This document shows, piece after piece, positions 1 to 64,000 of a DNA stretch of 64,000 nucleotides. The DNA is from Mycolicibacterium holsaticum DSM 44478 = JCM 12374. GTDB taxonomy: Bacteria > Actinomycetota > Actinomycetes > Mycobacteriales > Mycobacteriaceae. The translations under genes were made by a program, and so were the position numbers. The notes below the pieces were generated by a model that worked only from the letters and a program-made list of their open reading frames with translations, was not told where the DNA came from and searched no databases. The number at the start of each line of letters is the position of its first letter. Position 1 is the first letter of the stretch. The stretch spans positions 2,480,001-2,544,000 of the forward strand of contig NZ_CP080998.1 of assembly GCF_019645835.1 (NCBI RefSeq). Direction: 5' to 3'.

Positions 1-559
1 GCATCGCCTGCACCAGGGGCGTCATCATCTTGGCCGATTCGTGCTCTTCGACGCTGCGCGTGAATCTCGGGTCGACGCCGCCGACGTCGGGACCTTCACC
101 CAGGTACGGAAAGGGTTCCTGGCTTTCCCAGTACGGCAGCGCGCGCCGACGGGTGTCGGCCGCTATGAGATTCACCAGATGCGTTGTACCCGAGCGGGGA
201 AGACCGACGACGATGAACGGACTTTCGATCTCGATGGCGTGGATCTCCGGGTAGCGACGCAAGAGGTCGGCCAGCAGCAACCGCTGTGACAGCAGTCGGA
301 TGATCCGGTTACGGATGATCAGCCTGTTCAGGTTCGTGTTGCCCGAATCGGCGTCCACTGCCGCGGCGTATGCCTCCAGCCGGGGACGAAAGTCGCCCGG
401 GCCGAAGTCGTCCATTCCAGTTCGCTCGATCGCCTCGTCGATCAGGGTGGCCGGATCGAGTTCGACCGATACCGCAGCCATGTGTTCGAGGACCTGCCGT
501 TGGATCGGATCGAGCACCGGCGCTGTCAGATCGTCGATGTCCAGAACTGTTTGCGCCAT
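1..559 (-). CDS. Sulfotransferase family protein (C-terminus cut by window edge)
   Basis: Only the N-terminal 186 or so residues are present; the gene runs off the left edge. Residues around 115-130 carry the 5'-phosphosulfate-binding signature GLPRSGTTHL, typical of PAPS-dependent sulfotransferases (Sulfotransferase_3 type) that occur in many copies in mycobacteria. Two ATGs lie close together: the one at 568 directly abuts the purine-rich GAAGAGG, while the one at 559 has that motif about 9 nt upstream, so 559 is preferred. It is divergent from the IclR gene across 58 bp that contain a perfect palindrome. The substrate cannot be read from the sequence. Family call solid, function generic. 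Confidence 0.8.
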   Translation of the reverse strand, partial: MAQTVLDIDDLTAPVLDPIQRQVLEHMAAVSVELDPATLIDEAIERTGMDDFGPGDFRPRLEAYAAAVDADSGNTNLNRLIIRNRIIRLLSQRLLLADLLRRYPEIHAIEIESPFIVVGLPRSGTTHLVNLIAADTRRRALPYWESQEPFPYLGEGPDVGGVDPRFTRSVEEHESAKMMTPLVQAM

Positions 560-589
560 CGCGGGCATCCTCTTCAGAATGGCAGTGTG

Positions 590-601
590 TCGAATATTCG
601 A
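590..601. promoter_or_regulatory. Palindrome in the IclR/sulfotransferase divergent promoter
   Basis: TCGAATATTCGA is a perfect 12-bp palindrome centred in the 58-bp gap between the divergent sulfotransferase (start 559) and IclR (start 618) genes. IclR regulators often bind short palindromes in such gaps, so this is the natural candidate operator. Not tested. Confidence 0.4.
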
Positions 602-617
602 GTTATGATTCGACTAT

Positions 618-1529
618 ATGAACGCGAAGTTAGGCGAGGAAGACCCCGACGGTCAAGACCTTTCGCCCCCGACCCGACGTGTCGTCGCAGTCGTCGAGTT
701 ACTGGTCGATCGTGCCGGCACCCCGTTGACATTGGCTGAGATATGCCGTGAGCTGCGGATCAGCCGATCCACCGGGCACGCCATCTTGCACACACTGCGC
801 GTGTGCGAGTGGGTTCTGCGTGACCCACTCAGCGGGAAATACTCACCGGGCCCGGGCCTGCCTACCCCACCGTCGGCCGCGACACCGCTGTCACGCGTTC
901 TCAGAGCGCCTCTGCACAAGCTGTGCACCGAGCTCGGCATGGCGGTCTGCATCTCGGAGGTGAGCGATGGTTCCATCACCGTCATCGACGCGGCGTCTCC
1001 CGGAGCCAATCCTCCCCCTGTTCGCGCCGGGGTGCGCCTGCCCTTCGTCGCACCGTTCGGCCGCGAGTTCGTCGCATGGGCACCCACAGCCGCGCACGAG
1101 CGCTGGATGGACGCCGCCGGTGCGGCCAATGATGTCTACCGGGCGCGGATGCCAAAGGTGCTGACAGAGGTTCGGGAACGCGGATACGGTATCGAACGCC
1201 TCAGCGACCCCCTGCTGCGCGTGTACACCGCGCTGCTGGCCCTCGACAATGGAAACGGGCCGGATCCGGTCTCGGTTCGTCTGGCCGGTGCCGTCGCCGA
1301 CCTGACAGTCGTCGACTTTCTACCCGACGAGTTGCCCGAGGTGGATGCCCATCCCCTCGCCACAATCTCGGCACCGATTTTCGATGAGCACGGCACCGCC
1401 GTTATGTCGGTCTCCGCGCAGCCGTACCGTCAACTCACGCAGCAGCAGGTACGTGAAATCGGGGCACGGATCATCGACTTCGCCAGCGTGGCTGCGCCTC
1501 TCATGAGGCGCTCGGCGCCGTCGGCGTAG
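618..1529 (+). CDS. IclR-family transcriptional regulator
   Basis: 303 residues. Residues about 20-70 form the IclR winged helix (LTLAEICRELRISRSTGH is the recognition region), followed by an effector-binding domain. That domain is looser than in classic IclR proteins but has the usual order of strands and ends in a helix. The ATG at 618 sits close behind the divergent promoter region. Family knowledge suggests it controls itself and the divergent sulfotransferase. The ligand is unknown. About 230 bp between its stop and the next gene hold repeat copy 1. Confidence 0.8.
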   Translation: MNAKLGEEDPDGQDLSPPTRRVVAVVELLVDRAGTPLTLAEICRELRISRSTGHAILHTLRVCEWVLRDPLSGKYSPGPGLPTPPSAATPLSRVLRAPLHKLCTELGMAVCISEVSDGSITVIDAASPGANPPPVRAGVRLPFVAPFGREFVAWAPTAAHERWMDAAGAANDVYRARMPKVLTEVRERGYGIERLSDPLLRVYTALLALDNGNGPDPVSVRLAGAVADLTVVDFLPDELPEVDAHPLATISAPIFDEHGTAVMSVSAQPYRQLTQQQVREIGARIIDFASVAAPLMRRSAPSA

Positions 1530-1660
1530 CCATCGCGTCGATCGTCAGCAGGGCGCCGTACAGCACGGCGTCGGCGATCGAGCGCTTGCTCACGTTATGT
1601 GCCAGCCTCATACGCCGCACCTGACGAGAACCGCGCACGACACGTGGGCATCTCGTCAAC

Positions 1661-1717
1661 GATTATGCAGCAATCGAATATGCAGGGTTACCCGTAAAGT
1701 ACGCCGTATCGCGGTGT
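1661..1717 (+). repeat. Dispersed direct repeat, copy 1
   Basis: The core at 1673-1697 (ATCGAATATG, GGGTTAC, CGTAA) matches copies 2 and 4 at 22 of 25 positions, and similarity to copy 2 continues on both sides (about 7/12 left, 13/19 right). It lies just beyond the stop of the first MazF-like toxin. The core holds the small palindrome TTAC-N2-GTAA. No known element was recognised. Confidence 0.7.
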
Positions 1718-1760
1718 CTACCAATTGCTTTTGTCCAATGTGGTGGTGACCGCGCAGCGC

Positions 1761-2072
1761 TCAGAGATCGAGGACGACGCGTAGGGCTGCATCGACGCGG
1801 CGCATTTCGTCGAAGCTGAGGAACCCGACGCTCTTGCCGAGCCGGCCTGGATCTATCGCTGCAGTCTGCTCAGCAAGCACCCGGGTGTTGAGGCCGCCGA
1901 TTTCAACTTCGGGTCGGAAGCTGGCGGCACGAGCCGACGTGGACGTCGGTGCGACTAGCCAGGTCGACAGTGGCAATTGATCTGACTGAACGACGACCGC
2001 GTAGCGGAAACCGGCCTGTTCGTGACCGCGACTCCCCCGCGGGGCATGCAACTGAAAGACCTCACCACGCAC
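1761..2072 (-). CDS. MazF/PemK-type toxin, module 1
   Basis: 103 residues. The N-terminus RGEVFQLHAPRGSRGHEQ followed by RYAVVVQSD is the MazF-fold start: the first strand, then the Arg-rich loop with the conserved E-Q and R-Y-A-V-V positions. MazF toxins are usually sequence-specific endoribonucleases. The GTG at 2072 is chosen because it overlaps the antitoxin stop by 11 nt, the normal coupling in such operons, and it removes a long low-complexity Arg/Pro N-terminus that a more upstream start would add. Its RNA target is unknown. It is not closely similar to the second toxin at 2605-2949. Confidence 0.8.
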   Translation of the reverse strand: MRGEVFQLHAPRGSRGHEQAGFRYAVVVQSDQLPLSTWLVAPTSTSARAASFRPEVEIGGLNTRVLAEQTAAIDPGRLGKSVGFLSFDEMRRVDAALRVVLDL

Positions 2073-2295
2073 GCAGGGTCTCCATATCGCGCAGCACCTG
2101 CATGGCCTCCGCGCGATCGGACTCGTCTTCGGCAACGCTCTCCGCCTCGGCGCGAATCGCCGCGCTGGCCTTCCGGCGTGCGGCATCGATCAGAGCAGAT
2201 CGAACGGCTGCGGACACAGCCGTGCCGTCTTTGGTCAAGACCTCCAGCGCCTTCGATGTGTCTTCGTCCGGCCGGAAGGTAATCGTGTCAGCCAT
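2062..2295 (-). CDS. Ribbon-helix-helix-type antitoxin, module 1
   Basis: 77 residues. The N-terminus (ITFRPDEDTSKALEVLTKDG) has the strand-helix-helix pattern of ribbon-helix-helix DNA-binding antitoxins. The acidic, Ala-rich C-terminal helix (residues about 40-77) would wrap the toxin. It is the first gene of a two-gene operon, antitoxin before toxin, with an 11-nt overlap. A TACACT box lies about 7 nt upstream of the ATG, which could make the transcript leaderless, a common mycobacterial arrangement; this is an inference. Confidence 0.75.
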   Translation of the reverse strand: MADTITFRPDEDTSKALEVLTKDGTAVSAAVRSALIDAARRKASAAIRAEAESVAEDESDRAEAMQVLRDMETLRAW

Positions 2296-2524
2296 AGCGA
2301 CAGTGTACGACGTTTTGTAAGACAGTCACTGGGTTCCCCGTCGGCGCTGTCTCGGCACGGCAGCGACAACTCCCGCAGCGGGCTACCACTGACACCTTGG
2401 TATGGCACCCCAGCAAACAGAAGGCGGGTATTCGGACCGTCGCGGATCGCTCACAGCGGCCACGTCGCCACGACGAGGATCGGGGCTCCAGTCTTCCCTG
2501 GCGCACTTGCGTCGCCGCTCGATT

Positions 2525-2590
2525 CAGGAGGAATACGACGGAATCGAATATGGCGGGTTACCAGTAAACTACACCGCATTGCCCTGCTGC
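2525..2590 (+). repeat. Dispersed direct repeat, copy 2
   Basis: The core at 2543-2567 is identical over 25 bp to copy 4 at 17682. The left flank (CAGG, then GGAATACG) matches copy 3 at about 15 of 20 positions, and the right flank matches copy 1. It sits between the two toxin-antitoxin modules, just beyond the stop of the second toxin, in the same orientation as copies 1 and 3. Confidence 0.75.
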
Positions 2591-2604
2591 CCAACGGTTC
2601 TCGT

Positions 2605-2949
2605 TTACCGCGCAAGCCCGAGAAATGCCATCATGGCTCGCTCGACTTCGACGACTTGTTCCGCAGTCAGCCGACCGACTCGCGCGTGGACGTTCGACCT
2701 CCTGACAGTTGTGAGCTTGTCGATCATCACGTCACTGTCGTGGTCGAGTCCGGATAACCGTCCGTCTCCGCCGGCTATCCGAATGCGCATTAGCGGAGCC
2801 TCCAGTAATGCGCTGGTGATCGGCGCAACCGCCACCGACATCGTGGCATCGAACAAATCATCCTGGACGATCACCGCGGGACGCGGTTTTGTCGAGTAGA
2901 CACCCCCCGCTACGGTCCAGATCTCTCCTCGGTTCACTCCTCGTCCCAT
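2605..2949 (-). CDS. MazF-type toxin, module 2
   Basis: 114 residues. [11 protein letters not shown], then [11 protein letters not shown], is the classical MazF opening; [14 protein letters not shown] and [13 protein letters not shown] follow in the expected order, and it ends with the C-terminal helix. This is a standard-length endoribonuclease toxin. It overlaps the antitoxin gene by 16 nt. A GTG at 2937 is an alternative start nearer to the family's usual N-terminus. Module 2 is clearly a different MazF lineage from module 1, so the two units did not arise by tandem duplication. Confidence 0.88.
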
Positions 2950-3140
2950 GGCGTCGAGACAGCTTCGATGAAGTCCTGATCATCGCTGTTTACATCCGCC
3001 CGCGCCACCAGTGACGATTGACGATGAGCCTCGGCGGCAAAACTCTCGGTGCGCACGTCAGGCACCCAGACTTGCAGTGGGCGCAGGCCGCGCTCCCGCA
3101 TGCGCCGGCGGTACTCGCCGACCCTGTCTCTCACCGCCAT
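2934..3140 (-). CDS. MazE-type antitoxin (DUF3018-like), module 2
   Basis: 68 residues. The N-terminus ([20 protein letters not shown]) matches the small antitoxins often annotated as antitoxin MazE or DUF3018, which pair with MazF toxins. The acidic C-terminus ([13 protein letters not shown] and following) is the likely toxin-binding part. A perfect 12-bp palindrome lies 9 nt upstream of the ATG at 3140, a sensible autoregulatory operator. Confidence 0.82.
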
Positions 3141-3148
3141 GGCAACAT

Positions 3149-3160
3149 GTTACATGTAAC
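3149..3160. promoter_or_regulatory. Palindromic operator candidate for MazEF module 2
   Basis: GTTACATGTAAC is a perfect 12-bp palindrome 9 nt upstream of the antitoxin start at 3140. MazE-type antitoxins normally repress their own operon through such sites. Confidence 0.5.
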
Positions 3161-3309
3161 GTCAAGTCCAGGTCGCCAGATAGTCAGATCGGCTGGGACG
3201 ACAAGCAACACATCAGCTACGGCCCCGCTTTACGCTTAGTCTGAGCTACCTGGGATGCTCATCAACGCAGGCCCCAGGAGGTGCTCCAACCTCGACGCGC
3301 CACTTGCTG

Positions 3310-3370
3310 CCAGGTGGAATACGGCAGCATTGAATATGGCGAGTTGCCCGCAGTAACCACACTGCAGCAT
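3310..3370 (+). repeat. Dispersed direct repeat, copy 3 (diverged)
   Basis: TTGAATATGGCGAGTTG at 3330-3346, then CAGTAA after a 3-nt insertion, is a degenerate version of the core. The left flank CAGGTGGAATACGGCAGCAT closely matches copy 2. It lies to the right of the second toxin-antitoxin module and immediately left of the recombinase remnant. The central TTAC-N2-GTAA palindrome is destroyed here. Confidence 0.6.
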
Positions 3371-3424
3371 AACGGAACTCGAGTACTGATGGCTGTCTGC
3401 TTCTGTCAGATCCACTACTTCTCG

Positions 3425-3547
3425 AGAGTGTTCCGCGAAACTCCCGCTCCCCTGGTCGCCGAAATGCTTGGATATAGCTACCAAATCACCCAGCGCCACG
3501 CGGACCTATCGGGCACCAACTGGGCCAGGTACCCGCCCACCTACATG
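3425..3547 (+). pseudogene. Remnant of a tyrosine-recombinase-like protein C-terminus
   Basis: A stretch of about 38 codons reads PAPLVAEMLGYSYQITQRHA then DLSGTNWARY. It resembles the extreme C-terminus of actinobacterial integrase-like proteins (LP-APV-A-LLGY, then T-RHA, then W-RY). The upstream part of the same open frame is repeat copy 3 and no catalytic domain is present, so this is at most a fragment. The downstream codons look non-coding. Recognition is from memory of the family pattern. If right, it marks past integration next to the toxin-antitoxin units. Confidence 0.4.
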
Positions 3548-3722
3548 TCGTGGGCAGAACACGTTAAAGACCCTGATGTTAAGGGATATTTGACCGGCCC
3601 AGGTCTCGGGCTGTGCGACCGCATGCATCATGACCACCACGACGGTGACAGGCCGCCCGCCTGAACGCAATGTTGACGAACCCGAAGCACAACCGCGACT
3701 TGCGTACTGAGGGGCAAGAACT

Positions 3723-3740
3723 TAAGTAGTCAACTACTTA
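3723..3740. promoter_or_regulatory. Perfect 18-bp inverted repeat, operator-like
   Basis: TAAGTAGT-CA-ACTACTTA: 8-bp arms with a 2-bp spacer, in the gap between the recombinase remnant and the 763-residue protein gene. The form resembles operators of MarR/HxlR-type repressors. No regulator gene of that kind is adjacent. Confidence 0.4.
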
Positions 3741-4000
3741 GGCACTTCGCGATTGACTGCGACATGCTCGACCGAGTCCACAACAGACTGGCCCCGAGGA
3801 TCGCGATGCTTGAGAAACTTCGATCGCCTCAGGATCGTGCAGCCCATAACCATCGCCGCGAGGCCGATCGGCACGCCAGGCCAAGCTCCGCTGCCATGTT
3901 GAGGATGTCCTTGGTTCCAGCCCACCACGGAAGGCGCTTGTCTGCAATCGATTGCTTGGCCCAACAGCACAAGATCGGCCTCATCTAGGTCGGCACACAC
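3734..4000 (-). CDS. Possible small membrane protein, divergent from the modular protein gene
   Basis: An open frame of 88 codons. Residues about 38-56 (WPGVPIGLAAMVMGC) could form one membrane span followed by basic residues (RRSKFLKHRDPR), the positive-inside pattern. No family recognised, the start codon has no obvious ribosome-binding site, and the frame ends inside the palindrome at 3723-3740. It could equally be a chance frame in a 360-bp stretch that otherwise has no gene. Confidence 0.25.
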   Translation of the reverse strand: MCADLDEADLVLLGQAIDCRQAPSVVGWNQGHPQHGSGAWPGVPIGLAAMVMGCTILRRSKFLKHRDPRGQSVVDSVEHVAVNREVPK

Positions 4001-4027
4001 GACGTCGAACGAGAGGGAATAACCGAG

Positions 4028-6319
4028 ATGACAATCTCAGCGCCCAACATCGTCGGGCCGCTCACCCCAGCCAGTTTCGGTCTACGCGTTTCCAACGTGC
4101 TCGTCGGCGGTGTCGTGCACGCGTTGAGAAATGGAGTGGAGATCGGTGCGCACGCTTCAGTGGCTGCGGACATGAGCTTCGAGTTCTATGCGGGCGTGAC
4201 GCTCAATGCACACGAGGAGATCGTCGCCGTTCAGGAGTTCAACGGCGAAGCGAGCCCATTACCCCCGCGCGGCACTGTCGTTCAGGACATTGCACCGCCG
4301 TACTCGGGACATAGATTCGTCTCGCACGTATTCGGTTGCAGCAGTTGCCTGTTCCTGGCTGGTGTCACGGCTGGCGCTGAACTTCGCCTACAAGCGAGCG
4401 GAGACTTCTTGGGTTCGGTCCGATCCGTTGACGGCACAGCAGTCATTGATCTGGTTCGCCCGGTCAAGCCCGGAGAGCAAGTTGAGTCGCTGCAGATCGT
4501 TAATGGGGTTCCCGGCCCGATTGTCACGAGCCCTCCGGCTGATCGCGCACCGGGAATCGGAAAGAAACGGATAGTGCAGCTCGCGTTCGGTCAAGCGATG
4601 GAGTGCAAGCCCGGGTTCGACGTCTCCAACGTCATCGACGGCGAGACACTCATCGTGCACCCCGACATCGAAGGCGACCCGAAGGCTTTCCACGAAATCA
4701 GGGTGCCCGTGCCGTCCATGCTCCTGTCGTTACCGCCGCTGAAGGCGCACCAGCGAGTCAAGGTTTTCGAGCAGCTGTGTGAGCGCGGAGAGGATCAGCA
4801 AGGAACCGAGGTCGTGGCGGCTCCCCTGCAGTTTCAGCAGCTACCCCATGTGCTCGGACCCCTGTGCGCCGGCACGCCCAAGGTCACCGTTGCGGGGTTG
4901 ATACCTGGCGCGGTGGTCAAGGTAAAGCAGGGCGATGTCGTTGTCGGACAGGGTCAGGCCAGCGGTGGCTCCCTAGAAATGTGGGTCACCCCGTTGGCCG
5001 CGGGAGAAGTGTTCGCCACAGAGGAACTGTGTACAAAGTCGTGCAGCGGACCTCCTGAGCCAGTTGTGGCGAGTCCCGCGCATCCAGAGCCGTGTGAGGT
5101 CATCGACGCGTTGTTCGACTGTTCGAATCAAGTCTGGTATCGGGACGCGCGACCGGGCGCATGGCTGGCGTGCTTCTCAACGGAGGTCGGTCAACTAAGC
5201 GATTGGGTGCAGGCCCCGGCCGCCGAGGGCGTTGTGCACCTTCACACGCCGCTGAAAGAAGGCCACCATGTCCTGCTGCGCCAGTCGGCGTGCGGCGCTG
5301 AGCCGCAGCCGTCGCGAAACATAGTCGAAGTCCAGAAACTTCAGATTTCGGCGCCCGTAATCCAAGGTCCGCTTTATATCGACCAGCCTCGAATCAAAGT
5401 GAGCGCGATACCCGGGGCGCTTGTACAGCTATACACACGTGACTCCTACGTCGGCCATGCGGTTGCCGACCATACCGGCACCGCGATATTTCATTCGAAG
5501 GTCAGCACATCGGCGAACCTCTACCCATTGGACTATCGGTTCGTCAAAGCCCGGCAGTTGCTGTGCGATCGTGTGTCGAGCCCTTCCCCGGAAGCGCAGA
5601 TCAAGGACCGGCGGCCGTTGGCGCCAACCATCATCGCGCCATCGGTCGGGGAGGTTGGAACAGCAGTACAACCCCTGCTGCGATGGAGTGACCCCGGTGC
5701 TGGAACGAAGGATGCCGCGGTCCGGTACTTCGTATACGTGTCCGACGCGAGCAATCCACAACTAGATGAGAACAAGCCGTGGCTCGCCAGGGAGGTTGTC
5801 ACGACGACTCAACTGATGATGCCCCACGAACTGCAGTACTCGAAAACGTTCCACTGGTTTGTCCAGGGCATCTTGGGTGAGCCCGGATTCGAGGTGTCCG
5901 GACCGCGATCCGTCGGGAAGTTCACCACCATGAATCAGCCTGTGCCCCAAGAAGGAGATGGACAACCTCCGGACGGAGGACCTCCGTCGGCGGCAAAGGG
6001 TAACGCGCGCGTGCTGGCCTACAACTGCTATCCGTCTCGACGCCCAATCACTATCTACGTTCGGAACGCGACGGAGGGCGGCCCGTTCGAGAAAAAGGGA
6101 ACGCTTGATTCGCAGTACACCGAATGGGGAACCTGCGGCATCAACGTGAACTCGGTTCCGCTCACGATCCCACTGAAGGACGGGCAGATCTTTGAGATCG
6201 TCGCCGTGGACCCCGGAAACGACAACTGCCCCGACGGCGATCCCCTGACACTCGGATGCAGAGCCAACAACGTATTCCTCCTTGGCAATGCCAAGGGCGG
6301 TGACTTCATCTTCGGGTAA
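4028..6319 (+). CDS. Unrecognised modular protein with about six Ig-like repeats and a C-terminal Cys-rich domain
   Basis: 763 residues, no signal peptide and no membrane span. Six modules of about 80 residues follow one another: roughly 4-78, 90-168, 180-265, 272-345, 353-430 and 440-522. The clearest ones share P-x-I-x-GPL, then P-x-I-x-V, then PGA-x-V-x-L, VG, and a closing Q-x-LC-x3-S/G (for example SAPVIQGPLY, VSAIPGALVQLY, RQLLCDRVSS). This suggests a beta-sandwich repeat. Residues about 530-636 look like a fibronectin-III-type module (LLRWSDPG, RYFVYVSDA, FHWFVQGI). A Pro/Gly linker leads to a Cys-containing domain at 661-763. A weak GAGAGGG-type site lies upstream of the ATG. It is probably co-transcribed with the gene 29 bp downstream. 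Function unknown; an adhesin, carbohydrate-binding or particle-associated role would be guesswork. Confidence 0.75.
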   Translation: MTISAPNIVGPLTPASFGLRVSNVLVGGVVHALRNGVEIGAHASVAADMSFEFYAGVTLNAHEEIVAVQEFNGEASPLPPRGTVVQDIAPPYSGHRFVSHVFGCSSCLFLAGVTAGAELRLQASGDFLGSVRSVDGTAVIDLVRPVKPGEQVESLQIVNGVPGPIVTSPPADRAPGIGKKRIVQLAFGQAMECKPGFDVSNVIDGETLIVHPDIEGDPKAFHEIRVPVPSMLLSLPPLKAHQRVKVFEQLCERGEDQQGTEVVAAPLQFQQLPHVLGPLCAGTPKVTVAGLIPGAVVKVKQGDVVVGQGQASGGSLEMWVTPLAAGEVFATEELCTKSCSGPPEPVVASPAHPEPCEVIDALFDCSNQVWYRDARPGAWLACFSTEVGQLSDWVQAPAAEGVVHLHTPLKEGHHVLLRQSACGAEPQPSRNIVEVQKLQISAPVIQGPLYIDQPRIKVSAIPGALVQLYTRDSYVGHAVADHTGTAIFHSKVSTSANLYPLDYRFVKARQLLCDRVSSPSPEAQIKDRRPLAPTIIAPSVGEVGTAVQPLLRWSDPGAGTKDAAVRYFVYVSDASNPQLDENKPWLAREVVTTTQLMMPHELQYSKTFHWFVQGILGEPGFEVSGPRSVGKFTTMNQPVPQEGDGQPPDGGPPSAAKGNARVLAYNCYPSRRPITIYVRNATEGGPFEKKGTLDSQYTEWGTCGINVNSVPLTIPLKDGQIFEIVAVDPGNDNCPDGDPLTLGCRANNVFLLGNAKGGDFIFG

Positions 6320-6348
6320 TCGCTTCACACACGGCCTAGGACGTAGCG

Positions 6349-7050
6349 ATGGGCGCACTGCAGGATTGGACCAGCTTGGAGATTGCGAAGCTGGTCGCGT
6401 CATTGGCGACGCCAATCGTCGTCGCCTGCTTGGGATTCTGGATAAGCCGCAAAGTAAGGGAATCCGATCGGCGATTCAACGAAGCGCGGGATGAGAGAAA
6501 AGAAGGCCGCGAGGCCGAGAAGAGGGCGATCGACGACGAGCTCTACCGGCGTAACGCACTGCACATCGGCTTACAGGTGGATTGCCAATTCCACGGGCTC
6601 AGACAAGGTCAATACCTGACAACCTTTACGGTGTCGGCGAAGAACGTCGGCCAAGTGCTGCACGAATTCGAGCAAGTGACCCTTCGGGTCAGAGCGATCA
6701 AGGACGAACCCTTCACCGTCTTCCGACGCTCAAATCCCCGGAAACAACGCGAAGACGAGTGTGCACGGCGTGTGGCCTTCCCACATGAGGTGCTCAAAGC
6801 GAACCTCGTGCCGTGGAACTTCGTGTTCATCGAACCTGGTGTCACACAGGATCTGACACTGACGACCATGATTCCCGCCGACTACTCCTACCTGCTGGCC
6901 CACGTCGTGTTCGAGTACAAGGAGTACTGGCCGCATACTGCCGAAGCTGTGTTTGCCGTCCCCGCTGGGCTTTTGAGGTCTAACGACGCTGTCGCCGTAC
7001 GGTCAGGTACCATCCGCGACGACGCCGACCACTGCCGTCGAAATGGCTGA
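6349..7050 (+). CDS. Unrecognised single-span membrane protein, partner of the modular protein
   Basis: 233 residues. Residues about 12-33 (AKLVASLATPIVVACLGFWI) form one membrane span, followed by a highly charged helix at 36-69 (ESDRRFNEARDERKEGREAE) that should be a coiled coil. A beta-rich domain follows at 70-225 with regularly spaced strands (LTTFTVSAKNVG, EFEQVTLRVRAI, NFVFIEPGVTQDL). The topology is a membrane anchor, stalk and globular domain. It starts 29 bp after the modular protein and is probably in the same operon. No family recognised; similar architectures occur in uncharacterised mycobacterial and phage-associated proteins. Confidence 0.7.
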   Translation: MGALQDWTSLEIAKLVASLATPIVVACLGFWISRKVRESDRRFNEARDERKEGREAEKRAIDDELYRRNALHIGLQVDCQFHGLRQGQYLTTFTVSAKNVGQVLHEFEQVTLRVRAIKDEPFTVFRRSNPRKQREDECARRVAFPHEVLKANLVPWNFVFIEPGVTQDLTLTTMIPADYSYLLAHVVFEYKEYWPHTAEAVFAVPAGLLRSNDAVAVRSGTIRDDADHCRRNG

Positions 7051-7279
7051 CGCTGTTCGGGACTCGAGTGCTGACATGGTGGGACTCCCTGGCTCCCCAG
7101 ACGACATAGACTGGCGAGCCATCAATGGACGACTCCGGGGTCGCGCGCCGGTGCGGACTCTTCTGGAAGGGCTGCCCCAAGAGTCAAAGCCGAGCACTTC
7201 ACGGCGACCGTCGGCCTACCCGGACTTCTTTCGCTGTTACGACGCGAGGGTTTCATCGAGCCAGTCGAACATTCGCTGA
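7043..7279 (+). CDS. Possible small ORF overlapping the end of the membrane-protein gene
   Basis: 78 codons. The ATG overlaps the preceding stop by 8 nt, which would fit translational coupling, and the first 50 residues (DDIDWRAINGRLRGRAP and so on) look protein-like. The frame then runs through the 3' end of the convergent hydrolase gene and becomes Ser/Arg-rich. It may be the truncated start of a third operon gene, or a chance frame. Nothing else was seen between 7051 and 7236. Confidence 0.25.
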   Translation: MADAVRDSSADMVGLPGSPDDIDWRAINGRLRGRAPVRTLLEGLPQESKPSTSRRPSAYPDFFRCYDARVSSSQSNIR

Positions 7280-8427
7280 TGAAACAACGTCAGCGCGCCT
7301 TCGTGGCAGTGCTCTTCGGCACCCTCGGCGGCGGTGAACTTCAGTAGCGTTTTCTTGCATCGCAATGCGTCGTAAAGCATTTGCGGCTGGCCGGCGAAAA
7401 ACTGGTCATTTTCCGCCTCGCAGACCAGCGTCGGGCAGGCGATTTTATCGGCCACGTCGGTAAGGTCGTATTTGTTGAACTCGTCGATGAATTCTTGGGC
7501 AGTGGTAACTCCCGGCGTCCACAGGCCATTGGACAGCATCCACCGCAGCGAGCTCGACGCCTGCGCACGTTGGGCGATCAGCGTCTCCAGTTCGGCGACC
7601 CGCTGTTCTGGATCAGGTTCTTGTTGTTGCGGTTCGGGCAACGCCGCCGCCATGGCGAATACTCCGTCGTAGGCGATGCATGCCGAAATCCGGTGTTCCT
7701 ATGCCGCGGCGCGGGGGGCGAGGTAGCCGCCCATGCTCATGCCCAGCAAGGCGATGCGCTCAGGGTCGACGCCGGGCAGCGTGAGGGCGACGTCCACGAC
7801 GGGGGTGACCACAGCCTCCCAGTCATACCGAAACGGCAGTTTGTCGATCCGTAACGCGGACCCCTGCCCCGGACCTTCGAAGATCAGGCAGTTCCATCCG
7901 TGTTGTTGCGCGGCCTTTCCGACGGCGAAAAACATCTCTTCGACCGTCGAGTCGTAACCCCCGTGCGCGAGCAACGTCGGCGCAGACTCGTGGCCGCTGG
8001 TGTTCAGGTAGTAGCCCTGCAGTTCGACTCCCTCGTAGCGAATACCGACGCGCGTCCAGTTCGCCTGGATCTCCGGAGCGGCCCGGAACGCCTTGATCGC
8101 GCGCGCGGAGGTGTCAGCCACCCGCGGATCGTTGACTGGGTCGTCGCGAAGGAAGAACTCGGCGGTGCGGTAGTAGTTGGAGGCACGCAGGTAGGCGCTA
8201 CTGGCGCTGGCGGCGTGCGCCTTGGCCGCGCAGTCGTCGGCGATCGCGACGATCCGGTCGGCCAGCGCCCGCCACTCGGAATACCACGACTCCGGGTCAC
8301 CGGGGGTGATTCGCGCAGCGGTGGCCATCACCTCACCGATATCGGCCCCGCCGTAAGCGGTGTACCCGACCGCGCGCAGCGTTTCGAATGAGAACGCTTC
8401 GTCGTCGAACATGAATCGCATAGCCAC
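7237..8427 (-). pseudogene. Alpha/beta hydrolase interrupted by one in-frame amber codon
   Basis: A 396-codon frame broken only by TAG at 7699-7701 (codon 243). The upstream part has an alpha-helical N-terminal region and the core motifs LLAHGGYDST and the nucleophile elbow LGMSMGGYLAPRAAA. After the TAG the same frame continues with EHRISACIAYDGVFAMAAAL, then CPTLVCEAENDQFFAGQ (acid) and EHCHEGA (His). Reading through the TAG gives a complete hydrolase of the prolyl-oligopeptidase-like type common in actinobacteria. So this is a single nonsense change, a base-call error, or (least likely) a readthrough gene. It is divergent from the TetR gene at 8510, which probably regulates it. Confidence 0.8.
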
Positions 8428-8439
8428 ACCTCCGCTTAA

Positions 8440-8456
8440 AGCAACTCTATGTTGCT
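8440..8456. promoter_or_regulatory. TetR operator candidate
   Basis: AGCAAC-TCTAT-GTTGCT is an inverted repeat with 6-bp arms and a 5-bp spacer in the 82-bp gap between the hydrolase (start 8427) and the TetR gene (start 8510). It is placed to control both. Confidence 0.5.
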
Positions 8457-8509
8457 ATAGTGAGAGCATTGCACTCCGGAAGCCTTAACGCAACAGATCG
8501 GGGCTCTAA

Positions 8510-9118
8510 ATGGCGAATCGGCAGGTGGTCCAAGGTGTTCGGACCGGTGGTCGCAGCGCCCGGGTCCGCGAGGCGATTCTTACTGCGGTACTCGACGAAC
8601 TGAGCGTCAACGGGCATGCCACGTTGAGTGTGGAGGCGATCGCCTCCCGCGCGGGCGTCAACAAGACCACCATCTACCGACGCTGGCCCACCCTCGACGA
8701 CCTGTTGGTCGACGCGCTCATGACGTGGTCACACGACGCAATTCCGCACCCGGACACCGGCGGGATCGAAACGGATTTGCTAGCGCTCGGCAGGACCTTC
8801 GCCGACCAACTCAACAGCGGCATCGGACGACAGATCGTTGCGGCCGTCCTCACCGCCGGCCTGCGATCGGCCCCACTTCGCGAGGTGAGCCGACGCTATT
8901 TCGATCACCAGACCGAACGCGCGGCGCCCATCATCACCCGAGCGATAGAACGAGGTGAGCTTCCGCCCCGCACGGACACCAACGCCGTGCTCACCACGTT
9001 CCGAGCACCACTGTTCTACCGCATGGTCACCACCGGCGACCCGATCGACGACGGGTTCATCGCACAGACCACCCGCGTAACCCTCACCGCGGCCCGTGCC
9101 GGCGAGCTGTCGGTGTGA
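8510..9118 (+). CDS. TetR/AcrR-family transcriptional regulator
   Basis: 202 residues. The N-terminal TetR helix-turn-helix lies at about 20-66 (LSVEAIASRAGVNKTTIYRR is the recognition part). The C-terminal ligand domain resembles the TetR_C_11 group (GRQIVAAVLTAGL, then FDHQTERAAPIITRAIERGE). It is divergent from the interrupted hydrolase and shares the 17-bp inverted repeat at 8440-8456, so it is probably a local repressor of itself and that gene. Ligand unknown. Confidence 0.85.
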   Translation: MANRQVVQGVRTGGRSARVREAILTAVLDELSVNGHATLSVEAIASRAGVNKTTIYRRWPTLDDLLVDALMTWSHDAIPHPDTGGIETDLLALGRTFADQLNSGIGRQIVAAVLTAGLRSAPLREVSRRYFDHQTERAAPIITRAIERGELPPRTDTNAVLTTFRAPLFYRMVTTGDPIDDGFIAQTTRVTLTAARAGELSV

Positions 9119-9178
9119 TCCGGGGCAGCTGAGAGCGGCGGCCAGTACCGCTGGGATGGCGTTGTGGACCAAGATGAT

Positions 9179-9604
9179 TCACTCCCCCTTCGTGCGCAGG
9201 TCCCAGGGCGGCATGCCGGTCACGCCCGCCAGGTTGCGTTGCAGCGCAACACCGGCCGGTAATGTGCGATAGAAGATGTTGACCTCGGCGATCTTGCCGT
9301 CGGGGTCCAGCAGGACGAGGAATATGCCATTGACAGTGGCGTCTCCGACTTGCAGCCGGAAGCGTGCGGCGTGGTGGGTGTCGCCGCTGAGGACCTCCAG
9401 ATACGTGTCGTCGGACGAGAGTCCGTTGACGGCCTTGATCGTTTCCACGGCGACCTTGCGGCCGGTGATGGGGTCGTCGCCGAACGGGCCGTAGAGCACC
9501 ACGTCCTCGGCGAGCAGGCTGGTAAGGGTGTCAGCGTCTGCGCCGCCGTTTATGCAGTCGACGAAGGACTCCAGGGTGGCGCGGTGTGGTGCGAATACGG
9601 TCAT
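9179..9604 (-). CDS. NTF2/SnoaL-like small protein
   Basis: 141 residues. The fold signature is the N-terminal helix pair (APHRATLESFVDCINGG), LLAEDVVLYGPFGDDPITGR and the C-terminal strands (DGKIAEVNIFYR). Such cone-shaped proteins act as isomerases, cyclases, hydrolases or ligand binders. The ATG at 9604 is chosen over 9643 because it has AGGAG 5 nt upstream and because the paralogue at 13000 starts at the same place (MTTLAPHRD). It is the third gene of a minus-strand operon, 25 bp behind the SDR gene. Confidence 0.75.
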   Translation of the reverse strand: MTVFAPHRATLESFVDCINGGADADTLTSLLAEDVVLYGPFGDDPITGRKVAVETIKAVNGLSSDDTYLEVLSGDTHHAARFRLQVGDATVNGIFLVLLDPDGKIAEVNIFYRTLPAGVALQRNLAGVTGMPPWDLRTKGE

Positions 9605-9629
9605 GGTTTCTCCTGGCGTCGCGAGAGAT

Positions 9630-10592
9630 TCATTGGTGGACAACCGAGTTTCTGCGCTCGGCGAAGTAGTGTCCGTTGTCCAGATCGTCGAGCAGGCGGG
9701 GCTGGGTGGGTTCCCAGCCCAGGGTCTGGCGGGTGATGAGGTTGGAGGCCGGAAGGTCCATCGTGACCAGATTCGTGAACATGCCGAAGTACCCCGGCAG
9801 CATCAGTTCGTCCACGGGCACGCTGACCGTCGGCAGGCCCAGACGGCTGCCAATGGCCTCGGCGATGTCGCGGAACGGAATTCCTTCGTCCTCGACGGCG
9901 TGCCAGTAGCTGCCGGCCGGACCCTTTTCCAGCGCCAACCGGAACAGGGTGGCGATATCGCGGATGTGCGCCGCATTCCACAGATTCGCGCCGTCGCCGG
10001 GGTAACCGGCGAAGCCCTTCGCCTTCGCGAGTGCGATCAACCCGGGCAGGAATCCGGCAGTGTCGGTCGTGTCGTGCGCAATGGTGGGAAACCGCACGAC
10101 CGACGACCGCACTCCCCGCTCGGCGAGTCCGACCACGGCGAGTTCCACGGCGTTACGGAACCGCAGGGTGCCCGAGTACTCCCGCCCGGTGGGCAAGGCC
10201 GGGTCTTGCTCGGTGGCCGGGCGCCCCAGATTCCCGAATGACGACGAGGCAATACTGCCCGCCGCGACCAACGGTTTCCCGGTTCCCGCGAGTGCCTCGC
10301 CGTAGGCGTGGATGACCGGGACCTCCGCGGTGGTCACTGCGTCGATCCCGCCGGAGGGCAGCAGGTCCTGCCGGTGCGCGACGTGAACGACGCCGTCGGA
10401 GTCCGCGGCCGCCTCCTTGAGCCCGTCGAGATCCTCGAGGCTGCCGCGACGCACCTTCGCGCCGAGCGCGGACACCGCCGCCGCGGCCGCGTCGGACCGG
10501 GCCAGGCCGGTGACCTCGTGCCCCGCGGCGATGAGCTCGGGAATGATGTGTGAACCGGAATGGCCGGTCCCGCCAGTGATGAAAACGCGCAT
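9630..10592 (-). CDS. NAD(P)-binding epimerase-type SDR oxidoreductase
   Basis: 320 residues. The N-terminal GGTGHSGSHI is an extended/atypical SDR dinucleotide-binding motif. The family pattern of NAD-dependent epimerase/dehydratase proteins follows (DSDGVVHVAH, a Ser-rich active-site strand, FRNAVELA in place of YxxxK, NAAHIRDIATLFRLALE). Tyr-x3-Lys is not clearly present, so catalysis may differ from classic epimerases. It lies between the F420/NADP oxidoreductase gene (10639) and the NTF2-like gene and is probably co-transcribed with both. Confidence 0.78.
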   Translation of the reverse strand: MRVFITGGTGHSGSHIIPELIAAGHEVTGLARSDAAAAAVSALGAKVRRGSLEDLDGLKEAAADSDGVVHVAHRQDLLPSGGIDAVTTAEVPVIHAYGEALAGTGKPLVAAGSIASSSFGNLGRPATEQDPALPTGREYSGTLRFRNAVELAVVGLAERGVRSSVVRFPTIAHDTTDTAGFLPGLIALAKAKGFAGYPGDGANLWNAAHIRDIATLFRLALEKGPAGSYWHAVEDEGIPFRDIAEAIGSRLGLPTVSVPVDELMLPGYFGMFTNLVTMDLPASNLITRQTLGWEPTQPRLLDDLDNGHYFAERRNSVVHQ

Positions 10593-10638
10593 GTGACTGT
10601 CCTTTTCAGAGTAGGTGCAGTGGCTGGTACGAGGGCGC

Positions 10639-11274
10639 TCAGCTGCGAACGTCGACGCCGAGGGAGAAGTTGGTGTGCTTGATGGAGTGGGTCATGAGGC
10701 CCAACTGCATCAGGCCCACGTTCTCCAGCGCCCGCGCCATCAGCAGCTGCCCGGTATCCATCGGGCGCAGTCCCAGGGTCTCGATGAATCTCGACACGCT
10801 TGCCTTTGCCTGCGGGTCGTCACCGGCGATGAACACGTCCAACGGGTGCCCCTCGGCCGGGCCGTCGGTCAGAACATTGGCGAACAGCGTGTTGAACGCC
10901 TTGACGACATGCGCGCCGGAGGGGGCGGCCTTGGCGATTTCCTGCGCGCCGGAACTGCCCTCGGGGGTGACAAACCCCGTGAAATCGGGGGTGACCGGGT
11001 TGGTGATGTCGATGATGATCTTGCCGCGCAAGCCATCTCCGTACCCGCTGACCACCGCCGCCGCGCCGGCGTACGGCACAGTGAGGATCACGATGTCCCC
11101 CGCCGGTGCGGTATCGGCCGCCCCGACGGTGGCGCCGCCACCCAGTTCGACGGCCAATTCCTTGGCCTTGGCCTGGTCACGGCCGACGATCTCGACGTCG
11201 TTGCCGCCTGCGAGCGCCCGCCCGGCCAGCGCGCTGGCCATGGTTCCGGCGCCGATGATGCTGATGCTGCTCAT
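10639..11274 (-). CDS. NADPH-dependent F420 reductase-family protein (copy 1)
   Basis: About 211 residues from the ATG at 11274. ISIIGAGTMASALAGRALAGG is a dinucleotide-binding fold, and GDIVILTVPYAGAAAVV, IIIDITNPVTPDF and HVVKAFNTLFANVL are the signature segments of the F420-dependent NADP oxidoreductase family. A further upstream ATG exists at 11346, but the extra 24 residues lie over the promoter and operator repeats. It is paralogous to 13497-14123. It may reduce F420 or an unknown substrate with NADPH. Confidence 0.8.
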   Translation of the reverse strand: MSSISIIGAGTMASALAGRALAGGNDVEIVGRDQAKAKELAVELGGGATVGAADTAPAGDIVILTVPYAGAAAVVSGYGDGLRGKIIIDITNPVTPDFTGFVTPEGSSGAQEIAKAAPSGAHVVKAFNTLFANVLTDGPAEGHPLDVFIAGDDPQAKASVSRFIETLGLRPMDTGQLLMARALENVGLMQLGLMTHSIKHTNFSLGVDVRS

Positions 11275-11299
11275 GAGGTGTCCCGTCTCTATGACTCCG

Positions 11300-11352
11300 A
11301 ATTTGGTTGATCCCTCAACCGTAGACCTGCTTGGATGATGCGTCAACCAATT
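11300..11352. promoter_or_regulatory. Inverted TTGGTTGA / TCAACCAA elements upstream of the F420 reductase operon
   Basis: GGTTGA-TCCC-TCAACC at 11305-11320 is an inverted repeat, and AATTTGGTTGA (11300-11310) pairs with TCAACCAATT (11343-11352). The same TCAACCA(A/T)TT element lies at 15108-15117 just upstream of the MarR gene, which suggests a shared operator. Confidence 0.5.
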
Positions 11353-11432
11353 CGGATAAGTGATCAGGCCGCGCCTGGCAACCCTTCGCTTACGCGCATC
11401 AACAGATCGAGGTCCACCCTTGGCGAGCAGGC
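11332..11432 (+). pseudogene. Degenerate 5' fragment of a MarR-type regulator gene
   Basis: GGCCGCGCCTGGCA, GCGCATCAACAG and TCGAGG at 11367-11413 line up with the same words inside the intact MarR gene (about 15166-15215), and GATGCGTCAACCA upstream matches GATACGTCAACCA before that gene. About 35 bp covering the start codon are missing, and the frame breaks after about 25 codons. It is therefore a truncated relic of the promoter and first codons of a MarR paralogue, lying divergent from the copy 1 F420 reductase operon. Nothing gene-like was seen in the remaining gap to 11522. Confidence 0.7.
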
Positions 11433-11522
11433 GCCGTAATCGCCATCAGCCGTGAGGTTTTCGTTCGCTGATTCCCGCTGAACGAGCAACACTGCTGTGA
11501 CCCAACGGCCGACGTCGAAATC

Positions 11523-12113
11523 TCAGCGTGTGCCAAGCGGTACGTCTGCTGCGGGGAGGGCGTTGTCGATGAGAACGGCGGCGATGGAGGCGGCGGTGGC
11601 GAAGCCTTCGGTGTTGAGGACTCGGTTGCGCGCCGAGGCGCCATCGAGCAGCAGGGCCAGTTGTTCACCGAGCTGTTCGGGGTTGGTGGCGCCGGCCTCG
11701 CGCGCGGTTTCGGCGAACCGCGCGGCAAAGGCCTTCTTGTAGTCGCGGGCGTGCACGCGCGCCGGGTGGTCCGGGGAGTTGATTTCGACGGCCGCCGCGA
11801 TGAACGGGCACAGCGATCCCTCGATGTCGAAGGCGGCCAGGAGCCGTTCGCGGGGTGTGAGGTCGGTGCGGTCGAACACCTCGGGCAGTACATCGGGATC
11901 GAAACGACGCAGGTGTTCGGCGATCAGCTCGTCCTTGCTGGTGAAGTGCTGATAGAAGGTGCGCTTGGACACCTGAGCCACCGCGCAGAGCTGGTCCAGG
12001 CCGGTGCTGTTGATGCCTTGATCGCGGAACAGCTGCCGCGAAGCGGCGAGGATGCGCTCTCGCGCTCCCCTGCCGCGGCGCAAGCCTCGCGGGCCCTTCG
12101 CCAACTCCGTCAT
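11523..12113 (-). CDS. TetR-family transcriptional regulator
   Basis: 196 residues. Residues about 16-62 are the TetR helix-turn-helix (ILAASRQLFRDQGINSTGLD, then AVAQVSKRTFYQHF). The C-terminus (CPFIAAAVEINSPDHPARVHA) belongs to the group that often controls small redox operons. It is divergent from the SDR gene at 12238 and the gap carries repeated GATCGGT elements, so it probably represses that operon. Confidence 0.85.
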   Translation of the reverse strand: MTELAKGPRGLRRGRGARERILAASRQLFRDQGINSTGLDQLCAVAQVSKRTFYQHFTSKDELIAEHLRRFDPDVLPEVFDRTDLTPRERLLAAFDIEGSLCPFIAAAVEINSPDHPARVHARDYKKAFAARFAETAREAGATNPEQLGEQLALLLDGASARNRVLNTEGFATAASIAAVLIDNALPAADVPLGTR

Positions 12114-12137
12114 GTGCCCAGCTTAGCGCAATTCGGT

Positions 12138-12210
12138 ACCGATCGGTGTGCATAGCTTGCGCAGCGGGCATCGGTGCGCGTACGTTAGGCACACAGATCG
12201 GTATACATAG
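12138..12210. promoter_or_regulatory. Paired GATCGGT elements in the TetR/SDR promoter
   Basis: ACCGATCGGT at 12138-12147 is a perfect palindrome. GATCGGTGTGCATAG (12141-12155) recurs as GATCGGTATACATAG (12196-12210), 13 of 15 identical. Repeated half-sites on both sides of the divergent start region are typical of TetR operators. Confidence 0.5.
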
Positions 12211-12237
12211 TATCGGCGCAACGAAACGGAAGAGATC

Positions 12238-12972
12238 ATGGGAAAACTTGATGGCAAGGTCGCGGTGATCACCGGTGCGACAAGTGGTTTGGCACTGGCC
12301 GGCGCCAAGCTGTTCGTTGACGAAGGCGCTCACGTCTTCATCTCGGGCCGACGGAAGGACGCGCTGGATGAGGCCGTCGAACTGATCGGCCGCAACGTGA
12401 CCGGCGTGCCGGGTGATTCGGCCGACCTCGACGATCTGGACCGGTTGTTCGACACGGTCAAACAGGAAAAAGGCTCGATCGACGTGTTGTGGGCAAGTGC
12501 GGGGACAGGCGAGCAGGCAAGGCTCGGCCAGATCACCGAGGAGCACTTCGATGCCACCTTCGGGCTGAACGCGCGCGGCACATTGTTCACGGTTCAAAAG
12601 GCGCTGCCGCTGTTCAACGATGGCGGCTCGATCTTCATGACGGGGTCGAACGCATCGCTGAAGGGCTACCCCGAGTGGAGTGTGTACGCCGCGAGCAAGG
12701 CCGTGCAGCTTGCCTACGCGCGGGTGTGGGTCTCGGAGTTGAAGGACCGCAATATCCGGGTCAACGTGCTGACCCCCGGCCAGGTCGCCACGGCGAAGCA
12801 GGAGGAGTTGTTCGACGAGGCGATGAAGGCGCAGTTCGAGTCCCTCATCCCGCGCGGAAAGATGGGCCGCCCTGAGGAACTCGCGTCGGCCGCGTTGTTC
12901 CTGGCTTCCGACGACTCGAGCTACGTCAACGGCATGGAACTGGTTGTCGACGGCGGCACCTCAGCGATCTGA
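12238..12972 (+). CDS. Short-chain dehydrogenase/reductase
   Basis: 244 residues, a classical SDR. The dinucleotide motif is an odd TGATSGLALAGAKLF, where the usual third glycine region GIG is replaced by GLA. The catalytic set is S (MTGSNASLKG), YAASKAVQ, and N in LNARGTLF, with the C-terminal VNGMELVVDGG typical of the FabG-like branch. It is the first gene of a plus-strand run SDR, NTF2-like, F420 reductase, LLM, with a 27-bp gap to the next. Substrate unknown. Confidence 0.85.
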   Translation: MGKLDGKVAVITGATSGLALAGAKLFVDEGAHVFISGRRKDALDEAVELIGRNVTGVPGDSADLDDLDRLFDTVKQEKGSIDVLWASAGTGEQARLGQITEEHFDATFGLNARGTLFTVQKALPLFNDGGSIFMTGSNASLKGYPEWSVYAASKAVQLAYARVWVSELKDRNIRVNVLTPGQVATAKQEELFDEAMKAQFESLIPRGKMGRPEELASAALFLASDDSSYVNGMELVVDGGTSAI

Positions 12973-12999
12973 CCTGCCCCAGAGACACCAGGAGTAGCC

Positions 13000-13425
13000 A
13001 TGACCACATTGGCCCCGCACCGCGACACCGTCGACCAATTCGTCGCCAGCATGCACGCCGGCGCGGACAAAGACGCACTTTCGGACATCCTCGCCGAGGA
13101 CGTGGTGCTGTACGGCCCGCTCGACGACGAGCCACTCACCGGCCGCCAGGCCGTCCTGGAAGCCATCCAGACCGTCAGCGCGGCGGCCGCCGACCTCACC
13201 TACAGGGAGGTTCTCAGCGGCACGACGCATCACGCCGCGTACTTCCGGCTGCAGATCGACGACACCGTGGTCAACGGAATGGACCGCATCCGGTTCGACG
13301 CCAACGGCAAGATCGCCGAGGTGACCATCTGGTGGCGTCCGCTGCCATCCGGCGTCGAGATGCAAGGGCGCCTTGCGGGTCTTCTCGGCGGGCAACCCTG
13401 GAAGCTCCTCACCCATACGGCGTAA
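13000..13425 (+). CDS. NTF2/SnoaL-like small protein, paralogue of 9179-9604
   Basis: 141 residues, the same length and arrangement as the protein at 9179-9604. Shared stretches include LAEDVVLYGP, DPITGR/EPLTGR, YREVLSG/YLEVLSG and THHAA. One striking difference is that the IFLVLL strand of copy 1 is replaced by MDRIRFDANGK. It has a clear purine-rich upstream site (CAGGAG). The paralogy with an equally duplicated F420 reductase shows that a two-gene module was copied. Confidence 0.8.
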   Translation: MTTLAPHRDTVDQFVASMHAGADKDALSDILAEDVVLYGPLDDEPLTGRQAVLEAIQTVSAAAADLTYREVLSGTTHHAAYFRLQIDDTVVNGMDRIRFDANGKIAEVTIWWRPLPSGVEMQGRLAGLLGGQPWKLLTHTA

Positions 13426-13496
13426 CAGCGAAACCGACCCCTCATCCCCCGGGCCACCGGCCCGCCAACCAGCCAACAAACAGAAGCGAGCACATC

Positions 13497-14123
13497 ATGA
13501 CAAGCATCAGCATCATCGGCTCGGGAAACATGGCCAGGGCCATCGGCGCCCTGGCCGTCCAGGGCGGCAACACCGTCGAAATCATCAGTCGCGACGCAGC
13601 CAAGGCCGCAGCCCTGGCCGGCGCGCTAGGCAAGGGTGTCACGACCGGAACGTGGGGCTCCGCCCCAGCCGGCGACATCGTCATCCTCGCCGTGTTGTTC
13701 GACAGCGCCGCACCAATCGTCAGCCGGTTCGGGGACGCACTGGCCGGCAAGATCATCGTCGACATCACCAACCCCTTCAATGCCACGGCAGACGGGCTGG
13801 CTATCCCCGAAAACACCTCGGTCGCACAGGAAGTCGCCAAGGCGGCCCCGGCCGACGCCAACGTGGTGAAGGCATTCAACACCGTCTTCGGTCACGTCCT
13901 GGAAAAAGGCCAGACACTCGATGTGTTCTTCGCCGGCGACGACACGCAAGCCAAAGCGCACGTGTCGAAGTTCATTGAGAGCCTCGGGCTACGCCCGCTG
14001 GACGTCGGTGGCTTGAAAATGGCGCACTGGCTAGAGGGAGCGGGCCTGGTCCTCATGGGCGTCGCCCGCTACGGCGCGGGGAACTTCGACATCGCCCTCG
14101 GTGTCACCAAAGTTCCCGGCTGA
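13497..14123 (+). CDS. NADPH-dependent F420 reductase-family protein (copy 2)
   Basis: 208 residues from the ATG at 13497. ISIIGSGNMARAIGALAVQGG, GDIVILAVLFDSA, IIVDITNPFNATADG and NVVKAFNTVFGHVL match copy 1 segment by segment. Further upstream in-frame starts would add an Arg/Pro-rich tail and are rejected. It is followed by an F420-type LLM oxidoreductase 28 bp downstream, so it may supply reduced F420 for that enzyme. This is an inference from family and position. Confidence 0.8.
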   Translation: MTSISIIGSGNMARAIGALAVQGGNTVEIISRDAAKAAALAGALGKGVTTGTWGSAPAGDIVILAVLFDSAAPIVSRFGDALAGKIIVDITNPFNATADGLAIPENTSVAQEVAKAAPADANVVKAFNTVFGHVLEKGQTLDVFFAGDDTQAKAHVSKFIESLGLRPLDVGGLKMAHWLEGAGLVLMGVARYGAGNFDIALGVTKVPG

Positions 14124-14151
14124 GCCGCAGAAAAGCCAGCGGAGGAACACG

Positions 14152-15045
14152 ATGAAGCTTGGTTTCGTCATTCCCATCATCGGCCCGGCCATCACCAGCG
14201 CCGTTGGCCTCAGCGCGTTCTGCCGAGGGCTCGAGGACCTTGGTTATGACACGTTGTGGGTCGGCGATCGACTGGTCACGCCGGTGGACATGCAGGCCAC
14301 CTATCCGGGCAGAGAGCAGCCGTACCCGCCGCAGATGACCCGCTACCTCGATCCGGTGCTGCTGTGGACCGTCGCCGCCACCGCGACCAGCCGGGTGCGA
14401 TTGAACGCCAGCACGCTCAGCACGTTCTACTACGAGCCAACGCATCTGGCCCGGCAGCTGACAACGCTCGACGTGCTCAGCGACGGCCGCCTTGACGTCG
14501 GCGTGGGGGTCGGATGGATGAAGGATGAACATGACATCGCCCGCGGTGCAGACTGGCGCCGCCGCGGGCGGATGCTCGACGACGTGCTGGCGTTCCTCCA
14601 GGAGTGGTGGACGACCACTCCGGTGTCCTGGGATAGCGAGTTTTTCTCCCTACCGGCGGTCCATGCCGACCTGCGCCCGGTCCAGGCCGGCGGTCCGCCC
14701 ATCTGGATCGGCGGTGCCAGCGAGGCCGCGATGCGCAGGGTCGGCCGCGTTGGCACCGGCTGGCTCGGGGTCGAAGGCCTGCAGGACTCCGACCAATTGT
14801 GGCCGATTGCGCGCCGTGCGGCGCAGGACGCCGGCCGCGATCCTGACGCGCTGAAGACGGCCATGCGAATCGACATCGGGCCCGGCGCGTCCGTCGACTC
14901 GGTGGTCGACAAGATCGAACGCTTCGCGGGCGACGGTGTCGACGAGGCGATCGTGGATGCCATCCCTCTGTTCCCCACCCTCGAGCAACTGCTCGACTTC
15001 GCCAGCCAGGTAATCACCACATGGGGTGTTCGTCGGACGGCTTGA
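14152..15045 (+). CDS. LLM-class F420-dependent oxidoreductase
   Basis: 297 residues. Luciferase-like monooxygenase fold: LGFVIPIIGPAIT, LGYDTLWVGDRLVTP, VRLNASTLSTFYYEPTHLAR, and LDVGVGVGWMKDEHDIARG, the hallmark of the LLM F420 branch. PIWIGGASEAAMRRVGR follows. The start is fixed by GGAGGAAC 4 nt upstream of the ATG at 14152. It is the last enzyme of the plus-strand run, with MarR downstream. Substrate unknown. Confidence 0.87.
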   Translation: MKLGFVIPIIGPAITSAVGLSAFCRGLEDLGYDTLWVGDRLVTPVDMQATYPGREQPYPPQMTRYLDPVLLWTVAATATSRVRLNASTLSTFYYEPTHLARQLTTLDVLSDGRLDVGVGVGWMKDEHDIARGADWRRRGRMLDDVLAFLQEWWTTTPVSWDSEFFSLPAVHADLRPVQAGGPPIWIGGASEAAMRRVGRVGTGWLGVEGLQDSDQLWPIARRAAQDAGRDPDALKTAMRIDIGPGASVDSVVDKIERFAGDGVDEAIVDAIPLFPTLEQLLDFASQVITTWGVRRTA

Positions 15046-15102
15046 CGGCGAGGGACGCGAGGCTGTCCTTCGTCGGCACTCCCCGACCCACCTTCTTTGA
15101 TG

Positions 15103-15120
15103 ATACGTCAACCATTTGGC
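15103..15120 (+). promoter_or_regulatory. MarR operator candidate overlapping its own promoter
   Basis: ATACGTCAACCATTTGGC lies 6-23 nt before the MarR start. The TCAACCA element is shared with 11343-11352 in front of the relic MarR copy and the copy 1 F420 reductase operon. Confidence 0.45.
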
Positions 15121-15125
15121 GTAAC

Positions 15126-15602
15126 ATGATGCCGATGGAACCGAACTGGCTGAGCCCTGCTGAAGGCCGCGCCTGGCAGGCATTCGTGTATGCGCATCAA
15201 CAGCTCGAGGCCCACCTGAGCCGGCGCCTGCAGCAATCGGGGCTGTCCGGTGCCGACTACGAGGTACTGGCCGCACTCTCGGCTCACGCCGGGGGCCGCA
15301 TGTCGGCCCGTGATCTGAGCACCGCACTGAGCTGGGAGAAAAGCCGTCTCTCCCACCAGGCGCGACGCATGCAGAAGGACGGGCTGATTGTGCGCGAGCC
15401 CAACCCCGACGACGCCCGCAGCACCATGGTCTGCCTGCTGCCGGCCGGCCGCGCCGCCATCGAGAAGGCCGCGCCCGGACACGTCGAGGAAGTCCGCCGG
15501 AACTTCATCGACCTGTTCACCCCGGCCGAACTCGACACGCTCGCCACCCTCAACGAACGAATCCTGCAACACCTGGCCACAGACCACGACTCCCCCGGCT
15601 AA
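15126..15602 (+). CDS. MarR-family transcriptional regulator
   Basis: About 158 residues. Winged helix typical of MarR: GADYEVLAALSAHAGGRMSA, DLSTALSWEKSRLSHQARRM as recognition helix, and the wing VREPNPDDARSTMVCLLPAG. Three ATGs (15126, 15129, 15135) are possible. The upstream frame start at 15021 is rejected because it would translate the operator region. It is probably autoregulated and may also act at the matching element at 11343, linking the two F420 reductase loci. Confidence 0.82.
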   Translation: MMPMEPNWLSPAEGRAWQAFVYAHQQLEAHLSRRLQQSGLSGADYEVLAALSAHAGGRMSARDLSTALSWEKSRLSHQARRMQKDGLIVREPNPDDARSTMVCLLPAGRAAIEKAAPGHVEEVRRNFIDLFTPAELDTLATLNERILQHLATDHDSPG

Positions 15603-15745
15603 TCGTCCTCGGCGTCATCGCGGTGCGCGGCCTCGATCACTTCGGGCGGTACCGGCCTACGCAACCACGCCTGCATCCGCATCAGCCCGCCGGCGATCAT
15701 CCCGACGGCGAGCACGGCGACGATGATCCAGAGCGCTGTCGACAT
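15599..15745 (-). CDS. Small single-span membrane protein (48 residues)
   Basis: An ATG at 15745 preceded by GGGAGAA opens a 48-codon frame: MSTALWIIVAVLAVGMIAGG, then LMRMQAWLRRPVPPEV and an acidic tail ending DDAEDD. This gives one membrane span at residues 4-22 followed by Arg residues, a typical small integral membrane protein. It overlaps the convergent MarR gene by 4 nt. No family recognised. Confidence 0.6.
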   Translation of the reverse strand: MSTALWIIVAVLAVGMIAGGLMRMQAWLRRPVPPEVIEAAHRDDAEDD

Positions 15746-15793
15746 GCAGCAATTCTCCCCCTGCCCAGGCGGCGTGAGGCGATATTCCCAGCC

Positions 15794-16717
15794 CTAATGT
15801 CTCGCGCTGAGGTGTTTGCGCGCCCACTGTTCAGCGGTCGTGGTTGGGATGCCGCGGATGGCGTTGAACGTACCGGTCTTCGGCCACGCGACGCCGTTGC
15901 CCTGAGCGAACACCGCGCGGTACTTCCGTAGTCTGTCGCCGGGGTTTCGGTCGAGGTCGTGCAGTAGCTGCGCGACGGTCCATTCATTGCGGATGACCTG
16001 GGCTCCCGTGGTCCGTTCGACGATGTCGGCGAGTTCGCGGTAGGTGATCGTGTCGCCGGCGACGTAGACGACCTGGTTCGCGATACGCGGGCTGGTCTGG
16101 ATGATCTCCGCGGTGAGCACGCCGATGTCCTCCGGAGTGGTGACGGTGACTTCGGTGTCCCAACTGCCAAGCGCGTTAACGGTATTGGTGGTGAGGTCGA
16201 CGACGCCGAAGGCGGGTTCGAAGAGGAAGCTGGTGAACATGCCGGTCGACACGATCACCCATTCGGTGATGCTCTGGGCACGCAGCATGTCGCGCACGTC
16301 GAGTTGTTCGTCGAACAGGTCGTGAGGGCTGCCGCGTCCGATGGCGTCGTAGTCGACGCCGAACTGCCACGGGAGGTATCGCGGAACCCGCGCCGCCAGC
16401 GCGGCTTCGGTGATCTTGCGTTGGGTTCCCGCCCCCGCCGCGAATCCGATGCAACTCACCACCGTGTGGAACTGTCTCAGCACTGTCGACAACTCAGCCG
16501 TCGACGCCGTCGCAACGTCGGCCTCTACGATTCCGACGCCGCGGGCCGCGAACTGATCGCGCAGCTGGGCATGCCGGGGTGTGCCTGACGGCCGCAGCAG
16601 CACAGTCACCGGCGGTGCGTCGTCCCGATGAGTCAGTGCGGCGACAACGTTGCCGCCGAGTTCGCCGGCTCCGATGACGAGGATCCGTGCCCCATCTGGT
16701 GATTGCTGCGACGCCAT
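15794..16717 (-). CDS. NmrA-like NAD(P)-binding protein (isoflavone-reductase type)
   Basis: 307 residues. ILVIGAGELGGNVVAAL is the dinucleotide-binding motif. TVVSCIGFAAGAGTQRKITE, RYLPWQFGVDYDAIG and IVSTGMFTSFLFEP are typical of the NmrA/isoflavone reductase-like group of atypical SDRs. These proteins reduce substrates or sense the NAD(P) redox state. It is divergent from the cutinase gene across about 210 bp. Specific role unknown. Confidence 0.8.
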   Translation of the reverse strand: MASQQSPDGARILVIGAGELGGNVVAALTHRDDAPPVTVLLRPSGTPRHAQLRDQFAARGVGIVEADVATASTAELSTVLRQFHTVVSCIGFAAGAGTQRKITEAALAARVPRYLPWQFGVDYDAIGRGSPHDLFDEQLDVRDMLRAQSITEWVIVSTGMFTSFLFEPAFGVVDLTTNTVNALGSWDTEVTVTTPEDIGVLTAEIIQTSPRIANQVVYVAGDTITYRELADIVERTTGAQVIRNEWTVAQLLHDLDRNPGDRLRKYRAVFAQGNGVAWPKTGTFNAIRGIPTTTAEQWARKHLSARH

Positions 16718-16821
16718 AGTTCCTCCGTGCCGCTGATCAGTTGGCGTATGCGAACGGTCGCGACAACAACCCGCTGCGACGCAGCATTCCCAACCGTCGA
16801 GGTAGTGCCGTGCACAGGTAG

Positions 16822-16837
16822 GTGAGCCAGATCACTT
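16822..16837. promoter_or_regulatory. CRP-like site in front of the cutinase gene
   Basis: GGTGA-GCCAGA-TCACT keeps the GTGA-N6-TCAC core of cAMP-receptor-protein sites with one mismatch in each outer position. It lies in the gap between the NmrA-like gene and the cutinase. The gap holds no gene. Confidence 0.35.
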
Positions 16838-16930
16838 AACGTCGATGGAATCTCGGTAGGCCCGCGCGGCTTATAGCTGACAACAGCGAAACGGATCGGC
16901 GTGGCGCTCACCGGAGGACGGAGACGATCG

Positions 16931-17671
16931 ATGAGGACATCACGGCCGGCCGTCTTCGGCGCAGTGGCGCGATCTGCAAACGTCCTGATTCTGGCATGGA
17001 TGACTGCCGTTGCCGGATTGCTCACCGTCCCCGCTGCGAGCGCTTTCGCCGCCGACGACTCCTGCGCCGCAGTAGAAGTGGTTTTTGCCCGCGGCACGTT
17101 CGAACCACCTGGTGTCGGGGCAACCGGCCAAGCGTTCGTCGATGCACTCAATGCTCGTCTGCCCGGACAAGCTATTGAGGTCTACGGGGTGAATTACCCC
17201 GCGTCGTTGGCTTTCGGTCAGGCGGCCGACGGTGTCGCGGACGCAGTGAACAGGATCGAATCGATCGCCACGCAGTGCCCGGCGACGAAGATCGTGCTCG
17301 GCGGCTACTCGCAGGGCGCGGCGGTGGCCGGGTACGCGACCTCCAGCGTCGTGCCGGCCGGAATCAATCTTCCTGCCGGCCTGTCCGGGCCGATGCCCGT
17401 GTCGGTTGCGCCCCACGTTGCCGCGGTGGTGCTCTTCGGGACGCCTGACGACTGGTTTCTGGGCCTGGCCGACCGCTCCGCGCCGCCGATCACCATCGGA
17501 GATCTCTACGTCAAGAAGGCGATACAACTGTGTGCGCCCGGCGATCCGGTGTGCTACCCCGGCGGACTGAATCGCTCCGCCCACAGCGCGTACAAGGTCA
17601 ACGGGATGGCCGACCAAGCGGCCGACTTCGTGATCGGTCAGCTGTCCGCGCCCTCGCCTGCGGCCGTATGA
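16931..17671 (+). CDS. Secreted cutinase-family esterase (Culp type)
   Basis: 246 residues. The signal peptide is residues 1-40, with a hydrophobic stretch and an ASAFA/AD cleavage region. The catalytic Ser is in GGYSQGAAVAGY (Ser127), Asp in CAPGDPVCYPGG (about Asp205) and His in RSAHSAYK (about His218). The Cys pairs of cutinases are present (DSCAAVEVVFARGT, QCPATK, LCAPGDPVC). The ATG at 16931 has GGAG 7 nt upstream; the GTG at 16901 is a weaker alternative. Mycobacterial cutinase-like proteins hydrolyse lipid esters at the cell surface rather than plant cutin. Confidence 0.9.
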   Translation: MRTSRPAVFGAVARSANVLILAWMTAVAGLLTVPAASAFAADDSCAAVEVVFARGTFEPPGVGATGQAFVDALNARLPGQAIEVYGVNYPASLAFGQAADGVADAVNRIESIATQCPATKIVLGGYSQGAAVAGYATSSVVPAGINLPAGLSGPMPVSVAPHVAAVVLFGTPDDWFLGLADRSAPPITIGDLYVKKAIQLCAPGDPVCYPGGLNRSAHSAYKVNGMADQAADFVIGQLSAPSPAAV

Positions 17672-17681
17672 ATTCCGCGAG

Positions 17682-17706
17682 ATCGAATATGGCGGGTTAC
17701 CAGTAA
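17682..17706 (+). repeat. Dispersed repeat, copy 4 (core only)
   Basis: The 25-bp core is identical to copy 2 at 2543-2567, about 15 kb away, but the flanks are not shared. It starts 10 bp after the cutinase stop and about 60 bp before the next gene's start. The TTAC-CA-GTAA centre is intact. Confidence 0.75.
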
Positions 17707-17766
17707 GACCGGCGGGTGGAGGGACCTCCCGCCCCTGCGTGCCGCACGTCTGCGTATGGTCGGCCA

Positions 17767-18552
17767 GTGACTGACGCATCACCGACCATCAACCCCTTCG
17801 ATCTTTCCGGCCACGTCGCGGTGGTCACCGGCGGCGGCTCCGGCATCGGCTTGGGATTCGCCGGCGGCCTGGTCCGCGCAGGAGCATCCGTGGCCATCCT
17901 CGGCCGCACCGCCTCGCGCCTGGACGACGCCGCCGAACATCTCCGCCGCCACGGCCGACCCGTGCTGCCAGTCGTCTGCGACGTCACTGACGAGGACGCC
18001 ACCGCCGCGGCCATGGCGCGGATCCGTAGCGAATTCGGCTACCTCGACTCGTGTTTCGCTAATGCCGGAGTGCGCGGCGGGTTCATTCCAGTGCTCGAGA
18101 CATCGCTAGAAGCGTTCCGCGAAGTCACGCGAGTCGACCTCGACGGCGTGTTCGTCACGCTGCGCGAAGCTGCCCGCCAGATGATCGAGGCCGGCCGCGG
18201 CGGCAGCCTGGTGGCGGTGTCGAGCCTGGGCGCGTTCCAGGGGATGCCGCGCCAACCCGCCTACGCGGCCTCCAAGGCCGGTGTCACCTCGTTGGTCGAC
18301 AGCATGGCGGTCGAGCTGGCCCGTTACGGAATCCGCGCCAACACGGTGGCTCCGGGCTGGTTCGACACCGATATGACCTCGGAGGGCCTGAACAACGAGC
18401 GGTTCCGCGAGCGGGTGCTGCCGCGGGTTCCGGCGCGCCGCTGGGGCGCACCTGACGACGTCGGCGGGGTGGCCGTCTATCTGGCCAGTGCGGCGAGCCG
18501 CTATCACACCGGCGACGTGCTGCGTATCGACGGCGGCTATCTCAAGTTCTAG
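17767..18552 (+). CDS. Short-chain dehydrogenase/reductase
   Basis: 261 residues from the GTG at 17767. VAVVTGGGSGIGLGFAGGL is a textbook TGxxxGIG motif, followed by N (CFANAGVRGG), S (VAVSSLGAF) and YAASKAG for the catalytic tetrad. The C-terminus (YHTGDVLRIDGGY) is typical of FabG-like enzymes. An earlier in-frame GTG at 17716 would translate the region just behind repeat copy 4 and adds a Pro/Ala-rich tail, so 17767 is preferred. Substrate unknown. Confidence 0.85.
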   Translation: MTDASPTINPFDLSGHVAVVTGGGSGIGLGFAGGLVRAGASVAILGRTASRLDDAAEHLRRHGRPVLPVVCDVTDEDATAAAMARIRSEFGYLDSCFANAGVRGGFIPVLETSLEAFREVTRVDLDGVFVTLREAARQMIEAGRGGSLVAVSSLGAFQGMPRQPAYAASKAGVTSLVDSMAVELARYGIRANTVAPGWFDTDMTSEGLNNERFRERVLPRVPARRWGAPDDVGGVAVYLASAASRYHTGDVLRIDGGYLKF

Positions 18553-18573
18553 TGCCGGACGGTCAACCCGCAC

Positions 18574-19089
18574 CTACCGCGGCGGCGGGTCGATGGGCGT
18601 CAGCGATATCGGGACCTGATGGGTCCCCGGTCCCTCCCCTGGGCAGCCGGCTCCATGGGTGGTGAGCGTCCGCTCGCCGAAGAAGCTGCCGTCAGGGTTC
18701 GGGATCAGGTAGTCGGACCGCGTGGATGGCACTGCGCTGCGCGGGTCATTGCGATCACAGAAGTACGGATACTCACCGGAGGTTTCCCAACGGTTGTTGT
18801 TCCACCTGTACTCGAAAACCAAAGGAGCGCCTGGGTTGCGGTCGTGGTCGGGGGTGTTGTCCCAGCGCGGAACACAGCCGTTGACGTCGCAGTGGGTGAC
18901 GAACTGGACGGGAAAGCTGACCGAATCCATCGGCGTGGGCATACCGTTGAACGTCTGCTTCGCGAAGTCGATGAATGCGCTGTAGTACCCATATATCGGT
19001 GGCGGCTCGACGCGGTCGGCTTCAGCGACCGGCGAGCCGACGAGCGCGACGCACGCCGCTGTCGTGATTGCGATCGACCCACGTTTCAT
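18574..19089 (-). CDS. Secreted hypothetical protein
   Basis: 171 residues. The signal peptide MKRGSIAITTAACVALVGSP ends near VAEA/DR. The mature part has four Cys residues (THCDVNGCVPRW, YFCDRND, GAGCPGEG), probably two disulfides, and Tyr/Trp-rich strands (YGYYSAFIDFAKQTF, LVFEYRWNNNRWETSGEYP). The pattern is that of mycobacterial exported proteins of unknown function. Its ATG overlaps the preceding gene's stop by about 1 nt, so it is likely co-transcribed with the ABC1 kinase. Confidence 0.7.
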   Translation of the reverse strand: MKRGSIAITTAACVALVGSPVAEADRVEPPPIYGYYSAFIDFAKQTFNGMPTPMDSVSFPVQFVTHCDVNGCVPRWDNTPDHDRNPGAPLVFEYRWNNNRWETSGEYPYFCDRNDPRSAVPSTRSDYLIPNPDGSFFGERTLTTHGAGCPGEGPGTHQVPISLTPIDPPPR

Positions 19090-20492
19090 CAGGAGTCGAT
19101 CTCCAGTGCATCGGCGAGTTTCGGTGGAATCTTAGGGTTTTCGAAGTCGGGATACCAGCGGGTGATGATGTCGCGCAACGCCACCTCGGCCTCGAGCTGG
19201 CAGGCGACCGCCATGATGCCGGCGATGGTGCGGAACATCAGTGCGTGCTCGGGAGGGATGCTCAGCACGGCGCCGTCGAGAAAGTCTTGCCCGCGCGCCA
19301 ACCCCGGCACGCGCGGGGCCAGCTGCTGCATCCAATGCCGGTTGAACCGGAACGACTGCGCCAGAGCCGGTTCGATGAACGGGCCGAAAAAGGACTGCAC
19401 ATCCTCGGGGTCGATCAGGGTGTTCGAACCGCTGAACCCCAGACCACTCAGCTCGGCGTTGATTTCCGACAGCACCAGCGCCTGCAGCTCCGGATCGGCT
19501 ATGTCGGCCAGTTGCACGGATTCGGCGACCTCAGCCAGCCGGATGCTGTCCAGGAACACCAGCGCCGAACGATGGGCGGTGGCCACTGAGCCGAAGTCGA
19601 CCACGACCAGCCGGCCGTCCGGGGTGAGTTGGTAGTTGCCCGGGTGCGGGTCGGCATGGAGCTTGCCGAGCAGTGTCATCGAGGCGGCGCTGAACTCGAA
19701 AAGTAACCTGGCCGCACGGTTCTTGGTGTCTTGATCGCCGGTTGTAATCAGGTCTGAAATCGGTTGTCCGCTCACCCATTCGGTGACCAGAACCTTCGGT
19801 GACGACGCGATCACCTTCGGCACCAAGAACTGTGGGTCGTCGGCGAACGCCGCGGCGAACGCGCGCTGATTGTCTGCCTCATGGCGATAATCAAGTTCGT
19901 CGGCCATCCGTGCCGACAACTCTTCGATCATCGGTCGCACTGCCAGCCCAGAGAACAACGGCTCGATCAGTCGGCTGAATCGTCTGAGTTGACGCAAGTC
20001 CGACATCAACGCGACGTCGGCACCCGGATACTGCACCTTGACCGCCACCGAGCGGCCGTCGTGCCACAGCGCCCGGTGCACCTGCCCGATGCTGGCCGCG
20101 GCGACCGGCGCGTCGTCGAACTCGGCGAATCGCTCGCGCCACCGTGTCCCCAACTGCTCGGCCAGCACGCGGTGGATCCGATCCGCCGTGATCGGTGGCG
20201 CGGCCGCCTGAAGTCTGGTCAACGCGTCTCGGTACGGGGCCGCGTATTGCTCCGGGATGGCCGCCTCAAACATGCTCATGGCCTGGCCGAATTTCATCGC
20301 GCCGCCCTTGAGTTCGCCCAGCACGGCGAACACCTGCTCGGCGCTGCGCGCTGACCACTGCTCAGCGATCAGCTCGGCATCGCCGCCGGCCAGCCGTTGC
20401 CCCCAGCCGAGTACCGCTCGCCCGGCGGCGCGCACAGGCAGCCCCGCCAACTTCGCGCCACGACGCACCGTTCTCCGCGGGACATCCACCAC
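19089..20492 (-). CDS. ABC1/UbiB-family atypical kinase
   Basis: 467 residues. The family motifs occur in order: GGAMKFGQAMSM (KxGQ), the Ala-rich loop PVAAASIGQVHRA, VAVKVQYPGAD with the Lys, the helix ELDYRHEADNQRAF, LVTEWVSGQPI, HADPHPGNYQL and VVVDFGSVA (DFG). ABC1 proteins are ATP-binding kinases or ATPases linked in other organisms to quinone biosynthesis; mycobacteria use menaquinone, so the role here is open. It is co-directional with the secreted protein downstream. Confidence 0.88.
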   Translation of the reverse strand: MVDVPRRTVRRGAKLAGLPVRAAGRAVLGWGQRLAGGDAELIAEQWSARSAEQVFAVLGELKGGAMKFGQAMSMFEAAIPEQYAAPYRDALTRLQAAAPPITADRIHRVLAEQLGTRWRERFAEFDDAPVAAASIGQVHRALWHDGRSVAVKVQYPGADVALMSDLRQLRRFSRLIEPLFSGLAVRPMIEELSARMADELDYRHEADNQRAFAAAFADDPQFLVPKVIASSPKVLVTEWVSGQPISDLITTGDQDTKNRAARLLFEFSAASMTLLGKLHADPHPGNYQLTPDGRLVVVDFGSVATAHRSALVFLDSIRLAEVAESVQLADIADPELQALVLSEINAELSGLGFSGSNTLIDPEDVQSFFGPFIEPALAQSFRFNRHWMQQLAPRVPGLARGQDFLDGAVLSIPPEHALMFRTIAGIMAVACQLEAEVALRDIITRWYPDFENPKIPPKLADALEIDS

Positions 20493-20536
20493 AAGCTAAG
20501 AGTCCCACACCATTAGCCGTCGTAGGCGCCCCCGAG

Positions 20537-21010
20537 CTATTTTTCGGCCAGATCGGCGAGGTGCTCGAGCGAATTGTCCAGGTGCTGGCCGTCAAACGGC
20601 GGGAACGCGATGTTTTGCCGAATCGCCGCGGGCACCGCCGACCAGTCGTAGGTCAGGGTCACCTTCGCCCGGTCATCGCCGACCGGCTCGAGGTCGTAGC
20701 GCCAGAACCAGCCGCCGATCTCGAGTTCGGCGTCGTCATCACCCTGGCCTGGCAGCCACGCGATGGCACGCGGTGGTTCAAACACCGTGATCCGGTTGGC
20801 CATCTCGTAATGCATGCCGCCGTAGTTCGAGTGGTACATCGCCATCCGAAAGACCTGTCCGACCTTAGTCAGCTGCTTTCTATCGAGTGACTCCCGTACC
20901 CAGCCGGTGCCGTCGATCTCCTGGTGGGTGGTCGGGTCCGCCAGCACCGCGAACACGGTGTCGGGCGTGGCGTTGACGATCCGGGTGGTGCTCATATTTT
21001 CGGGTGCCAT
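20537..21010 (-). CDS. SRPBCC (polyketide cyclase/START-like) protein
   Basis: About 157 residues (152 if the ATG at 20995 is used; neither start has a strong ribosome-binding site). IVNATPDTVFAVLADPTTHQ opens the START-like fold, and ITVFEPPRAIAWLPGQ, YDLEPVGDDRAKVTLTYDWS and LEHLADLAEK close it. Such proteins bind hydrophobic ligands. In M. tuberculosis a START-like gene and an acyltransferase gene are also divergent neighbours near aceA, as I recall; here the acyltransferase begins at 21181. Confidence 0.75.
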   Translation of the reverse strand: MAPENMSTTRIVNATPDTVFAVLADPTTHQEIDGTGWVRESLDRKQLTKVGQVFRMAMYHSNYGGMHYEMANRITVFEPPRAIAWLPGQGDDDAELEIGGWFWRYDLEPVGDDRAKVTLTYDWSAVPAAIRQNIAFPPFDGQHLDNSLEHLADLAEK

Positions 21011-21180
21011 GCAGGTACTGACCAGGGACGAATCGCAAACTCATCGACGCACTCGGTCAGCGCGCATCCTGCCGGCTCGCGGCCAGAGATCCCAGCAGTG
21101 CCAGCGCTTCGGCGGTCGGCAAGCCGGCCAGCGCTGAAAACCGGGTGTGACGCCACGCGCAGCGTGGGTACCCGGTTGTC

Positions 21181-22116
21181 ATGACCAACGCCGACTCCCG
21201 CCCCGCCGCCGTCCGTCGGCAGGCACAGCAGCACGCTGAGCAGGCCCGCCGCGCGATGGCGCAGAAGCGAGCCGAAAATGACGGCGGCGTCAGCGGTTGG
21301 TTCAGCGACCGGGCCGGAGATTGGGATCTCAGCGGCCAGGACGAAGTGACGATGCAGCGCCAGAAATACCTCTGGAACTTCCTGGTCGATCACTGGTTCC
21401 GGATGGAATTCGACGGATGGGAGAACCTACCCGATCCCCCGGTCCTACTTGTTGGCATCCACTCCGGTGCTCCGTTCGTGTGGGACGCCTGGACCGTCGG
21501 CGTGCAGTGGTGGCGCCGGTTCGGTCAGGAGCGCACCCTGCACGGCACCGCCCACGACGCGCTGATGGCGATCCCGTTGATCGGCCGGTACTTTCGCGCG
21601 ATGGGAGTGTTGCCGGCCGCACCGGACTCGATGGCGACGGCGCTCGCCGAAGGACGCGACGTCGCGGTGTGGCCCGGCGGAGAGGTCGATTCGTTGCGGC
21701 CGTGGGCCGAGCGTGACGTCGCCAACCTCGCCGGCCGAACCGGGTTCGTGCGCATGGCGATCAAGGCCGGCGTGCCGATCGTGCCGATCGCCACCGTCGG
21801 CGGTTCCGACGCGATGCCGGTGCTGATTCGCGGCGATCGAATGTCGCGTGCGCTGCAGTTGGACAAGGTGTTGCGGCTCAAGGTGTTCCCGGTCGCGGTG
21901 TCGTTACCCTGGGGCATCGCCCCGGCCGCGCTGCCGCAGATCCCGTTGCCCGCCAAGATCCGCACGCGGCTCATGCCCGCCGTACACGTCGACCACGACC
22001 CGGCCCGCGTCGACGACGACGACTACGTCGAGCAGAAATATCGGGAGGTGCAGGCCAGCATCCAACGCGGGATGGACGCGCTGGCCCGCAAACGCGCCTT
22101 CCCACTGTTCGGCTGA
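21181..22116 (+). CDS. Lysophospholipid acyltransferase-family (PlsC-like) protein
   Basis: 311 residues. The acceptor-site block appears as LLVGIHSGAPFVWDAW, followed by RTLHGTAHDALMAIPLIGRY, the glycerolipid-binding-type block AVWPGGEVDSLRPW, and VPIVPIATVGGSD. The spacing H-x7-D differs from the classical HX4D, as in the mycobacterial DAGAT/PlsC-like branch. It is probably membrane associated and transfers acyl groups to a lipid acceptor; the substrate is unknown. Polar residues dominate 1-35. Confidence 0.75.
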   Translation: MTNADSRPAAVRRQAQQHAEQARRAMAQKRAENDGGVSGWFSDRAGDWDLSGQDEVTMQRQKYLWNFLVDHWFRMEFDGWENLPDPPVLLVGIHSGAPFVWDAWTVGVQWWRRFGQERTLHGTAHDALMAIPLIGRYFRAMGVLPAAPDSMATALAEGRDVAVWPGGEVDSLRPWAERDVANLAGRTGFVRMAIKAGVPIVPIATVGGSDAMPVLIRGDRMSRALQLDKVLRLKVFPVAVSLPWGIAPAALPQIPLPAKIRTRLMPAVHVDHDPARVDDDDYVEQKYREVQASIQRGMDALARKRAFPLFG

Positions 22117-22177
22117 AACCAGCACCGATGGTGGGTATCTGGCGCGAGGCGAGGCACGTCGGCGTAATGTCAACGCC

Positions 22178-22597
22178 ATGAGTGACTGGAACACACAGAT
22201 AATCAATGAGTTCCGTGCCAACGGCGGCCGGGTCGGCGGTAACTTCGAGGGCGCTCCGATGGTCCTCATCCACCATACGGGCCGCAAGAGCGGTAAGCAG
22301 ACGGTCACGCCCACCATGTACCTGCCCGACGACGACGATCCCGACACCATCTACGTATTCGCCTCCAAGGCAGGCGCGCCGACGCATCCCGCGTGGTATT
22401 ACAACCTCACCGCAGCCGGCACCGCGCAGGTCGAGGTCGGCACCGACACCTATACCGTCGGCGTCACCGAGATATCGGGCGCCGACCGCGACCGCATCTA
22501 CAGCGAACAGGCCCGCCGCTACCCCGGCTTCGCCGAATACGAACAGAAGACCGCGGGTATCCGCACCATCCCGGTGCTCGCGCTCAAGCGCAGCTAG
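22178..22597 (+). CDS. Deazaflavin (F420)-dependent nitroreductase-family protein (Ddn-like)
   Basis: 139 residues. APMVLIHHTGRKSGKQTVTP, then IYVFASKAGAPTHPAWYYNL, then EVGTDTYTVGV are signature segments of the Ddn family, which binds F420H2 and reduces quinones or nitro compounds. The ATG at 22178 is chosen because the family starts within about 15 residues of the FRANGGRVGG segment. It is tail to tail with the ABC binding-protein gene, only 3 bp apart. Confidence 0.88.
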   Translation: MSDWNTQIINEFRANGGRVGGNFEGAPMVLIHHTGRKSGKQTVTPTMYLPDDDDPDTIYVFASKAGAPTHPAWYYNLTAAGTAQVEVGTDTYTVGVTEISGADRDRIYSEQARRYPGFAEYEQKTAGIRTIPVLALKRS

Positions 22598-22600
22598 ACC

Positions 22601-23689
22601 TCACTGCAGCCAGTCGTTGCCCGCCAGATTGAGCCGCGCCACGTCCAGGGCCGGCGTGATGTCGGATTGTGGTGCCAGGCCGTGCTTTTCAAGTACCGAA
22701 CGCAGCGTCTCGGCGGCGTCGATGTTCAGCGGGCTAGACACCCACATCGCGTAGGGAAGGTTGACGAACCGGTTCTCCCGGACCGCCTTGAGGTTCCGGC
22801 TGGCCGGATTGCTTTTCAGCGCTGCGATCTTCTCCTCGGCTGTCTGGCCCGGATAGTCGACGAAGACGATGAGGTCCGGGTCGGCGGTGGTGATCCGTTC
22901 CCAGCTCACGGTCGTCCAGGTGTCTTGAACGTCTTCGGTGGCGTTGCGCGCTCCGGCGGCGTCGATGATCCCCTGCGGCCCGCCGAACATCCCCGACGAG
23001 AATATGGTGTCGATGCCGCTGTCGAACAGGAAGACGGTCGGCTTGTCCTCGGGTTGTGGTGCGGCGCGCAGGGTTTCCAGCCTCGACGCGACAGCCTCGG
23101 CCGCCCGCGCACCTTGCTCGGCGTTTCCGGTGATGGTGCCGATATTGCGCAGGTCGGTGTCCAGCGCAACCCACGGGTCCATGGTGCCGCGCACCGCCTG
23201 CCCGTCGACCTGGCGGCAGGCCTCCGACAACTGGTAGACGTCGATCCCGTGCTTGGCAAGGATTTCCGGCGTGATCCCCCGCGCCTCACCCATCCCGTAG
23301 TTGTATCCGGCGAACAGCACCTGCGGCTTGGCCCCGACGATGTTCTCCAGAGTCGGCTGCGCCGGTGCGACCTCGTTGAGACCGTCGACCTGCGCACCGT
23401 ATTCGAGGCGCAGCACGTCCACGTCGCGGGCCATGGAACTGACCGCGATCATCTGCTCACGGGCCCCGGCGGCCAGCGCGATGGCGATCATCCCGCCGTC
23501 GTTGACGAACAACCGCTCCAGCGGCTGGTCGTAGGTCACGTCCGCACCGCAGTTGGTGACCGTCACCGCGTCGGATGCGGCCGACACATCGGGGGGCGCA
23601 CCGCACGCGGTGCTCGCGCCCATCACGAGCGCGAGAACGGCCAGGCTGGCGCGTCGGGTCCGGGGTCGAACGTGCTGTGCCACTGTCAT
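22601..23689 (-). CDS. ABC transporter substrate-binding protein, cobalamin/iron-siderophore type (BtuF-like)
   Basis: 362 residues from the ATG at 23689, which overlaps the ATPase stop as ATGA. An Arg-rich tail and hydrophobic stretch end at ASTAC (Cys as likely lipid anchor; the lipobox is imperfect). The TroA/FecB fold follows: YDQPLERLFVNDGGMIAIAL, LENIVGAKPQVLFAGYNYG, DSGIDTIFSSGMFGGPQGII and PDLIVFVDYPG. It is the last gene of a three-gene importer operon behind a cobalamin riboswitch, so corrinoid uptake is the likely role. Confidence 0.85.
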   Translation of the reverse strand: MTVAQHVRPRTRRASLAVLALVMGASTACGAPPDVSAASDAVTVTNCGADVTYDQPLERLFVNDGGMIAIALAAGAREQMIAVSSMARDVDVLRLEYGAQVDGLNEVAPAQPTLENIVGAKPQVLFAGYNYGMGEARGITPEILAKHGIDVYQLSEACRQVDGQAVRGTMDPWVALDTDLRNIGTITGNAEQGARAAEAVASRLETLRAAPQPEDKPTVFLFDSGIDTIFSSGMFGGPQGIIDAAGARNATEDVQDTWTTVSWERITTADPDLIVFVDYPGQTAEEKIAALKSNPASRNLKAVRENRFVNLPYAMWVSSPLNIDAAETLRSVLEKHGLAPQSDITPALDVARLNLAGNDWLQ

Positions 23690-24489
23690 ATTCCTCGGAA
23701 TCGGTTGAACGCCGGATCGGCGTGGGTGAGCAGAAGATGGCATCGGCCCGTCGTGGGGTGGGCGATGACGTCACCGGCGACGTCGAACACCTCCCACAAC
23801 AGGGCGGAGTCCAGCACCTGGGCCGGCGGCCCGTGCGCGACGAGCGTGCCGTCGTCGACCACGGCGACCGCGTCGAAATGCCGCAGCACCAGGTCGAGAT
23901 CGTGCATCGCGGCGACGACCGTGCATGCGAGGTCGTCGAGAATCTTCATGAACCTCAGCCGCCATGCGGCATCGAGGTGGTTGGTGGGTTCGTCGAGCAC
24001 GAGCACCGCGGTGCGCTGGGCCAGCGCCCGTGCGAGCACGACCCGGTGGCGTTCACCACCGGAGAGTTGGGCAGATGAGCGGTCGCCCCACCCGTGCAAG
24101 CCAACCGCGGTGAGGGCGTCGTCGACGATGTGGCGTTCCTCGGCGACGGCCCTCGACCACGGATTGCGGTACGGCGTCCGGCCCAGCGCCACCGCCTCGG
24201 CCACCGTCAACTCCCCCGAGGGCCGCTCCTCCTGCCCGACGACGGCGATGGTCTGCGCGCGGCGGCGAGCCGGCATGCGGGTCAGATCTTCGCCGTCGAC
24301 CCGGACGGTTCCACAGGCCGGCACGTCGAGGCCGGACAGCACACGCAGCAGCGTGGTCTTACCCGCGCCGTTCGGTCCCACCACGGCAAGCCGGGTACCG
24401 GCGGGGACCAGCAGATCCACCCCGGACAGCACGGTTCTGCCGCCGCGACGGCACCCGATGCCCTGCGCGCTGACCGCGGCGCGGCTCAT
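23686..24489 (-). CDS. ABC transporter ATPase, cobalamin type (BtuD/FecE-like)
   Basis: 267 residues from the ATG at 24489, which overlaps the permease stop as ATGA; longer frames upstream are rejected. Walker A is GPNGAGKTT, the Q-loop is VVGQEE, the signature is QLSGGERHRVVLARAL, Walker B is VLVLDEPTNHLD, and the switch His is in AAMHDLDLV. It powers the FecCD-type permease encoded upstream. Both neighbours overlap by 4 nt, so translation of all three is coupled. Confidence 0.92.
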   Translation of the reverse strand: MSRAAVSAQGIGCRRGGRTVLSGVDLLVPAGTRLAVVGPNGAGKTTLLRVLSGLDVPACGTVRVDGEDLTRMPARRRAQTIAVVGQEERPSGELTVAEAVALGRTPYRNPWSRAVAEERHIVDDALTAVGLHGWGDRSSAQLSGGERHRVVLARALAQRTAVLVLDEPTNHLDAAWRLRFMKILDDLACTVVAAMHDLDLVLRHFDAVAVVDDGTLVAHGPPAQVLDSALLWEVFDVAGDVIAHPTTGRCHLLLTHADPAFNRFRGI

Positions 24490-25532
24490 GAGCTGTTTCC
24501 GAACTCGTAGCGCCGCCGCCCCATCAGGAACAGAAACACAGGTGCCCCGATCAGGCCGGTGACGATGCCCAACGGCATCTCCCGTGGTGATGCCATCTCC
24601 CGCGAGATGACGTCGACCCACACCAAGAACAGTGCCCCGGCACAGACCGCGACCGGCAGCATCGCGCGGTGGGTCGCCCCGACGACCAGCCGCGCCGCAT
24701 GCGGCACGATGAGCCCGACGAAGCCGATGCCGCCGGAGACGGCGACCAGCACGCCGACGAGCACCGCCTGGATGAGAAACAGCGCATTGCGCAGCGCCCG
24801 CACCGGCACCCCGAGGGAGGTGGCGGTGTCGGCGCCCGCGGCGTAGGCGTCAAGCCACGAATGGATCAACAGCGCGCCGATCAGCGAGATCAGCACGACT
24901 GCGCCGGCAAGCGGCACCTTGGCCCACGTCGCTCCGGCGACGCTGCCGAGCAACCAGAACATCACGCTTTCGGCGGCATGGGGATCGCCTGCGGTGAACA
25001 CCAGCAGCGATGAAAACGCCATGAACGCCGAGGACAGCACGACGCCCGACAGGATCAGGCGCAGTGCGGTGAGCCCGCCTTGCGCCCGCGCCACCAGATA
25101 CACGGTGAGCGTCGCAACCAGTGCGCCCATCAGCGCACCGCCCGACAGCGCCCAAATGCCCAGTGCGGAGAGCACACCCACGGTCATCACGGCCGTTGCA
25201 CCTACGGCTGCACCTGCCGAGACGCCAAGCAGGTACGGTTCGGCCAGCGGATTGCGCACGAGCGCCTGCATGAGGGCACCGGCCAGCGCCAGCCCGGCGC
25301 CCACGATCGCGGCCAGTATCGAGCGCGGTAAGCGCAGGTCCCAGATGATGACGTCGTAACCCGTATCGACCGTCGTGCCGGTGAAGCGGCCGACAACGGT
25401 GCGCCACACGTCACCCAGCGCGATGTGCTCGGCGCCGAAGGCGAGCGAGACCACGATGCTCACCGCGGTGAGGATCGTGAGCACGGCGGTCGTCGGGTGG
25501 GTGCGACGGGGTGCCTTCTCGGTGACATTCAC
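24486..25532 (-). CDS. ABC transporter permease, FecCD/BtuC type
   Basis: About 348 residues with roughly nine to ten membrane spans. Family motifs: LRLPRSILAAIVGAGLALAG near the first helix, NPLAEPYLLGVSAGAA, and SGGIGFVGLIVPHAARL, the cytoplasmic loop that meets the ATPase. The GTG at 25532 is preferred; a TTG at 25550 is the alternative. The first gene after the cobalamin riboswitch, which ends about 55 nt upstream, so its expression should fall when adenosylcobalamin is plentiful. Confidence 0.9.
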   Translation of the reverse strand: MNVTEKAPRRTHPTTAVLTILTAVSIVVSLAFGAEHIALGDVWRTVVGRFTGTTVDTGYDVIIWDLRLPRSILAAIVGAGLALAGALMQALVRNPLAEPYLLGVSAGAAVGATAVMTVGVLSALGIWALSGGALMGALVATLTVYLVARAQGGLTALRLILSGVVLSSAFMAFSSLLVFTAGDPHAAESVMFWLLGSVAGATWAKVPLAGAVVLISLIGALLIHSWLDAYAAGADTATSLGVPVRALRNALFLIQAVLVGVLVAVSGGIGFVGLIVPHAARLVVGATHRAMLPVAVCAGALFLVWVDVISREMASPREMPLGIVTGLIGAPVFLFLMGRRRYEFGNSS

Positions 25533-25589
25533 GTCGAGAACTTGCCTCAATATGCCGGGGTATCCGAGCGCGAGATACCTGTGGACTCA

Positions 25590-25745
25590 AGCGAGTACGG
25601 CAGGTATTCGGACTCGGGATCATCCGGACTCGACGCCTTCCCAGATGTTCTCCAGTGGCCGATGTCGAGGCCGTCCCCCATACCGCTGCGCGTCAGTCCC
25701 GGATTCGCACCGGGTTCCCTGACATCCGCGTGTACGGATGTGACC
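25590..25745 (-). promoter_or_regulatory. Cobalamin (B12) riboswitch
   Basis: On the minus strand, 5' to 3', the hairpin ACATCCG/CGGATGT comes first, then GGGAACCCGGTGCGAATCC, then CTGACGCGCAGCGGTA, which is the cobalamin core. GGCCACTGG with CTGGGAAGGC follows, and then AGTCCGAATACCTGCCG. These blocks match the conserved order of B12 riboswitches. It lies between the promoter region near 25750-25800 and the permease gene, and should repress it on B12 binding by hiding the start or by terminating. Confidence 0.93.
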
Positions 25746-25769
25746 GTTCTCAACGGCTGAGGCTACCCC

Positions 25770-26627
25770 ATGGTCTATTTTCTCCACGTGGTATCCCAGC
25801 AACGGCGTAAGCCAAGTCGAATAGCGTTTGCCGCCACCGTTATCGCCGGGTTGACCGTTGTCGCGGGCGTCGCCTGCGGCCGCGCGGCAGAAACCGCCGA
25901 ACCTGTGGTATCACCGCCGCAGACCGCGTCGGCACCGTCATTCACCTGTCGGGGCCACGACGGATCGCGGACGCCCACGGAGATCGACCCGGCCGGCGAC
26001 AAGGTCGAGAACGACGAGGACGACGCCAGGGTGATCGTCGGCGGTGTCTACGGAGACCCGGAGGCAGCCACGCGGTTCTGGGCGCAGCAGAGCGAAAGTG
26101 ACTGCGGTTTGATGGCCACTCGTATGGTTGTCGGTGAGATCACCGGCGCTGCCCCCTCCGAACGCGAGATCATCGATCTGGCCACCGCCACGCCCAGCCA
26201 GTGCACACCCGGCGAGCCGGTGTACGACGAGAGCGTCGACCCGACCGACGGTGGCGTCGGCCACGGCACCTGCTCGACCGATCTGCTGCTGCTGCTGAAG
26301 CACTTCGGAATCGACGCCCATTACACGAACGACGCCGAAGCCGCCGACGGAGGACTCGACACCGGTATCGACGCGCTGGCGGACTATCTCGGCAACGGAC
26401 AGCAGGCGATGGTGTGCGTGAACTCCCGCATCATCTGGGACACCGATGGTGACCGGACGAACTGCGGTCACATGATCACCGTCGCCGCTATCGATTTCGA
26501 CAACGACGCCGTCTATCTCGGGGACAGCGGCGGTGACGATACGCGCGGCGAGCAGGTCAGCATCGACGTGTTTGAATCCGCGTGGGCCACCGGAGACCAC
26601 GAACTCGTCGTCACTGCGCCGCGCTGA
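25770..26627 (+). CDS. Secreted lipoprotein-like protein with a C39-type cysteine-peptidase domain
   Basis: 285 residues. The N-terminal hydrophobic stretch (IAFAATVIAGLTVVAGVAC) ends at Cys36, an imperfect lipobox. The peptidase-like core follows: QQSESDCGLMATRMV with the candidate nucleophile Cys112, NCGHMITVAAIDFDND with His234, and YLGDSGGDD with Asp252, the C-H-D order of peptidase C39-like folds. GTG at 25788 is a possible later start. It is divergent from the riboswitch promoter. No transporter or double-glycine substrate gene is adjacent. The target is unknown. Confidence 0.72.
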   Translation: MVYFLHVVSQQRRKPSRIAFAATVIAGLTVVAGVACGRAAETAEPVVSPPQTASAPSFTCRGHDGSRTPTEIDPAGDKVENDEDDARVIVGGVYGDPEAATRFWAQQSESDCGLMATRMVVGEITGAAPSEREIIDLATATPSQCTPGEPVYDESVDPTDGGVGHGTCSTDLLLLLKHFGIDAHYTNDAEAADGGLDTGIDALADYLGNGQQAMVCVNSRIIWDTDGDRTNCGHMITVAAIDFDNDAVYLGDSGGDDTRGEQVSIDVFESAWATGDHELVVTAPR

Positions 26628-26726
26628 CACCGACGAAAGCTCACGGTGCGGGCCGGATAAATCTCGCCGTTGCGGGGCGTTCAACGAGAAGACAGAGGTT
26701 TCTCGGACGCCCAGAAGGATACGGAC

Positions 26727-27638
26727 ATGAGCTTGGACAGCATTTCACTCGGTAGGCAAGGGCTCGACGAGGTGGTTCCGTCGCGCTACGCGGTGCAGGT
26801 CGGCGACATCGAGGTGCTGGTGATCAGCGACGGGGTGCTGCCGATCACGAGCAGGACGATGGCCACCAACGCCGACGCGGCCGAGTTCGCAGATTGGTTG
26901 AACCACAGGTTCCTACCGCACGACGTACTCGACTGGCCGCTGAACGTCGTCGTGGTGCGCAGCGGCGAGCAGATCATCCTCGTCGACGCGGGACTGGGGG
27001 TGGAATTCCCGGATTTCCCGCGGGCCGGACAGACGGTCCACCGACTGCAGGCCGCGGGGATCGATCCCGCCGCGGTGACAGACGTGGTACTGACCCACCT
27101 GCACATGGACCACGTAGGCGGGCTTCTCACCGCGGGGCTGAAGGAACGGCTGCGCCCCGACTTGCGGGTGCATGTCGCGACCCGCGAGGCCGAGTTCTGG
27201 GCGGCCCCCGATTTCTCCCACACCGACATGCCGGCGCCGGTGCCCGCCGCGCTCATGTCGATCGCCTCGCGATTTCTCGACGAGTACCGCGGCCAGCTGC
27301 GAACATTCGAGACCGAGCACGAGGTGGCTCCCGGAGTGCTGGTCGCCCGCAACGGGGGTCACACGCCTGGGCACAGCATCGTTCGTCTCGCCTCCGGCAG
27401 CGACCGGCTCACGTTCGCCGGTGACTCCGTGTTTGCGCCGGGGTTTGATAACCCCGAGTGGCACAACGGCTTTGAACATGATCCTGAGGAGTCCGCGCGC
27501 GTCCGGATCAGCCTTCTGCGGGAACTGGCGGCGTCCGGCGAGTCGATGGTGGCCACCCACCTGCCGTTCCCGTCGGTCTGCCGGGTCGCATCGGCCGGCG
27601 ACGTGTTCCGGTGCGTGCCCGCCGTCTGGGATTATTGA
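26727..27638 (+). CDS. MBL-fold metallo-hydrolase
   Basis: 303 residues from the ATG at 26727 (AGAAGGA 8 nt upstream). The metal site is complete: THLHMDHVGG (HxHxDH), NGGHTPGHS (His), FAGDS (Asp) and ATHLPFPS (His). The insertions (VAPGVLVARN, FEHDPEESARVR) are typical of the lactonase/AHL-hydrolase-like and alkylsulfatase-unlike branch common in mycobacteria. Substrate unknown. Its end overlaps the convergent GGDEF gene by 7 nt. Confidence 0.87.
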   Translation: MSLDSISLGRQGLDEVVPSRYAVQVGDIEVLVISDGVLPITSRTMATNADAAEFADWLNHRFLPHDVLDWPLNVVVVRSGEQIILVDAGLGVEFPDFPRAGQTVHRLQAAGIDPAAVTDVVLTHLHMDHVGGLLTAGLKERLRPDLRVHVATREAEFWAAPDFSHTDMPAPVPAALMSIASRFLDEYRGQLRTFETEHEVAPGVLVARNGGHTPGHSIVRLASGSDRLTFAGDSVFAPGFDNPEWHNGFEHDPEESARVRISLLRELAASGESMVATHLPFPSVCRVASAGDVFRCVPAVWDY

Positions 27639-28765
27639 TCGCTGACCGGTTCGGCGGATCTCAGCGCAGCGGGACCCGAGACCAACGTCGGATAGTGGCA
27701 CACGCGGTTCCCGCCTGCGCGTTTGGCGTCGTACATTGCCGTGTCGGACGTGCGGATCAGATCGTCGATGAGTTCGAGATTGGGCTTGGCCGAGTTGGTT
27801 TCGAGTGGCGCGCCGGCGGTACCGATACTTGCCGTCACCGGGAAGGGGATCTTCGCGATCGCTTCGCGGAGCCGTTCGGCCAGCTTGGCAGGGTTCGGGC
27901 TGGTAGCCACGTCTGCGACCAGGAACTCCTCTCCCCCGACCCTGCCGATCACCGCCGTCGAGCGGCAGTTCTCCTCGAGCGCCGCGCTGACGCTCACCAA
28001 GGCCTCGTCCCCGGCGGCGTGGCCCCGGGTGTCGTTGAGTTGCTTGAAGTTGTCGAGGTCGATCATGACCATCACCAGATACAGGCGGCCCGCCCGGCGG
28101 CGATCCAGCATCATCAGTTCGTAGACCGTGCTGTTGAAAGAGCGTCGATTGTGCAGCCCGGTGAGCGAATCCCGGTCAGAACCGCGCAGATCGGTGCGCA
28201 AGGTGTGCATCAACGACTGGATTCCGAACGGCACGCCGACGTTGAGCGCCGCCACCGTGACCAACGCGGCGGCGGTCAGTGCGACGTCGCCGGAGGCCAG
28301 CACCAACCGGTACGCCAGAATCACCGAGCACACCGTCGCCATGCCCAGATTCACCAACGTCAGGCCGACGGTGTGGAAGTACGCGACGACACCACCGATG
28401 ACGGCGTAGATCGTGCACCCCATCAATCCCGTGTACGGGTTTGACATCGCCAGGCACATGGCGCCGACCGCCAGACCGCCCATCAGCGAATAGATCACCG
28501 ACTGCTGTCGGGTGGGCCACCGCAGCAGCCACAACAGGGCACCCGCGATGCCCACACCTGCGGCCAGCAGGGCCACCACGATGGTCGCGGGGTGATCGGG
28601 GCCGGCCGGACTCCAGAGCAGCATGATGGGTAGTGCGGTCATCGCCAGGGTGAAGCCGAACGTCGCAAATCGCCAAAATGTCTGGAGCCCACGCTCATCC
28701 AGGTATGCGCTGAGCCAGTCGTATTGGTCTTGTTGCTTCCATAATCGTTCGGCCCATCCGACCAT
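27632..28765 (-). CDS. Membrane diguanylate cyclase (GGDEF domain)
   Basis: 377 residues. About six membrane spans occupy residues 32-190. A GGDEF domain follows from about 200 with DSLTGLHNRRSF, MIDLDNFKQLNDTRGHAAGD and the active loop GRVGGEEF. An Arg-x2-Asp inhibitory site is not found five residues before that loop, so product inhibition may be absent. It has no phosphodiesterase domain. The N-terminus resembles mycobacterial integral-membrane sensor cyclases. It should make cyclic di-GMP in response to an unknown signal. Confidence 0.9.
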   Translation of the reverse strand: MVGWAERLWKQQDQYDWLSAYLDERGLQTFWRFATFGFTLAMTALPIMLLWSPAGPDHPATIVVALLAAGVGIAGALLWLLRWPTRQQSVIYSLMGGLAVGAMCLAMSNPYTGLMGCTIYAVIGGVVAYFHTVGLTLVNLGMATVCSVILAYRLVLASGDVALTAAALVTVAALNVGVPFGIQSLMHTLRTDLRGSDRDSLTGLHNRRSFNSTVYELMMLDRRRAGRLYLVMVMIDLDNFKQLNDTRGHAAGDEALVSVSAALEENCRSTAVIGRVGGEEFLVADVATSPNPAKLAERLREAIAKIPFPVTASIGTAGAPLETNSAKPNLELIDDLIRTSDTAMYDAKRAGGNRVCHYPTLVSGPAALRSAEPVSDQ

Positions 28766-29122
28766 CCCCGCCCCTACCCCCGCGTTCCCCGTGCACGAGT
28801 CTTTATGTTGTCAAAGAAACCGTACTGAATTTCTTTTCGACAGCCCGGCTATTGAAGATAGCCGCCGCCGCTGGCGCAAGAAGCGTTCTGACGTGTTCGG
28901 TAGCGGATCATCTTTGAATTCGCATCCCGTCGGCGCCAGCAACCCCGACTCCCGCGTGGCCAGGGGTGCGACAGCGCCGGTGACACCACCACCAAGGGCT
29001 CCATCTGCACCTTGGGCAGCAATGTCGCGGCGGCGCCTGCCGATTGTCTGTACAACACTGATAAACCGGGCCCGTATCAACAGCAACGGCGACCGGCAGT
29101 GGCTGCTGTAGCGTGACGCAGC
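28766..29122. other. 357-bp intergenic region
   Basis: The left part (28800-28860) is AT-rich for this genome and has the inverted repeat AAAGAAA (28813-28819) / TTTCTTT (28830-28836), upstream of the GGDEF gene. The right part has short open frames on both strands, none with a start, ribosome-binding site or recognisable protein. Confidence 0.5.
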
Positions 29123-29764
29123 GTGAACTTCTCTCGTAAGCCTTCGTCCGTTGTCATCGCGGCTTGTGCCGCGTTCGCCATGCCACTCACCGCATGCGGC
29201 TCCGATACCGAAACCACCGCGGCAAGTCCGACCACAAGCGCGCCGTCTGTCGCCGAACTCGTCGCCCCCTCCGCGCCGGAAACGGCCCCGCCCGCGGCGG
29301 CCCTCGCCTGCCCCACCGCGGCACCCGACGCTGCGGTGCCTGCCGAATGGAACCTGACCGGCGCGACGGGCAGCGTCGCGGTCACCGGCTCCACGGACAC
29401 CGCGGCACCGAACATCGACGTCACCGCGCCGTTCAGCGTAACCGAGACGCAGGTGCAGACCCTGCAGCCCGGGGACGGACCGGTTGTCGCGGACTCGGCC
29501 ACCGTGCTGGTCTGCTACATGGGCGTCAACGGACGTGACGGCAGCGTGTTCGACAGCAGCTACGAGCGGGGTGCTCCGGTCGACTTTCCGCTGACCGGAG
29601 TGGTGCCCGGCTTCCAGAAGGCCATCGCGGGTCAGAAGGTCGGATCGACCGTCGGCGTCGCGATGACGTCTGAGGACGGGTATCCCCAAGGGCAGCCCGC
29701 CGCGGGCATCCAGCCCGGTGACTCGCTGGTTTTCGCGATCAAGGTCCTCGACGCCAAGAACTGA
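29123..29764 (+). CDS. FKBP-type peptidyl-prolyl isomerase lipoprotein
   Basis: 213 residues from the GTG at 29123. The lipoprotein signal ends MPLTAC-GSD with Cys25 as anchor. A low-complexity Thr/Ser/Ala/Pro linker covers about 27-75. The FKBP domain is at about 110-212 (ATVLVCYMGVNGRDGSVFDS, PVDFPLTGVVPGFQKAIAGQ, GDSLVFAIKVLDAKN). It would fold or modify exported proteins at the outer face of the membrane. The M. tuberculosis genome has a comparable FKBP-type exported protein. Confidence 0.88.
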   Translation: MNFSRKPSSVVIAACAAFAMPLTACGSDTETTAASPTTSAPSVAELVAPSAPETAPPAAALACPTAAPDAAVPAEWNLTGATGSVAVTGSTDTAAPNIDVTAPFSVTETQVQTLQPGDGPVVADSATVLVCYMGVNGRDGSVFDSSYERGAPVDFPLTGVVPGFQKAIAGQKVGSTVGVAMTSEDGYPQGQPAAGIQPGDSLVFAIKVLDAKN

Positions 29765-29786
29765 GCGCACCGCGCGTCCGCGCCCG

Positions 29787-30083
29787 TTAGGCCGAGCCGA
29801 ACAACGACCGCGCGTCGGCGATGTCGTATTCGGCGACCGACGCCGAGATCATCGCGGCGCCCTGCGCATCGTCGGGTCCGCTGCACCGGAAGGACTCGAC
29901 TGCTGACCGCGACTCCCACCGCTCGAAGATGTTGACCCGACCGGGGTCGATCAGATCGGCGGTGATCGCGAAGTCCAGGCAGCCCGGTGCGCGGCGGCCC
30001 TGTTCGACGACGCCCACACACGACGCGAGGTAGGCCTCGCGCTCGTCGGGGCGCACGGTGAGATGTCCGGCAACGATGAGCAT
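29787..30083 (-). CDS. Antibiotic-biosynthesis-monooxygenase-domain (ABM) protein
   Basis: 98 residues. A single ABM ferredoxin-like domain: MLIVAGHLTVRPDEREAYL, APGCLDFAITAD, NIFERWESRSAVESF and EYDIADARSLFG. Such small dimeric proteins include monooxygenases and haem-degrading or unknown enzymes. The ATG at 30083 is used. It lies downstream of the Pro-rich secreted protein gene and may be in its operon. Confidence 0.8.
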   Translation of the reverse strand: MLIVAGHLTVRPDEREAYLASCVGVVEQGRRAPGCLDFAITADLIDPGRVNIFERWESRSAVESFRCSGPDDAQGAAMISASVAEYDIADARSLFGSA

Positions 30084-30136
30084 GCTCAATTAGACAGCGC
30101 GACAGCCCGAGACTCATCGCGTCGTGCCGTCTCGGT

Positions 30137-30601
30137 TTACGGGGTTGGCGGCAGATGCTCGATCGGCGGCGGCGCGAACGGATCCACCGGAGCCGGCGCA
30201 GGACCCGGCACTGCGCCGGGCGCGGACGCGGGAGGAGTCGACGACTCCGGCGCCGTCAGCGAGATGTGCCCCGGCGGCAACGGTGGTGCCGGGCCGGCTC
30301 CAGGCGGTGGCCCGGGCGCCACGGGTGGCGGCGCGGTGAGCGCGCCGAGCGGATTGTCGCTGTGGAAGGTGTGCCACAGATCCCGCAGATAGCCGAACTG
30401 TCCCCCCGATTGCCCCTGGCCGTACACCGGGGCGATCTCCGGCACCGGGGGCGCGCCCACGGGTGGCGGCGGCTGCGGAACCGGGGGTTGGTCGTCAGCG
30501 CCGGCCTGGCCGGCCCCGGCCAGCGCACCGCCGATGATCAGCGCGCCCGTGGTCGCAAGGCGCACTGCGGCGGCCGGCAAGCCGCGTCGTCGTCTGGTCA
30601 T
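30137..30601 (-). CDS. Secreted Pro-rich protein
   Basis: 154 residues from the ATG at 30601. Signal peptide: TRRRRGLPAAAVRLATTGAL followed by IIGGALAGAGQAGA/DD. The mature part is about one third proline with short repeats (PPPPVGAPPVP, PGPPPGAGPAPPLPPG). One ordered segment lies in the middle, QFGYLRDLWHTFHSDNP. Mycobacteria have several such exported Pro/Ala-rich proteins of unknown, probably cell-wall, role. It is 44 bp downstream of the exporter gene. Confidence 0.65.
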   Translation of the reverse strand: MTRRRRGLPAAAVRLATTGALIIGGALAGAGQAGADDQPPVPQPPPPVGAPPVPEIAPVYGQGQSGGQFGYLRDLWHTFHSDNPLGALTAPPPVAPGPPPGAGPAPPLPPGHISLTAPESSTPPASAPGAVPGPAPAPVDPFAPPPIEHLPPTP

Positions 30602-30645
30602 GAAGCCCGGTGTCCTCTCTCGGGCCCGGCCCGATCTGAGCAAGG

Positions 30646-32256
30646 CTACTGCCCGTCGGGCTGCCCGTCGCGCTGATCGCCCTGGCCGTTCGGGGACTCG
30701 ACCGGGTCGCCGTCGTCGGGTTCGGGGTCCTCGGCGCGGGGCGGTGACAGCGCAACACTTCGCGACGGCGATCGGTGAGCGCTTGTCGGGTGGGCAGCTT
30801 CGGCCGGTTGCAGGTGCACGACGGGCCCGATCGCGCGACGCAGGCCCGGCAGGCCCTCCTTGCGGAAGAAGTCACCGATGCGCCCGGCGCGGTACCGCAG
30901 CGGTGAACCCAGGAACTCGCCCAGCACCACGCCGCTGCCCAGCGCCAGCGCAGTGGCGACCGCGGCCATCATCTGGCGCAGCCCGTTGTCGAAGTTGCCG
31001 TCGACCGCGAAGGAGAACACCGCCCGGAACACCGCGAGTCCCGGCAGCATCGGCATGATGCCCGCGGTCGCCGTCACCAGGGCGGGCGCCTGCCGTCGGA
31101 TCGAGATCAGGGTGGCGATGACACCGACGCCGACGGCAGCGACCCCGCTGGCGAACACCTGGCCGAACCCGGCCGTGCCGAGCCCGATCAACACCACCTC
31201 CGCAGCAGCCGCAGCAAGCCCGGCGGTGGCGATCGCCCGCATCGGCGCATAGCTCGCCACGGTCAGGCATGCCCCGGCCAGACCGGCGCCGAACACCGCC
31301 AGGAAAATCGGCAGCGGTCCATGGGGTGCAACGAAGGATTCCGTCGCATCGACGTGCAGTTCGATCGTCACGCCCGCCATCGTCGCGAGCTGAAGGCCGG
31401 CGAGAATTCCCACGACGATCCCCGCGGTGAGCAACACCGCTTCGCCCAGCCGGGCGATGGCGGTGAGCATGTACCCGGTCACCGCGTCCTGCATCGCGCC
31501 GACGAACGTCAGCCCGGACAGCAGCATCACGATGCCGGTCGCCACCAGCGCCGTCGGCCCCTGACCGCCGAAGTAATAGGCAGCGACGGCCACCAATGTC
31601 GCGATCGCCGCACCGATCGCGTGCTGGAAGAAGAACGGGGTCCCGATGCGGTTCAGCCGCCGGCCCACCTGATCGATCACCGCCGACGTCGTGGCGGCCA
31701 GGATGCAGGTGAGCCAGGTCCCGCCCAGCAGCATGGCGATGCCGAGGGCGAAGCCCGCCCAGCCCACCGTCGCCAGCCACCGCGGATAGGGGTGCGGCCG
31801 CTCGGTCAACTCGTCCATGGCTTCGTGGGCCTGTTCGACCGTGACACCACCGGAGGTGATGCGCTGCACCAGCCGGTCGAGTTCACCCAGCCGGGTGTAG
31901 TCGGTGGACCGGGTGTGCACGCTGCGCACGATGGTGACCGGCGGGCTGTCCGCGGTCGGCAGCGCCGACACGATGACGGTGGTGACGAAGATGTCGACGA
32001 CGCAGTCGGTGAGCTGGTACGCCTGGGCGACGTCCTGGGCTGTCGCGACGACGTCGGCGGTACCCGAACCCGAGGACAGCATCACTTCGGCGAGCCGGAT
32101 CGTCAGGTCGAGAACTTTGCGGGTGTGAATGTCGCCAACCCCGCTGGTCGCGCGGCGCCGCTGACCGGCCACGGGCGCCGGGTCGCGACGCCCGCGAAGC
32201 GCAATCTGCACCCCACGGCGGAAGCGGGCCGAGCCGCCGAATCGATCGTGCGCCAT
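30646..32256 (-). CDS. Threonine/serine exporter-family protein (ThrE type)
   Basis: 536 residues. The N-terminal soluble DUF1212 domain (about 45-165) has TIRLAEVMLSSGSGTADVV, and a second half of about ten membrane spans follows (from GFALGIAMLLGGTWL to ALALGSGVVLGEFLGSPL). This order is that of ThrE from Corynebacterium and relatives, which export threonine and serine. The C-terminal 60 residues are charged and disordered. No ribosome-binding site is visible at the ATG at 32256, so a later start near residue 15 or 40 is possible. Confidence 0.87.
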   Translation of the reverse strand: MAHDRFGGSARFRRGVQIALRGRRDPAPVAGQRRRATSGVGDIHTRKVLDLTIRLAEVMLSSGSGTADVVATAQDVAQAYQLTDCVVDIFVTTVIVSALPTADSPPVTIVRSVHTRSTDYTRLGELDRLVQRITSGGVTVEQAHEAMDELTERPHPYPRWLATVGWAGFALGIAMLLGGTWLTCILAATTSAVIDQVGRRLNRIGTPFFFQHAIGAAIATLVAVAAYYFGGQGPTALVATGIVMLLSGLTFVGAMQDAVTGYMLTAIARLGEAVLLTAGIVVGILAGLQLATMAGVTIELHVDATESFVAPHGPLPIFLAVFGAGLAGACLTVASYAPMRAIATAGLAAAAAEVVLIGLGTAGFGQVFASGVAAVGVGVIATLISIRRQAPALVTATAGIMPMLPGLAVFRAVFSFAVDGNFDNGLRQMMAAVATALALGSGVVLGEFLGSPLRYRAGRIGDFFRKEGLPGLRRAIGPVVHLQPAEAAHPTSAHRSPSRSVALSPPRAEDPEPDDGDPVESPNGQGDQRDGQPDGQ

Positions 32257-32453
32257 TTATCAGGAGGATACTGACGCCGTCGCGCTCGCGCAGTTCCGCG
32301 GTGGCCGTTTCCGATGCGCCGATTTCATTATCGAGCCAGCGACGAATATAGTTAGTGCTACAAAGCAGTCCTCTTCGGTGACTGTGATTTGTATTACCCG
32401 GCTAACTCGTTTGACACGGGAGGTCCGGGCCCCCTTTCCTCGGAGGTGATTTC

Positions 32454-32735
32454 GTGCTGCATATCGTGCGAGCGCTGGTCGTCATGTTCGCCGCTTCGGT
32501 GATTTTCGCGCCTCAGGCCGCGGCGGATCAAGACGAATACCTGCGCAAACTGCAAAGCCAATTCCCATATCTGAGTGCCGAGCAATTGATTGCTGAAGGC
32601 GCCAAGGTCTGCACCGCCACCCGCCAGGGCACGCCCGCGGCCGACGCGGTCATCATGGTGCGCGAGAACCTCGGGGTGTCCATTCCCACCGCAGGCGACA
32701 TCGTCAGCACCGCCGTCGTCGAACTCGGCTGCTGA
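32454..32735 (+). CDS. Secreted DUF732 protein
   Basis: 93 residues. The GTG start has GGAGGTGA 4 nt upstream, a nearly perfect match to the 16S rRNA tail. Signal peptide ends PQAAA/DQ. The DUF732 domain is a small helical domain with one disulfide (KVCTATRQG and VVELGC) and the pattern FPYLSAEQLIAEGAKVC. Such proteins are widespread exported mycobacterial proteins of unknown function. Confidence 0.85.
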   Translation: MLHIVRALVVMFAASVIFAPQAAADQDEYLRKLQSQFPYLSAEQLIAEGAKVCTATRQGTPAADAVIMVRENLGVSIPTAGDIVSTAVVELGC

Positions 32736-32838
32736 GCCCGTAACGCGGTGGCCGCTGCCGCCGACAAACGGTGTGCAGCAGTCCGCTGACGGCGGCTGCG
32801 ACGAAATCGCGCGGCAGGGGTCAAGCAACGGCACCTGA

Positions 32839-33888
<1,050 letters not shown>

Positions 33889-33900
33889 GCCCTCGACACG

Positions 33901-33933
33901 CCCCGGGCGACCGCATCGTGAGGTCGCCCGGGG
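33901..33933. terminator. Strong GC hairpin after the antigen 85 gene
   Basis: CCCCGGGCGACC / GGTCGCCCGGGG form a perfect 12-bp stem with a 9-nt loop, 12 bp after the stop at 33888. There is no U-run, as is usual in mycobacteria. The acyl-CoA synthetase start lies about 20 bp behind it. Confidence 0.75.
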
Positions 33934-33954
33934 TGCGTTGGGCACAATCGGTTG

Positions 33955-35505
33955 GTGACGCTTCCGCAACCGACCGTTCCAGCGCTTCTGCACCGCAGCG
34001 CGCGTGAGTTCGGCCAGCACCTCTACCTGGTCACCCCGACCGACCGGCTGACCTACGAGCACGCCGAACAGCGTTCGGCGCGCATCGCCCGGTGGCTGCT
34101 CGCCGCGGGGGCCGGCAAGGGCACCCGCATCGGGTTGTTCTTCCCCAACAGCGTCGAATGGGTCATCTGGTGGCTGGCGGTGTCGCGCATCGGTGCGCTG
34201 GCCGTACCGCTGAGCACGCTGTACACCCCGGCCGAAATGGCCAAGGTGAGCAGGCTCGCCGACATCGCGCTGCTGGTCGCACCCGATCGGGTGCTCGGCA
34301 CCGACGTCGCCGAGCGTTTCGAAACGGCATGGCCGCAGCTGTCCGATCAGGCGGGCGGGCGGCTCGCGTTGAGCGCCGCACCGTACCTGCGCCGCATCGT
34401 GTTCACCGCCGATCCGGGCCGGGTCTGGGCGACGCGCCTCCGCGACGACGACGGTGACCACGGCGTGTCCGCCGAGGTGCTCGCCGCCGCCGAGGCCGAG
34501 GTGTCTCCCGCCGATCTCGCCGTCATGGTGCACACCTCGGGTTCAACGGCCGACCCGAAAGGTGTGCTGCACACCCACGGCGCGCTGGTCCGTCAAACCT
34601 CGACCTGGCACAGCGCGGTCCGGATGGTGACGAAATCCGAAGGGACACCGCGAATTCTGTCGGCCATGCCGTTCTTCTGGATCGGTGGGCTGCTCGCTGT
34701 CACCGGGGCGCTGCATGAACCCGTCACGGTGATCGCCATGCCGCGCCTGGACGCCGGCACCGCGCTGGACCTCGTCGAGCGTGAGCGGGCCACCGGGGTG
34801 GTGGGCTGGCCCGCGTTCACCCAGAAGCTGCGCGACCACCCGACGTTCGCCAGCCGTGACCTGTCCAGCGCACCGATGCTGCGCGACGGCCCGCTGGACG
34901 TCGCGATGGTCGACGTGCCCGACGGATATCCCGTGCACCGCACCATGTCTGAAACCGCAGGCGGTTTCGTCTTCACCGATATGCGCATCGTCGACGACAC
35001 CGGCGCGCCGGTCCCCGACGGCGACGTCGGCGAATTGCTGGTCCGCGGAATCGGTGTCATGGCCGGCTACAACAAGCGCGAGCGCTGGGAGACGTTCGAC
35101 GAAGACGGCTGGTATCACACCGGTGACCGCGTGTACCGCCGTAGCGGTGACCCGCGCCTGTTCTACGTCGGACGCACCACCGAACTCATCAAGTCCGCGG
35201 GTGCGAACGTCTCACCGCTGGAAGTCGAGGCCGTCATCGAAAAGTTCGACGACGTCGCGCAGTGCCTTGTGCTCGGCGTCGACGACGCGGTGCGCGGTGA
35301 GCAGGTATGCGCCGTCGTCGTGCCCGCCGACACTGACGCCGGCGTCGACGTGGCGGCCCTGGCCGAACGCACCCGCGCACAGCTGTCCGGCTACAAGGTG
35401 CCGACCCGCTGGGCCGTGGTCACCAGCGACCAGATCCCCACCCTGGCGAGCGGCAAGTTCGACCGAAAAACGTTGCGCGCCCGGATCACCGAGGGTGCGC
35501 TGTGA
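33955..35505 (+). CDS. Fatty acyl-CoA synthetase / AMP-binding enzyme
   Basis: 516 residues. Adenylation motifs: VMVHTSGSTADPKGVLHTHG (P-loop), FVFTDMRIVDDTG, DGWYHTGDRVYRR, GRTTELIKSAGANVSPLEVE and the C-terminal lysine block TLASGKFDRK. The A5 region is MSETAGG, shorter than usual. Starts are GTG 33955 or TTG 33952. It overlaps the dehalogenase gene by 4 nt (GTGA), so the two are translationally coupled. It likely activates a carboxylate, possibly one released by its partner's pathway. Confidence 0.87.
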   Translation: MTLPQPTVPALLHRSAREFGQHLYLVTPTDRLTYEHAEQRSARIARWLLAAGAGKGTRIGLFFPNSVEWVIWWLAVSRIGALAVPLSTLYTPAEMAKVSRLADIALLVAPDRVLGTDVAERFETAWPQLSDQAGGRLALSAAPYLRRIVFTADPGRVWATRLRDDDGDHGVSAEVLAAAEAEVSPADLAVMVHTSGSTADPKGVLHTHGALVRQTSTWHSAVRMVTKSEGTPRILSAMPFFWIGGLLAVTGALHEPVTVIAMPRLDAGTALDLVERERATGVVGWPAFTQKLRDHPTFASRDLSSAPMLRDGPLDVAMVDVPDGYPVHRTMSETAGGFVFTDMRIVDDTGAPVPDGDVGELLVRGIGVMAGYNKRERWETFDEDGWYHTGDRVYRRSGDPRLFYVGRTTELIKSAGANVSPLEVEAVIEKFDDVAQCLVLGVDDAVRGEQVCAVVVPADTDAGVDVAALAERTRAQLSGYKVPTRWAVVTSDQIPTLASGKFDRKTLRARITEGAL

Positions 35506-36461
35506 GCGTGCTGCGGACACCCGACGAACGCTTCGCCGCGCTGGCCGGTTTCGCGTTCGAGCCGAACTACGTCGAGGTGCAGGCGCGGGGCATCGCGCCG
35601 GTGCGGATGCACTATGTCGATGCAGGCCCCCGGGATGCGCCCGTCGTCCTGTTGCTGCACGGCCAACCGACCTGGTCCTACCTGTACCGTCACGTCATCG
35701 GCGTGCTCTGCGATGCGGGTCTGCGCGTCGTCGCGCCCGACAACATCGGGTTCGGTCGGTCCGACAAGTTATCTGAGGCAACGGATTTCACCTTCGCCCG
35801 TCACGTCGAGTGGATGCACTCGGCGGTCACCGGCCTGGACCTGCGGGACATCACCCTCGTCGTGCAGGACTGGGGCGGCCCGATCGGGCTGAGCGTGCTG
35901 GCACGTGAGCCGGGCCGGTTCGCCCGCGTGCTGGCGACCAACACCATCCTGCACACCTGCGATCCGGCGCTGGCAGGCAAGCTCGCCTGGCCGCACCACG
36001 GGGTCGGCGACGACCGGGTCGTCCTGCAGGAGACCCTCCTCGACTACGTGCTGTTCTATGCGCGATCTCCCGATATCGTGCCGAGCTTCTTCCTCGACGC
36101 GGTGGCCGGGCCGCTGAGTCCCGACGTGCTGGCGGCCTACGACGCCCCGTTCCCCGATCGCTCGTTCACCGCCGGGCTGCGCCAGCTGACCGCGCTGATC
36201 CCGTTGACCCGCAACGATCCCGGCGCCGCGATCGGCCGGGCCACGATGACCGCGCTACGCGATTGGCAGCGGCCGTTTCTCACCGCCTACTCCGACGGCG
36301 ACCTCGCGACCCGTGGCTGGGAGCGGGTCTTTGCCGAACAGGTGCCCGGCGCCCGGGGTCAACCCCACACGACGGTGATCGGCGCCGGGCACTTCATCCA
36401 GGAACAGCGCGGCGAGGAACTCGGCCGCATCATCGCCGACTTCGTCGCGCGCACCGCCTGA
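35502..36461 (+). CDS. Haloalkane dehalogenase-type alpha/beta hydrolase (DhmA-like)
   Basis: 319 residues. LLLHGQPTWSYLYR is the oxyanion strand, LVVQDWGGPIGL has nucleophile Asp123 followed by the halide-binding Trp, and IGAGHFIQE holds the His. The N-terminus (MSVLRTPDERFAALAGF) resembles the M. tuberculosis haloalkane dehalogenase Rv2296. Asp rather than Ser as nucleophile separates it from esterases. Coupled by 4 nt to the acyl-CoA synthetase, which hints at joint use of haloalkyl or similar substrates. Stop abuts the convergent acyl-CoA dehydrogenase stop. Confidence 0.82.
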   Translation: MSVLRTPDERFAALAGFAFEPNYVEVQARGIAPVRMHYVDAGPRDAPVVLLLHGQPTWSYLYRHVIGVLCDAGLRVVAPDNIGFGRSDKLSEATDFTFARHVEWMHSAVTGLDLRDITLVVQDWGGPIGLSVLAREPGRFARVLATNTILHTCDPALAGKLAWPHHGVGDDRVVLQETLLDYVLFYARSPDIVPSFFLDAVAGPLSPDVLAAYDAPFPDRSFTAGLRQLTALIPLTRNDPGAAIGRATMTALRDWQRPFLTAYSDGDLATRGWERVFAEQVPGARGQPHTTVIGAGHFIQEQRGEELGRIIADFVARTA

Positions 36462-37646
36462 CTACAGGCCGAACTGGTCGTCGATGACGCCGAGCCAGAT
36501 CTGTGCCGCGTCGATGGCGACCTTCTCGCTGATGAAGGCGTGCTGGGTGCCGGTGTACATGTCGCGGAACGCCCGTTCCAGGCGCGTGCCCTCGCGAATC
36601 GCGCTGGTACCGGCGACCAGGTGGGCCCATTCGGCACATTGACGGGCGAGGTCGGTGGCGTAGACGGCGGCCACCCGCATATCGGCGCGCAGGGCCGGGG
36701 TGAGCTCCTGACCCGCGGCGACGGCGGATTCGGCCTCCCCGAATGCGTGCAGCACCAGAAGGCGGGCCGCACGCCACGCCGCGACGTGGTGTGCGAGACC
36801 CTTCTGAAACGTCGGACGGCTGGCCAGCGAGGCCATATCGCTCATCCGGAACTTGGTGGCCGCGAGCTCTTCGACGTCGTCGAGCATGCTCTTGGCGACC
36901 CCGAGCGCCCACGACGCGTGACCGGCCGCGGTCACCCCCATCAAGCCCATACGCGTCGCAGGCGACGCGCCTCTGCGGGGTTCCCGGGTGAACAGCGGAA
37001 ACGTGCGGCACTCCGGAACGTACACATCTTCGGCGCTGTAGTCGTAGCTGCCGGTTCCCTTGAGCCCCTGCACATGCCAGCCGTCGTTGAAGCTGATCTG
37101 GTCTCGGGGCACCACTGCCACCTGCATATCGGGCACCCCTTCGCTGGCCCAGCGCACCTCGCCGTCGTCCATCGGCAGAAAGCCCGCCGCGACGTACTCG
37201 GCGTGACCGGTTCCCGAGCCGAAGCTCCACGATCCGCTCAACCGGTAGCCGCCGTCGACGGCCTGACCCTGTCCGTTGGGAAAGAACTGCCCGCCCAGGG
37301 TGACCCGGTTGTCGTTGGCGGTGAACACCTCGGCGAATCCCTCGTCGGGCAGGTAGGTGGCGGCGGCGAACGACGACGGCAGGTTCGCGATGCCGATCCA
37401 CCCGAAAGAACCATCCTGCCAAGCCATCTCGATCCACGTTTCGATCATCTCCGCGAACGACGGTTCGACTCCCCCCGCCGCGACGGGATTGAACGCCGAC
37501 ATCAACCCGCTCTGCCACATCGCGTCGACGATCGCGGGCGTGAGGGTACGTGTGCGCTCGGACTCGGCTGCCTCTGCCGCGACCAGCTCGCGCATCCCGC
37601 GGGCCAAACCGGTCACTCGATCAGCCGTGTCCACTGTTGACGTCAT
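36462..37646 (-). CDS. Acyl-CoA dehydrogenase-fold flavoprotein (HsaA-like group D)
   Basis: 394 residues. N-terminal helices with the LTPAIVDAMWQSGLMSAF pattern, a beta-barrel middle (GGYRLSGSWSFGSGTGHAEY is the classical flavin-binding strand), and a C-terminal helical bundle with FRDMYTGTQHAFISE. The RDM...GTQHAF segment is typical of flavin-dependent hydroxylases such as HsaA as well as acyl-CoA dehydrogenases. Substrate unknown; neighbours suggest aromatic, steroid or fatty acid catabolism. Confidence 0.82.
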   Translation of the reverse strand: MTSTVDTADRVTGLARGMRELVAAEAAESERTRTLTPAIVDAMWQSGLMSAFNPVAAGGVEPSFAEMIETWIEMAWQDGSFGWIGIANLPSSFAAATYLPDEGFAEVFTANDNRVTLGGQFFPNGQGQAVDGGYRLSGSWSFGSGTGHAEYVAAGFLPMDDGEVRWASEGVPDMQVAVVPRDQISFNDGWHVQGLKGTGSYDYSAEDVYVPECRTFPLFTREPRRGASPATRMGLMGVTAAGHASWALGVAKSMLDDVEELAATKFRMSDMASLASRPTFQKGLAHHVAAWRAARLLVLHAFGEAESAVAAGQELTPALRADMRVAAVYATDLARQCAEWAHLVAGTSAIREGTRLERAFRDMYTGTQHAFISEKVAIDAAQIWLGVIDDQFGL

Positions 37647-37692
37647 TGCGTACTCCCATCAAGGTCAGGTCCCCTGAGATTAGGGTGCAGCC

Positions 37693-38466
37693 ATGAGCCT
37701 CGTCACGTTTGAGTGCAAAGACCACGTCGCCACCATCACCCTGAACCGTCCCGAGGCACGCAACGCCATCAACGGTGCTCTGCGCGACGACCTGAACGCG
37801 GCATGGAACCGCTTCCGCGATGACGAGGACGCGTGGGTGGGAATTCTCACCGCCAACGGCGACGTGTTCTGCGCAGGCGGAGACCTCAAGGACGGGCAAG
37901 GCTCGGTCGGCACCTTCGCGGGCACGTTCTGGGAGAAACCGACGATCAACTCCTTCGAAAGCGGCATGGAGCTGTTCAAGCCGACGATCGCCGCCGTGCA
38001 CGGGCCCTGCATCGGCTACGGGCTGACCGGGGTGCTGTTCTGTGACTTCGTGATCGCCAGCACCGAGGCCACGTTCTCGTTTCCCGAGGTGTCCATCGGT
38101 GTGCCCACCATCGTCGGCGCCATCCGGCTACCCCAGCGGGTGCGCTGGGCCGACGCGATGGAACTGCTGCTGACCGGTAAGCCGATCAGCGCCGAGCGGG
38201 CCAAGGAGATCGGGCTGGTGTGGAAGCTGGTCGAACCCGCCGACCTGCAGGCCGAGGCGCAGGCGTGGGCGCGCACCCTCACCGAGGCCGCGCCGCTGGC
38301 CCAGCGGGCCACCAAGGAGGTGGCCTGGCGGACCCAGAACATGGGCTGGATCGAGTCGGTCCGCTTCGGCGAGACCATGCGCAAGGTGGCCGCCGCCACC
38401 GAGGACGTCGCCGAGGGCCTGCTGGCGTGGCGCGAGCGGCGTAAACCCAAGTGGCGGGGCCGCTGA
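37693..38466 (+). CDS. Enoyl-CoA hydratase/isomerase-family protein
   Basis: 257 residues. Crotonase fold: VATITLNRPEARNAINGAL, DVFCAGGDLKDG for the first oxyanion strand, AAVHGPCIGYGLTGVLFCDF for the second, and FSFPEVSIGVPTIVGAIRLP with the catalytic-position Glu. The C-terminal helices (LLTGKPISAERAKEIGLV) are normal. It is divergent from the HsaA-like gene (46-bp gap) and probably acts in a beta-oxidation-like route. Confidence 0.88.
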   Translation: MSLVTFECKDHVATITLNRPEARNAINGALRDDLNAAWNRFRDDEDAWVGILTANGDVFCAGGDLKDGQGSVGTFAGTFWEKPTINSFESGMELFKPTIAAVHGPCIGYGLTGVLFCDFVIASTEATFSFPEVSIGVPTIVGAIRLPQRVRWADAMELLLTGKPISAERAKEIGLVWKLVEPADLQAEAQAWARTLTEAAPLAQRATKEVAWRTQNMGWIESVRFGETMRKVAAATEDVAEGLLAWRERRKPKWRGR

Positions 38467-38515
38467 GCGACCTCGTCGTCACCAGGACGCTGCCCGTCGT
38501 GTTCAACTAGACGCT

Positions 38516-39127
38516 GTGCGCATCGAGATCGTGGTGTTCGACGGGTTCGATCCGCTCGACGTCATCGCGCCGTGGGAGGTGTTCGTACGGGCCGCCGCGT
38601 TGGACACCAGCATCGAGGTGGCCCTGGTGCGCCCCGACGGCGCGGGTCCGGTGACCTCGGCCTACGGCCTGCAGATGCAGATCACCGAGACGCTGGGCAC
38701 ACCGGATGGCCTGCTGGTGCCCGGCGGCAGCTGGGTGGACTCGGCCGATACCGGTGTGCGGCACGAGATTCAGCGCGGCACGCTGCCCCGCGCCATCGCC
38801 GAGCTGGCGACCTCGGTGCGCTGGGTGGCCTCGGTCTGCACCGGCGCGCTGCTCCTCGGCGCGGCGGGCATCCTGCGAGGCCGCTATGCGACTACCAATT
38901 CGGCTGCATTGGAGGAGCTTTCGCGCTACGGCGCGGTCGTCAAGCACCACCGCGTCGTCGATGACGGCACCGTCGTCACCGCGGGCGGGGTGACATCAGG
39001 CGTCGATCTGGCGCTGTGGCTGGTGCAACGCGAACTGTGCGCCCAGACTGCCGGTGCAGTACGGACGGCGATCGCCTACCCCGTGCCACAGGACGTATGG
39101 CGAACGCCGGACACCGTTACGCGATGA
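38516..39127 (+). CDS. DJ-1/PfpI-family protein
   Basis: 203 residues from the GTG at 38516. IEIVVFDGFDPLDVIAPWEVF opens the class I glutaminase-like fold, and SVCTGALLLGAAGIL is the nucleophile elbow with the family Cys. TAGGVTSGVDLALWLVQREL follows. The arrangement resembles isonitrile-hydratase and ThiJ-type proteins, and the N-terminal part of some AraC regulators, without the DNA-binding part. Function unknown. It overlaps the convergent RipD gene by 11 nt. Confidence 0.83.
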   Translation: MRIEIVVFDGFDPLDVIAPWEVFVRAAALDTSIEVALVRPDGAGPVTSAYGLQMQITETLGTPDGLLVPGGSWVDSADTGVRHEIQRGTLPRAIAELATSVRWVASVCTGALLLGAAGILRGRYATTNSAALEELSRYGAVVKHHRVVDDGTVVTAGGVTSGVDLALWLVQRELCAQTAGAVRTAIAYPVPQDVWRTPDTVTR

Positions 39128-39659
39128 TGCGGACCAGATACGGCGCCATGTTGTCGGTGCGCACCGGGGAAACGGTGACCCCCGAGTCGGCGGTTTCCAG
39201 CATCTGGTTGTTGCCCAGGAACATCGCCACGCTCTGGGTGCCTTCCGGGCCGTAGAAGATCAGATCGCCGGGAAGGGCTTGTGCCGGTGCCACCTTCTGG
39301 CCGACCTGGTACTGCGCACCCGACGAGCGGGGCAACTTGACCCCGGCCCCGGCGTACGCATAGACCATCAACCCGGATGCGTCGAAACCGACGGTGCTCA
39401 CGACGGGGTCCAATCCGACGATGCGACCTTCCGGAGTCAGCCCGGCGACGTTCTCGGCGGTTCCGCTGCCCCTGGTCGGGCCGGACGCGTCACCGCCGCC
39501 GTAGGAGAACGGCACACCGCGTTGCGAGAGCCCGCGCGCGATCACCAGATCGACCGCCTGCTGGTTGGCTGCGGTCCGTGTGGTCGGCTGAGCAGTCGCG
39601 ATACCCGGCACTGTGCCCACCAGGGCCAGCCCGATCACGAAAGCCAGTATGCGTCTCAT
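39117..39659 (-). CDS. ripD: RipD-type NlpC/P60 protein with a degenerate active site
   Basis: 180 residues. Signal peptide to about GIATA/QP. The NlpC/P60 core has ARGLSQRGVPFSYGG, then STVGFDASGLMVYAY where the catalytic Cys position is Ala94, and TQSVAMFLGN where the catalytic His position is Ser143. This Ala/Ser pair is the known hallmark of M. tuberculosis RipD (Rv1566c), which binds peptidoglycan but does not cleave it. Likely a cell-wall-binding, not hydrolytic, protein. Symbol from this pattern. Confidence 0.85.
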   Translation of the reverse strand: MRRILAFVIGLALVGTVPGIATAQPTTRTAANQQAVDLVIARGLSQRGVPFSYGGGDASGPTRGSGTAENVAGLTPEGRIVGLDPVVSTVGFDASGLMVYAYAGAGVKLPRSSGAQYQVGQKVAPAQALPGDLIFYGPEGTQSVAMFLGNNQMLETADSGVTVSPVRTDNMAPYLVRIIA

Positions 39660-39880
39660 CGGAAGTCAACTTTCTCGAACATCGGCGCGATCAGCCTGCG
39701 CCCACCATTGGTCACAACAGTCGCAAAACCACTTGTACTGCCATGGATGTCATTTAGTCCAATTGCCGCATGGCACAGGACCAATGAGAGACCAGACTGT
39801 GACCCAACGGTGACTCCGGCGGCCGCAACCGCCGCCGCGAACAGGTAATAGGGCAAGATCGGAACCGTTCGGGAGGTCGT

Positions 39881-41098
39881 ATGACAGGTTCGCGAATCGC
39901 AGTCGTGGGGGGCGGCATCGTCGGCGTCGCGGTGGCACGCGAAATCCTGCGCCGGCAGCCGGATTCGGCCGTGACGCTGTTTGAAAAGGAAGACCGGCTG
40001 GCCGCGCACCAGACCGGGCACAACTCCGGCGTCGTCCACGCCGGGCTGTACTACCAGCCCGGCTCCCACAAGGCGCTGCTGTGCCGCCGCGGTGTCACTC
40101 TGCTCGAGGAGTTCTGCGCCGAGCGTGACATCCGCCGGATCGGTTGCGGCAAGGTCCTCGTCGCGTTCGACGGCGCCGAACGCGCCCGGCTGGACGACAT
40201 CGCGTCCCGGGCCCGCGCCAACGGGGTGCCGGGCGTGCGGATCATCGGTGCCGGGGAATTACGCGAACTCGAACCCCACGTCCGCGGGGTGGCCGCGCTG
40301 CACTCGCCGTCGACGTCGATCGTCGACTTCGCGGAGGTGACCGAGGCGCTGGCCGCCGACGCCGTGGCGGGCGGCGCGCAGATCCTGCTCGGGCACCGGG
40401 TCGTCGGCATGCAGACCGGACGTGACGAGGTGATCATCAGCGCGCGCCGCGGCGAAACCGTCCGGGATGGCGCCTTCGATCGTGTCGTGGTGTGCGCCGG
40501 ACTGCACAGCGATCGCCTGGCTGCGCTGGTGGGTGACGGCGCCAACCCGGTGATCGTGCCGTTTCGCGGCGAGTACTACGCGCTGAAGCCGCAGCGGCGC
40601 AACCTAGTCAACGGGCTGGTGTATCCGGTGCCCGATCCCCGCTATCCGTTCCTCGGTGTGCACCTGACACCGCGGGTCGACGGCGAGGTGCTGATCGGGC
40701 CGAACGCCGTTCTGGCCCTGGCCCGGGAGGGCTACACGTGGCGCACGGTGTCGGTTCGCGACCTCGTCGACATCGCAGGCACGCCGGGCTTTTGGCGGTT
40801 CGCGCGCAGGCATTGGCGCACCGGGGCCCGGGAACTGTACGGGTCGGTGAACCGGCGCAGGTTCCTTTCCGCGGCGCGGGCCTATGTGCCCGACCTCGCC
40901 GACAGCGACGTGGTGGCCGGCGAGGCCGGAGTGCGGGCGCAGGCCCTCGACAGCGACGGCAGCCTGGTCGACGACTTCCGGCTCAGTTTCCGCGAGCGTG
41001 TCGTGATCGTGCGCAATGCGCCATCGCCTGCGGCGACGTCATCGCTGGCGATCGCCGAGCACATCGTTACGACGATCGAGAAGCCCGGTAGTAGGTGA
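39881..41098 (+). CDS. lhgO: L-2-hydroxyglutarate oxidase
   Basis: 405 residues. IAVVGGGIVGVAVAREIL is the FAD-binding motif. HQTGHNSGVVHAGLYYQPGS, IVPFRGEYYALKP, GLVYPVPDPRYPFLGVHLTP and GPNAVLALAREGY are the blocks of LhgO/L2HGDH. The enzyme oxidises L-2-hydroxyglutarate to 2-oxoglutarate, repairing a side product of central metabolism. The ATG follows a 220-bp gap without a gene. Its 3' end overlaps the convergent methyltransferase by 32 nt. Confidence 0.92.
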   Translation: MTGSRIAVVGGGIVGVAVAREILRRQPDSAVTLFEKEDRLAAHQTGHNSGVVHAGLYYQPGSHKALLCRRGVTLLEEFCAERDIRRIGCGKVLVAFDGAERARLDDIASRARANGVPGVRIIGAGELRELEPHVRGVAALHSPSTSIVDFAEVTEALAADAVAGGAQILLGHRVVGMQTGRDEVIISARRGETVRDGAFDRVVVCAGLHSDRLAALVGDGANPVIVPFRGEYYALKPQRRNLVNGLVYPVPDPRYPFLGVHLTPRVDGEVLIGPNAVLALAREGYTWRTVSVRDLVDIAGTPGFWRFARRHWRTGARELYGSVNRRRFLSAARAYVPDLADSDVVAGEAGVRAQALDSDGSLVDDFRLSFRERVVIVRNAPSPAATSSLAIAEHIVTTIEKPGSR

Positions 41099-41741
41099 GC
41101 CGTCCGGCCAGGCGCTGCCGGTGCGTGTCGACCTGGGTGCAGTCGAACCCCGCGCCGCGCAAGAGCTGCGGGATCCCATCGCCGAGGTTGCCCGCGATAT
41201 GGGTGCTGCGGAGCATCCGCCGTGCCGCCCGCCCGTCACCGGCGCTCATCGGGCCGCCGACGTCGAGCAGATGCAGTCGGCCGCCGGGTCGCAACACCCG
41301 GAAAATCTCTGCTGCGGCTTGAGGTTTCACCTCGTCGTCGAGGTGGTGCCACATCATCGACGACAGCACCCTGTCGAACTGGCCGTCGGCATAGGGCAGA
41401 TCCTGGGCGTAACCGCGGTCGAACCGGATCCCGGCCAAACCGCCGGCCTTGCGCCGGGCCCGGGTCAGGGCACGCGGATCGGGGTCAGCGCCGACCGCGT
41501 CGATACCTGGATGGCGGCGCCCCGCCCGGATAATGACATTGCCTGTACCGCAGCCTATTTCAAGTAACTGCTGACCGTCCTCAAGTTCAGCCTGCCGGAT
41601 CAGTGCGTCGTAAGCTCTGCCCATGCCCAGCGCTCGGGTCAGCAGGTCATAGCACGGCAGCAAGGCGTCATGCCCTGCCGCGGGTAGATAGTCGTGACGG
41701 CCGTGCCCGATGCCAGGGATATGTGGACGATGTTCGGTCAT
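41067..41741 (-). CDS. Class I SAM-dependent methyltransferase
   Basis: 224 residues from the ATG at 41741. LLEIGCGTGNVIIRAG is motif I, DAVGADPDPRALTRAR motif II, FDRVLSSMMWHHL with the acidic post-I region, and EIFRVLRPGGRLHLLDVGG motif III. The frame stays open leftward of the start across isocitrate lyase, which is an artefact of high GC. It is divergent from the AraC regulator (gap about 70 bp), so the two may share a control region. Substrate unknown. Confidence 0.85.
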   Translation of the reverse strand: MTEHRPHIPGIGHGRHDYLPAAGHDALLPCYDLLTRALGMGRAYDALIRQAELEDGQQLLEIGCGTGNVIIRAGRRHPGIDAVGADPDPRALTRARRKAGGLAGIRFDRGYAQDLPYADGQFDRVLSSMMWHHLDDEVKPQAAAEIFRVLRPGGRLHLLDVGGPMSAGDGRAARRMLRSTHIAGNLGDGIPQLLRGAGFDCTQVDTHRQRLAGRLTYYRASRSS

Positions 41742-41813
41742 GTCTTCATGCTCAGCCCAATGTTGCGAACATGGTTGGTCGATTCTCGGTGGTACTGGGA
41801 CTATCTTTGGCAC

Positions 41814-42698
41814 ATGTCCGCGCAGACCCGGCTGGTGCGGCACCGCGGCGGGGTGCCGATGTACCGGTATCCGACCGGGCCCGACGCGGCGCCGGTGTCG
41901 GTGGCCTCGGCCGGGCCCGCCGATGTTCTCGAGCGCGGCCGTCATATCCACGACTTTCCGGCCCTGTGGTACGTGCCGTCGGCCCGCCTCGTCTATGTCG
42001 TGGCGGCCGGTGAGGTGGTCGACCCGAGCCGGATCGAGCGCTCCGACGACGGTGTCGCGGTCTTCTTCGACCCGGCCGCGCTGGGTGTTGACGAAAAGAC
42101 GTCGTGGCCGGCGTGGCAGGGGCATCCGCTGCTGTTTCCGTTTCTGCACACCGAGGCCGGCGGGATGCTCGAACTGCGGCTCCCCCGTGACCGCCGCCCG
42201 GTGTGGGACGCCGCGATCGATTCGATCCGGACGGAGCTGACGGCGCGGCAGGACGGGTACCGGCAGGCCACGATCGCCCACCTGACGCTGCTGCTGATCG
42301 ACCTTGCCCGCATCGCGGAGGACGTGGTGGGCCACCTGCGCTACCGCGGCGAGACCGTGCTCGCCGACGTGTTCGCGGTGATCGAACGGCGGCACGGCGA
42401 GCCGTTGTCGCTGCGGGACGTCGCGCGCGAGGTCGGCATGACGCCGGGTCATCTCACGACGATCGTGCGCCGCCGCACCGGGCGCACCGTCCAGGAGTGG
42501 ATCACCGAACGCCGGATGGCCGAGAGCCGGCGGCTGCTGGCCGGCACCGACCTGCCGATCCAGCAGGTGGCCCGCCGCGTCGGGTTCGCCGACCCGGGAT
42601 ATTTCGCCCGGCTGTTCCGCCGTGCGCACGGCACGTCCCCGCGCAGGTGGCGGGGTCGGGCGGCTGATTACGCATCGCCGCCGTCGCACTCGCCGTAG
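41814..42698 (+). CDS. AraC-family transcriptional regulator
   Basis: 294 residues. N-terminal cupin-like sensor (about 1-140, RLVYVVAAGEVVDPSRI, FFDPAALG), then two helix-turn-helix motifs (LSLRDVAREVGMTPGHLTTI and IQQVARRVGFADPGYFARLF) and the closing GTSPRRWR. A longer frame start at 41694 overlaps the divergent methyltransferase and is less likely. It ends only 9 bp before the isocitrate lyase ATG, so the two are probably one transcript and this may be the lyase's regulator. Inference from position. Confidence 0.83.
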   Translation: MSAQTRLVRHRGGVPMYRYPTGPDAAPVSVASAGPADVLERGRHIHDFPALWYVPSARLVYVVAAGEVVDPSRIERSDDGVAVFFDPAALGVDEKTSWPAWQGHPLLFPFLHTEAGGMLELRLPRDRRPVWDAAIDSIRTELTARQDGYRQATIAHLTLLLIDLARIAEDVVGHLRYRGETVLADVFAVIERRHGEPLSLRDVAREVGMTPGHLTTIVRRRTGRTVQEWITERRMAESRRLLAGTDLPIQQVARRVGFADPGYFARLFRRAHGTSPRRWRGRAADYASPPSHSP

Positions 42699-42707
42699 GC
42701 TGATTTC

Positions 42708-45020
42708 ATGGCCATCATCGAAGCGGATGCAGCGCCGCAGACACCGTTCGAGCGCGACGTCGCCGCCACCCAGAAATACTTCGACAGCCCGCGATTCGAC
42801 GGGATCATCCGGCTCTACACGGCCCAGCAGGTCGTCGAGCAGCGCGGCACGATCCCGGCGGACTACATCGTCGCGCGGGAGGCGGCGACGGCGTTCTACG
42901 CCCGGCTGCGCGAGCTGTACGCCCAGAAGAAGAGCATCACCACCTTCGGCCCGTACTCGCCCGGGCAGGCGGTGGCGATGAAGCGGACCGGTATCGAGGG
43001 GATCTACCTCGGCGGCTGGGCGACCTCGGCCAAGGGCTCCACCACCGAGGACCCGGGTCCCGACCTGGCCAGCTATCCGCTGAGCCAGGTGCCCGAGGAG
43101 GCCGCGGGGCTGGTACGGGCCCTTCTGACCGCCGACCGCAACCAGCATTACCTGCGGCTGCAGATGACCAGCGAACAACGCGCCGCGACGCCGGCGACCG
43201 ACTTCCGTCCGTTCATCATCGCCGACGCCGACACCGGCCACGGCGGAGATCCGCACGTGCGCAACCTGATTCGCCGCTTCGTGGAGGCCGGCGTGCCCGG
43301 ATATCACATCGAAGACCAGCGCCCGGGCACCAAGAAGTGCGGTCACCAGGGCGGCAAGGTGCTGGTGCCGTCCGACGAACAGATCAAGCGGCTCAACACC
43401 GCGCGCTTCCAACTCGACGTGATGGGTGTGCCTGGCATCATCGTGGCCCGCACGGACGCCGAGGCGGCCAACCTGATCGACAGCCGTGCCGACGAGCGGG
43501 ACCAGCCGTTCCTGCTCGGTGTCACCAACCTGAAAATCCCGTCGTACAAGTCCTGCTACCTGGCGATGATGCGGCGCTTCTACGAACTGGACGTCACCGA
43601 ACTCAACGGCCACCTGCTCTACGCGCTGCCCGAGGGCGAGTACGAGGTCGCGGGCGCGTGGCTGCAGCACCACGGCATCGCCGACGCGGTCGCCGAGGCG
43701 GCGTCGAGGCACCGCGACGATCCGCAGCAGTCGCTCGATGCCCTGTTCGACAACGTGGAGTCGCAGTTCGTCGACGCCTGGCAGTTGGATGCCGGGCTGA
43801 TGACGTACGGCGAGGCGGTGGCCGAACTGCTCGAATTCCGGGAGAGCGAAGGCGAACAGCTCGACATGAGCGTCGACGAGTGGCGCGAGTTCGCGACGCG
43901 GGCCCCGCTGTACACCGCGCGCGAGAAGGCCCGCGAGGTCGGCGCCGCCGTGGGTTGGGACTGTGAGCTGGCCAAGACGCCGGAGGGCTACTACCAGGTC
44001 CGCGGCGGCATCCCGTATGCGATCGCCAAGTCGCTGGCGGCTGCGCCGTTCGCCGACATTCTCTGGATGGAAACCAAGACGGCCGATCTCGCCGACGCGC
44101 GGGAGTTCGCCGAGGCGATTCACGCCGAGTTCCCCGACCAGATGCTGGCCTACAACCTGTCGCCCTCGTTCAACTGGGACACCACCGGCATGACCGACGA
44201 CGAAATGCGGGCCTTCCCTGAGGAACTCGCCAAGATGGGGTTCGTCTTCAACTTCATCACCTACGGCGGCCATCAGGTCGACGGGGTGGCGTCCGAGGAG
44301 TTCGCGACCGCGCTCAAACAGGACGGGATGCTGGCGCTGGCACGGCTGCAGCGCAAGATGCGGCTGGTCGAATCGCCTTACCGCACACCGCAAACGCTGG
44401 TGGGTGGGCCGCGAAGCGACGCCGCGTTGGCTGCGTCGTCGGGCCGCACCGCGACCACGAAGGCCATGGGCAAGGGCTCTACACAGCACCAGCACCTGGT
44501 GCAGACCGAGGTGCCCAAGAAGCTGCTGGAGGAATGGCTGGCGCTGTGGAGCAAGCACTACCAACTCGGCGAGAAGCTGCGCGTGCAACTGCGTCCCACC
44601 CGGCCCGGCTCCGATGTGTTGGAACTCGGTATCTTCGGCGAGCGCGACGGCGGCGAGAGCGAGAAGCTGGCGAACGCGATCGTCGACCCGATCAAGGACC
44701 GGCACGGCCGCAGCATCCTGACCGTGCGCGATCAGAACACCTTCGCCGAGAAGCTGCGCCAGAAGCGTCTGATGGACATCATCCATCTGTGGCTGATCCA
44801 CCGCTTCAAGGCCGAGGTGGTCTACTACGTCACCCCGACCGAGGACAACATCTATCAAACCGAGAAGATGAAGTCCCACGGCATCTTCCGCGACGTATAC
44901 CAGGAGGTCGGCGAGATCATCGTCGCCGATGTCAACCAGCCGCGCATCGAGGAACTGCTGGCCCCGGACCGCGAAGCCCTGCAACGCCTCATCCGCAAGG
45001 AGGATCAGCCGGCGAGCTGA
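42708..45020 (+). CDS. aceA: Isocitrate lyase, type 2 (Icl2/AceA)
   Basis: 770 residues, the length of mycobacterial Icl2 (about 766) rather than Icl1 (about 430). The active-site block is KKCGHQGGK with Cys at about 211, preceded by [14 protein letters not shown] and EDQRPG. The C-terminal half (from residue about 600) is the Icl2-specific regulatory domain ([34 protein letters not shown]). It splits isocitrate into glyoxylate and succinate in the glyoxylate shunt and has methylisocitrate lyase activity in mycobacteria. In M. tuberculosis H37Rv the gene is split (Rv1915/Rv1916); here it is intact. Confidence 0.95.
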
Positions 45021-45100
45021 TGCGGCTACGTCGAGCCGTCCGAGGATGGCGGCGGGTCGGCGGAGTCGGTGTTGTCCGACGCTGGTGCCGTCGGTCTTCG

Positions 45101-45118
45101 ACTCGGTGGTCACCGAGT
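45101..45118. repeat. Perfect 18-bp inverted repeat after isocitrate lyase
   Basis: ACTCGGTG-GT-CACCGAGT: 8-bp arms and a 2-bp spacer, 80 bp after the aceA stop. The 283-bp gap to the DUF222 gene's stop holds nothing else that can be supported. It could act in 3'-end formation for the two convergent genes or be an operator-like site. Confidence 0.3.
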
Positions 45119-45303
45119 TCTCGGTCGGTGTCGGGTCATCCGTCATTTATTGTCGTCGCCGGCCTCCGGGTGGATCAATGTCGAATGGGAAGACCCAGCC
45201 CACATCCTCCTGCTTTCGTCGTTTCCAGCGCCCATTGGTGCGGGCATGCTGATGCCGGCGCCGTCGAATTGTTCGAGGCGCCACGATCTCTCGCGTCGGC
45301 GGG

Positions 45304-46839
45304 TCAGGCCGCCCGGTGTCCTGGGGGCGCCGGACCGCCGGGCTCGCTGGCTCCGGGGAATGACCGCGCGGCATCCGATTCGCCTTCGACGACCTGGTTG
45401 TCGTCGGAGGGCGCGGTATCCGACTGCGGGCCTGCAACCGGGGCGTTGGTGGGTTCGGTTGACGGTTGGTCTTCGGGTTCGTCGTCGGGCCGTAGGAGGC
45501 GTTCGGGTCGGTGGTAGTAGTTGAGTCGGGCTTGGCCGGTGTCCAGGTTGGATGGTGGGAGCCATTCGACTTCGCCGCGGTCGTTCATCCGGGTGGTCCA
45601 GCCGCCGTGGGTGTCGACGCTGCGGTTGTGCGGTCCGCAGGCCAGCCCGAGTTCGTCGACGTTGGTGTTGCCGCCGTCGGTCCAATCTGCCACCACGTGG
45701 TGGGCTTGACAACCGTATGCGCCGATGGTGCAGCACGGTTTGGTGCATCCGCCGTCGCGGGCGATCAGCATGATCCGCTGCGTCGGTGAGGCGGTGCGCT
45801 TGGCGCGGTACAGGTCCATCGCTGATCCGGTGGCTTTGTCGAACACCGCCAGGTAGTGGTTGGCGTGCGCGGCCAGCCGGATCACATCGGCGATCGGCAT
45901 GAGGGTGCCGCCGCCGGTGGTGCCGACCCCGGCGCGAGATTCCAAGTCCTGCAGGGTGGTTCGGATGATGATCGACACGGGCAGCCCGTTGAGTTGGCCG
46001 AGTTCACCGCTCATCAACGCGATGCGCCCGACGGCGATCAGCGCATCGTGTTGGCGTTGGGCCAGGGTGCGGTGGTCGTTGTCGATCTGGGCTTGGGTCG
46101 GTGTGCCCGAGGTGCACGGTTGGGGATCGTCGGGGTTACACATGCCCGGTGCGGCGTACTTGGCGAAGATCGCCTCCCACACCGCCCACGCCTCGGGGGT
46201 CAGCATCGCGCGCAGTTCCACCATTCCGTCGGCGCCCTGTTTGGACTTTCTGACCCCACGCTTGCGGGCCCGGTCGACGTCGGTGGGTTCGGGCCCGTCT
46301 TGGTCGAGCAGAAACAACGTCAGGTCAGCGGTGTCGGTGAGTTCTTTGGGCCCGACTTTGACCGCGGTACGCACCAGGTCGACCTCGAACTGGTCGCGGG
46401 TGGCCGCATCCACCCAGCCCGGCAGCTTGGCCACCGATTTTCTGATGACCTCGACGTGTTCGGCGTTGATCAGCCCGTGGGCTTGAGCGGCGGCGGTGGC
46501 CGGTAACGCCGGCGGCAGCGACGGACCCGTCACCGACTGGCGCGGCGCCAACAGCTCGGCTTCGGTCAACCGCCGGTTCGCCTCGCTGGTCGAGATCCGA
46601 TAGCGAACCCGCAGCACTTCTTTCCACGAGTGCGCACCCATCTCCGCCGGCGTCGTCTCGCACCGCAGACGCGCGAGCAAGCGGTGGCTGACCGTCGGCA
46701 GCTGACACGACAACGCTTCGACCTCATCAAGGGCGGTGAGCAGTTCAGGGCGGGTCAACAGGTCCAGATCGCACGCCGCCACCTCTTCATAGGCGGCGCG
46801 CAACCCGGCTAACGCTGCCTGCAGCCCGTTTCCCGCCAT
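45304..46839 (-). CDS. REP13E12-family DUF222/HNH endonuclease protein
   Basis: 511 residues from the ATG at 46839. DUF222 helical domain at 20-330 (HSWKEVLRVRYRISTSEANR, VELRAMLTPEAWAVWEAIFA), then a Cys/His HNH-type domain at about 370-425 (RDGGCTKPCC, CQAHHVVADWTDGG, DELGLACGPHNRSVDTHGGW). The C-terminal 85 residues are disordered. The ATG at 46854 falls inside a LexA-like box, so 46839 is preferred. In M. tuberculosis the 13E12 family members are DNA-damage-inducible; the role remains unclear. Confidence 0.85.
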   Translation of the reverse strand: MAGNGLQAALAGLRAAYEEVAACDLDLLTRPELLTALDEVEALSCQLPTVSHRLLARLRCETTPAEMGAHSWKEVLRVRYRISTSEANRRLTEAELLAPRQSVTGPSLPPALPATAAAQAHGLINAEHVEVIRKSVAKLPGWVDAATRDQFEVDLVRTAVKVGPKELTDTADLTLFLLDQDGPEPTDVDRARKRGVRKSKQGADGMVELRAMLTPEAWAVWEAIFAKYAAPGMCNPDDPQPCTSGTPTQAQIDNDHRTLAQRQHDALIAVGRIALMSGELGQLNGLPVSIIIRTTLQDLESRAGVGTTGGGTLMPIADVIRLAAHANHYLAVFDKATGSAMDLYRAKRTASPTQRIMLIARDGGCTKPCCTIGAYGCQAHHVVADWTDGGNTNVDELGLACGPHNRSVDTHGGWTTRMNDRGEVEWLPPSNLDTGQARLNYYHRPERLLRPDDEPEDQPSTEPTNAPVAGPQSDTAPSDDNQVVEGESDAARSFPGASEPGGPAPPGHRAA

Positions 46840-46842
46840 AGC

Positions 46843-46858
46843 TCGAACATACATTCGA
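46843..46858. promoter_or_regulatory. LexA/SOS box before the DUF222/HNH gene
   Basis: TCGAAC-ATAC-ATTCGA differs at one base from the mycobacterial LexA consensus TCGAAC-N4-GTTCGA. It ends 4 nt upstream of the preferred start at 46839. This predicts induction by DNA damage. Confidence 0.7.
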
Positions 46859-46896
46859 CATCCGACAAATCCGGCCTCGCCCGGCGGCGTTTGCTA

Positions 46897-48246
46897 CTAC
46901 GGGCCGGGCGGGGCCCAGTGCACCACCTTCATCATGGTCAGCTCGTCGAGCAGTTCGGGGCCGAATCCGAACCCGCTGCCGCTGGCCCGCCGGGGTTCGG
47001 ACGCGCCGCCAGGTGCTCCCCCGAAGACGTCGTTGATCTTGACGGTGCCGACGGGCAGCACGCGCCAGGCCAGCTGCGCGTGGGCCATGTCGGCGGTCAG
47101 GACCGAGGCCGCCAAGCCGTAACGGTCCTCGGCCGCCTCGGCCAGCGCGGCCTCGAAGTCCGCGACCACCCGGACCGGCGCGACGGGGCCGAACGTCTCC
47201 TCGCAGAACAGCGCCATGTCCGGTGTGCAGTCGGTGAGCACGGTGGGCGGATAGAACGCGCCCTTGCCTGGGCGCGGTGCGCCACCGATCAACACCCGCG
47301 CACCTTTGGCCACCGCGTCGGCGACGTGGTCGTGCACGAGGCTGCGTTGTGCCCTGTCCACTAACGGGCCGATCCGGTCGCCCCACACGCGGGCTTCGGC
47401 GACCAACTCGTCGAGGAACGCGGCAGCGACGGACTCGACCACATAAAGCCGTTCCACCGAGACGCAAATCTGGCCGGCGTTGGCGAACGCACCCGTAGCG
47501 GCCTGCTTGGCCGCCCATCGCGGGTCCACGCCGGCGTCGACGATCAACGGATCGTTTCCACCGTTCTCCAGCACGGCCTTGGCGCCGCGCTCGGCGCAGG
47601 AACGCGCAATCGTCCGGCCGGTGGCGCTGCTGCCCACATGCGCCACGACGTCGACGTGCTCAGAGGAGGCCAACTGCGCGCCGAGTTCCCCGTCCCCGTC
47701 GACGATTTCGAGCACGCCCGGCGGCAATTGTTCGGCGATCAACTCGGCGAACCTGCGGCCGGTGCGTGGACAACGTTCGCTTGGCTTGTGCACCACGGTG
47801 TTTCCAGTCGCCAGCGCGGCGCCCAGCAGGCCGGCCGCCACGGCGACGGGATCGTTCCACGGCGTCAGCACCGCGACGACTCCACGCGGTTCGGGGATCA
47901 TGAAGTCGGTTGCGCCCCAACCGCCTTGCAGGCTGCGACCGCCGTGTAACGGGCCGAGTTCGGCGTACTGCCCCAGGGTTCCAGCGCCTGCCGCGACACC
48001 GCCCGACGCGTCGTCGGCGAGCTTGCCGGTCTCGCGTTCGTTGAGATCGGCCAGTTCGTCGGCCGCGGCGCGGACGGCGGCTGCCGCGGCGGTCAGCGCG
48101 GCGGCGCGTTCGGCGGCCGGGGTGCACGACCAGGTGGGAAACGCCGCGCGGGCCCGGGCGATGGCGTCCTCACACGCGTCGCTGTCGGTGATGGGAATCC
48201 GGCTGACCGTGTCGCCGGTACGAGGGTCGAGAACCGTCAAATTCAT
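46897..48246 (-). CDS. Aldehyde dehydrogenase-family protein
   Basis: 449 residues. EPRGVVAVLTPWNDP is the opening of the NAD fold, NTVVHKPSERCP the cofactor Lys region, KAVLENGGNDPLIVDAGVD carries the general-base Glu (LELGGK in most members; here LENGGN), and AGQICVSVERLYV holds catalytic Cys. ETFGPVAPVRVV and the C-terminus are normal. The ATG at 48246 is taken. The substituted LENGGN segment is seen in a branch of actinobacterial ALDHs. Substrate unknown. Confidence 0.87.
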   Translation of the reverse strand: MNLTVLDPRTGDTVSRIPITDSDACEDAIARARAAFPTWSCTPAAERAAALTAAAAAVRAAADELADLNERETGKLADDASGGVAAGAGTLGQYAELGPLHGGRSLQGGWGATDFMIPEPRGVVAVLTPWNDPVAVAAGLLGAALATGNTVVHKPSERCPRTGRRFAELIAEQLPPGVLEIVDGDGELGAQLASSEHVDVVAHVGSSATGRTIARSCAERGAKAVLENGGNDPLIVDAGVDPRWAAKQAATGAFANAGQICVSVERLYVVESVAAAFLDELVAEARVWGDRIGPLVDRAQRSLVHDHVADAVAKGARVLIGGAPRPGKGAFYPPTVLTDCTPDMALFCEETFGPVAPVRVVADFEAALAEAAEDRYGLAASVLTADMAHAQLAWRVLPVGTVKINDVFGGAPGGASEPRRASGSGFGFGPELLDELTMMKVVHWAPPGP

Positions 48247-48267
48247 GCTGGGTAACACAACACGGTG

Positions 48268-48702
48268 TTACCCGGCATAGAGTTCCTCGAACCGCCGGAC
48301 CGAGCGTTCGATATCGCCCTTGACCGCACGCGCCGCCGCCGAACCGATCGGGCCGAACAACGGCGCGCCGCCCAGGTTGAGGGTCACCTTGAAGGCGCAA
48401 CCGGATTTGGTCGGCGTGACTTTCATCGTCAGGCCGTACCTGGTGCCGCCCACGCCGTTGCCGGTCACTTCGAGCAGTTCAGGCGGGTCGAACTTCTTCA
48501 CCGTCCAGGTCACCCGATTGCGCAGCCCCTTGGCGCCCGCCACACCGACCAGCGTTGTCCCGACAGACAATTCGGCGGGCAACTCCCCCCGCCAGCCCTC
48601 GTGCATGACCAGCCAGTCGCCCAGCGACCCCAGATCCGATGCGTGTGCCCAGGCATCCTGCGGGCTCAGCGCCAGTTCACGCGCCAACTCGAGTTTCGCC
48701 AC
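48268..48702 (-). CDS. SRPBCC-family protein
   Basis: 144 residues, START-like fold: LSPQDAWAHASDLGSLGDWL, LRNRVTWTVKKFDPPELLEV, GCAFKVTLNLGGAPLFGPIG and a long C-terminal helix (RAVKGDIERSVRRFEELY). A likely small-ligand binder. It lies between the kinase gene (25 bp) and the aldehyde dehydrogenase gene, all on the minus strand, probably one operon. Confidence 0.8.
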   Translation of the reverse strand: MAKLELARELALSPQDAWAHASDLGSLGDWLVMHEGWRGELPAELSVGTTLVGVAGAKGLRNRVTWTVKKFDPPELLEVTGNGVGGTRYGLTMKVTPTKSGCAFKVTLNLGGAPLFGPIGSAAARAVKGDIERSVRRFEELYAG

Positions 48703-48727
48703 GCTGGGATGCTAGCGCGCGTCGGCC

Positions 48728-50083
48728 TCACCGCGGACCAGGTAACCGCAGCACCAGCCGCGCACCGCCGAGCGGGCTGGCCTCCATGGTCGCGGTGCCG
48801 CCGTGGATCTCGGCCTGCTGGGCCACCAGCGCCAGCCCGAGACCCGAGCCCGACCTGGCCGCCGTCGACCCCCGCGAGAACCGCTGGAACACCGCCGCGC
48901 GTTCCTCCTCCGGAACACCGGCGCCGTTGTCGTCGACCGCGATCTCCACACCCTCGCCGGAAGTGACGGCGCTGAGCCGGATTTCGGTGGCGCCGCCGTG
49001 TTTGATCGCGTTCGTGATCGCATTGTCGATGACCAGGCGCAGCCCGGCGGGAAGCCCGACCATCAACACCGTGGTGGACGACGGCAGCGACACGTCGACG
49101 CCCGGGAAGTTTCGCCTCGCGTCGTGGGCGGCGCGGTCGAGCAGTTCGGTGATGTCGAAGGGCACGAAGTCGTCAGCCGTCGTCAACTCGCCCTGCGCGA
49201 GCCGCTCCAGTGCGGTGAGCGTCGCCTCGATCCGGGTCTGTGTGCGCATCACGTCGGCGATGACTTCTTCGCGCTGGTCGGGACGCATCTCGAGGGTGGA
49301 CAACACCTCGAGGTTGGTGCGCATCGCCGTCAACGGGGTGCGCAGTTCGTGGGAGGCCACCGCGGCGAAGTCACGGGCCGACTCCAGCGCGGCTCGGGTG
49401 CGCTGCTGCTCGTCACCGATGCGCGCGAGCATGCCTTCGACCGCCTCGGCGATCTCCACCGCCTCCTGCACACCTCGCACTTGAACCTCGTCGGGCGCCG
49501 ACTGCGCGTTGATGGCGCGGGCCTGCTGGGCCAGCAGCCGGAACGGGTTGATCATGATCGACCACATCACCGAGCCGACCAGCACGGTGCCCACGATCAC
49601 GCCGGTGCAGATGAGCAGCACCCGCCGGTGCAGTTCGTCGATGCGGCGCTGGGTGTCGGCGAGCGGCGCGCCGACCGCGATGGACGCATCGCCTGCGGCG
49701 AAGGTGCGCACCCGGTACTCGACGCCGTCGATGGTGGTGTTGGTGTAGCCGACATCGAACTGTGGCAGCACGATGTCGGGCGGAACCGACACCGTCGCAC
49801 CGTCCACCCGGGCGGTGCGCACCAGGCCGCCGCTGGGTACCAGGGCGACGGCGTCGTCCTGTTCGGCGGTGCGCAGCATCGCCCCGATGTCGCCGAGACT
49901 GCTCACCGAATCCAGTCGCCGGTCGAGCTGGCTGTACTGATCGTTGGTGACGCCGAACCACACCCAGGCGCCCAGCGTGATGACCAGCACGACCACCGAG
50001 AGTGCTGCCACGATGACGATGACCCGCAGCGACATCAGCCGCGTGAGCAGCCGGTACAGCCGGGCCCCGAGTGTCACGGTCAT
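48728..50083 (-). CDS. PrrB-like sensor histidine kinase without an adjacent PrrA
   Basis: 451 residues. Two membrane spans (about 21-44, 154-178) enclose an exported sensor. HAMP follows. DFAAVASHELRTPLTAMRTN carries His245, and the DHp segment IEATLTALERLAQGELTTAD and ATPase boxes NAITNAIKHGG, DDNGAGVP and GSGLGLALVAQQAEIHGGT are nearly those of M. tuberculosis PrrB. Its own partner gene is absent: upstream is an SGNH hydrolase, whose stop overlaps this ATG as ATGA. It could signal to a distant PrrA-like regulator. Confidence 0.87.
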   Translation of the reverse strand: MTVTLGARLYRLLTRLMSLRVIVIVAALSVVVLVITLGAWVWFGVTNDQYSQLDRRLDSVSSLGDIGAMLRTAEQDDAVALVPSGGLVRTARVDGATVSVPPDIVLPQFDVGYTNTTIDGVEYRVRTFAAGDASIAVGAPLADTQRRIDELHRRVLLICTGVIVGTVLVGSVMWSIMINPFRLLAQQARAINAQSAPDEVQVRGVQEAVEIAEAVEGMLARIGDEQQRTRAALESARDFAAVASHELRTPLTAMRTNLEVLSTLEMRPDQREEVIADVMRTQTRIEATLTALERLAQGELTTADDFVPFDITELLDRAAHDARRNFPGVDVSLPSSTTVLMVGLPAGLRLVIDNAITNAIKHGGATEIRLSAVTSGEGVEIAVDDNGAGVPEEERAAVFQRFSRGSTAARSGSGLGLALVAQQAEIHGGTATMEASPLGGARLVLRLPGPR

Positions 50084-50772
50084 ACCCTCCTGGGCAGTGC
50101 GGCGCGGATGAGCGGCGCGATCTTCTCGGCCATGTAGGCGTGTCCGGCGTCGGTGGGGTGCACGCCGTCGGCGCCGATGAGCTCGGGCCGTCCGACGAAC
50201 CAGGCCGCGGCGATCGGGTCGACGAACGTCGCACCGGCCAACCCGGCCTGATATCCGAGGGTGTCGCGGATGCGCAGCACTTCACCGGGCGGGTTCGCGG
50301 TCGGCCACGCTGGACCGATCACCAGCAATTTGGCCGAAGGAGCGATCCGGCGGGCCAACTGAAAGGTGCCATACACCAGTATCGACAGCTGGGCGGGGTT
50401 GACGTTCATATCGTTTCGGGAGCCGAAGAAGAGCACCAGCGTGTCGTCGGGGTTTACCGTCGCGGCGGTCAGGTCCTCGAACACGCGGCCGTGGTTGCCG
50501 CGGGTGCCGTAACCCGCCCCGCCCTCGGCGCCGACGTCCGCGGTGGTGGGGATGCCCTGCTGGGCCAGCATCTGCCAGGCGCGGGTGGTCCAACCCTTCG
50601 CCCCCAGGCCGCCCTGGTCGCCGCCGGTGGTGTAGGAGTCGCTGATCACCGCAACGCGGTTCAGCGCGAAGTTCACCGCCACTATCCCTTTGTGGCTGAC
50701 CGGTGTTGGCCGCTGGCAGCCCATGCCGACCAACAGCGCGAGCACGGCTACGACGGTGACCAGACGTCTCAC
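50080..50772 (-). CDS. SGNH/GDSL hydrolase, probable exported
   Basis: 230 residues from the GTG at 50772. An N-terminal hydrophobic stretch (LVTVVAVLALLVGMGC) may be a lipoprotein signal, with an imperfect lipobox. RVAVISDSYTTGGDQGG is block I (GDSL-like with Ser), TLVLFFGSRNDMNVNP is block III with Gly-x-Asn, and ADGVHPTDAGHAYMAE carries the Asp-x2-His pair. It likely removes or transfers acyl groups at the cell surface and is paired with the acyltransferase encoded 36 bp upstream. Confidence 0.83.
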   Translation of the reverse strand: MRRLVTVVAVLALLVGMGCQRPTPVSHKGIVAVNFALNRVAVISDSYTTGGDQGGLGAKGWTTRAWQMLAQQGIPTTADVGAEGGAGYGTRGNHGRVFEDLTAATVNPDDTLVLFFGSRNDMNVNPAQLSILVYGTFQLARRIAPSAKLLVIGPAWPTANPPGEVLRIRDTLGYQAGLAGATFVDPIAAAWFVGRPELIGADGVHPTDAGHAYMAEKIAPLIRAALPRRV

Positions 50773-50807
50773 CGCTACAGCGTATTGCGCGACCGCGTGA
50801 ACCCTGA

Positions 50808-52031
50808 TCACACCGCGCGGACAGAAACCGTCTTCGCCCGCTCTTCGCGGGGCGTGTGGATCGGCGCAAGGTTGCCCGGGACCGGCTCGGTGCGGGCTTC
50901 GCGGCTGCTTTTCATCATGCTGCGCATCCATCGGCGGGCCGGCTCCTCGACGAAGTGATACAGCAGCGCTGCGCCGGCGAATGCGACGCCGATGATCGTG
51001 AGCAGGGTCAGCTTGCCGTTGAGGTCGGCGAGCAAGCGCAGCTCGAACTGCTCGACCATCCAGTTCCACGTGGTGTGGACCAGTTCGTGCACCATGTACA
51101 GGCTGAACGAGATATGGCCGAGGTACACCATCGGCCGGATCGACAGCAGACCCGGCAGCGTTCCCGCACCGATGGCCAGCGTGAACACCAGCGGCACGAA
51201 CAGCACGTCGACGAACCCGCTGGAGTCGTAGATCTTGGTCATCGGGTACGCGTCCAAGAGGTAGAGGATGCCGACGATCGCGGCGGCCAGCAGCACGGCC
51301 GCGTACCCAGCGCCGCGCCGGGCCCGATCGGACGGCTGCATCTTGCAGACCGCCGCGCACAGCAGCGCGCCCGCGGTGAACTGCATGACGATCCGCGGCA
51401 GCCAGCTCCACGGTGTGTAGAACTGGCCGGTCGCCATCAGCAGCAGGATTGGCGGCATTGCGGAGGCGACGGCCAGCAGGATCAGCCCGCGGGCCCTGGT
51501 CGCCCGGGCGATGCGGAATACGATCAGCACCAGTCCCCCGAACATCAGGTACGCCAACCACTCGGCGCTGATCGACCAGGCCGGCCCGTCCCAGCTCGAA
51601 CCGTCGAAGAAGGGCTGGAACCACAACTGGACCAGCAGGAACTGCTTGATGTAGTTCATCGCCGTGAGCTGGTCCGCGGCCGGTGACGGCACATGCCCGA
51701 TGTTGAGAGTGAAGATCATCCACAGCGCCGCCAGGTGCATCGTCACCAGGTAGACCGGCCACACCCGGGCCAGCCGAAGCCACAAAAACTGCAGCGTCGA
51801 CCGCCATGACCAGGTGTTTCCCATCCGGTCGAGGTAGTTGTAGGTCAGCACGAAGCCGCTGAGGATGAAGAACAGGTCGACGCCCTGGGCGCCGCAGTCG
51901 AGCACCGGCGCCAGCGCCGAGCGGAAACCCGGCGCCGCCTGTTCCAGCAGCGGCCGGAAGTGAAACAGCACCACCCACACGGCAGCGACGATGCGCAGAC
52001 CAGACAGTGCTCTGATCTCTGTCGTGCGCAC
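50808..52031 (-). CDS. OafA/YrhL-type membrane acyltransferase (acyltransferase 3)
   Basis: 407 residues, about ten membrane spans. EIRALSGLRIVAAVWVVLFH holds the conserved R-x-L...H of acyltransferase 3, GVDLFFILSGFVLTYNY and RLARVWPVYLVTM follow, and WDGPAWSISAEWLAYLMFG carries the SxE motif. Enzymes of this kind O-acylate surface polysaccharides or lipids; many have an SGNH domain fused, here it is a separate downstream gene. First gene of the acyltransferase, SGNH, kinase run. The 296 bp upstream (52032-52327) hold only the furA promoter. Confidence 0.9.
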   Translation of the reverse strand: MRTTEIRALSGLRIVAAVWVVLFHFRPLLEQAAPGFRSALAPVLDCGAQGVDLFFILSGFVLTYNYLDRMGNTWSWRSTLQFLWLRLARVWPVYLVTMHLAALWMIFTLNIGHVPSPAADQLTAMNYIKQFLLVQLWFQPFFDGSSWDGPAWSISAEWLAYLMFGGLVLIVFRIARATRARGLILLAVASAMPPILLLMATGQFYTPWSWLPRIVMQFTAGALLCAAVCKMQPSDRARRGAGYAAVLLAAAIVGILYLLDAYPMTKIYDSSGFVDVLFVPLVFTLAIGAGTLPGLLSIRPMVYLGHISFSLYMVHELVHTTWNWMVEQFELRLLADLNGKLTLLTIIGVAFAGAALLYHFVEEPARRWMRSMMKSSREARTEPVPGNLAPIHTPREERAKTVSVRAV

Positions 52032-52292
52032 AAAACTCTCTTCGCGAGGGACTGTTGGCGGTCGGGTCGGGCACGTTCATGCCGGGGTGCGGGTGGCTGG
52101 CCTCCGCGCCGGCACCGGACGGCAGCTTTGCAGATTACCAGCGCCGACCCCGTTATCGCGGGACGGAAACCCGGCGCGCCGGACGCGGTGAAGCTGAAAA
52201 CGATTGGTAACCGGGGGTATTGGCGACCGCAGCAACCAGCGCGGGCGGCATGGCGTGATCTCACCGTCGGGCCAACACGTTGGGATGATCTC

Positions 52293-52321
52293 TTGACTCA
52301 TTCCAGAAACGGCGGCATATT
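52293..52321 (+). promoter_or_regulatory. furA promoter, leaderless type
   Basis: TTGACT (52293-52298), a 17-bp spacer and CATATT (52316-52321). A start about 7 nt beyond the -10 falls on or next to the furA GTG at 52328, so the mRNA would have almost no leader. The AT-rich stretch next to it is where FurA binds in other mycobacteria. Confidence 0.65.
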
Positions 52322-52327
52322 GGGCTT

Positions 52328-52780
52328 GTGCCTTCTACGCCGGATTACGCCGATCAGCTGCGAAGGGCTGACCTGCGCGTAACCCGTCCGCGGTTGGCGG
52401 TGCTCGAGGCGGTGTATGCACGTCCACACGCGGATACCGAGACGATCTTCGGCGCCGTCCGCGCGGTGCTGCCCGATGTCTCCCGGCAGGCCGTGTACGA
52501 CGTGCTGGCCGCGCTGACGACGGCCGGTCTGGTGCGCAAGATTCAGCCGTCCGGTTCGGTCGCGCGGTACGAATCACGGGTCGGCGACAACCACCATCAC
52601 ATCGTCTGCCGGTCGTGCGGCGTCATCGCCGATGTCGACTGTGCCGTCGGGGACGCACCGTGTCTCACCCCGTCCGACGACGGCACGCTCGACGGCTTCG
52701 TGCTCGACGAAGCGGAGGTCATCTATTGGGGGCTGTGCCCTGACTGCTCGATTTCACATGTTTCGCGATCACAACCGTGA
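52328..52780 (+). CDS. furA: FurA, Fur-family repressor of katG
   Basis: 150 residues from the GTG at 52328. Winged helix (ADLRVTRPRLAVLEAVYARP, VSRQAVYDVLAALTTAGLV) and metal-binding residues HHHIVCRSCG and GLCPDCS, as in mycobacterial FurA. It stands 33 bp before katG in the same direction, the standard mycobacterial pair. FurA represses the furA-katG transcript, relieved under oxidative stress. Confidence 0.95.
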   Translation: MPSTPDYADQLRRADLRVTRPRLAVLEAVYARPHADTETIFGAVRAVLPDVSRQAVYDVLAALTTAGLVRKIQPSGSVARYESRVGDNHHHIVCRSCGVIADVDCAVGDAPCLTPSDDGTLDGFVLDEAEVIYWGLCPDCSISHVSRSQP

Positions 52781-55045
<2,265 letters not shown>

Positions 55046-55078
55046 CACCGGTGCGTGACCGACAATAGATAGGTGCGA

Positions 55079-55109
55079 CACCCCGCGAGCTCATCCGGCT
55101 CGCGGGGTG
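55079..55109. terminator. katG terminator hairpin
   Basis: CACCCCGCGAGC / GCTCGCGGGGTG form a perfect 12-bp stem with a 7-nt loop, 34 bp after the katG stop. It ends 2 bp before the preferred start of the next gene. Confidence 0.78.
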
Positions 55110-55111
55110 CC

Positions 55112-55855
55112 GTGCATTCCGGGCACCGTCCGTTCCTGCTGCTGTCGATCCGCGGCGAAGACGAGGCGGCCGACGACGAGTACCTGGCGGTGCTGCGTTT
55201 CGCCGGCCTGGACCCCGCCGGTCTGCAGCGGATCCGGTTGACCCACCAACCGTTGGGGCACATCGACCTCGCCGACTGGTCCGGCGTCATCCTGGGCGGT
55301 GGGCCCTACACCATCAGCGATCCCGCAGACACGAAATCCGCCGTGCAACAACGCGCCGAGGCGGAGTTGCTGACGCTGATCGAGCGCCTGGTCGAACAGG
55401 ACTTTCCCTTCCTCGGATGTTGTTACGGCGTGGGCACCCTCGGCACCGTCATCGGCGCAACCATCGACCGGACATACCCCGAACCGGTCGGCGGAATGCG
55501 GATCACCGTCACCGCGGCCGGTCGCGACGATCCGCTGTTCGCCGATGTGCCGGACGCTTTCGACGCCTACGGTGGCCACAAAGAAGGTGTCAGCGAGCTC
55601 CCGCCGGGCGTCGTGTGCCTGGCGTCCTCCCCCGACTGTCCGGTTCAGGCCTTCCGCGTCGGCCAGAACGTCTACGCCACGCAGTTCCATCCCGAACTGG
55701 ACATCGACGGGATCTTCACCCGCATCAACGTCTACAAAAACCACGGCTACTTCGCGCCGGAATCGGCAGAGGCACTGAAAGAAGCTGCGCGGCAATGGGA
55801 TGTCCGACATCCACCGACTATACTTCGGCGGTTCTCCGAAAGGTACCGACAATAG
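55112..55855 (+). CDS. Class I glutamine amidotransferase-like protein
   Basis: 247 residues from the GTG at 55112; an earlier GTG at 55073 would place the katG terminator inside the coding sequence, so it is rejected. Class I GATase fold: VILGGGPYTISDPADTKSAV, FPFLGCCYGVGTLG (Cys nucleophile) and ATQFHPELDIDG (His-Glu). It resembles the stand-alone GATase1-like proteins related to GMP synthase. The Old Yellow Enzyme gene starts 2 bp after its stop. Function unknown. Confidence 0.8.
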   Translation: MHSGHRPFLLLSIRGEDEAADDEYLAVLRFAGLDPAGLQRIRLTHQPLGHIDLADWSGVILGGGPYTISDPADTKSAVQQRAEAELLTLIERLVEQDFPFLGCCYGVGTLGTVIGATIDRTYPEPVGGMRITVTAAGRDDPLFADVPDAFDAYGGHKEGVSELPPGVVCLASSPDCPVQAFRVGQNVYATQFHPELDIDGIFTRINVYKNHGYFAPESAEALKEAARQWDVRHPPTILRRFSERYRQ

Positions 55856-55857
55856 CC

Positions 55858-57072
55858 ATGATGCTCGCAAAGCCGCTCGAATTACCCTGCGGCGCAGTGT
55901 TGCCGAACCGTGTGGCGAAGGCGGCGATGAGCGAGCAACTCGCGACGCTGTCAGGCAGTCCCACACGTGCGCACCTGCGGCTGTATGAAAAATGGGCACG
56001 CAGTGGATGCGGCCTGGTGATCACCGGCAACGTGATCGTCGACCGCGGCGCCGTCTCCGAGCCACGCCAGGTGGTCGTGGAGGATGACCGCGACATCGAG
56101 GTGCTGAGTGCCTGGGCGGTCGCCGCCCGGTCCGGCGGCGCGCACTGCTGGATGCAGCTCAACCACGCCGGTCGCCAGATACCACGCACGTTGTCCACCC
56201 GCCCGGTTGCGCCGTCCGCACAGGAAATGACAAGCCTGCGAGGCGGGTTCGCGCGGCCGCGGCCACTGACCGCTTCTGAGATCGATGCGCTGATAGGCCG
56301 GTTCGCCCGCAGCGCGCAGATCGCGGTGAAGGCCGGTTTTGACGGGGTGCAGATCCATGCCGCCCACGGGTACCTCATCTCGCAGTTCCTGTCGCCGCTG
56401 ACCAACCGGCGAGACGACGCGTGGGGTGGTGACCCCGCGCGGCGACGACGCTTCCTGCTGGCCGTCGTCGAAGCGGTTCGCGGTGCGGTCGGCGCCGGGG
56501 TCGCGGTGGCGGTCAAGCTGAACAGTTCGGATTTCCAGCGCGGCGGTTTCGACGAGGGCGAGTCGATGGCAGTCGTCGACAGCCTCGGTGATGTGGGCGT
56601 GGACCTGCTGGAGATATCGGGCGGCACGTTTGAGGCGACCGCGATGATGACCGGTGCGCCCGAGTCGACCCGAACGCGGGAAGCGTACTTTCTCGACTAC
56701 GCAGAGCGTGTCCGTGCGCGTGCCCGCATGCCGCTGATGCTGACCGGCGGCCTGCGCAGCGCCGCGGCGATGGAGACAGCCGTGCGCTCGGGTGCCATCG
56801 ACGTGTGCGGCCTGGGCCGACCCCTGGTCCTCGAACCAGACCTCGCGCAGCGCTTGCTGGCCGGCGAAGGTGCGGTCAGCACGGCGTCACCGCGACGTGT
56901 TCGCATCCCGAGGCTGGCCGGGGCGGGCGAAACCATCTGGTACACCGAGCAGATCCACCGCATCGGCCGGGGACGCTCCCCCAGGCCCGGTCGCAGCGCG
57001 GAGGCCGCGATGGCGAAGTATCTGCTGGCAAGTACGTGCGACGCACTGGCGCGTCGCGCCGTCGTCCGTTAG
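55858..57072 (+). CDS. Old Yellow Enzyme-family NADH:flavin oxidoreductase
   Basis: 404 residues from the ATG at 55858. OYE signatures: ELPCGAVLPNRVAKAAMSEQ, CWMQLNHAGRQIP, FDGVQIHAAHGYLISQFLSP followed by LTNRRDDAWGGD, and AVKLNSSDFQRGGFDEGESM. The C-terminus has MPLMLTGGLRSAAAMETA and IDVCGLGRPLVLEPDLA. An FMN enzyme that reduces alkenes or quinones with NAD(P)H. Adjacent to, and likely in an operon with, the amidotransferase-like gene. Confidence 0.9.
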   Translation: MMLAKPLELPCGAVLPNRVAKAAMSEQLATLSGSPTRAHLRLYEKWARSGCGLVITGNVIVDRGAVSEPRQVVVEDDRDIEVLSAWAVAARSGGAHCWMQLNHAGRQIPRTLSTRPVAPSAQEMTSLRGGFARPRPLTASEIDALIGRFARSAQIAVKAGFDGVQIHAAHGYLISQFLSPLTNRRDDAWGGDPARRRRFLLAVVEAVRGAVGAGVAVAVKLNSSDFQRGGFDEGESMAVVDSLGDVGVDLLEISGGTFEATAMMTGAPESTRTREAYFLDYAERVRARARMPLMLTGGLRSAAAMETAVRSGAIDVCGLGRPLVLEPDLAQRLLAGEGAVSTASPRRVRIPRLAGAGETIWYTEQIHRIGRGRSPRPGRSAEAAMAKYLLASTCDALARRAVVR

Positions 57073-57091
57073 TGATCGGCGTCGGCGGGGA

Positions 57092-57772
57092 ATGTCTGTG
57101 CCCATGAAGGCTGTCGAATACGCTCCCGGTCGGCTCGTCGATCTGTGGGAGGAGAATCCCCAACGCACCGTTCTCATGTGGCACGGTGCCCAGACCGACG
57201 CCCGTGCCACCATGGGACCGCTCGCCGAACGGGTGGCGGCCCACGGCTTCTCGGTGCTGGTACCCGACTGGAATTCACAGGCCCACGACCGCGGTCATGC
57301 CGATCTGCTGGGCTCGCTTGATTTTGCGCGGTCCCGCAGTGCCGATCCCGACGCGATGCTGCTCGTCGGGTGGTCGCTGGGTGGGCTGGCGGCAGCGGGC
57401 GCCACGCTGCACGCCGGTGAGCTCGGTGTCCGGTTCGCGCACACCGTTTGTCTGGCCGGTGCGTTCGTCGTCGCCGACCCGGTGTCGGGCGAGCCGCTGC
57501 CCACCGACCTCACGGGCCTTGCGCGCTCCCCTGTCACGTTGTTGCACGGTGTCGGGGACCACGTCGTTCCGGTGACCGTCAGCCGAGACTTCGCCGCGAC
57601 GCTGCGGGCCAACGACTGGCCCGTCGAGCTGGTGGAACTCGACACCGACCACGCGGCGATCGCCGGCGCGGCACACGACCCCGTTGCCGACCGCTATGTG
57701 CCCGCCGAGGATCCACAGGCGCTGGCCGTCGCCGACGATGTGGCGGCCCGAATCGCCGCCGTCGCTTCGTAA
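57092..57772 (+). CDS. Alpha/beta hydrolase (dienelactone-hydrolase-like)
   Basis: 226 residues. VLMWHGAQTDARATMGPLAER, FSVLVPDWNSQAHDRGHAD and the nucleophile elbow LLVGWSLGGLAAA (Ser) are present, with the acid in GVGDHVVP and His in LDTDHAAI. The ATG at 57092 follows GGGGA. It starts 20 bp after the OYE gene and may be part of the same run. Substrate unknown. Confidence 0.78.
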   Translation: MSVPMKAVEYAPGRLVDLWEENPQRTVLMWHGAQTDARATMGPLAERVAAHGFSVLVPDWNSQAHDRGHADLLGSLDFARSRSADPDAMLLVGWSLGGLAAAGATLHAGELGVRFAHTVCLAGAFVVADPVSGEPLPTDLTGLARSPVTLLHGVGDHVVPVTVSRDFAATLRANDWPVELVELDTDHAAIAGAAHDPVADRYVPAEDPQALAVADDVAARIAAVAS

Positions 57773-57817
57773 TCTGGTCCTTGACCTCAACAATGGTTGA
57801 GGATGCAGGGTGGGGTC

Positions 57818-58477
57818 ATGGTTACTTCAACGCACACCTTGACCCAGATCCGCGACGACCTTTTCGAAACCCGGATGGATTCGCCGTTTCCCGGGCTGAC
57901 CACGCACGCCTACCTGTGGCGGCGGTCGACGGGCAACGTGCTGTTCTACAACCCCGCCAGCGACGCCGACTTCGATGCGATCGACGCGCTCGGGGGCGTG
58001 AGCGCGCAATACCTGTCGCATCAGGACGAGGCCGGGCCCAACCTGGCGCGGATCGCCGAGCGGTTCGGCCGTCGATTGCATGCGCCCGCCGCGGAGGTGG
58101 AGGTGATCTCCGAGCACGGGCACGTCGACGTGACGCTGGGTGATGAGCGGCACGTCGACGCCAACGGTGTGGAAGTCCTTCCCACGCCGGGACATTCGCC
58201 GGGCAGCACCTGCTATCTGGTCACCGGGGTCGGCGGCGAAAGGTACCTGTTCACCGGCGACACCATGTTCCCCACCGAAGCGGGCACATGGTCGACGTTC
58301 GTGGTGCCCGAGCGCGGTGAGACCGACGCCCTTAGGGCCAGCCTCGAGCTGCTGGCCGGAGTCGAACCGGATCTCGTGATCTCCAGCGCGTTCGGTGGTC
58401 CGACCGCGATCGAGGTGGTCGATTCGGCGCGCTGGACGCAGTGCATCCAGGAGGCGTTGGCCAGCCTGCCGGCCTAG
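57818..58477 (+). CDS. MBL-fold protein with variant metal site
   Basis: 219 residues from the ATG at 57818. The fold is recognisable (LPTPGHSPGSTCYLV, RYLFTGDTMFPTE, LVISSAFGGP). The first metal motif is SHQDEAG, where HxHxDH would be expected, a change shared with a subgroup of MBL-fold proteins whose metal use is uncertain. An RBS-like GGTGGGG precedes the start. The stop overlaps the stop of the convergent DUF899 gene. Confidence 0.78.
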   Translation: MVTSTHTLTQIRDDLFETRMDSPFPGLTTHAYLWRRSTGNVLFYNPASDADFDAIDALGGVSAQYLSHQDEAGPNLARIAERFGRRLHAPAAEVEVISEHGHVDVTLGDERHVDANGVEVLPTPGHSPGSTCYLVTGVGGERYLFTGDTMFPTEAGTWSTFVVPERGETDALRASLELLAGVEPDLVISSAFGGPTAIEVVDSARWTQCIQEALASLPA

Positions 58478-59147
58478 GACTCGCCGGTTCCGGTGTCGTG
58501 CCAGATCCACCAGTCGTAGGGCGGAGTCTGCGGATAGCCCTCGGGAGAATCCTCCCAGTTCTCCTGTCGACCAAGCGCGGTCATGTCGAGAAGATTCCAC
58601 GTGTTCACGAACACCTCGTCGCCCCTGCCGGAGATGGAGTAGGTGCGGAACACACGGTCGCTGTCGTCACGAATGAACGCGTTGGTGGCGTGGTACTCGT
58701 CGCACCCGAGATCCTTGTCGAAGTCGTCGGTGATCGTGAACCACGGGTGCCGCCAGCCCATCTTGGACTTCATCCGCTCGAGCTCGGACTGCGATGCGCG
58801 AGAAACGTACACGAACGTGGTGTCACGCGCGTTGAGGTGCGTGAGATTGGGCACATGGTCGGCATCAAAGAACAACCCACGCAGCCGTGTTCGGGCCAGT
58901 CGCCGGTGCCAGGCTCGATGAACGCGCGATAGACGATCAGCTGGCGGCGACCATCGAACAAGTCGACGAGGCTCACCGTGCCGTCGGGCCCGTCGAACAG
59001 GTACTGCTTGTCCACGGCCACCCACGGCATCCTGCGTCGCCTCGCGGCGAGCGCATCCCGGGCCCGCTGCACTTCTTTCTCCTGGACGAGCATCTCCTGC
59101 AGGGCGCTCTCCCACTCCTGCGCGGACACGATCGGTGGTGCCTTCAT
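58474..59147 (-). pseudogene. DUF899 (thioredoxin-like) gene with a one-base frameshift
   Basis: The ATG at 59147 has GGAGGAGGT upstream. The first frame gives the DUF899 N-terminus (QEWESALQEMLVQEKEVQ, MPWVAVDKQYLFDGPDG, HGCVGCS). Near 58868-58874 the frame must shift, after which FDADHVPNLTHLNARDTTFV, MGWRHPWFTITDDF and YPQTPPYDWWIWHDTG continue the family. Loss of one nucleotide in GGTTGTTCTTTGATGCC restores GCSFDADHVPN, so it is a true frameshift or a sequencing error. It lies 28 bp behind the ArsR-AHSA1 gene. Confidence 0.8.
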
Positions 59148-59175
59148 TTCCACCTCCTCCCTTCTTCTTTCGGTG

Positions 59176-59961
59176 CTATGACACTTCGAGTGCCGTCTTG
59201 AGGTTGGACAGCTTCCACGGCCAGCCACCGGAAATGAGCTCGCGGACAGTGCTTTCCGGCGGGAAGTTGTCGTGAATGACGGTCAGCTTCACCTGGTCGT
59301 CATCAGCAGGCTCGATCTCGAACGTCACCTTGGAGCGCTGCTCCTTGGCGGCCTTGGCGATGACGTCTTCATCCAGGCCCAACGTCGTCAGTTCCGGTAC
59401 GAACGTGTGAAAGGTGAATGCGAGCCGTCGGTATGGCTCGGATTCGAGGATGAGCTGATCGGGGTGCTCGATCTCCAGATCGCGATCCGCCCATACGTAG
59501 GTCGAGCCCTTCTCGAAATCCGACACCAAGGCATGGCCCATATACCGGTGCGAGAATGCCGGGTCGGTGATCGCCTGCCACAGCCGCTCTGGGGTGGTTC
59601 GGATGTAGGTCGTGTAGACGAATTCGGCGCTGTCCATGGGTTGGGTCTCCAATGCTGTCTTGAGGTCGGCGAGGGTCTGGACCCGGGCACGGTCGTATTG
59701 GTTGATCCAGCGGTCGGCGATGGCGTTGATCGGTTCGGCGTTGAGGTAGTGCAGCTTCTCGCGACCCCGCCACACGGTGGTGATCAGGTTGGCGTCCTCG
59801 AGCACCGTCAGGTGCTTGCTGACGGACTGCCGTGCCATTGACAGGCCCGCACACAGATCCCGCAGGCTCTGCCCGTTTCGTGCGTTGAGGCTGTCCAGCA
59901 GGATGCGTCGGCTGGGGTCAGCCAGCGCCTTGAATACCTCGTCGATCGCGGTCATATGCAT
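59176..59961 (-). CDS. ArsR-type DNA-binding domain fused to an AHSA1/START domain
   Basis: 261 residues. N-terminal ArsR winged helix at about 5-85 (FKALADPSRRILLDSLNARN, LSMARQSVSKHLTVLEDANL) followed by an AHSA1-type domain from about 110 (FVYTTYIRTTPERLWQAITD, YVWADRDLEIEHPDQLILE, ELISGGWPWKLSNLKTALE). Such fusions often sit in front of a DUF899 or AHSA1 gene, as here, and are thought to regulate it. The start could be 59955. A matching operator lies in its promoter. Confidence 0.85.
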   Translation of the reverse strand: MHMTAIDEVFKALADPSRRILLDSLNARNGQSLRDLCAGLSMARQSVSKHLTVLEDANLITTVWRGREKLHYLNAEPINAIADRWINQYDRARVQTLADLKTALETQPMDSAEFVYTTYIRTTPERLWQAITDPAFSHRYMGHALVSDFEKGSTYVWADRDLEIEHPDQLILESEPYRRLAFTFHTFVPELTTLGLDEDVIAKAAKEQRSKVTFEIEPADDDQVKLTVIHDNFPPESTVRELISGGWPWKLSNLKTALEVS

Positions 59962-59987
59962 TCGCGCAGCCGTCGGGCTGCGTGTTC

Positions 59988-60017
59988 ACGTTATGCAGCT
60001 GTATGGCTGCATGTCAA
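59988..60017 (-). promoter_or_regulatory. Promoter with built-in operator for the ArsR-AHSA1 operon
   Basis: Minus strand: TTGACA (60017-60012), an 18-bp spacer and TAACGT (59993-59988). ATGCAGC (59993-59999) and GCTGCAT (60006-60012) form a perfect 7-bp-arm inverted repeat across the spacer. An ArsR-type repressor bound there would block the promoter. Confidence 0.65.
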
Positions 60018-60026
60018 TGGGTTGTC

Positions 60027-63000
60027 TCAGTTCGGCTCGTTTAGTTCGGTGAACCGGGCCAGGGCAACGTCTTGCTGGTCGACGTCGAACGTTTCCATGC
60101 GTGTGACGCGAGGCCCGTCGAAGAGCAGCAGGGTGATGGCCGGAAGCTCGATTGCGGAGCCTTCAGGTGTGGTGCCCCTTACCGCGATCTTCGTCACGAG
60201 GCCGATCGCCGAATGGGTGAGAACCTCGGCGAGCTCCACCCGCAAGTCTGGAATAAGCGACGCCATCATGCGCAGCGAAGACCAGTGGTCAACGATCGTG
60301 TCGTCTCCGAAGGACAGCTGTCGATGGTTGACATGCGCGGCATCGGCTTCAAGTAGGGCGAGCGCGTCCCAGTCATGCCGGTTTGCAACTGCGAACAGTT
60401 CGTGCGCCGCCTCGATGATCTCGGGTTGCGCGACGTCTCCGGAGGCGATCCAGCGGGCGGTGAGTTCACCGAATGCACCGTTGATGTCATCCGAGTCGAA
60501 AAATACGGTACGCGAGAACAAGTTGTCGTGATCGAGTTCCGCGAGGGTCATCAGCTCGATCGCGATCGGTTGGTGGGCCTCACCGGTGTCGCGGAAGATT
60601 TCGCGGGTCAGTGCGAGGCGGTCTCCCCGGATGGCGACGGGTTCCATTTGCATTCGCCAGCTCGCAGGCGTTTCCGATAACAGCGCATGCACATAGCTGC
60701 GGTCCGGTCTTCCCTCATCACGCAATCCTTTTCGACGGTCTTCATAGTGGCTGTCCGCTCCCGCGAGCAAGCTCTGCACATCGCGGCGGTTATATGCCTC
60801 GGTAACAGACTCTCGCGCCCGGGTGGCGCCATTCTCCAGTCGCAGTGCCGGACGACTGAGTTCGTCGAACCTCGTGAGGGCGGCGCCGAGGTCGTTTTCG
60901 TCGAACACTTCGCAAAGGCTGATCTGATCGTCGTCGACGTTCATTACGACGACGTCACGCCATTCGGCGCTGAAGCCTTCGCGCGATGTTCCCTGGACAA
61001 CCTGAGTGAACGCCGCTCCAAGGTTGTTCAACCGATGCACGGCAACGATGCGGTTGCTGATGTGAGGTGCGACGCCCCAGGTAGCACGCATGTATGCCGT
61101 TTGATCACCGGGCGCGAAAGCCGTCCCACCCCGACGGTGGTCGACGTTGACCCAGTCCGGTGTTGTCGGAGGCGTCTCACGGCGATTGAATGTTGCGTTG
61201 GCGGTCACGATCGCAGACCAGGTGTGCGCGTGGGTAGCCGCTTCTCCAGCGAGATAGCGCGCGTCGAGTTCCTCGTAGGCGGCATCGAGGTCGTCGGGGT
61301 CGAAGTTCACGACGTCGCCGATGAGCGCGTCGTCGACTTCGGCAATGGTCAAGATGTCTACAGCTATCGGCTGGTCCGGAACTGCGGTGTCGCGGTAGGT
61401 CTGATGGATCAGCGCAAGGCGCGAACCTCTGAGTGCAACAGGTTCCACTTCCGTCCGCCAGCTCTCGGGTACTACGAACAAGGCACGTGCGGCGCTGGCG
61501 CGTTCGGCGCCTTCGTGAACGGCGCTCAAGCCCTTCCGCCGGTCGATCAACTTGCCGTCCGCGGTGGTCAAGGTGAGCAATTCAGATAGATCACGGCGGT
61601 TGAAGGCGTCGATTACCTTCTGCCATGTCCGGGTCGCGGCATTCTCCAGTCGCGGTGCGGCCGACGTGAGTTCGTAGAACTTCGTAAGCGCGGCATCGAG
61701 GTCCGCATCGTCGAACAGCTCACAGCGGCTGAGCGTTTCGCCCTCCACTGTCAGAAGGTGAACGTCTTGCCACTCGGCGTTGAACCCCTCTCGCGAAAGT
61801 CCTTGGGCGACATGGGTGACGACCGCTCCAACGTCGCTTAGCCGATGAACTGCCGCGACGTAGATCTTGGTGTCAGGCGAGTCAGCCCATGCGGCTTCGA
61901 CGTAGGCAATCATGTCGCCAGGAGCAAAAGCTGCTCCGCGTCGGTGGTCAACGCTTTCCCATCTCGGCGCCGTGGCGATGAGATCGCGCCGGTTGAACCC
62001 GGCGTAAGCCTTGGCTATCACCGACCACGTCCGGTTGTGCCTCGAGGCTTCCCCACACGCGTACCGGACATCGAGTTCGGCAATGGCGGTCTCCAGGTCG
62101 TTGGAATCGAAGGCGAGGAAATTCGTGATCCGATGTTGCGTGTCGATCTCAAGCATGTGGAGGACTTCGGCCTCGAACGCGTCGGGCCGCAGGTCGTCCC
62201 CCCAATAGCGAGCACGCATCAGCGCAAGACGCTCGCCGCGGGTGGCGACCACGGCCGTCGTCGAGTTCGTGATCCCCAGATCTGCGGTGATCTGCGCCTG
62301 GGCGATGACGCTGTCTAGGCCCTGCAGAACCCCACCCCCGACCAACCGGCGACGGTCGTCGGCGAGGAAACCATCAGCCATGATTTCGGCCAGCGCATCC
62401 CAATCGCCGCCGGTATAGGCGGTATTGAAACGGTCATGTGCTCGGCTTGCCGCGTTCTCGATTCGGGGCCGGCGGGTGTTCGCGACTGCGCTCGCGCGAT
62501 CGGCACTTTCACGGCGCAGACCTCGCCGTCGGTCATCGACACGGGTGTCCTGGGAGAATTGCTCGATCAATCGGTCGTCAGCTCGGCTTGTGGAGTTCTC
62601 GGGTCGCGGATGCTGCTGCTCCTCGAACCGGGCGTGGGTGGCCTCGAGTTCGGCGATCGCGGCGTCCATGTCGCCGGTGTCAAACCACACCTGCAGCGCA
62701 ATTTGGCCGTTGTCATCGAGGCCGTACAGTTGAAGCAGCTCGTCTCGGGGCGCGCCGGGGCTGAGGTCCGCCGTTCCGATTTCCAATCGGGTGAGGGCCA
62801 GGCGATCCCCTCGCACGGCGAGGACGACGTGACTGTGCCGCACCGCGCCGATCGCGGGATAACTCCTCGCGCCGCGCACCCATTCATCGGATGGAAGCTC
62901 TTCGTGGGTAACGCCGACTACCTTTCGCCGACTTTCGACGGTCACCCACGTCGCTACCTGATCCTCGAGCTCATCCCACGCTTCGCGATCGAAGGCGGTA

Positions 63001-64000
63001 TCGAGGCGGCGGAGCGCCCGCACGCAGGCATTGTCCAGCTCGTCCGGTGGCGCTCCTGGTGTTGATTCTGCGACCGGAAGCTCACGCTCGCCAAGGATGC
63101 TGCGCGTCTTATCGGCAAGAGCCACAGCACCTTTGAGCTCATACAGGCGAACCGCCCGCTCGGCGGCGGCTCGCGCCTCCACCGTGTCGCCGGCGGCGCT
63201 CAACACCGTCGCCAGCGCGAGGCACGCATCGCCGTGATCGACGAGAGCGTCGGTGCGCTCGGCCGCCGCCACAGCCTCCTCGGCCACCCTGCGGGCCTCG
63301 TCGTGCGCACCGTTGCGGGCCAGCAGCTGTGCCCGAACCGTGCGCCACGCGATCGACGCCTTCAACGCGTGCCCGGCCAGACGTTCACTCTCCGCGCACA
63401 GTTCATCGGCGTCGCCGTCTCGGCCGAGTGCGAGACATGCCCTTGCCAACAGCGCTGCGCTCTCCGCGGTGTCGGCCTCGAGGCGCATTCGGCGGAAGCC
63501 GTCATAGGCCCGGCGTAGATGCGGCTCGGCGGCCGCGGGATCGTCGGCGATCAGCTCCACGATGCCCGCGAACTGGTCGACCTCCAATAATGCGTGCCGC
63601 ATGCCGAGGTCGGTGAGCGTGCGCCTGGCGGAGTCGATCAGCTGTCGGCCCGCCGCGGCGCGTCCGCGAAACGCGTCGAGTACGCCCTGGCATCTGGTCG
63701 ATGTCGCCTCCACGACCGGCGACCCCGTCGTGATGCGCAGCAGCCGCACGACATCGAGACACCGCCCGCCCGCGCGCGGCACGGGGTTGGGGCCCCACAG
63801 CGCCGCAAGCGGTGCCCCCGCCAACACGGTGTTCACCCGCCGATGTTCCTGTGCCCGGCGCGCCGCGGTCAGCGCCTGGTCCAACGCCGTTTCGCAATCG
63901 GCGATGCGCCCGAGGCGGGCGAGACATCCGGCCCGCACGGTGTGAGCGTTGGCGACTCCCGCGGCGTCGTCGAGTCCGGCCAGCGTCGCAGCGGCCGCGG
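60027..64000 (-). CDS. Giant regulator-like protein with TPR-like helices and seven tandem NTF2-like domains (5' end outside window)
   Basis: The frame is open to the right edge, so only the C-terminal 1320 or so residues are seen. Numbering from the codon at 63938: 1-270 is an Ala-rich alpha-helical, TPR-like array (HALLEVDQFAGIVELIADD, EARRVAEEAVAAAERTDAL). NTF2/SnoaL-like domains then lie at about 297-441, 491-632, 633-761, 762-902, 903-1030, 1032-1169 and 1171-1303, with a shrunken remnant at 445-490. Type A units start (R)LENAATR and carry DRRKGL; type B units start HTWS and carry VDHRRG-AFAPGD, and they alternate A-B-A-B. The TPR part is typical of the C-terminal region of large mycobacterial cyclase/STAND-type regulators, whose N-terminus I cannot see here. 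Confidence 0.75.
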   Translation of the reverse strand, partial: AAAATLAGLDDAAGVANAHTVRAGCLARLGRIADCETALDQALTAARRAQEHRRVNTVLAGAPLAALWGPNPVPRAGGRCLDVVRLLRITTGSPVVEATSTRCQGVLDAFRGRAAAGRQLIDSARRTLTDLGMRHALLEVDQFAGIVELIADDPAAAEPHLRRAYDGFRRMRLEADTAESAALLARACLALGRDGDADELCAESERLAGHALKASIAWRTVRAQLLARNGAHDEARRVAEEAVAAAERTDALVDHGDACLALATVLSAAGDTVEARAAAERAVRLYELKGAVALADKTRSILGERELPVAESTPGAPPDELDNACVRALRRLDTAFDREAWDELEDQVATWVTVESRRKVVGVTHEELPSDEWVRGARSYPAIGAVRHSHVVLAVRGDRLALTRLEIGTADLSPGAPRDELLQLYGLDDNGQIALQVWFDTGDMDAAIAELEATHARFEEQQHPRPENSTSRADDRLIEQFSQDTRVDDRRRGLRRESADRASAVANTRRPRIENAASRAHDRFNTAYTGGDWDALAEIMADGFLADDRRRLVGGGVLQGLDSVIAQAQITADLGITNSTTAVVATRGERLALMRARYWGDDLRPDAFEAEVLHMLEIDTQHRITNFLAFDSNDLETAIAELDVRYACGEASRHNRTWSVIAKAYAGFNRRDLIATAPRWESVDHRRGAAFAPGDMIAYVEAAWADSPDTKIYVAAVHRLSDVGAVVTHVAQGLSREGFNAEWQDVHLLTVEGETLSRCELFDDADLDAALTKFYELTSAAPRLENAATRTWQKVIDAFNRRDLSELLTLTTADGKLIDRRKGLSAVHEGAERASAARALFVVPESWRTEVEPVALRGSRLALIHQTYRDTAVPDQPIAVDILTIAEVDDALIGDVVNFDPDDLDAAYEELDARYLAGEAATHAHTWSAIVTANATFNRRETPPTTPDWVNVDHRRGGTAFAPGDQTAYMRATWGVAPHISNRIVAVHRLNNLGAAFTQVVQGTSREGFSAEWRDVVVMNVDDDQISLCEVFDENDLGAALTRFDELSRPALRLENGATRARESVTEAYNRRDVQSLLAGADSHYEDRRKGLRDEGRPDRSYVHALLSETPASWRMQMEPVAIRGDRLALTREIFRDTGEAHQPIAIELMTLAELDHDNLFSRTVFFDSDDINGAFGELTARWIASGDVAQPEIIEAAHELFAVANRHDWDALALLEADAAHVNHRQLSFGDDTIVDHWSSLRMMASLIPDLRVELAEVLTHSAIGLVTKIAVRGTTPEGSAIELPAITLLLFDGPRVTRMETFDVDQQDVALARFTELNEPN

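Follow-up and report, generated by a model that had tools for sequence, protein, structure and literature searches.

Cassette arrays beside the predicted dif site of mycobacteria, and a recombinase operon that may build them

In many mycobacterial species the DNA to the right of the predicted chromosome dimer resolution site (dif) carries small cassettes, each finished by a conserved 38-bp core and all facing one way. Two such cassettes, each with a toxin-antitoxin module, lie in the 64,000 nucleotides of the Mycolicibacterium holsaticum genome analysed here (contig NZ_CP080998.1, positions 2,480,001 to 2,544,000; hereafter the window). Our reading – to which we give a probability of about 0.8 – is that recombinase elements targeting Xer sites, and with them non-autonomous cassettes, insert just outside dif and leave dif itself intact; the exact role of each gene of the recombinase operon we hold less firmly than the reading as a whole.

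A preliminary description of the window had reported a repeat in three copies of the same orientation. These are present on the + strand (approximately 1660–1734, 2530–2604 and 3316–3391), together with a fourth, shorter copy at about 17.7 kb (17666–17706, + strand). A profile built from the first three copies returns them with E-values of 4e-20 to 5e-25, which are not independent of the profile since it scores the copies it was made from, and finds the fourth at 1e-6. With a profile of 136 copies, which from the window includes copies 2 and 4 only, copies 1 to 4 score 40.9, 71.2, 25.8 and 42.7 bits, against a top score of 9.6 in 20 block-shuffled windows. The corresponding cores, all on the + strand, occupy 1660–1697 (R1, 38 bp, the right end of a stretch that starts at dif 6.7 kb leftward), 2530–2567 (R2), 3316–3353 (R3, more diverged) and 17669–17706 (R4). 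R4 comes directly after a cutinase-family gene (16901–17671, PF01083) and before a short-chain dehydrogenase gene (17716–18552). Exact matches to the degenerate core pattern GAATATGNNGNGTTNCC in the 5.62-Mb genome number only four, which are the window copies, with two one-mismatch matches elsewhere; a sequence model, itself named R1, also has four matches in this genome. The further proposal that each copy lies just past a toxin stop stands for copies 1 and 2 (stops at 1761 and 2605) and falls for copy 3, which is upstream of the second module.

Alignment of the 136 copies defines the conserved 38-bp core, approximately AGGAATACGGCGGAATCGAATATGGCGGGTTACCAGTAA, with conservation dropping sharply on both sides. 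We considered whether the repeat is the coding remnant of a single gene: a reading frame is open through all three copies, but conservation stops at the edges of the core, and we rejected this candidate. Allowing up to two mismatches, we find the 17-mer GAATATGGCGGGTTACC in 179 of 297 congeneric genomes, as compared with 32 of 297 for a reversed control pattern. A public species collection holds 86 stretches with an exact match to this 17-mer; among the 80 listed, 61 are from Mycobacteriaceae and 19 from other taxa with flanks that do not match, and the other six, whose flanks contain the complete core, were assigned to the mycobacterial group. A sequence-only model made from 60 copies recovers the core in 94 of 148 genomes of the genus, and among 201 genomes drawn from the family 29 have a core match, 22 of these belonging to other genera.

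Upstream of the arrays stands GCCGATAAGCNACATTATGTCAA, a sequence with an 11-6-11 arrangement like that of dif sites. A search with the dif pattern matched 284 of 297 genomes, usually once; this usual single occurrence, the sequence itself and its position indicate that it is probably dif. In the M. holsaticum genome it lies at 2474946–2474968 in the same orientation as the repeats; the window begins 5.05 kb to its right, and copy 1 lies 6.7 kb to its right. GC skew, taken from ten 20-kb samples on each side, changes sign there: the mean goes from +0.008 on the left (8 of 10 samples positive) to −0.010 on the right (9 of 10 negative). In a second genome (G236) it goes from +0.015 to −0.027, the three nearest samples on the left being already negative. 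The anchor of the array is thus outside the window, 5 kb to its left, and was out of sight of the preliminary description.

In 50 deduplicated stretches with exactly one dif – the count being drawn only from stretches that contain one – 99 of 100 distinct copies lie on the right-arm side of dif and in its orientation (108 of 109 copies in 57 loci before deduplication), and the first copy lies at a median of 1.4 kb from dif. Genome-wide, in a check of the 30 genomes listed by both the dif search and the core search, which was not restricted to dif-containing stretches, 50 of 59 copies fall within 40 kb of dif, on the array side and in array orientation; of the other nine, two sit at other places on the dif contig (G006, G087), four on another replicon of G146 and three on draft contigs for which no dif is listed. 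Copies away from dif or on other replicons therefore exist (G006, G087, G146, G203, L257), but random scatter through the genome, the outcome that would have spoken against a link to cargo, is not what is seen, and dispersal in the manner of an insertion sequence was rejected. All 52 loci with at least two copies (score at least 18) show a single orientation, a count in which loci from one genome overlap. In the fullest array, that of G119, dif stands at the head of 17 copies, which span 47 kb and share one orientation.

Judged by comparison of species, the DNA between copies is made up of exchangeable units: a cassette that follows a core in one species can be found immediately after dif in a second. 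Comparing the right sides of 219 cores with those of 96 dif contexts, we found 83 core-dif pairs with a common cassette, in which 26 of the cores and 24 of the dif contexts take part (overlapping loci from one genome are included here also). In 48 of the 83, identity starts within six bases of the end of TTATGTCA (dif) or of GGTTACC (core). The other 72 dif contexts have no cassette in common with a core; some look empty and others are unmatched in the sample. Both cassettes of the window are among those found behind a core and directly behind dif. The earlier proposal of an array of cassettes, or of insertion at a repeated site, possibly as an undescribed mobile unit, gains backing from the one-way order in every one of the 52 loci and from the recurrence of the same cassettes in different neighbourhoods. 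Each unit begins with a left-end sequence and finishes with the 38-bp core; the first abuts dif, and each further unit abuts the core of the unit before it.

The units are short (median 1.2 kb between successive sites) and hold two genes in 66 of 137 cases; with gene calls from a simple purpose-written script, 220 of 295 genes point toward dif and 75 away. That copies might flank small cargo genes other than those of the window is borne out in other species by 131 distinct units. Of these, 44 carry at least one of six toxin families and 87 carry none, against two matches in 430 kb of control DNA, a contrast biased upward since all six queries were taken from array loci: five from the cargo listing and one, RelE-like and with zero matches in units, from loci around the arrays. 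A Pfam tally of 150 cargo proteins, drawn from 184 usable after merging at 60% identity, includes five PIN, two PemK and two Phd/YefM members alongside enzymes, TetR regulators and insertion sequence genes. PIN, PemK and Phd/YefM are absent from the first 25 Pfam families listed for the control proteins, a set of 138 from 274 usable (150 were drawn and 12 dropped by hand, these being the recombinase genes of L246 and L252 and reading frames cut by the end of a locus). Defence models are rare in the cargo: 31 PADLOC families match among the 150 proteins at E ≤ 1e-5, and among the 25 families listed one has three members and the rest one each. Toxin-antitoxin pairs are only one class of cargo.

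Cassette 1 of the window (1698–2529, + strand) lies between R1 and R2 and cassette 2 (2568–3315, + strand) between R2 and R3. The first has a homologue directly behind dif in Mycolicibacterium hippocampi (L079; 85% identity over 643 bp), the second in L009, L196, L200, L204 and L205. On the − strand of cassette 1 are a toxin of the PemK/MazF family (1761–2072; 103 amino acids from the start as called, the longest reading frame reaching 2186) and a putative antitoxin (2062–2295, 77 amino acids, without a Pfam match); on that of cassette 2 are a second PemK/MazF toxin (2605–2949, 114 amino acids) and a MazE-like antitoxin (2934–3140, 68 amino acids, PF11455). The toxins match PF02452 at E-values of 2.5e-17 and 1.1e-19, and with 22% identity over 90 amino acids (E 0.18) they agree with the earlier view that the two MazEF-type modules are not close relatives. 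The recombinase-like fragment noted at the end of the layout is likewise real: 3437–3577 (+ strand) matches residues 434–479, the C-terminal end, of protein C of the recombinase operon in L189 (60% identity), and overlapping it 3509–3604 (+ strand) matches residues 262–292, the C-terminal end, of protein D of that locus (62%). The dif of this genome is itself followed by a left-end sequence resembling that which precedes gene A of the operon elsewhere. Among the relatives compared we found no clean empty chromosomal site for this array; in the relative G068 (L201) a decayed element end lies right of dif, followed by about 2.6 kb of other DNA and then the common flank.

The candidate for the enzyme is an operon of three genes, A-B-C. 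In 9 of 40 dif regions – not a random set, most of the first 20 having been chosen because the genome had copies – it stands directly right of dif and reads away from it, starting 94–295 bp from dif. A, which two of the nine regions carry in truncated form, is a tyrosine recombinase of 367–369 amino acids (PF00589, 64 bits); its residues R194, K227, H301, R304, H327 and Y336 – which we take to be the catalytic set of the family – are invariant in 27 of 27 aligned sequences. B is a Cro/C1 helix-turn-helix protein (111–121 amino acids, PF13443). C, of 395–532 amino acids as called and 468–532 when complete, has a cysteine-rich, zinc-ribbon-like N-terminus in its longer forms and no Pfam match above the cut-off. 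Its predicted structure (mean pLDDT 66.5) has XerH, XerA and Cre as best fold matches, at E-values of 0.013 or worse (none at or below 0.001), and a profile comparison found no relation between C and A; C may be a non-catalytic relative of the recombinases. At E ≤ 1e-40, A is present in 85 of 297 genomes and absent from that of M. holsaticum. From its association with the arrays, gene A is likely to be what moves the cassettes.

On plasmids the operon, with a core at its end, directly adjoins other Xer-like 11-6-11 sites. Two A-B-C copies on the megaplasmid of Mycolicibacterium chubuense NBB4 (NC_018022) align over 3293 bp with five mismatches, all confined to the 11-6-11 palindrome that marks the left edge and to the base that immediately follows it. 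The two palindromes, TTCATGGATAA-TCTTCA-TTATCCATGAA and CTCATGGATAA-TCTCTA-TTATCCATGAG, share the 11-6-11 form of dif and so belong to the target and not to the element. In one of the NBB4 copies a core match starts 37 bp past the match to C; M. crocinum has in common with one plasmid copy only its right flank. Among 32 operon loci (30 from the search for A, plus two Rhodococcus plasmids), 23 have an Xer-like site of chromosomal or plasmid type, with 0–5 mismatches, starting 272–296 bp left of A, and in the remaining nine the best such site has 8–10 mismatches. In L225 and L239, where A is truncated at its start, dif adjoins the element end; L216 and L233 stand behind what by eye are apparent diverged cores, and a core-like end precedes L267; upstream DNA is short in L215 and L223, A is truncated in L240, and left of the operon of L214 we found no target-like sequence. 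The Rhodococcus plasmids pGA1 and pGS01 have 4750 bp in common with four mismatches. The left neighbour of this stretch is a dif-like site, GTGCCGATAA-CCTTCG-TTATGTAAACT, in pGA1, and the core-like end of a preceding A-B-C element in pGS01; at its right boundary no recognizable core was found.

These observations suggest a mechanism. With B and C assisting, A would recombine a circular cassette or element either roughly one base beyond the right arm of dif or where a core ends on its right. Every such insertion would move the older cassettes farther from dif and spare dif itself, whose centre and both arms would remain whole, so that dimer resolution would not be impaired. In arrays lacking the operon, such as that of M. 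holsaticum, cassettes would be acquired or lost only while a second element provides the enzyme. Cassettes 1 and 2 of the window may then be two insertions atop an older, decayed recombinase element, the tail of which would be what is seen right of R3.

A rival reading is that the host performs the insertion. XerC and XerD are general host enzymes, and might insert cassettes at dif, as happens with integrative mobile elements exploiting Xer (IMEX) or with the dif modules of Acinetobacter, the A-B-C operon being one more passenger. The anchor being dif fits such a scheme, as does the number of arrays without A-B-C (A in 85 of 297 genomes, the core in 94 of 148). However, XerCD strand exchange falls inside the 6-bp centre of dif and would swap the right arm, whereas dif keeps TTATGTCAA and the cores keep GGTTACCAGTAA; the cores being without the right arm of dif, canonical XerCD exchange in the dif centre is rejected. 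Moreover, cassette identity begins outside the right arm of dif, no 11-6-11 Xer site is visible by eye in the core, and A-B-C elements stand at a nearly fixed distance from Xer-like sites of differing sequence. We regard insertion by the host enzymes as unlikely.

Elements that do exploit Xer recombination offer a comparison. CTX phage integrates at dif using the host Xer enzymes. LME-1 also integrates at dif by means of host Xer enzymes, with exchange within dif; upstream of the element dif remains intact, and the sequence downstream is altered (PMC9765430). Insertion at dif is a likeness between such IMEX and the arrays, but here the boundary lies outside the right arm, complete elements encode their own recombinase, and the cores carry GGTTACCAGTAA and not TTATGTCAA, the ends being without recombined Xer arms. 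In Acinetobacter, linear islands at Xer sites are composed of dif/pdif modules, toxin-antitoxin pairs included, bounded by 28-bp C/D and D/C Xer sites (PMC12907356). Modules that include toxin-antitoxin pairs, in linear islands at Xer sites, are common to both systems; the mycobacterial arrays differ in that each has a single Xer site and a uniform orientation, and in that the core is not an Xer site. Indeed the units here do not have 28-bp Xer sites on both sides: beyond dif the boundaries are cores (100 copies in 50 contexts with exactly one dif).

Integrons and chromosomal superintegrons – in which small, promiscuous cassettes with abundant toxin-antitoxin pairs line up one way, one end of the array being at a fixed platform site – invite a different comparison. 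The mycobacterial arrays share with them exchangeable one-way cassettes beside a platform site (99 of 100 copies), and could be a degenerate or divergent integron, with the core as attC, dif as attI and an IntI that escapes recognition; the small cargo, the toxin-antitoxin pairs and the position of the units beside an anchor would fit. A nevertheless scores 39.1 bits with the integron-integrase model TIGR02249, for which the cut-off is 265, and the cores give little sign of attC-like folding: over 136 copies the left flank with the core has a mean z of −0.21 (true versus swapped flanks, p 0.75) and the core with the right flank −0.40. Individual copies differ widely, the two values being 0.31 and 0.28 for R2 of the window and −3.75 and −3.45 for L131; some copies (L131, L113) fold well, but since no signal holds across the set and true flanks do no better than swapped ones, the attC-like hairpin was set aside. 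An origin of the arrays as integrons is thus very improbable: in the tests run they lack an integron integrase and general attC-like folding, the predicted dif serves them as platform, and the recombinase operon counts among their units.

GInt islands consist of a recombinase operon with a small helper and insert in an oriented manner beside a site; by this description the A-B-C elements are alike in operon, helper and oriented insertion. Among the published elements compared by description, the nearest relatives of the operon are the actinobacterial Tn554-related pairs (PMC3414803). In that account these pairs and the RIT trios have tyrosine recombinase genes side by side, in many cases accompanied by a small third protein, on chromosomes or plasmids of Mycobacterium and Rhodococcus; the Tn554-related elements have a recombinase of 611–828 amino acids and often TnpC, and section 10 of the source reports neither a dif target nor cassettes for the pairs (PMC3414803). 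Partner C differs from these at 468–532 amino acids when complete and without a Pfam recombinase match.

Neighbouring DNA might instead be shuffled by RecA through fragments of the repeat, with no site-specific enzyme, and the age and decay of some arrays, along with the lack of the operon in M. holsaticum, are in keeping with this. Yet a 38-bp core is short for RecA, different cargo joins dif and cores at nearly the same base, and the two plasmid copies are identical outside the target sites and the adjoining base; we find this explanation hard to credit. Target-site duplication by a DDE transposon was discarded on finding by eye that the bases after dif and those after cores differ within L060 and L061. 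That the repeats are merely operators or terminators of toxin-antitoxin operons, suggested by the toxin genes that adjoin copies 1 and 2, is most improbable of all and contradicted by the 87 of 131 distinct units without any of the six toxin families searched, by copy 4 between the cutinase and dehydrogenase genes, and by the orientation of copies, which follows dif while genes point both ways (220 toward it, 75 away).

Insertion of cassettes just outside dif would place the arrays with others in which site-specific tyrosine recombination strings cassettes in tandem, and there is a fair chance that they merit a separate class; among the matches listed in a full-text literature search, no title or abstract opening dealt with cassette arrays at mycobacterial dif. 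We consider it somewhat more probable than an even chance that mycobacteria and their relatives own a second cassette platform, unrelated to the integron and sited at the point of dimer resolution, in which an operon that hunts Xer sites draws toxin-antitoxin and other cassettes into an open-ended array beside dif without harm to it, and which is one route by which toxin-antitoxin pairs are collected. Integrons are the textbook cassette platform, and if this is true, a platform that differs from them in enzyme, site and anchor would mean that cassette arrays arose more than once. According to PMC12907356, the main dif is regarded as playing no role in the formation of modules, since dimer resolution would be compromised; insertion outside dif would explain how it can host modules nonetheless. 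The arrays would also offer a route by which mycobacteria gather toxin-antitoxin pairs, and they supply a simple rule: with the core in 94 of 148 genomes, reading the DNA to the right of dif would lead to accessory genes in many mycobacterial species.

In genome G279 (loci L135 and L171) the distance from the predicted dif to the first copy of the 38-bp core is only 184 bp, and this short interval comprises the left end of the element – the sequence that precedes the tyrosine recombinase gene – without any of the element's genes. This gene-less left end looks like the product of a deletion.

The DNA immediately to the left of one core, at locus L113, forms a long hairpin, and a good hairpin is also evident in the left flank of one copy at L131; a comparable folding excess is absent from most core copies. 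Within the window, the sequence to the right of the recombinase remnant (3437-3577 and 3509-3604, + strand) carries an open reading frame of 763 amino acids (4028-6319, + strand) for which there was no Pfam match.

A 5.7-kb element of another kind, with a related recombinase, occurs in genome G230 (L246-L250). Its five copies are nearly identical, one having an internal gap, and in four of them the DNA at the left edge resembles, by eye, the 3′-terminal part of a gene for a tyrosine recombinase.

Cores are also found on plasmids. On p1 of M. gordonae a single copy (L007:4001-4041) lies close to an HNH endonuclease gene, with no further copy found within the 8-kb stretch. Plasmid pJCM6399 of M. 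gallinarum (L264) carries an array comprising a dif-like palindrome, the left end and two co-oriented cores. A second type of target, a palindromic Xer-like site of approximate sequence TTCATGGATAA-TCTNNA-TTATCCATGAA, recurs on plasmids and other replicons (L251, L255, L256, L257, L258, L264 and L265). Sites of this type may be resolution sites of mycobacterial plasmids.
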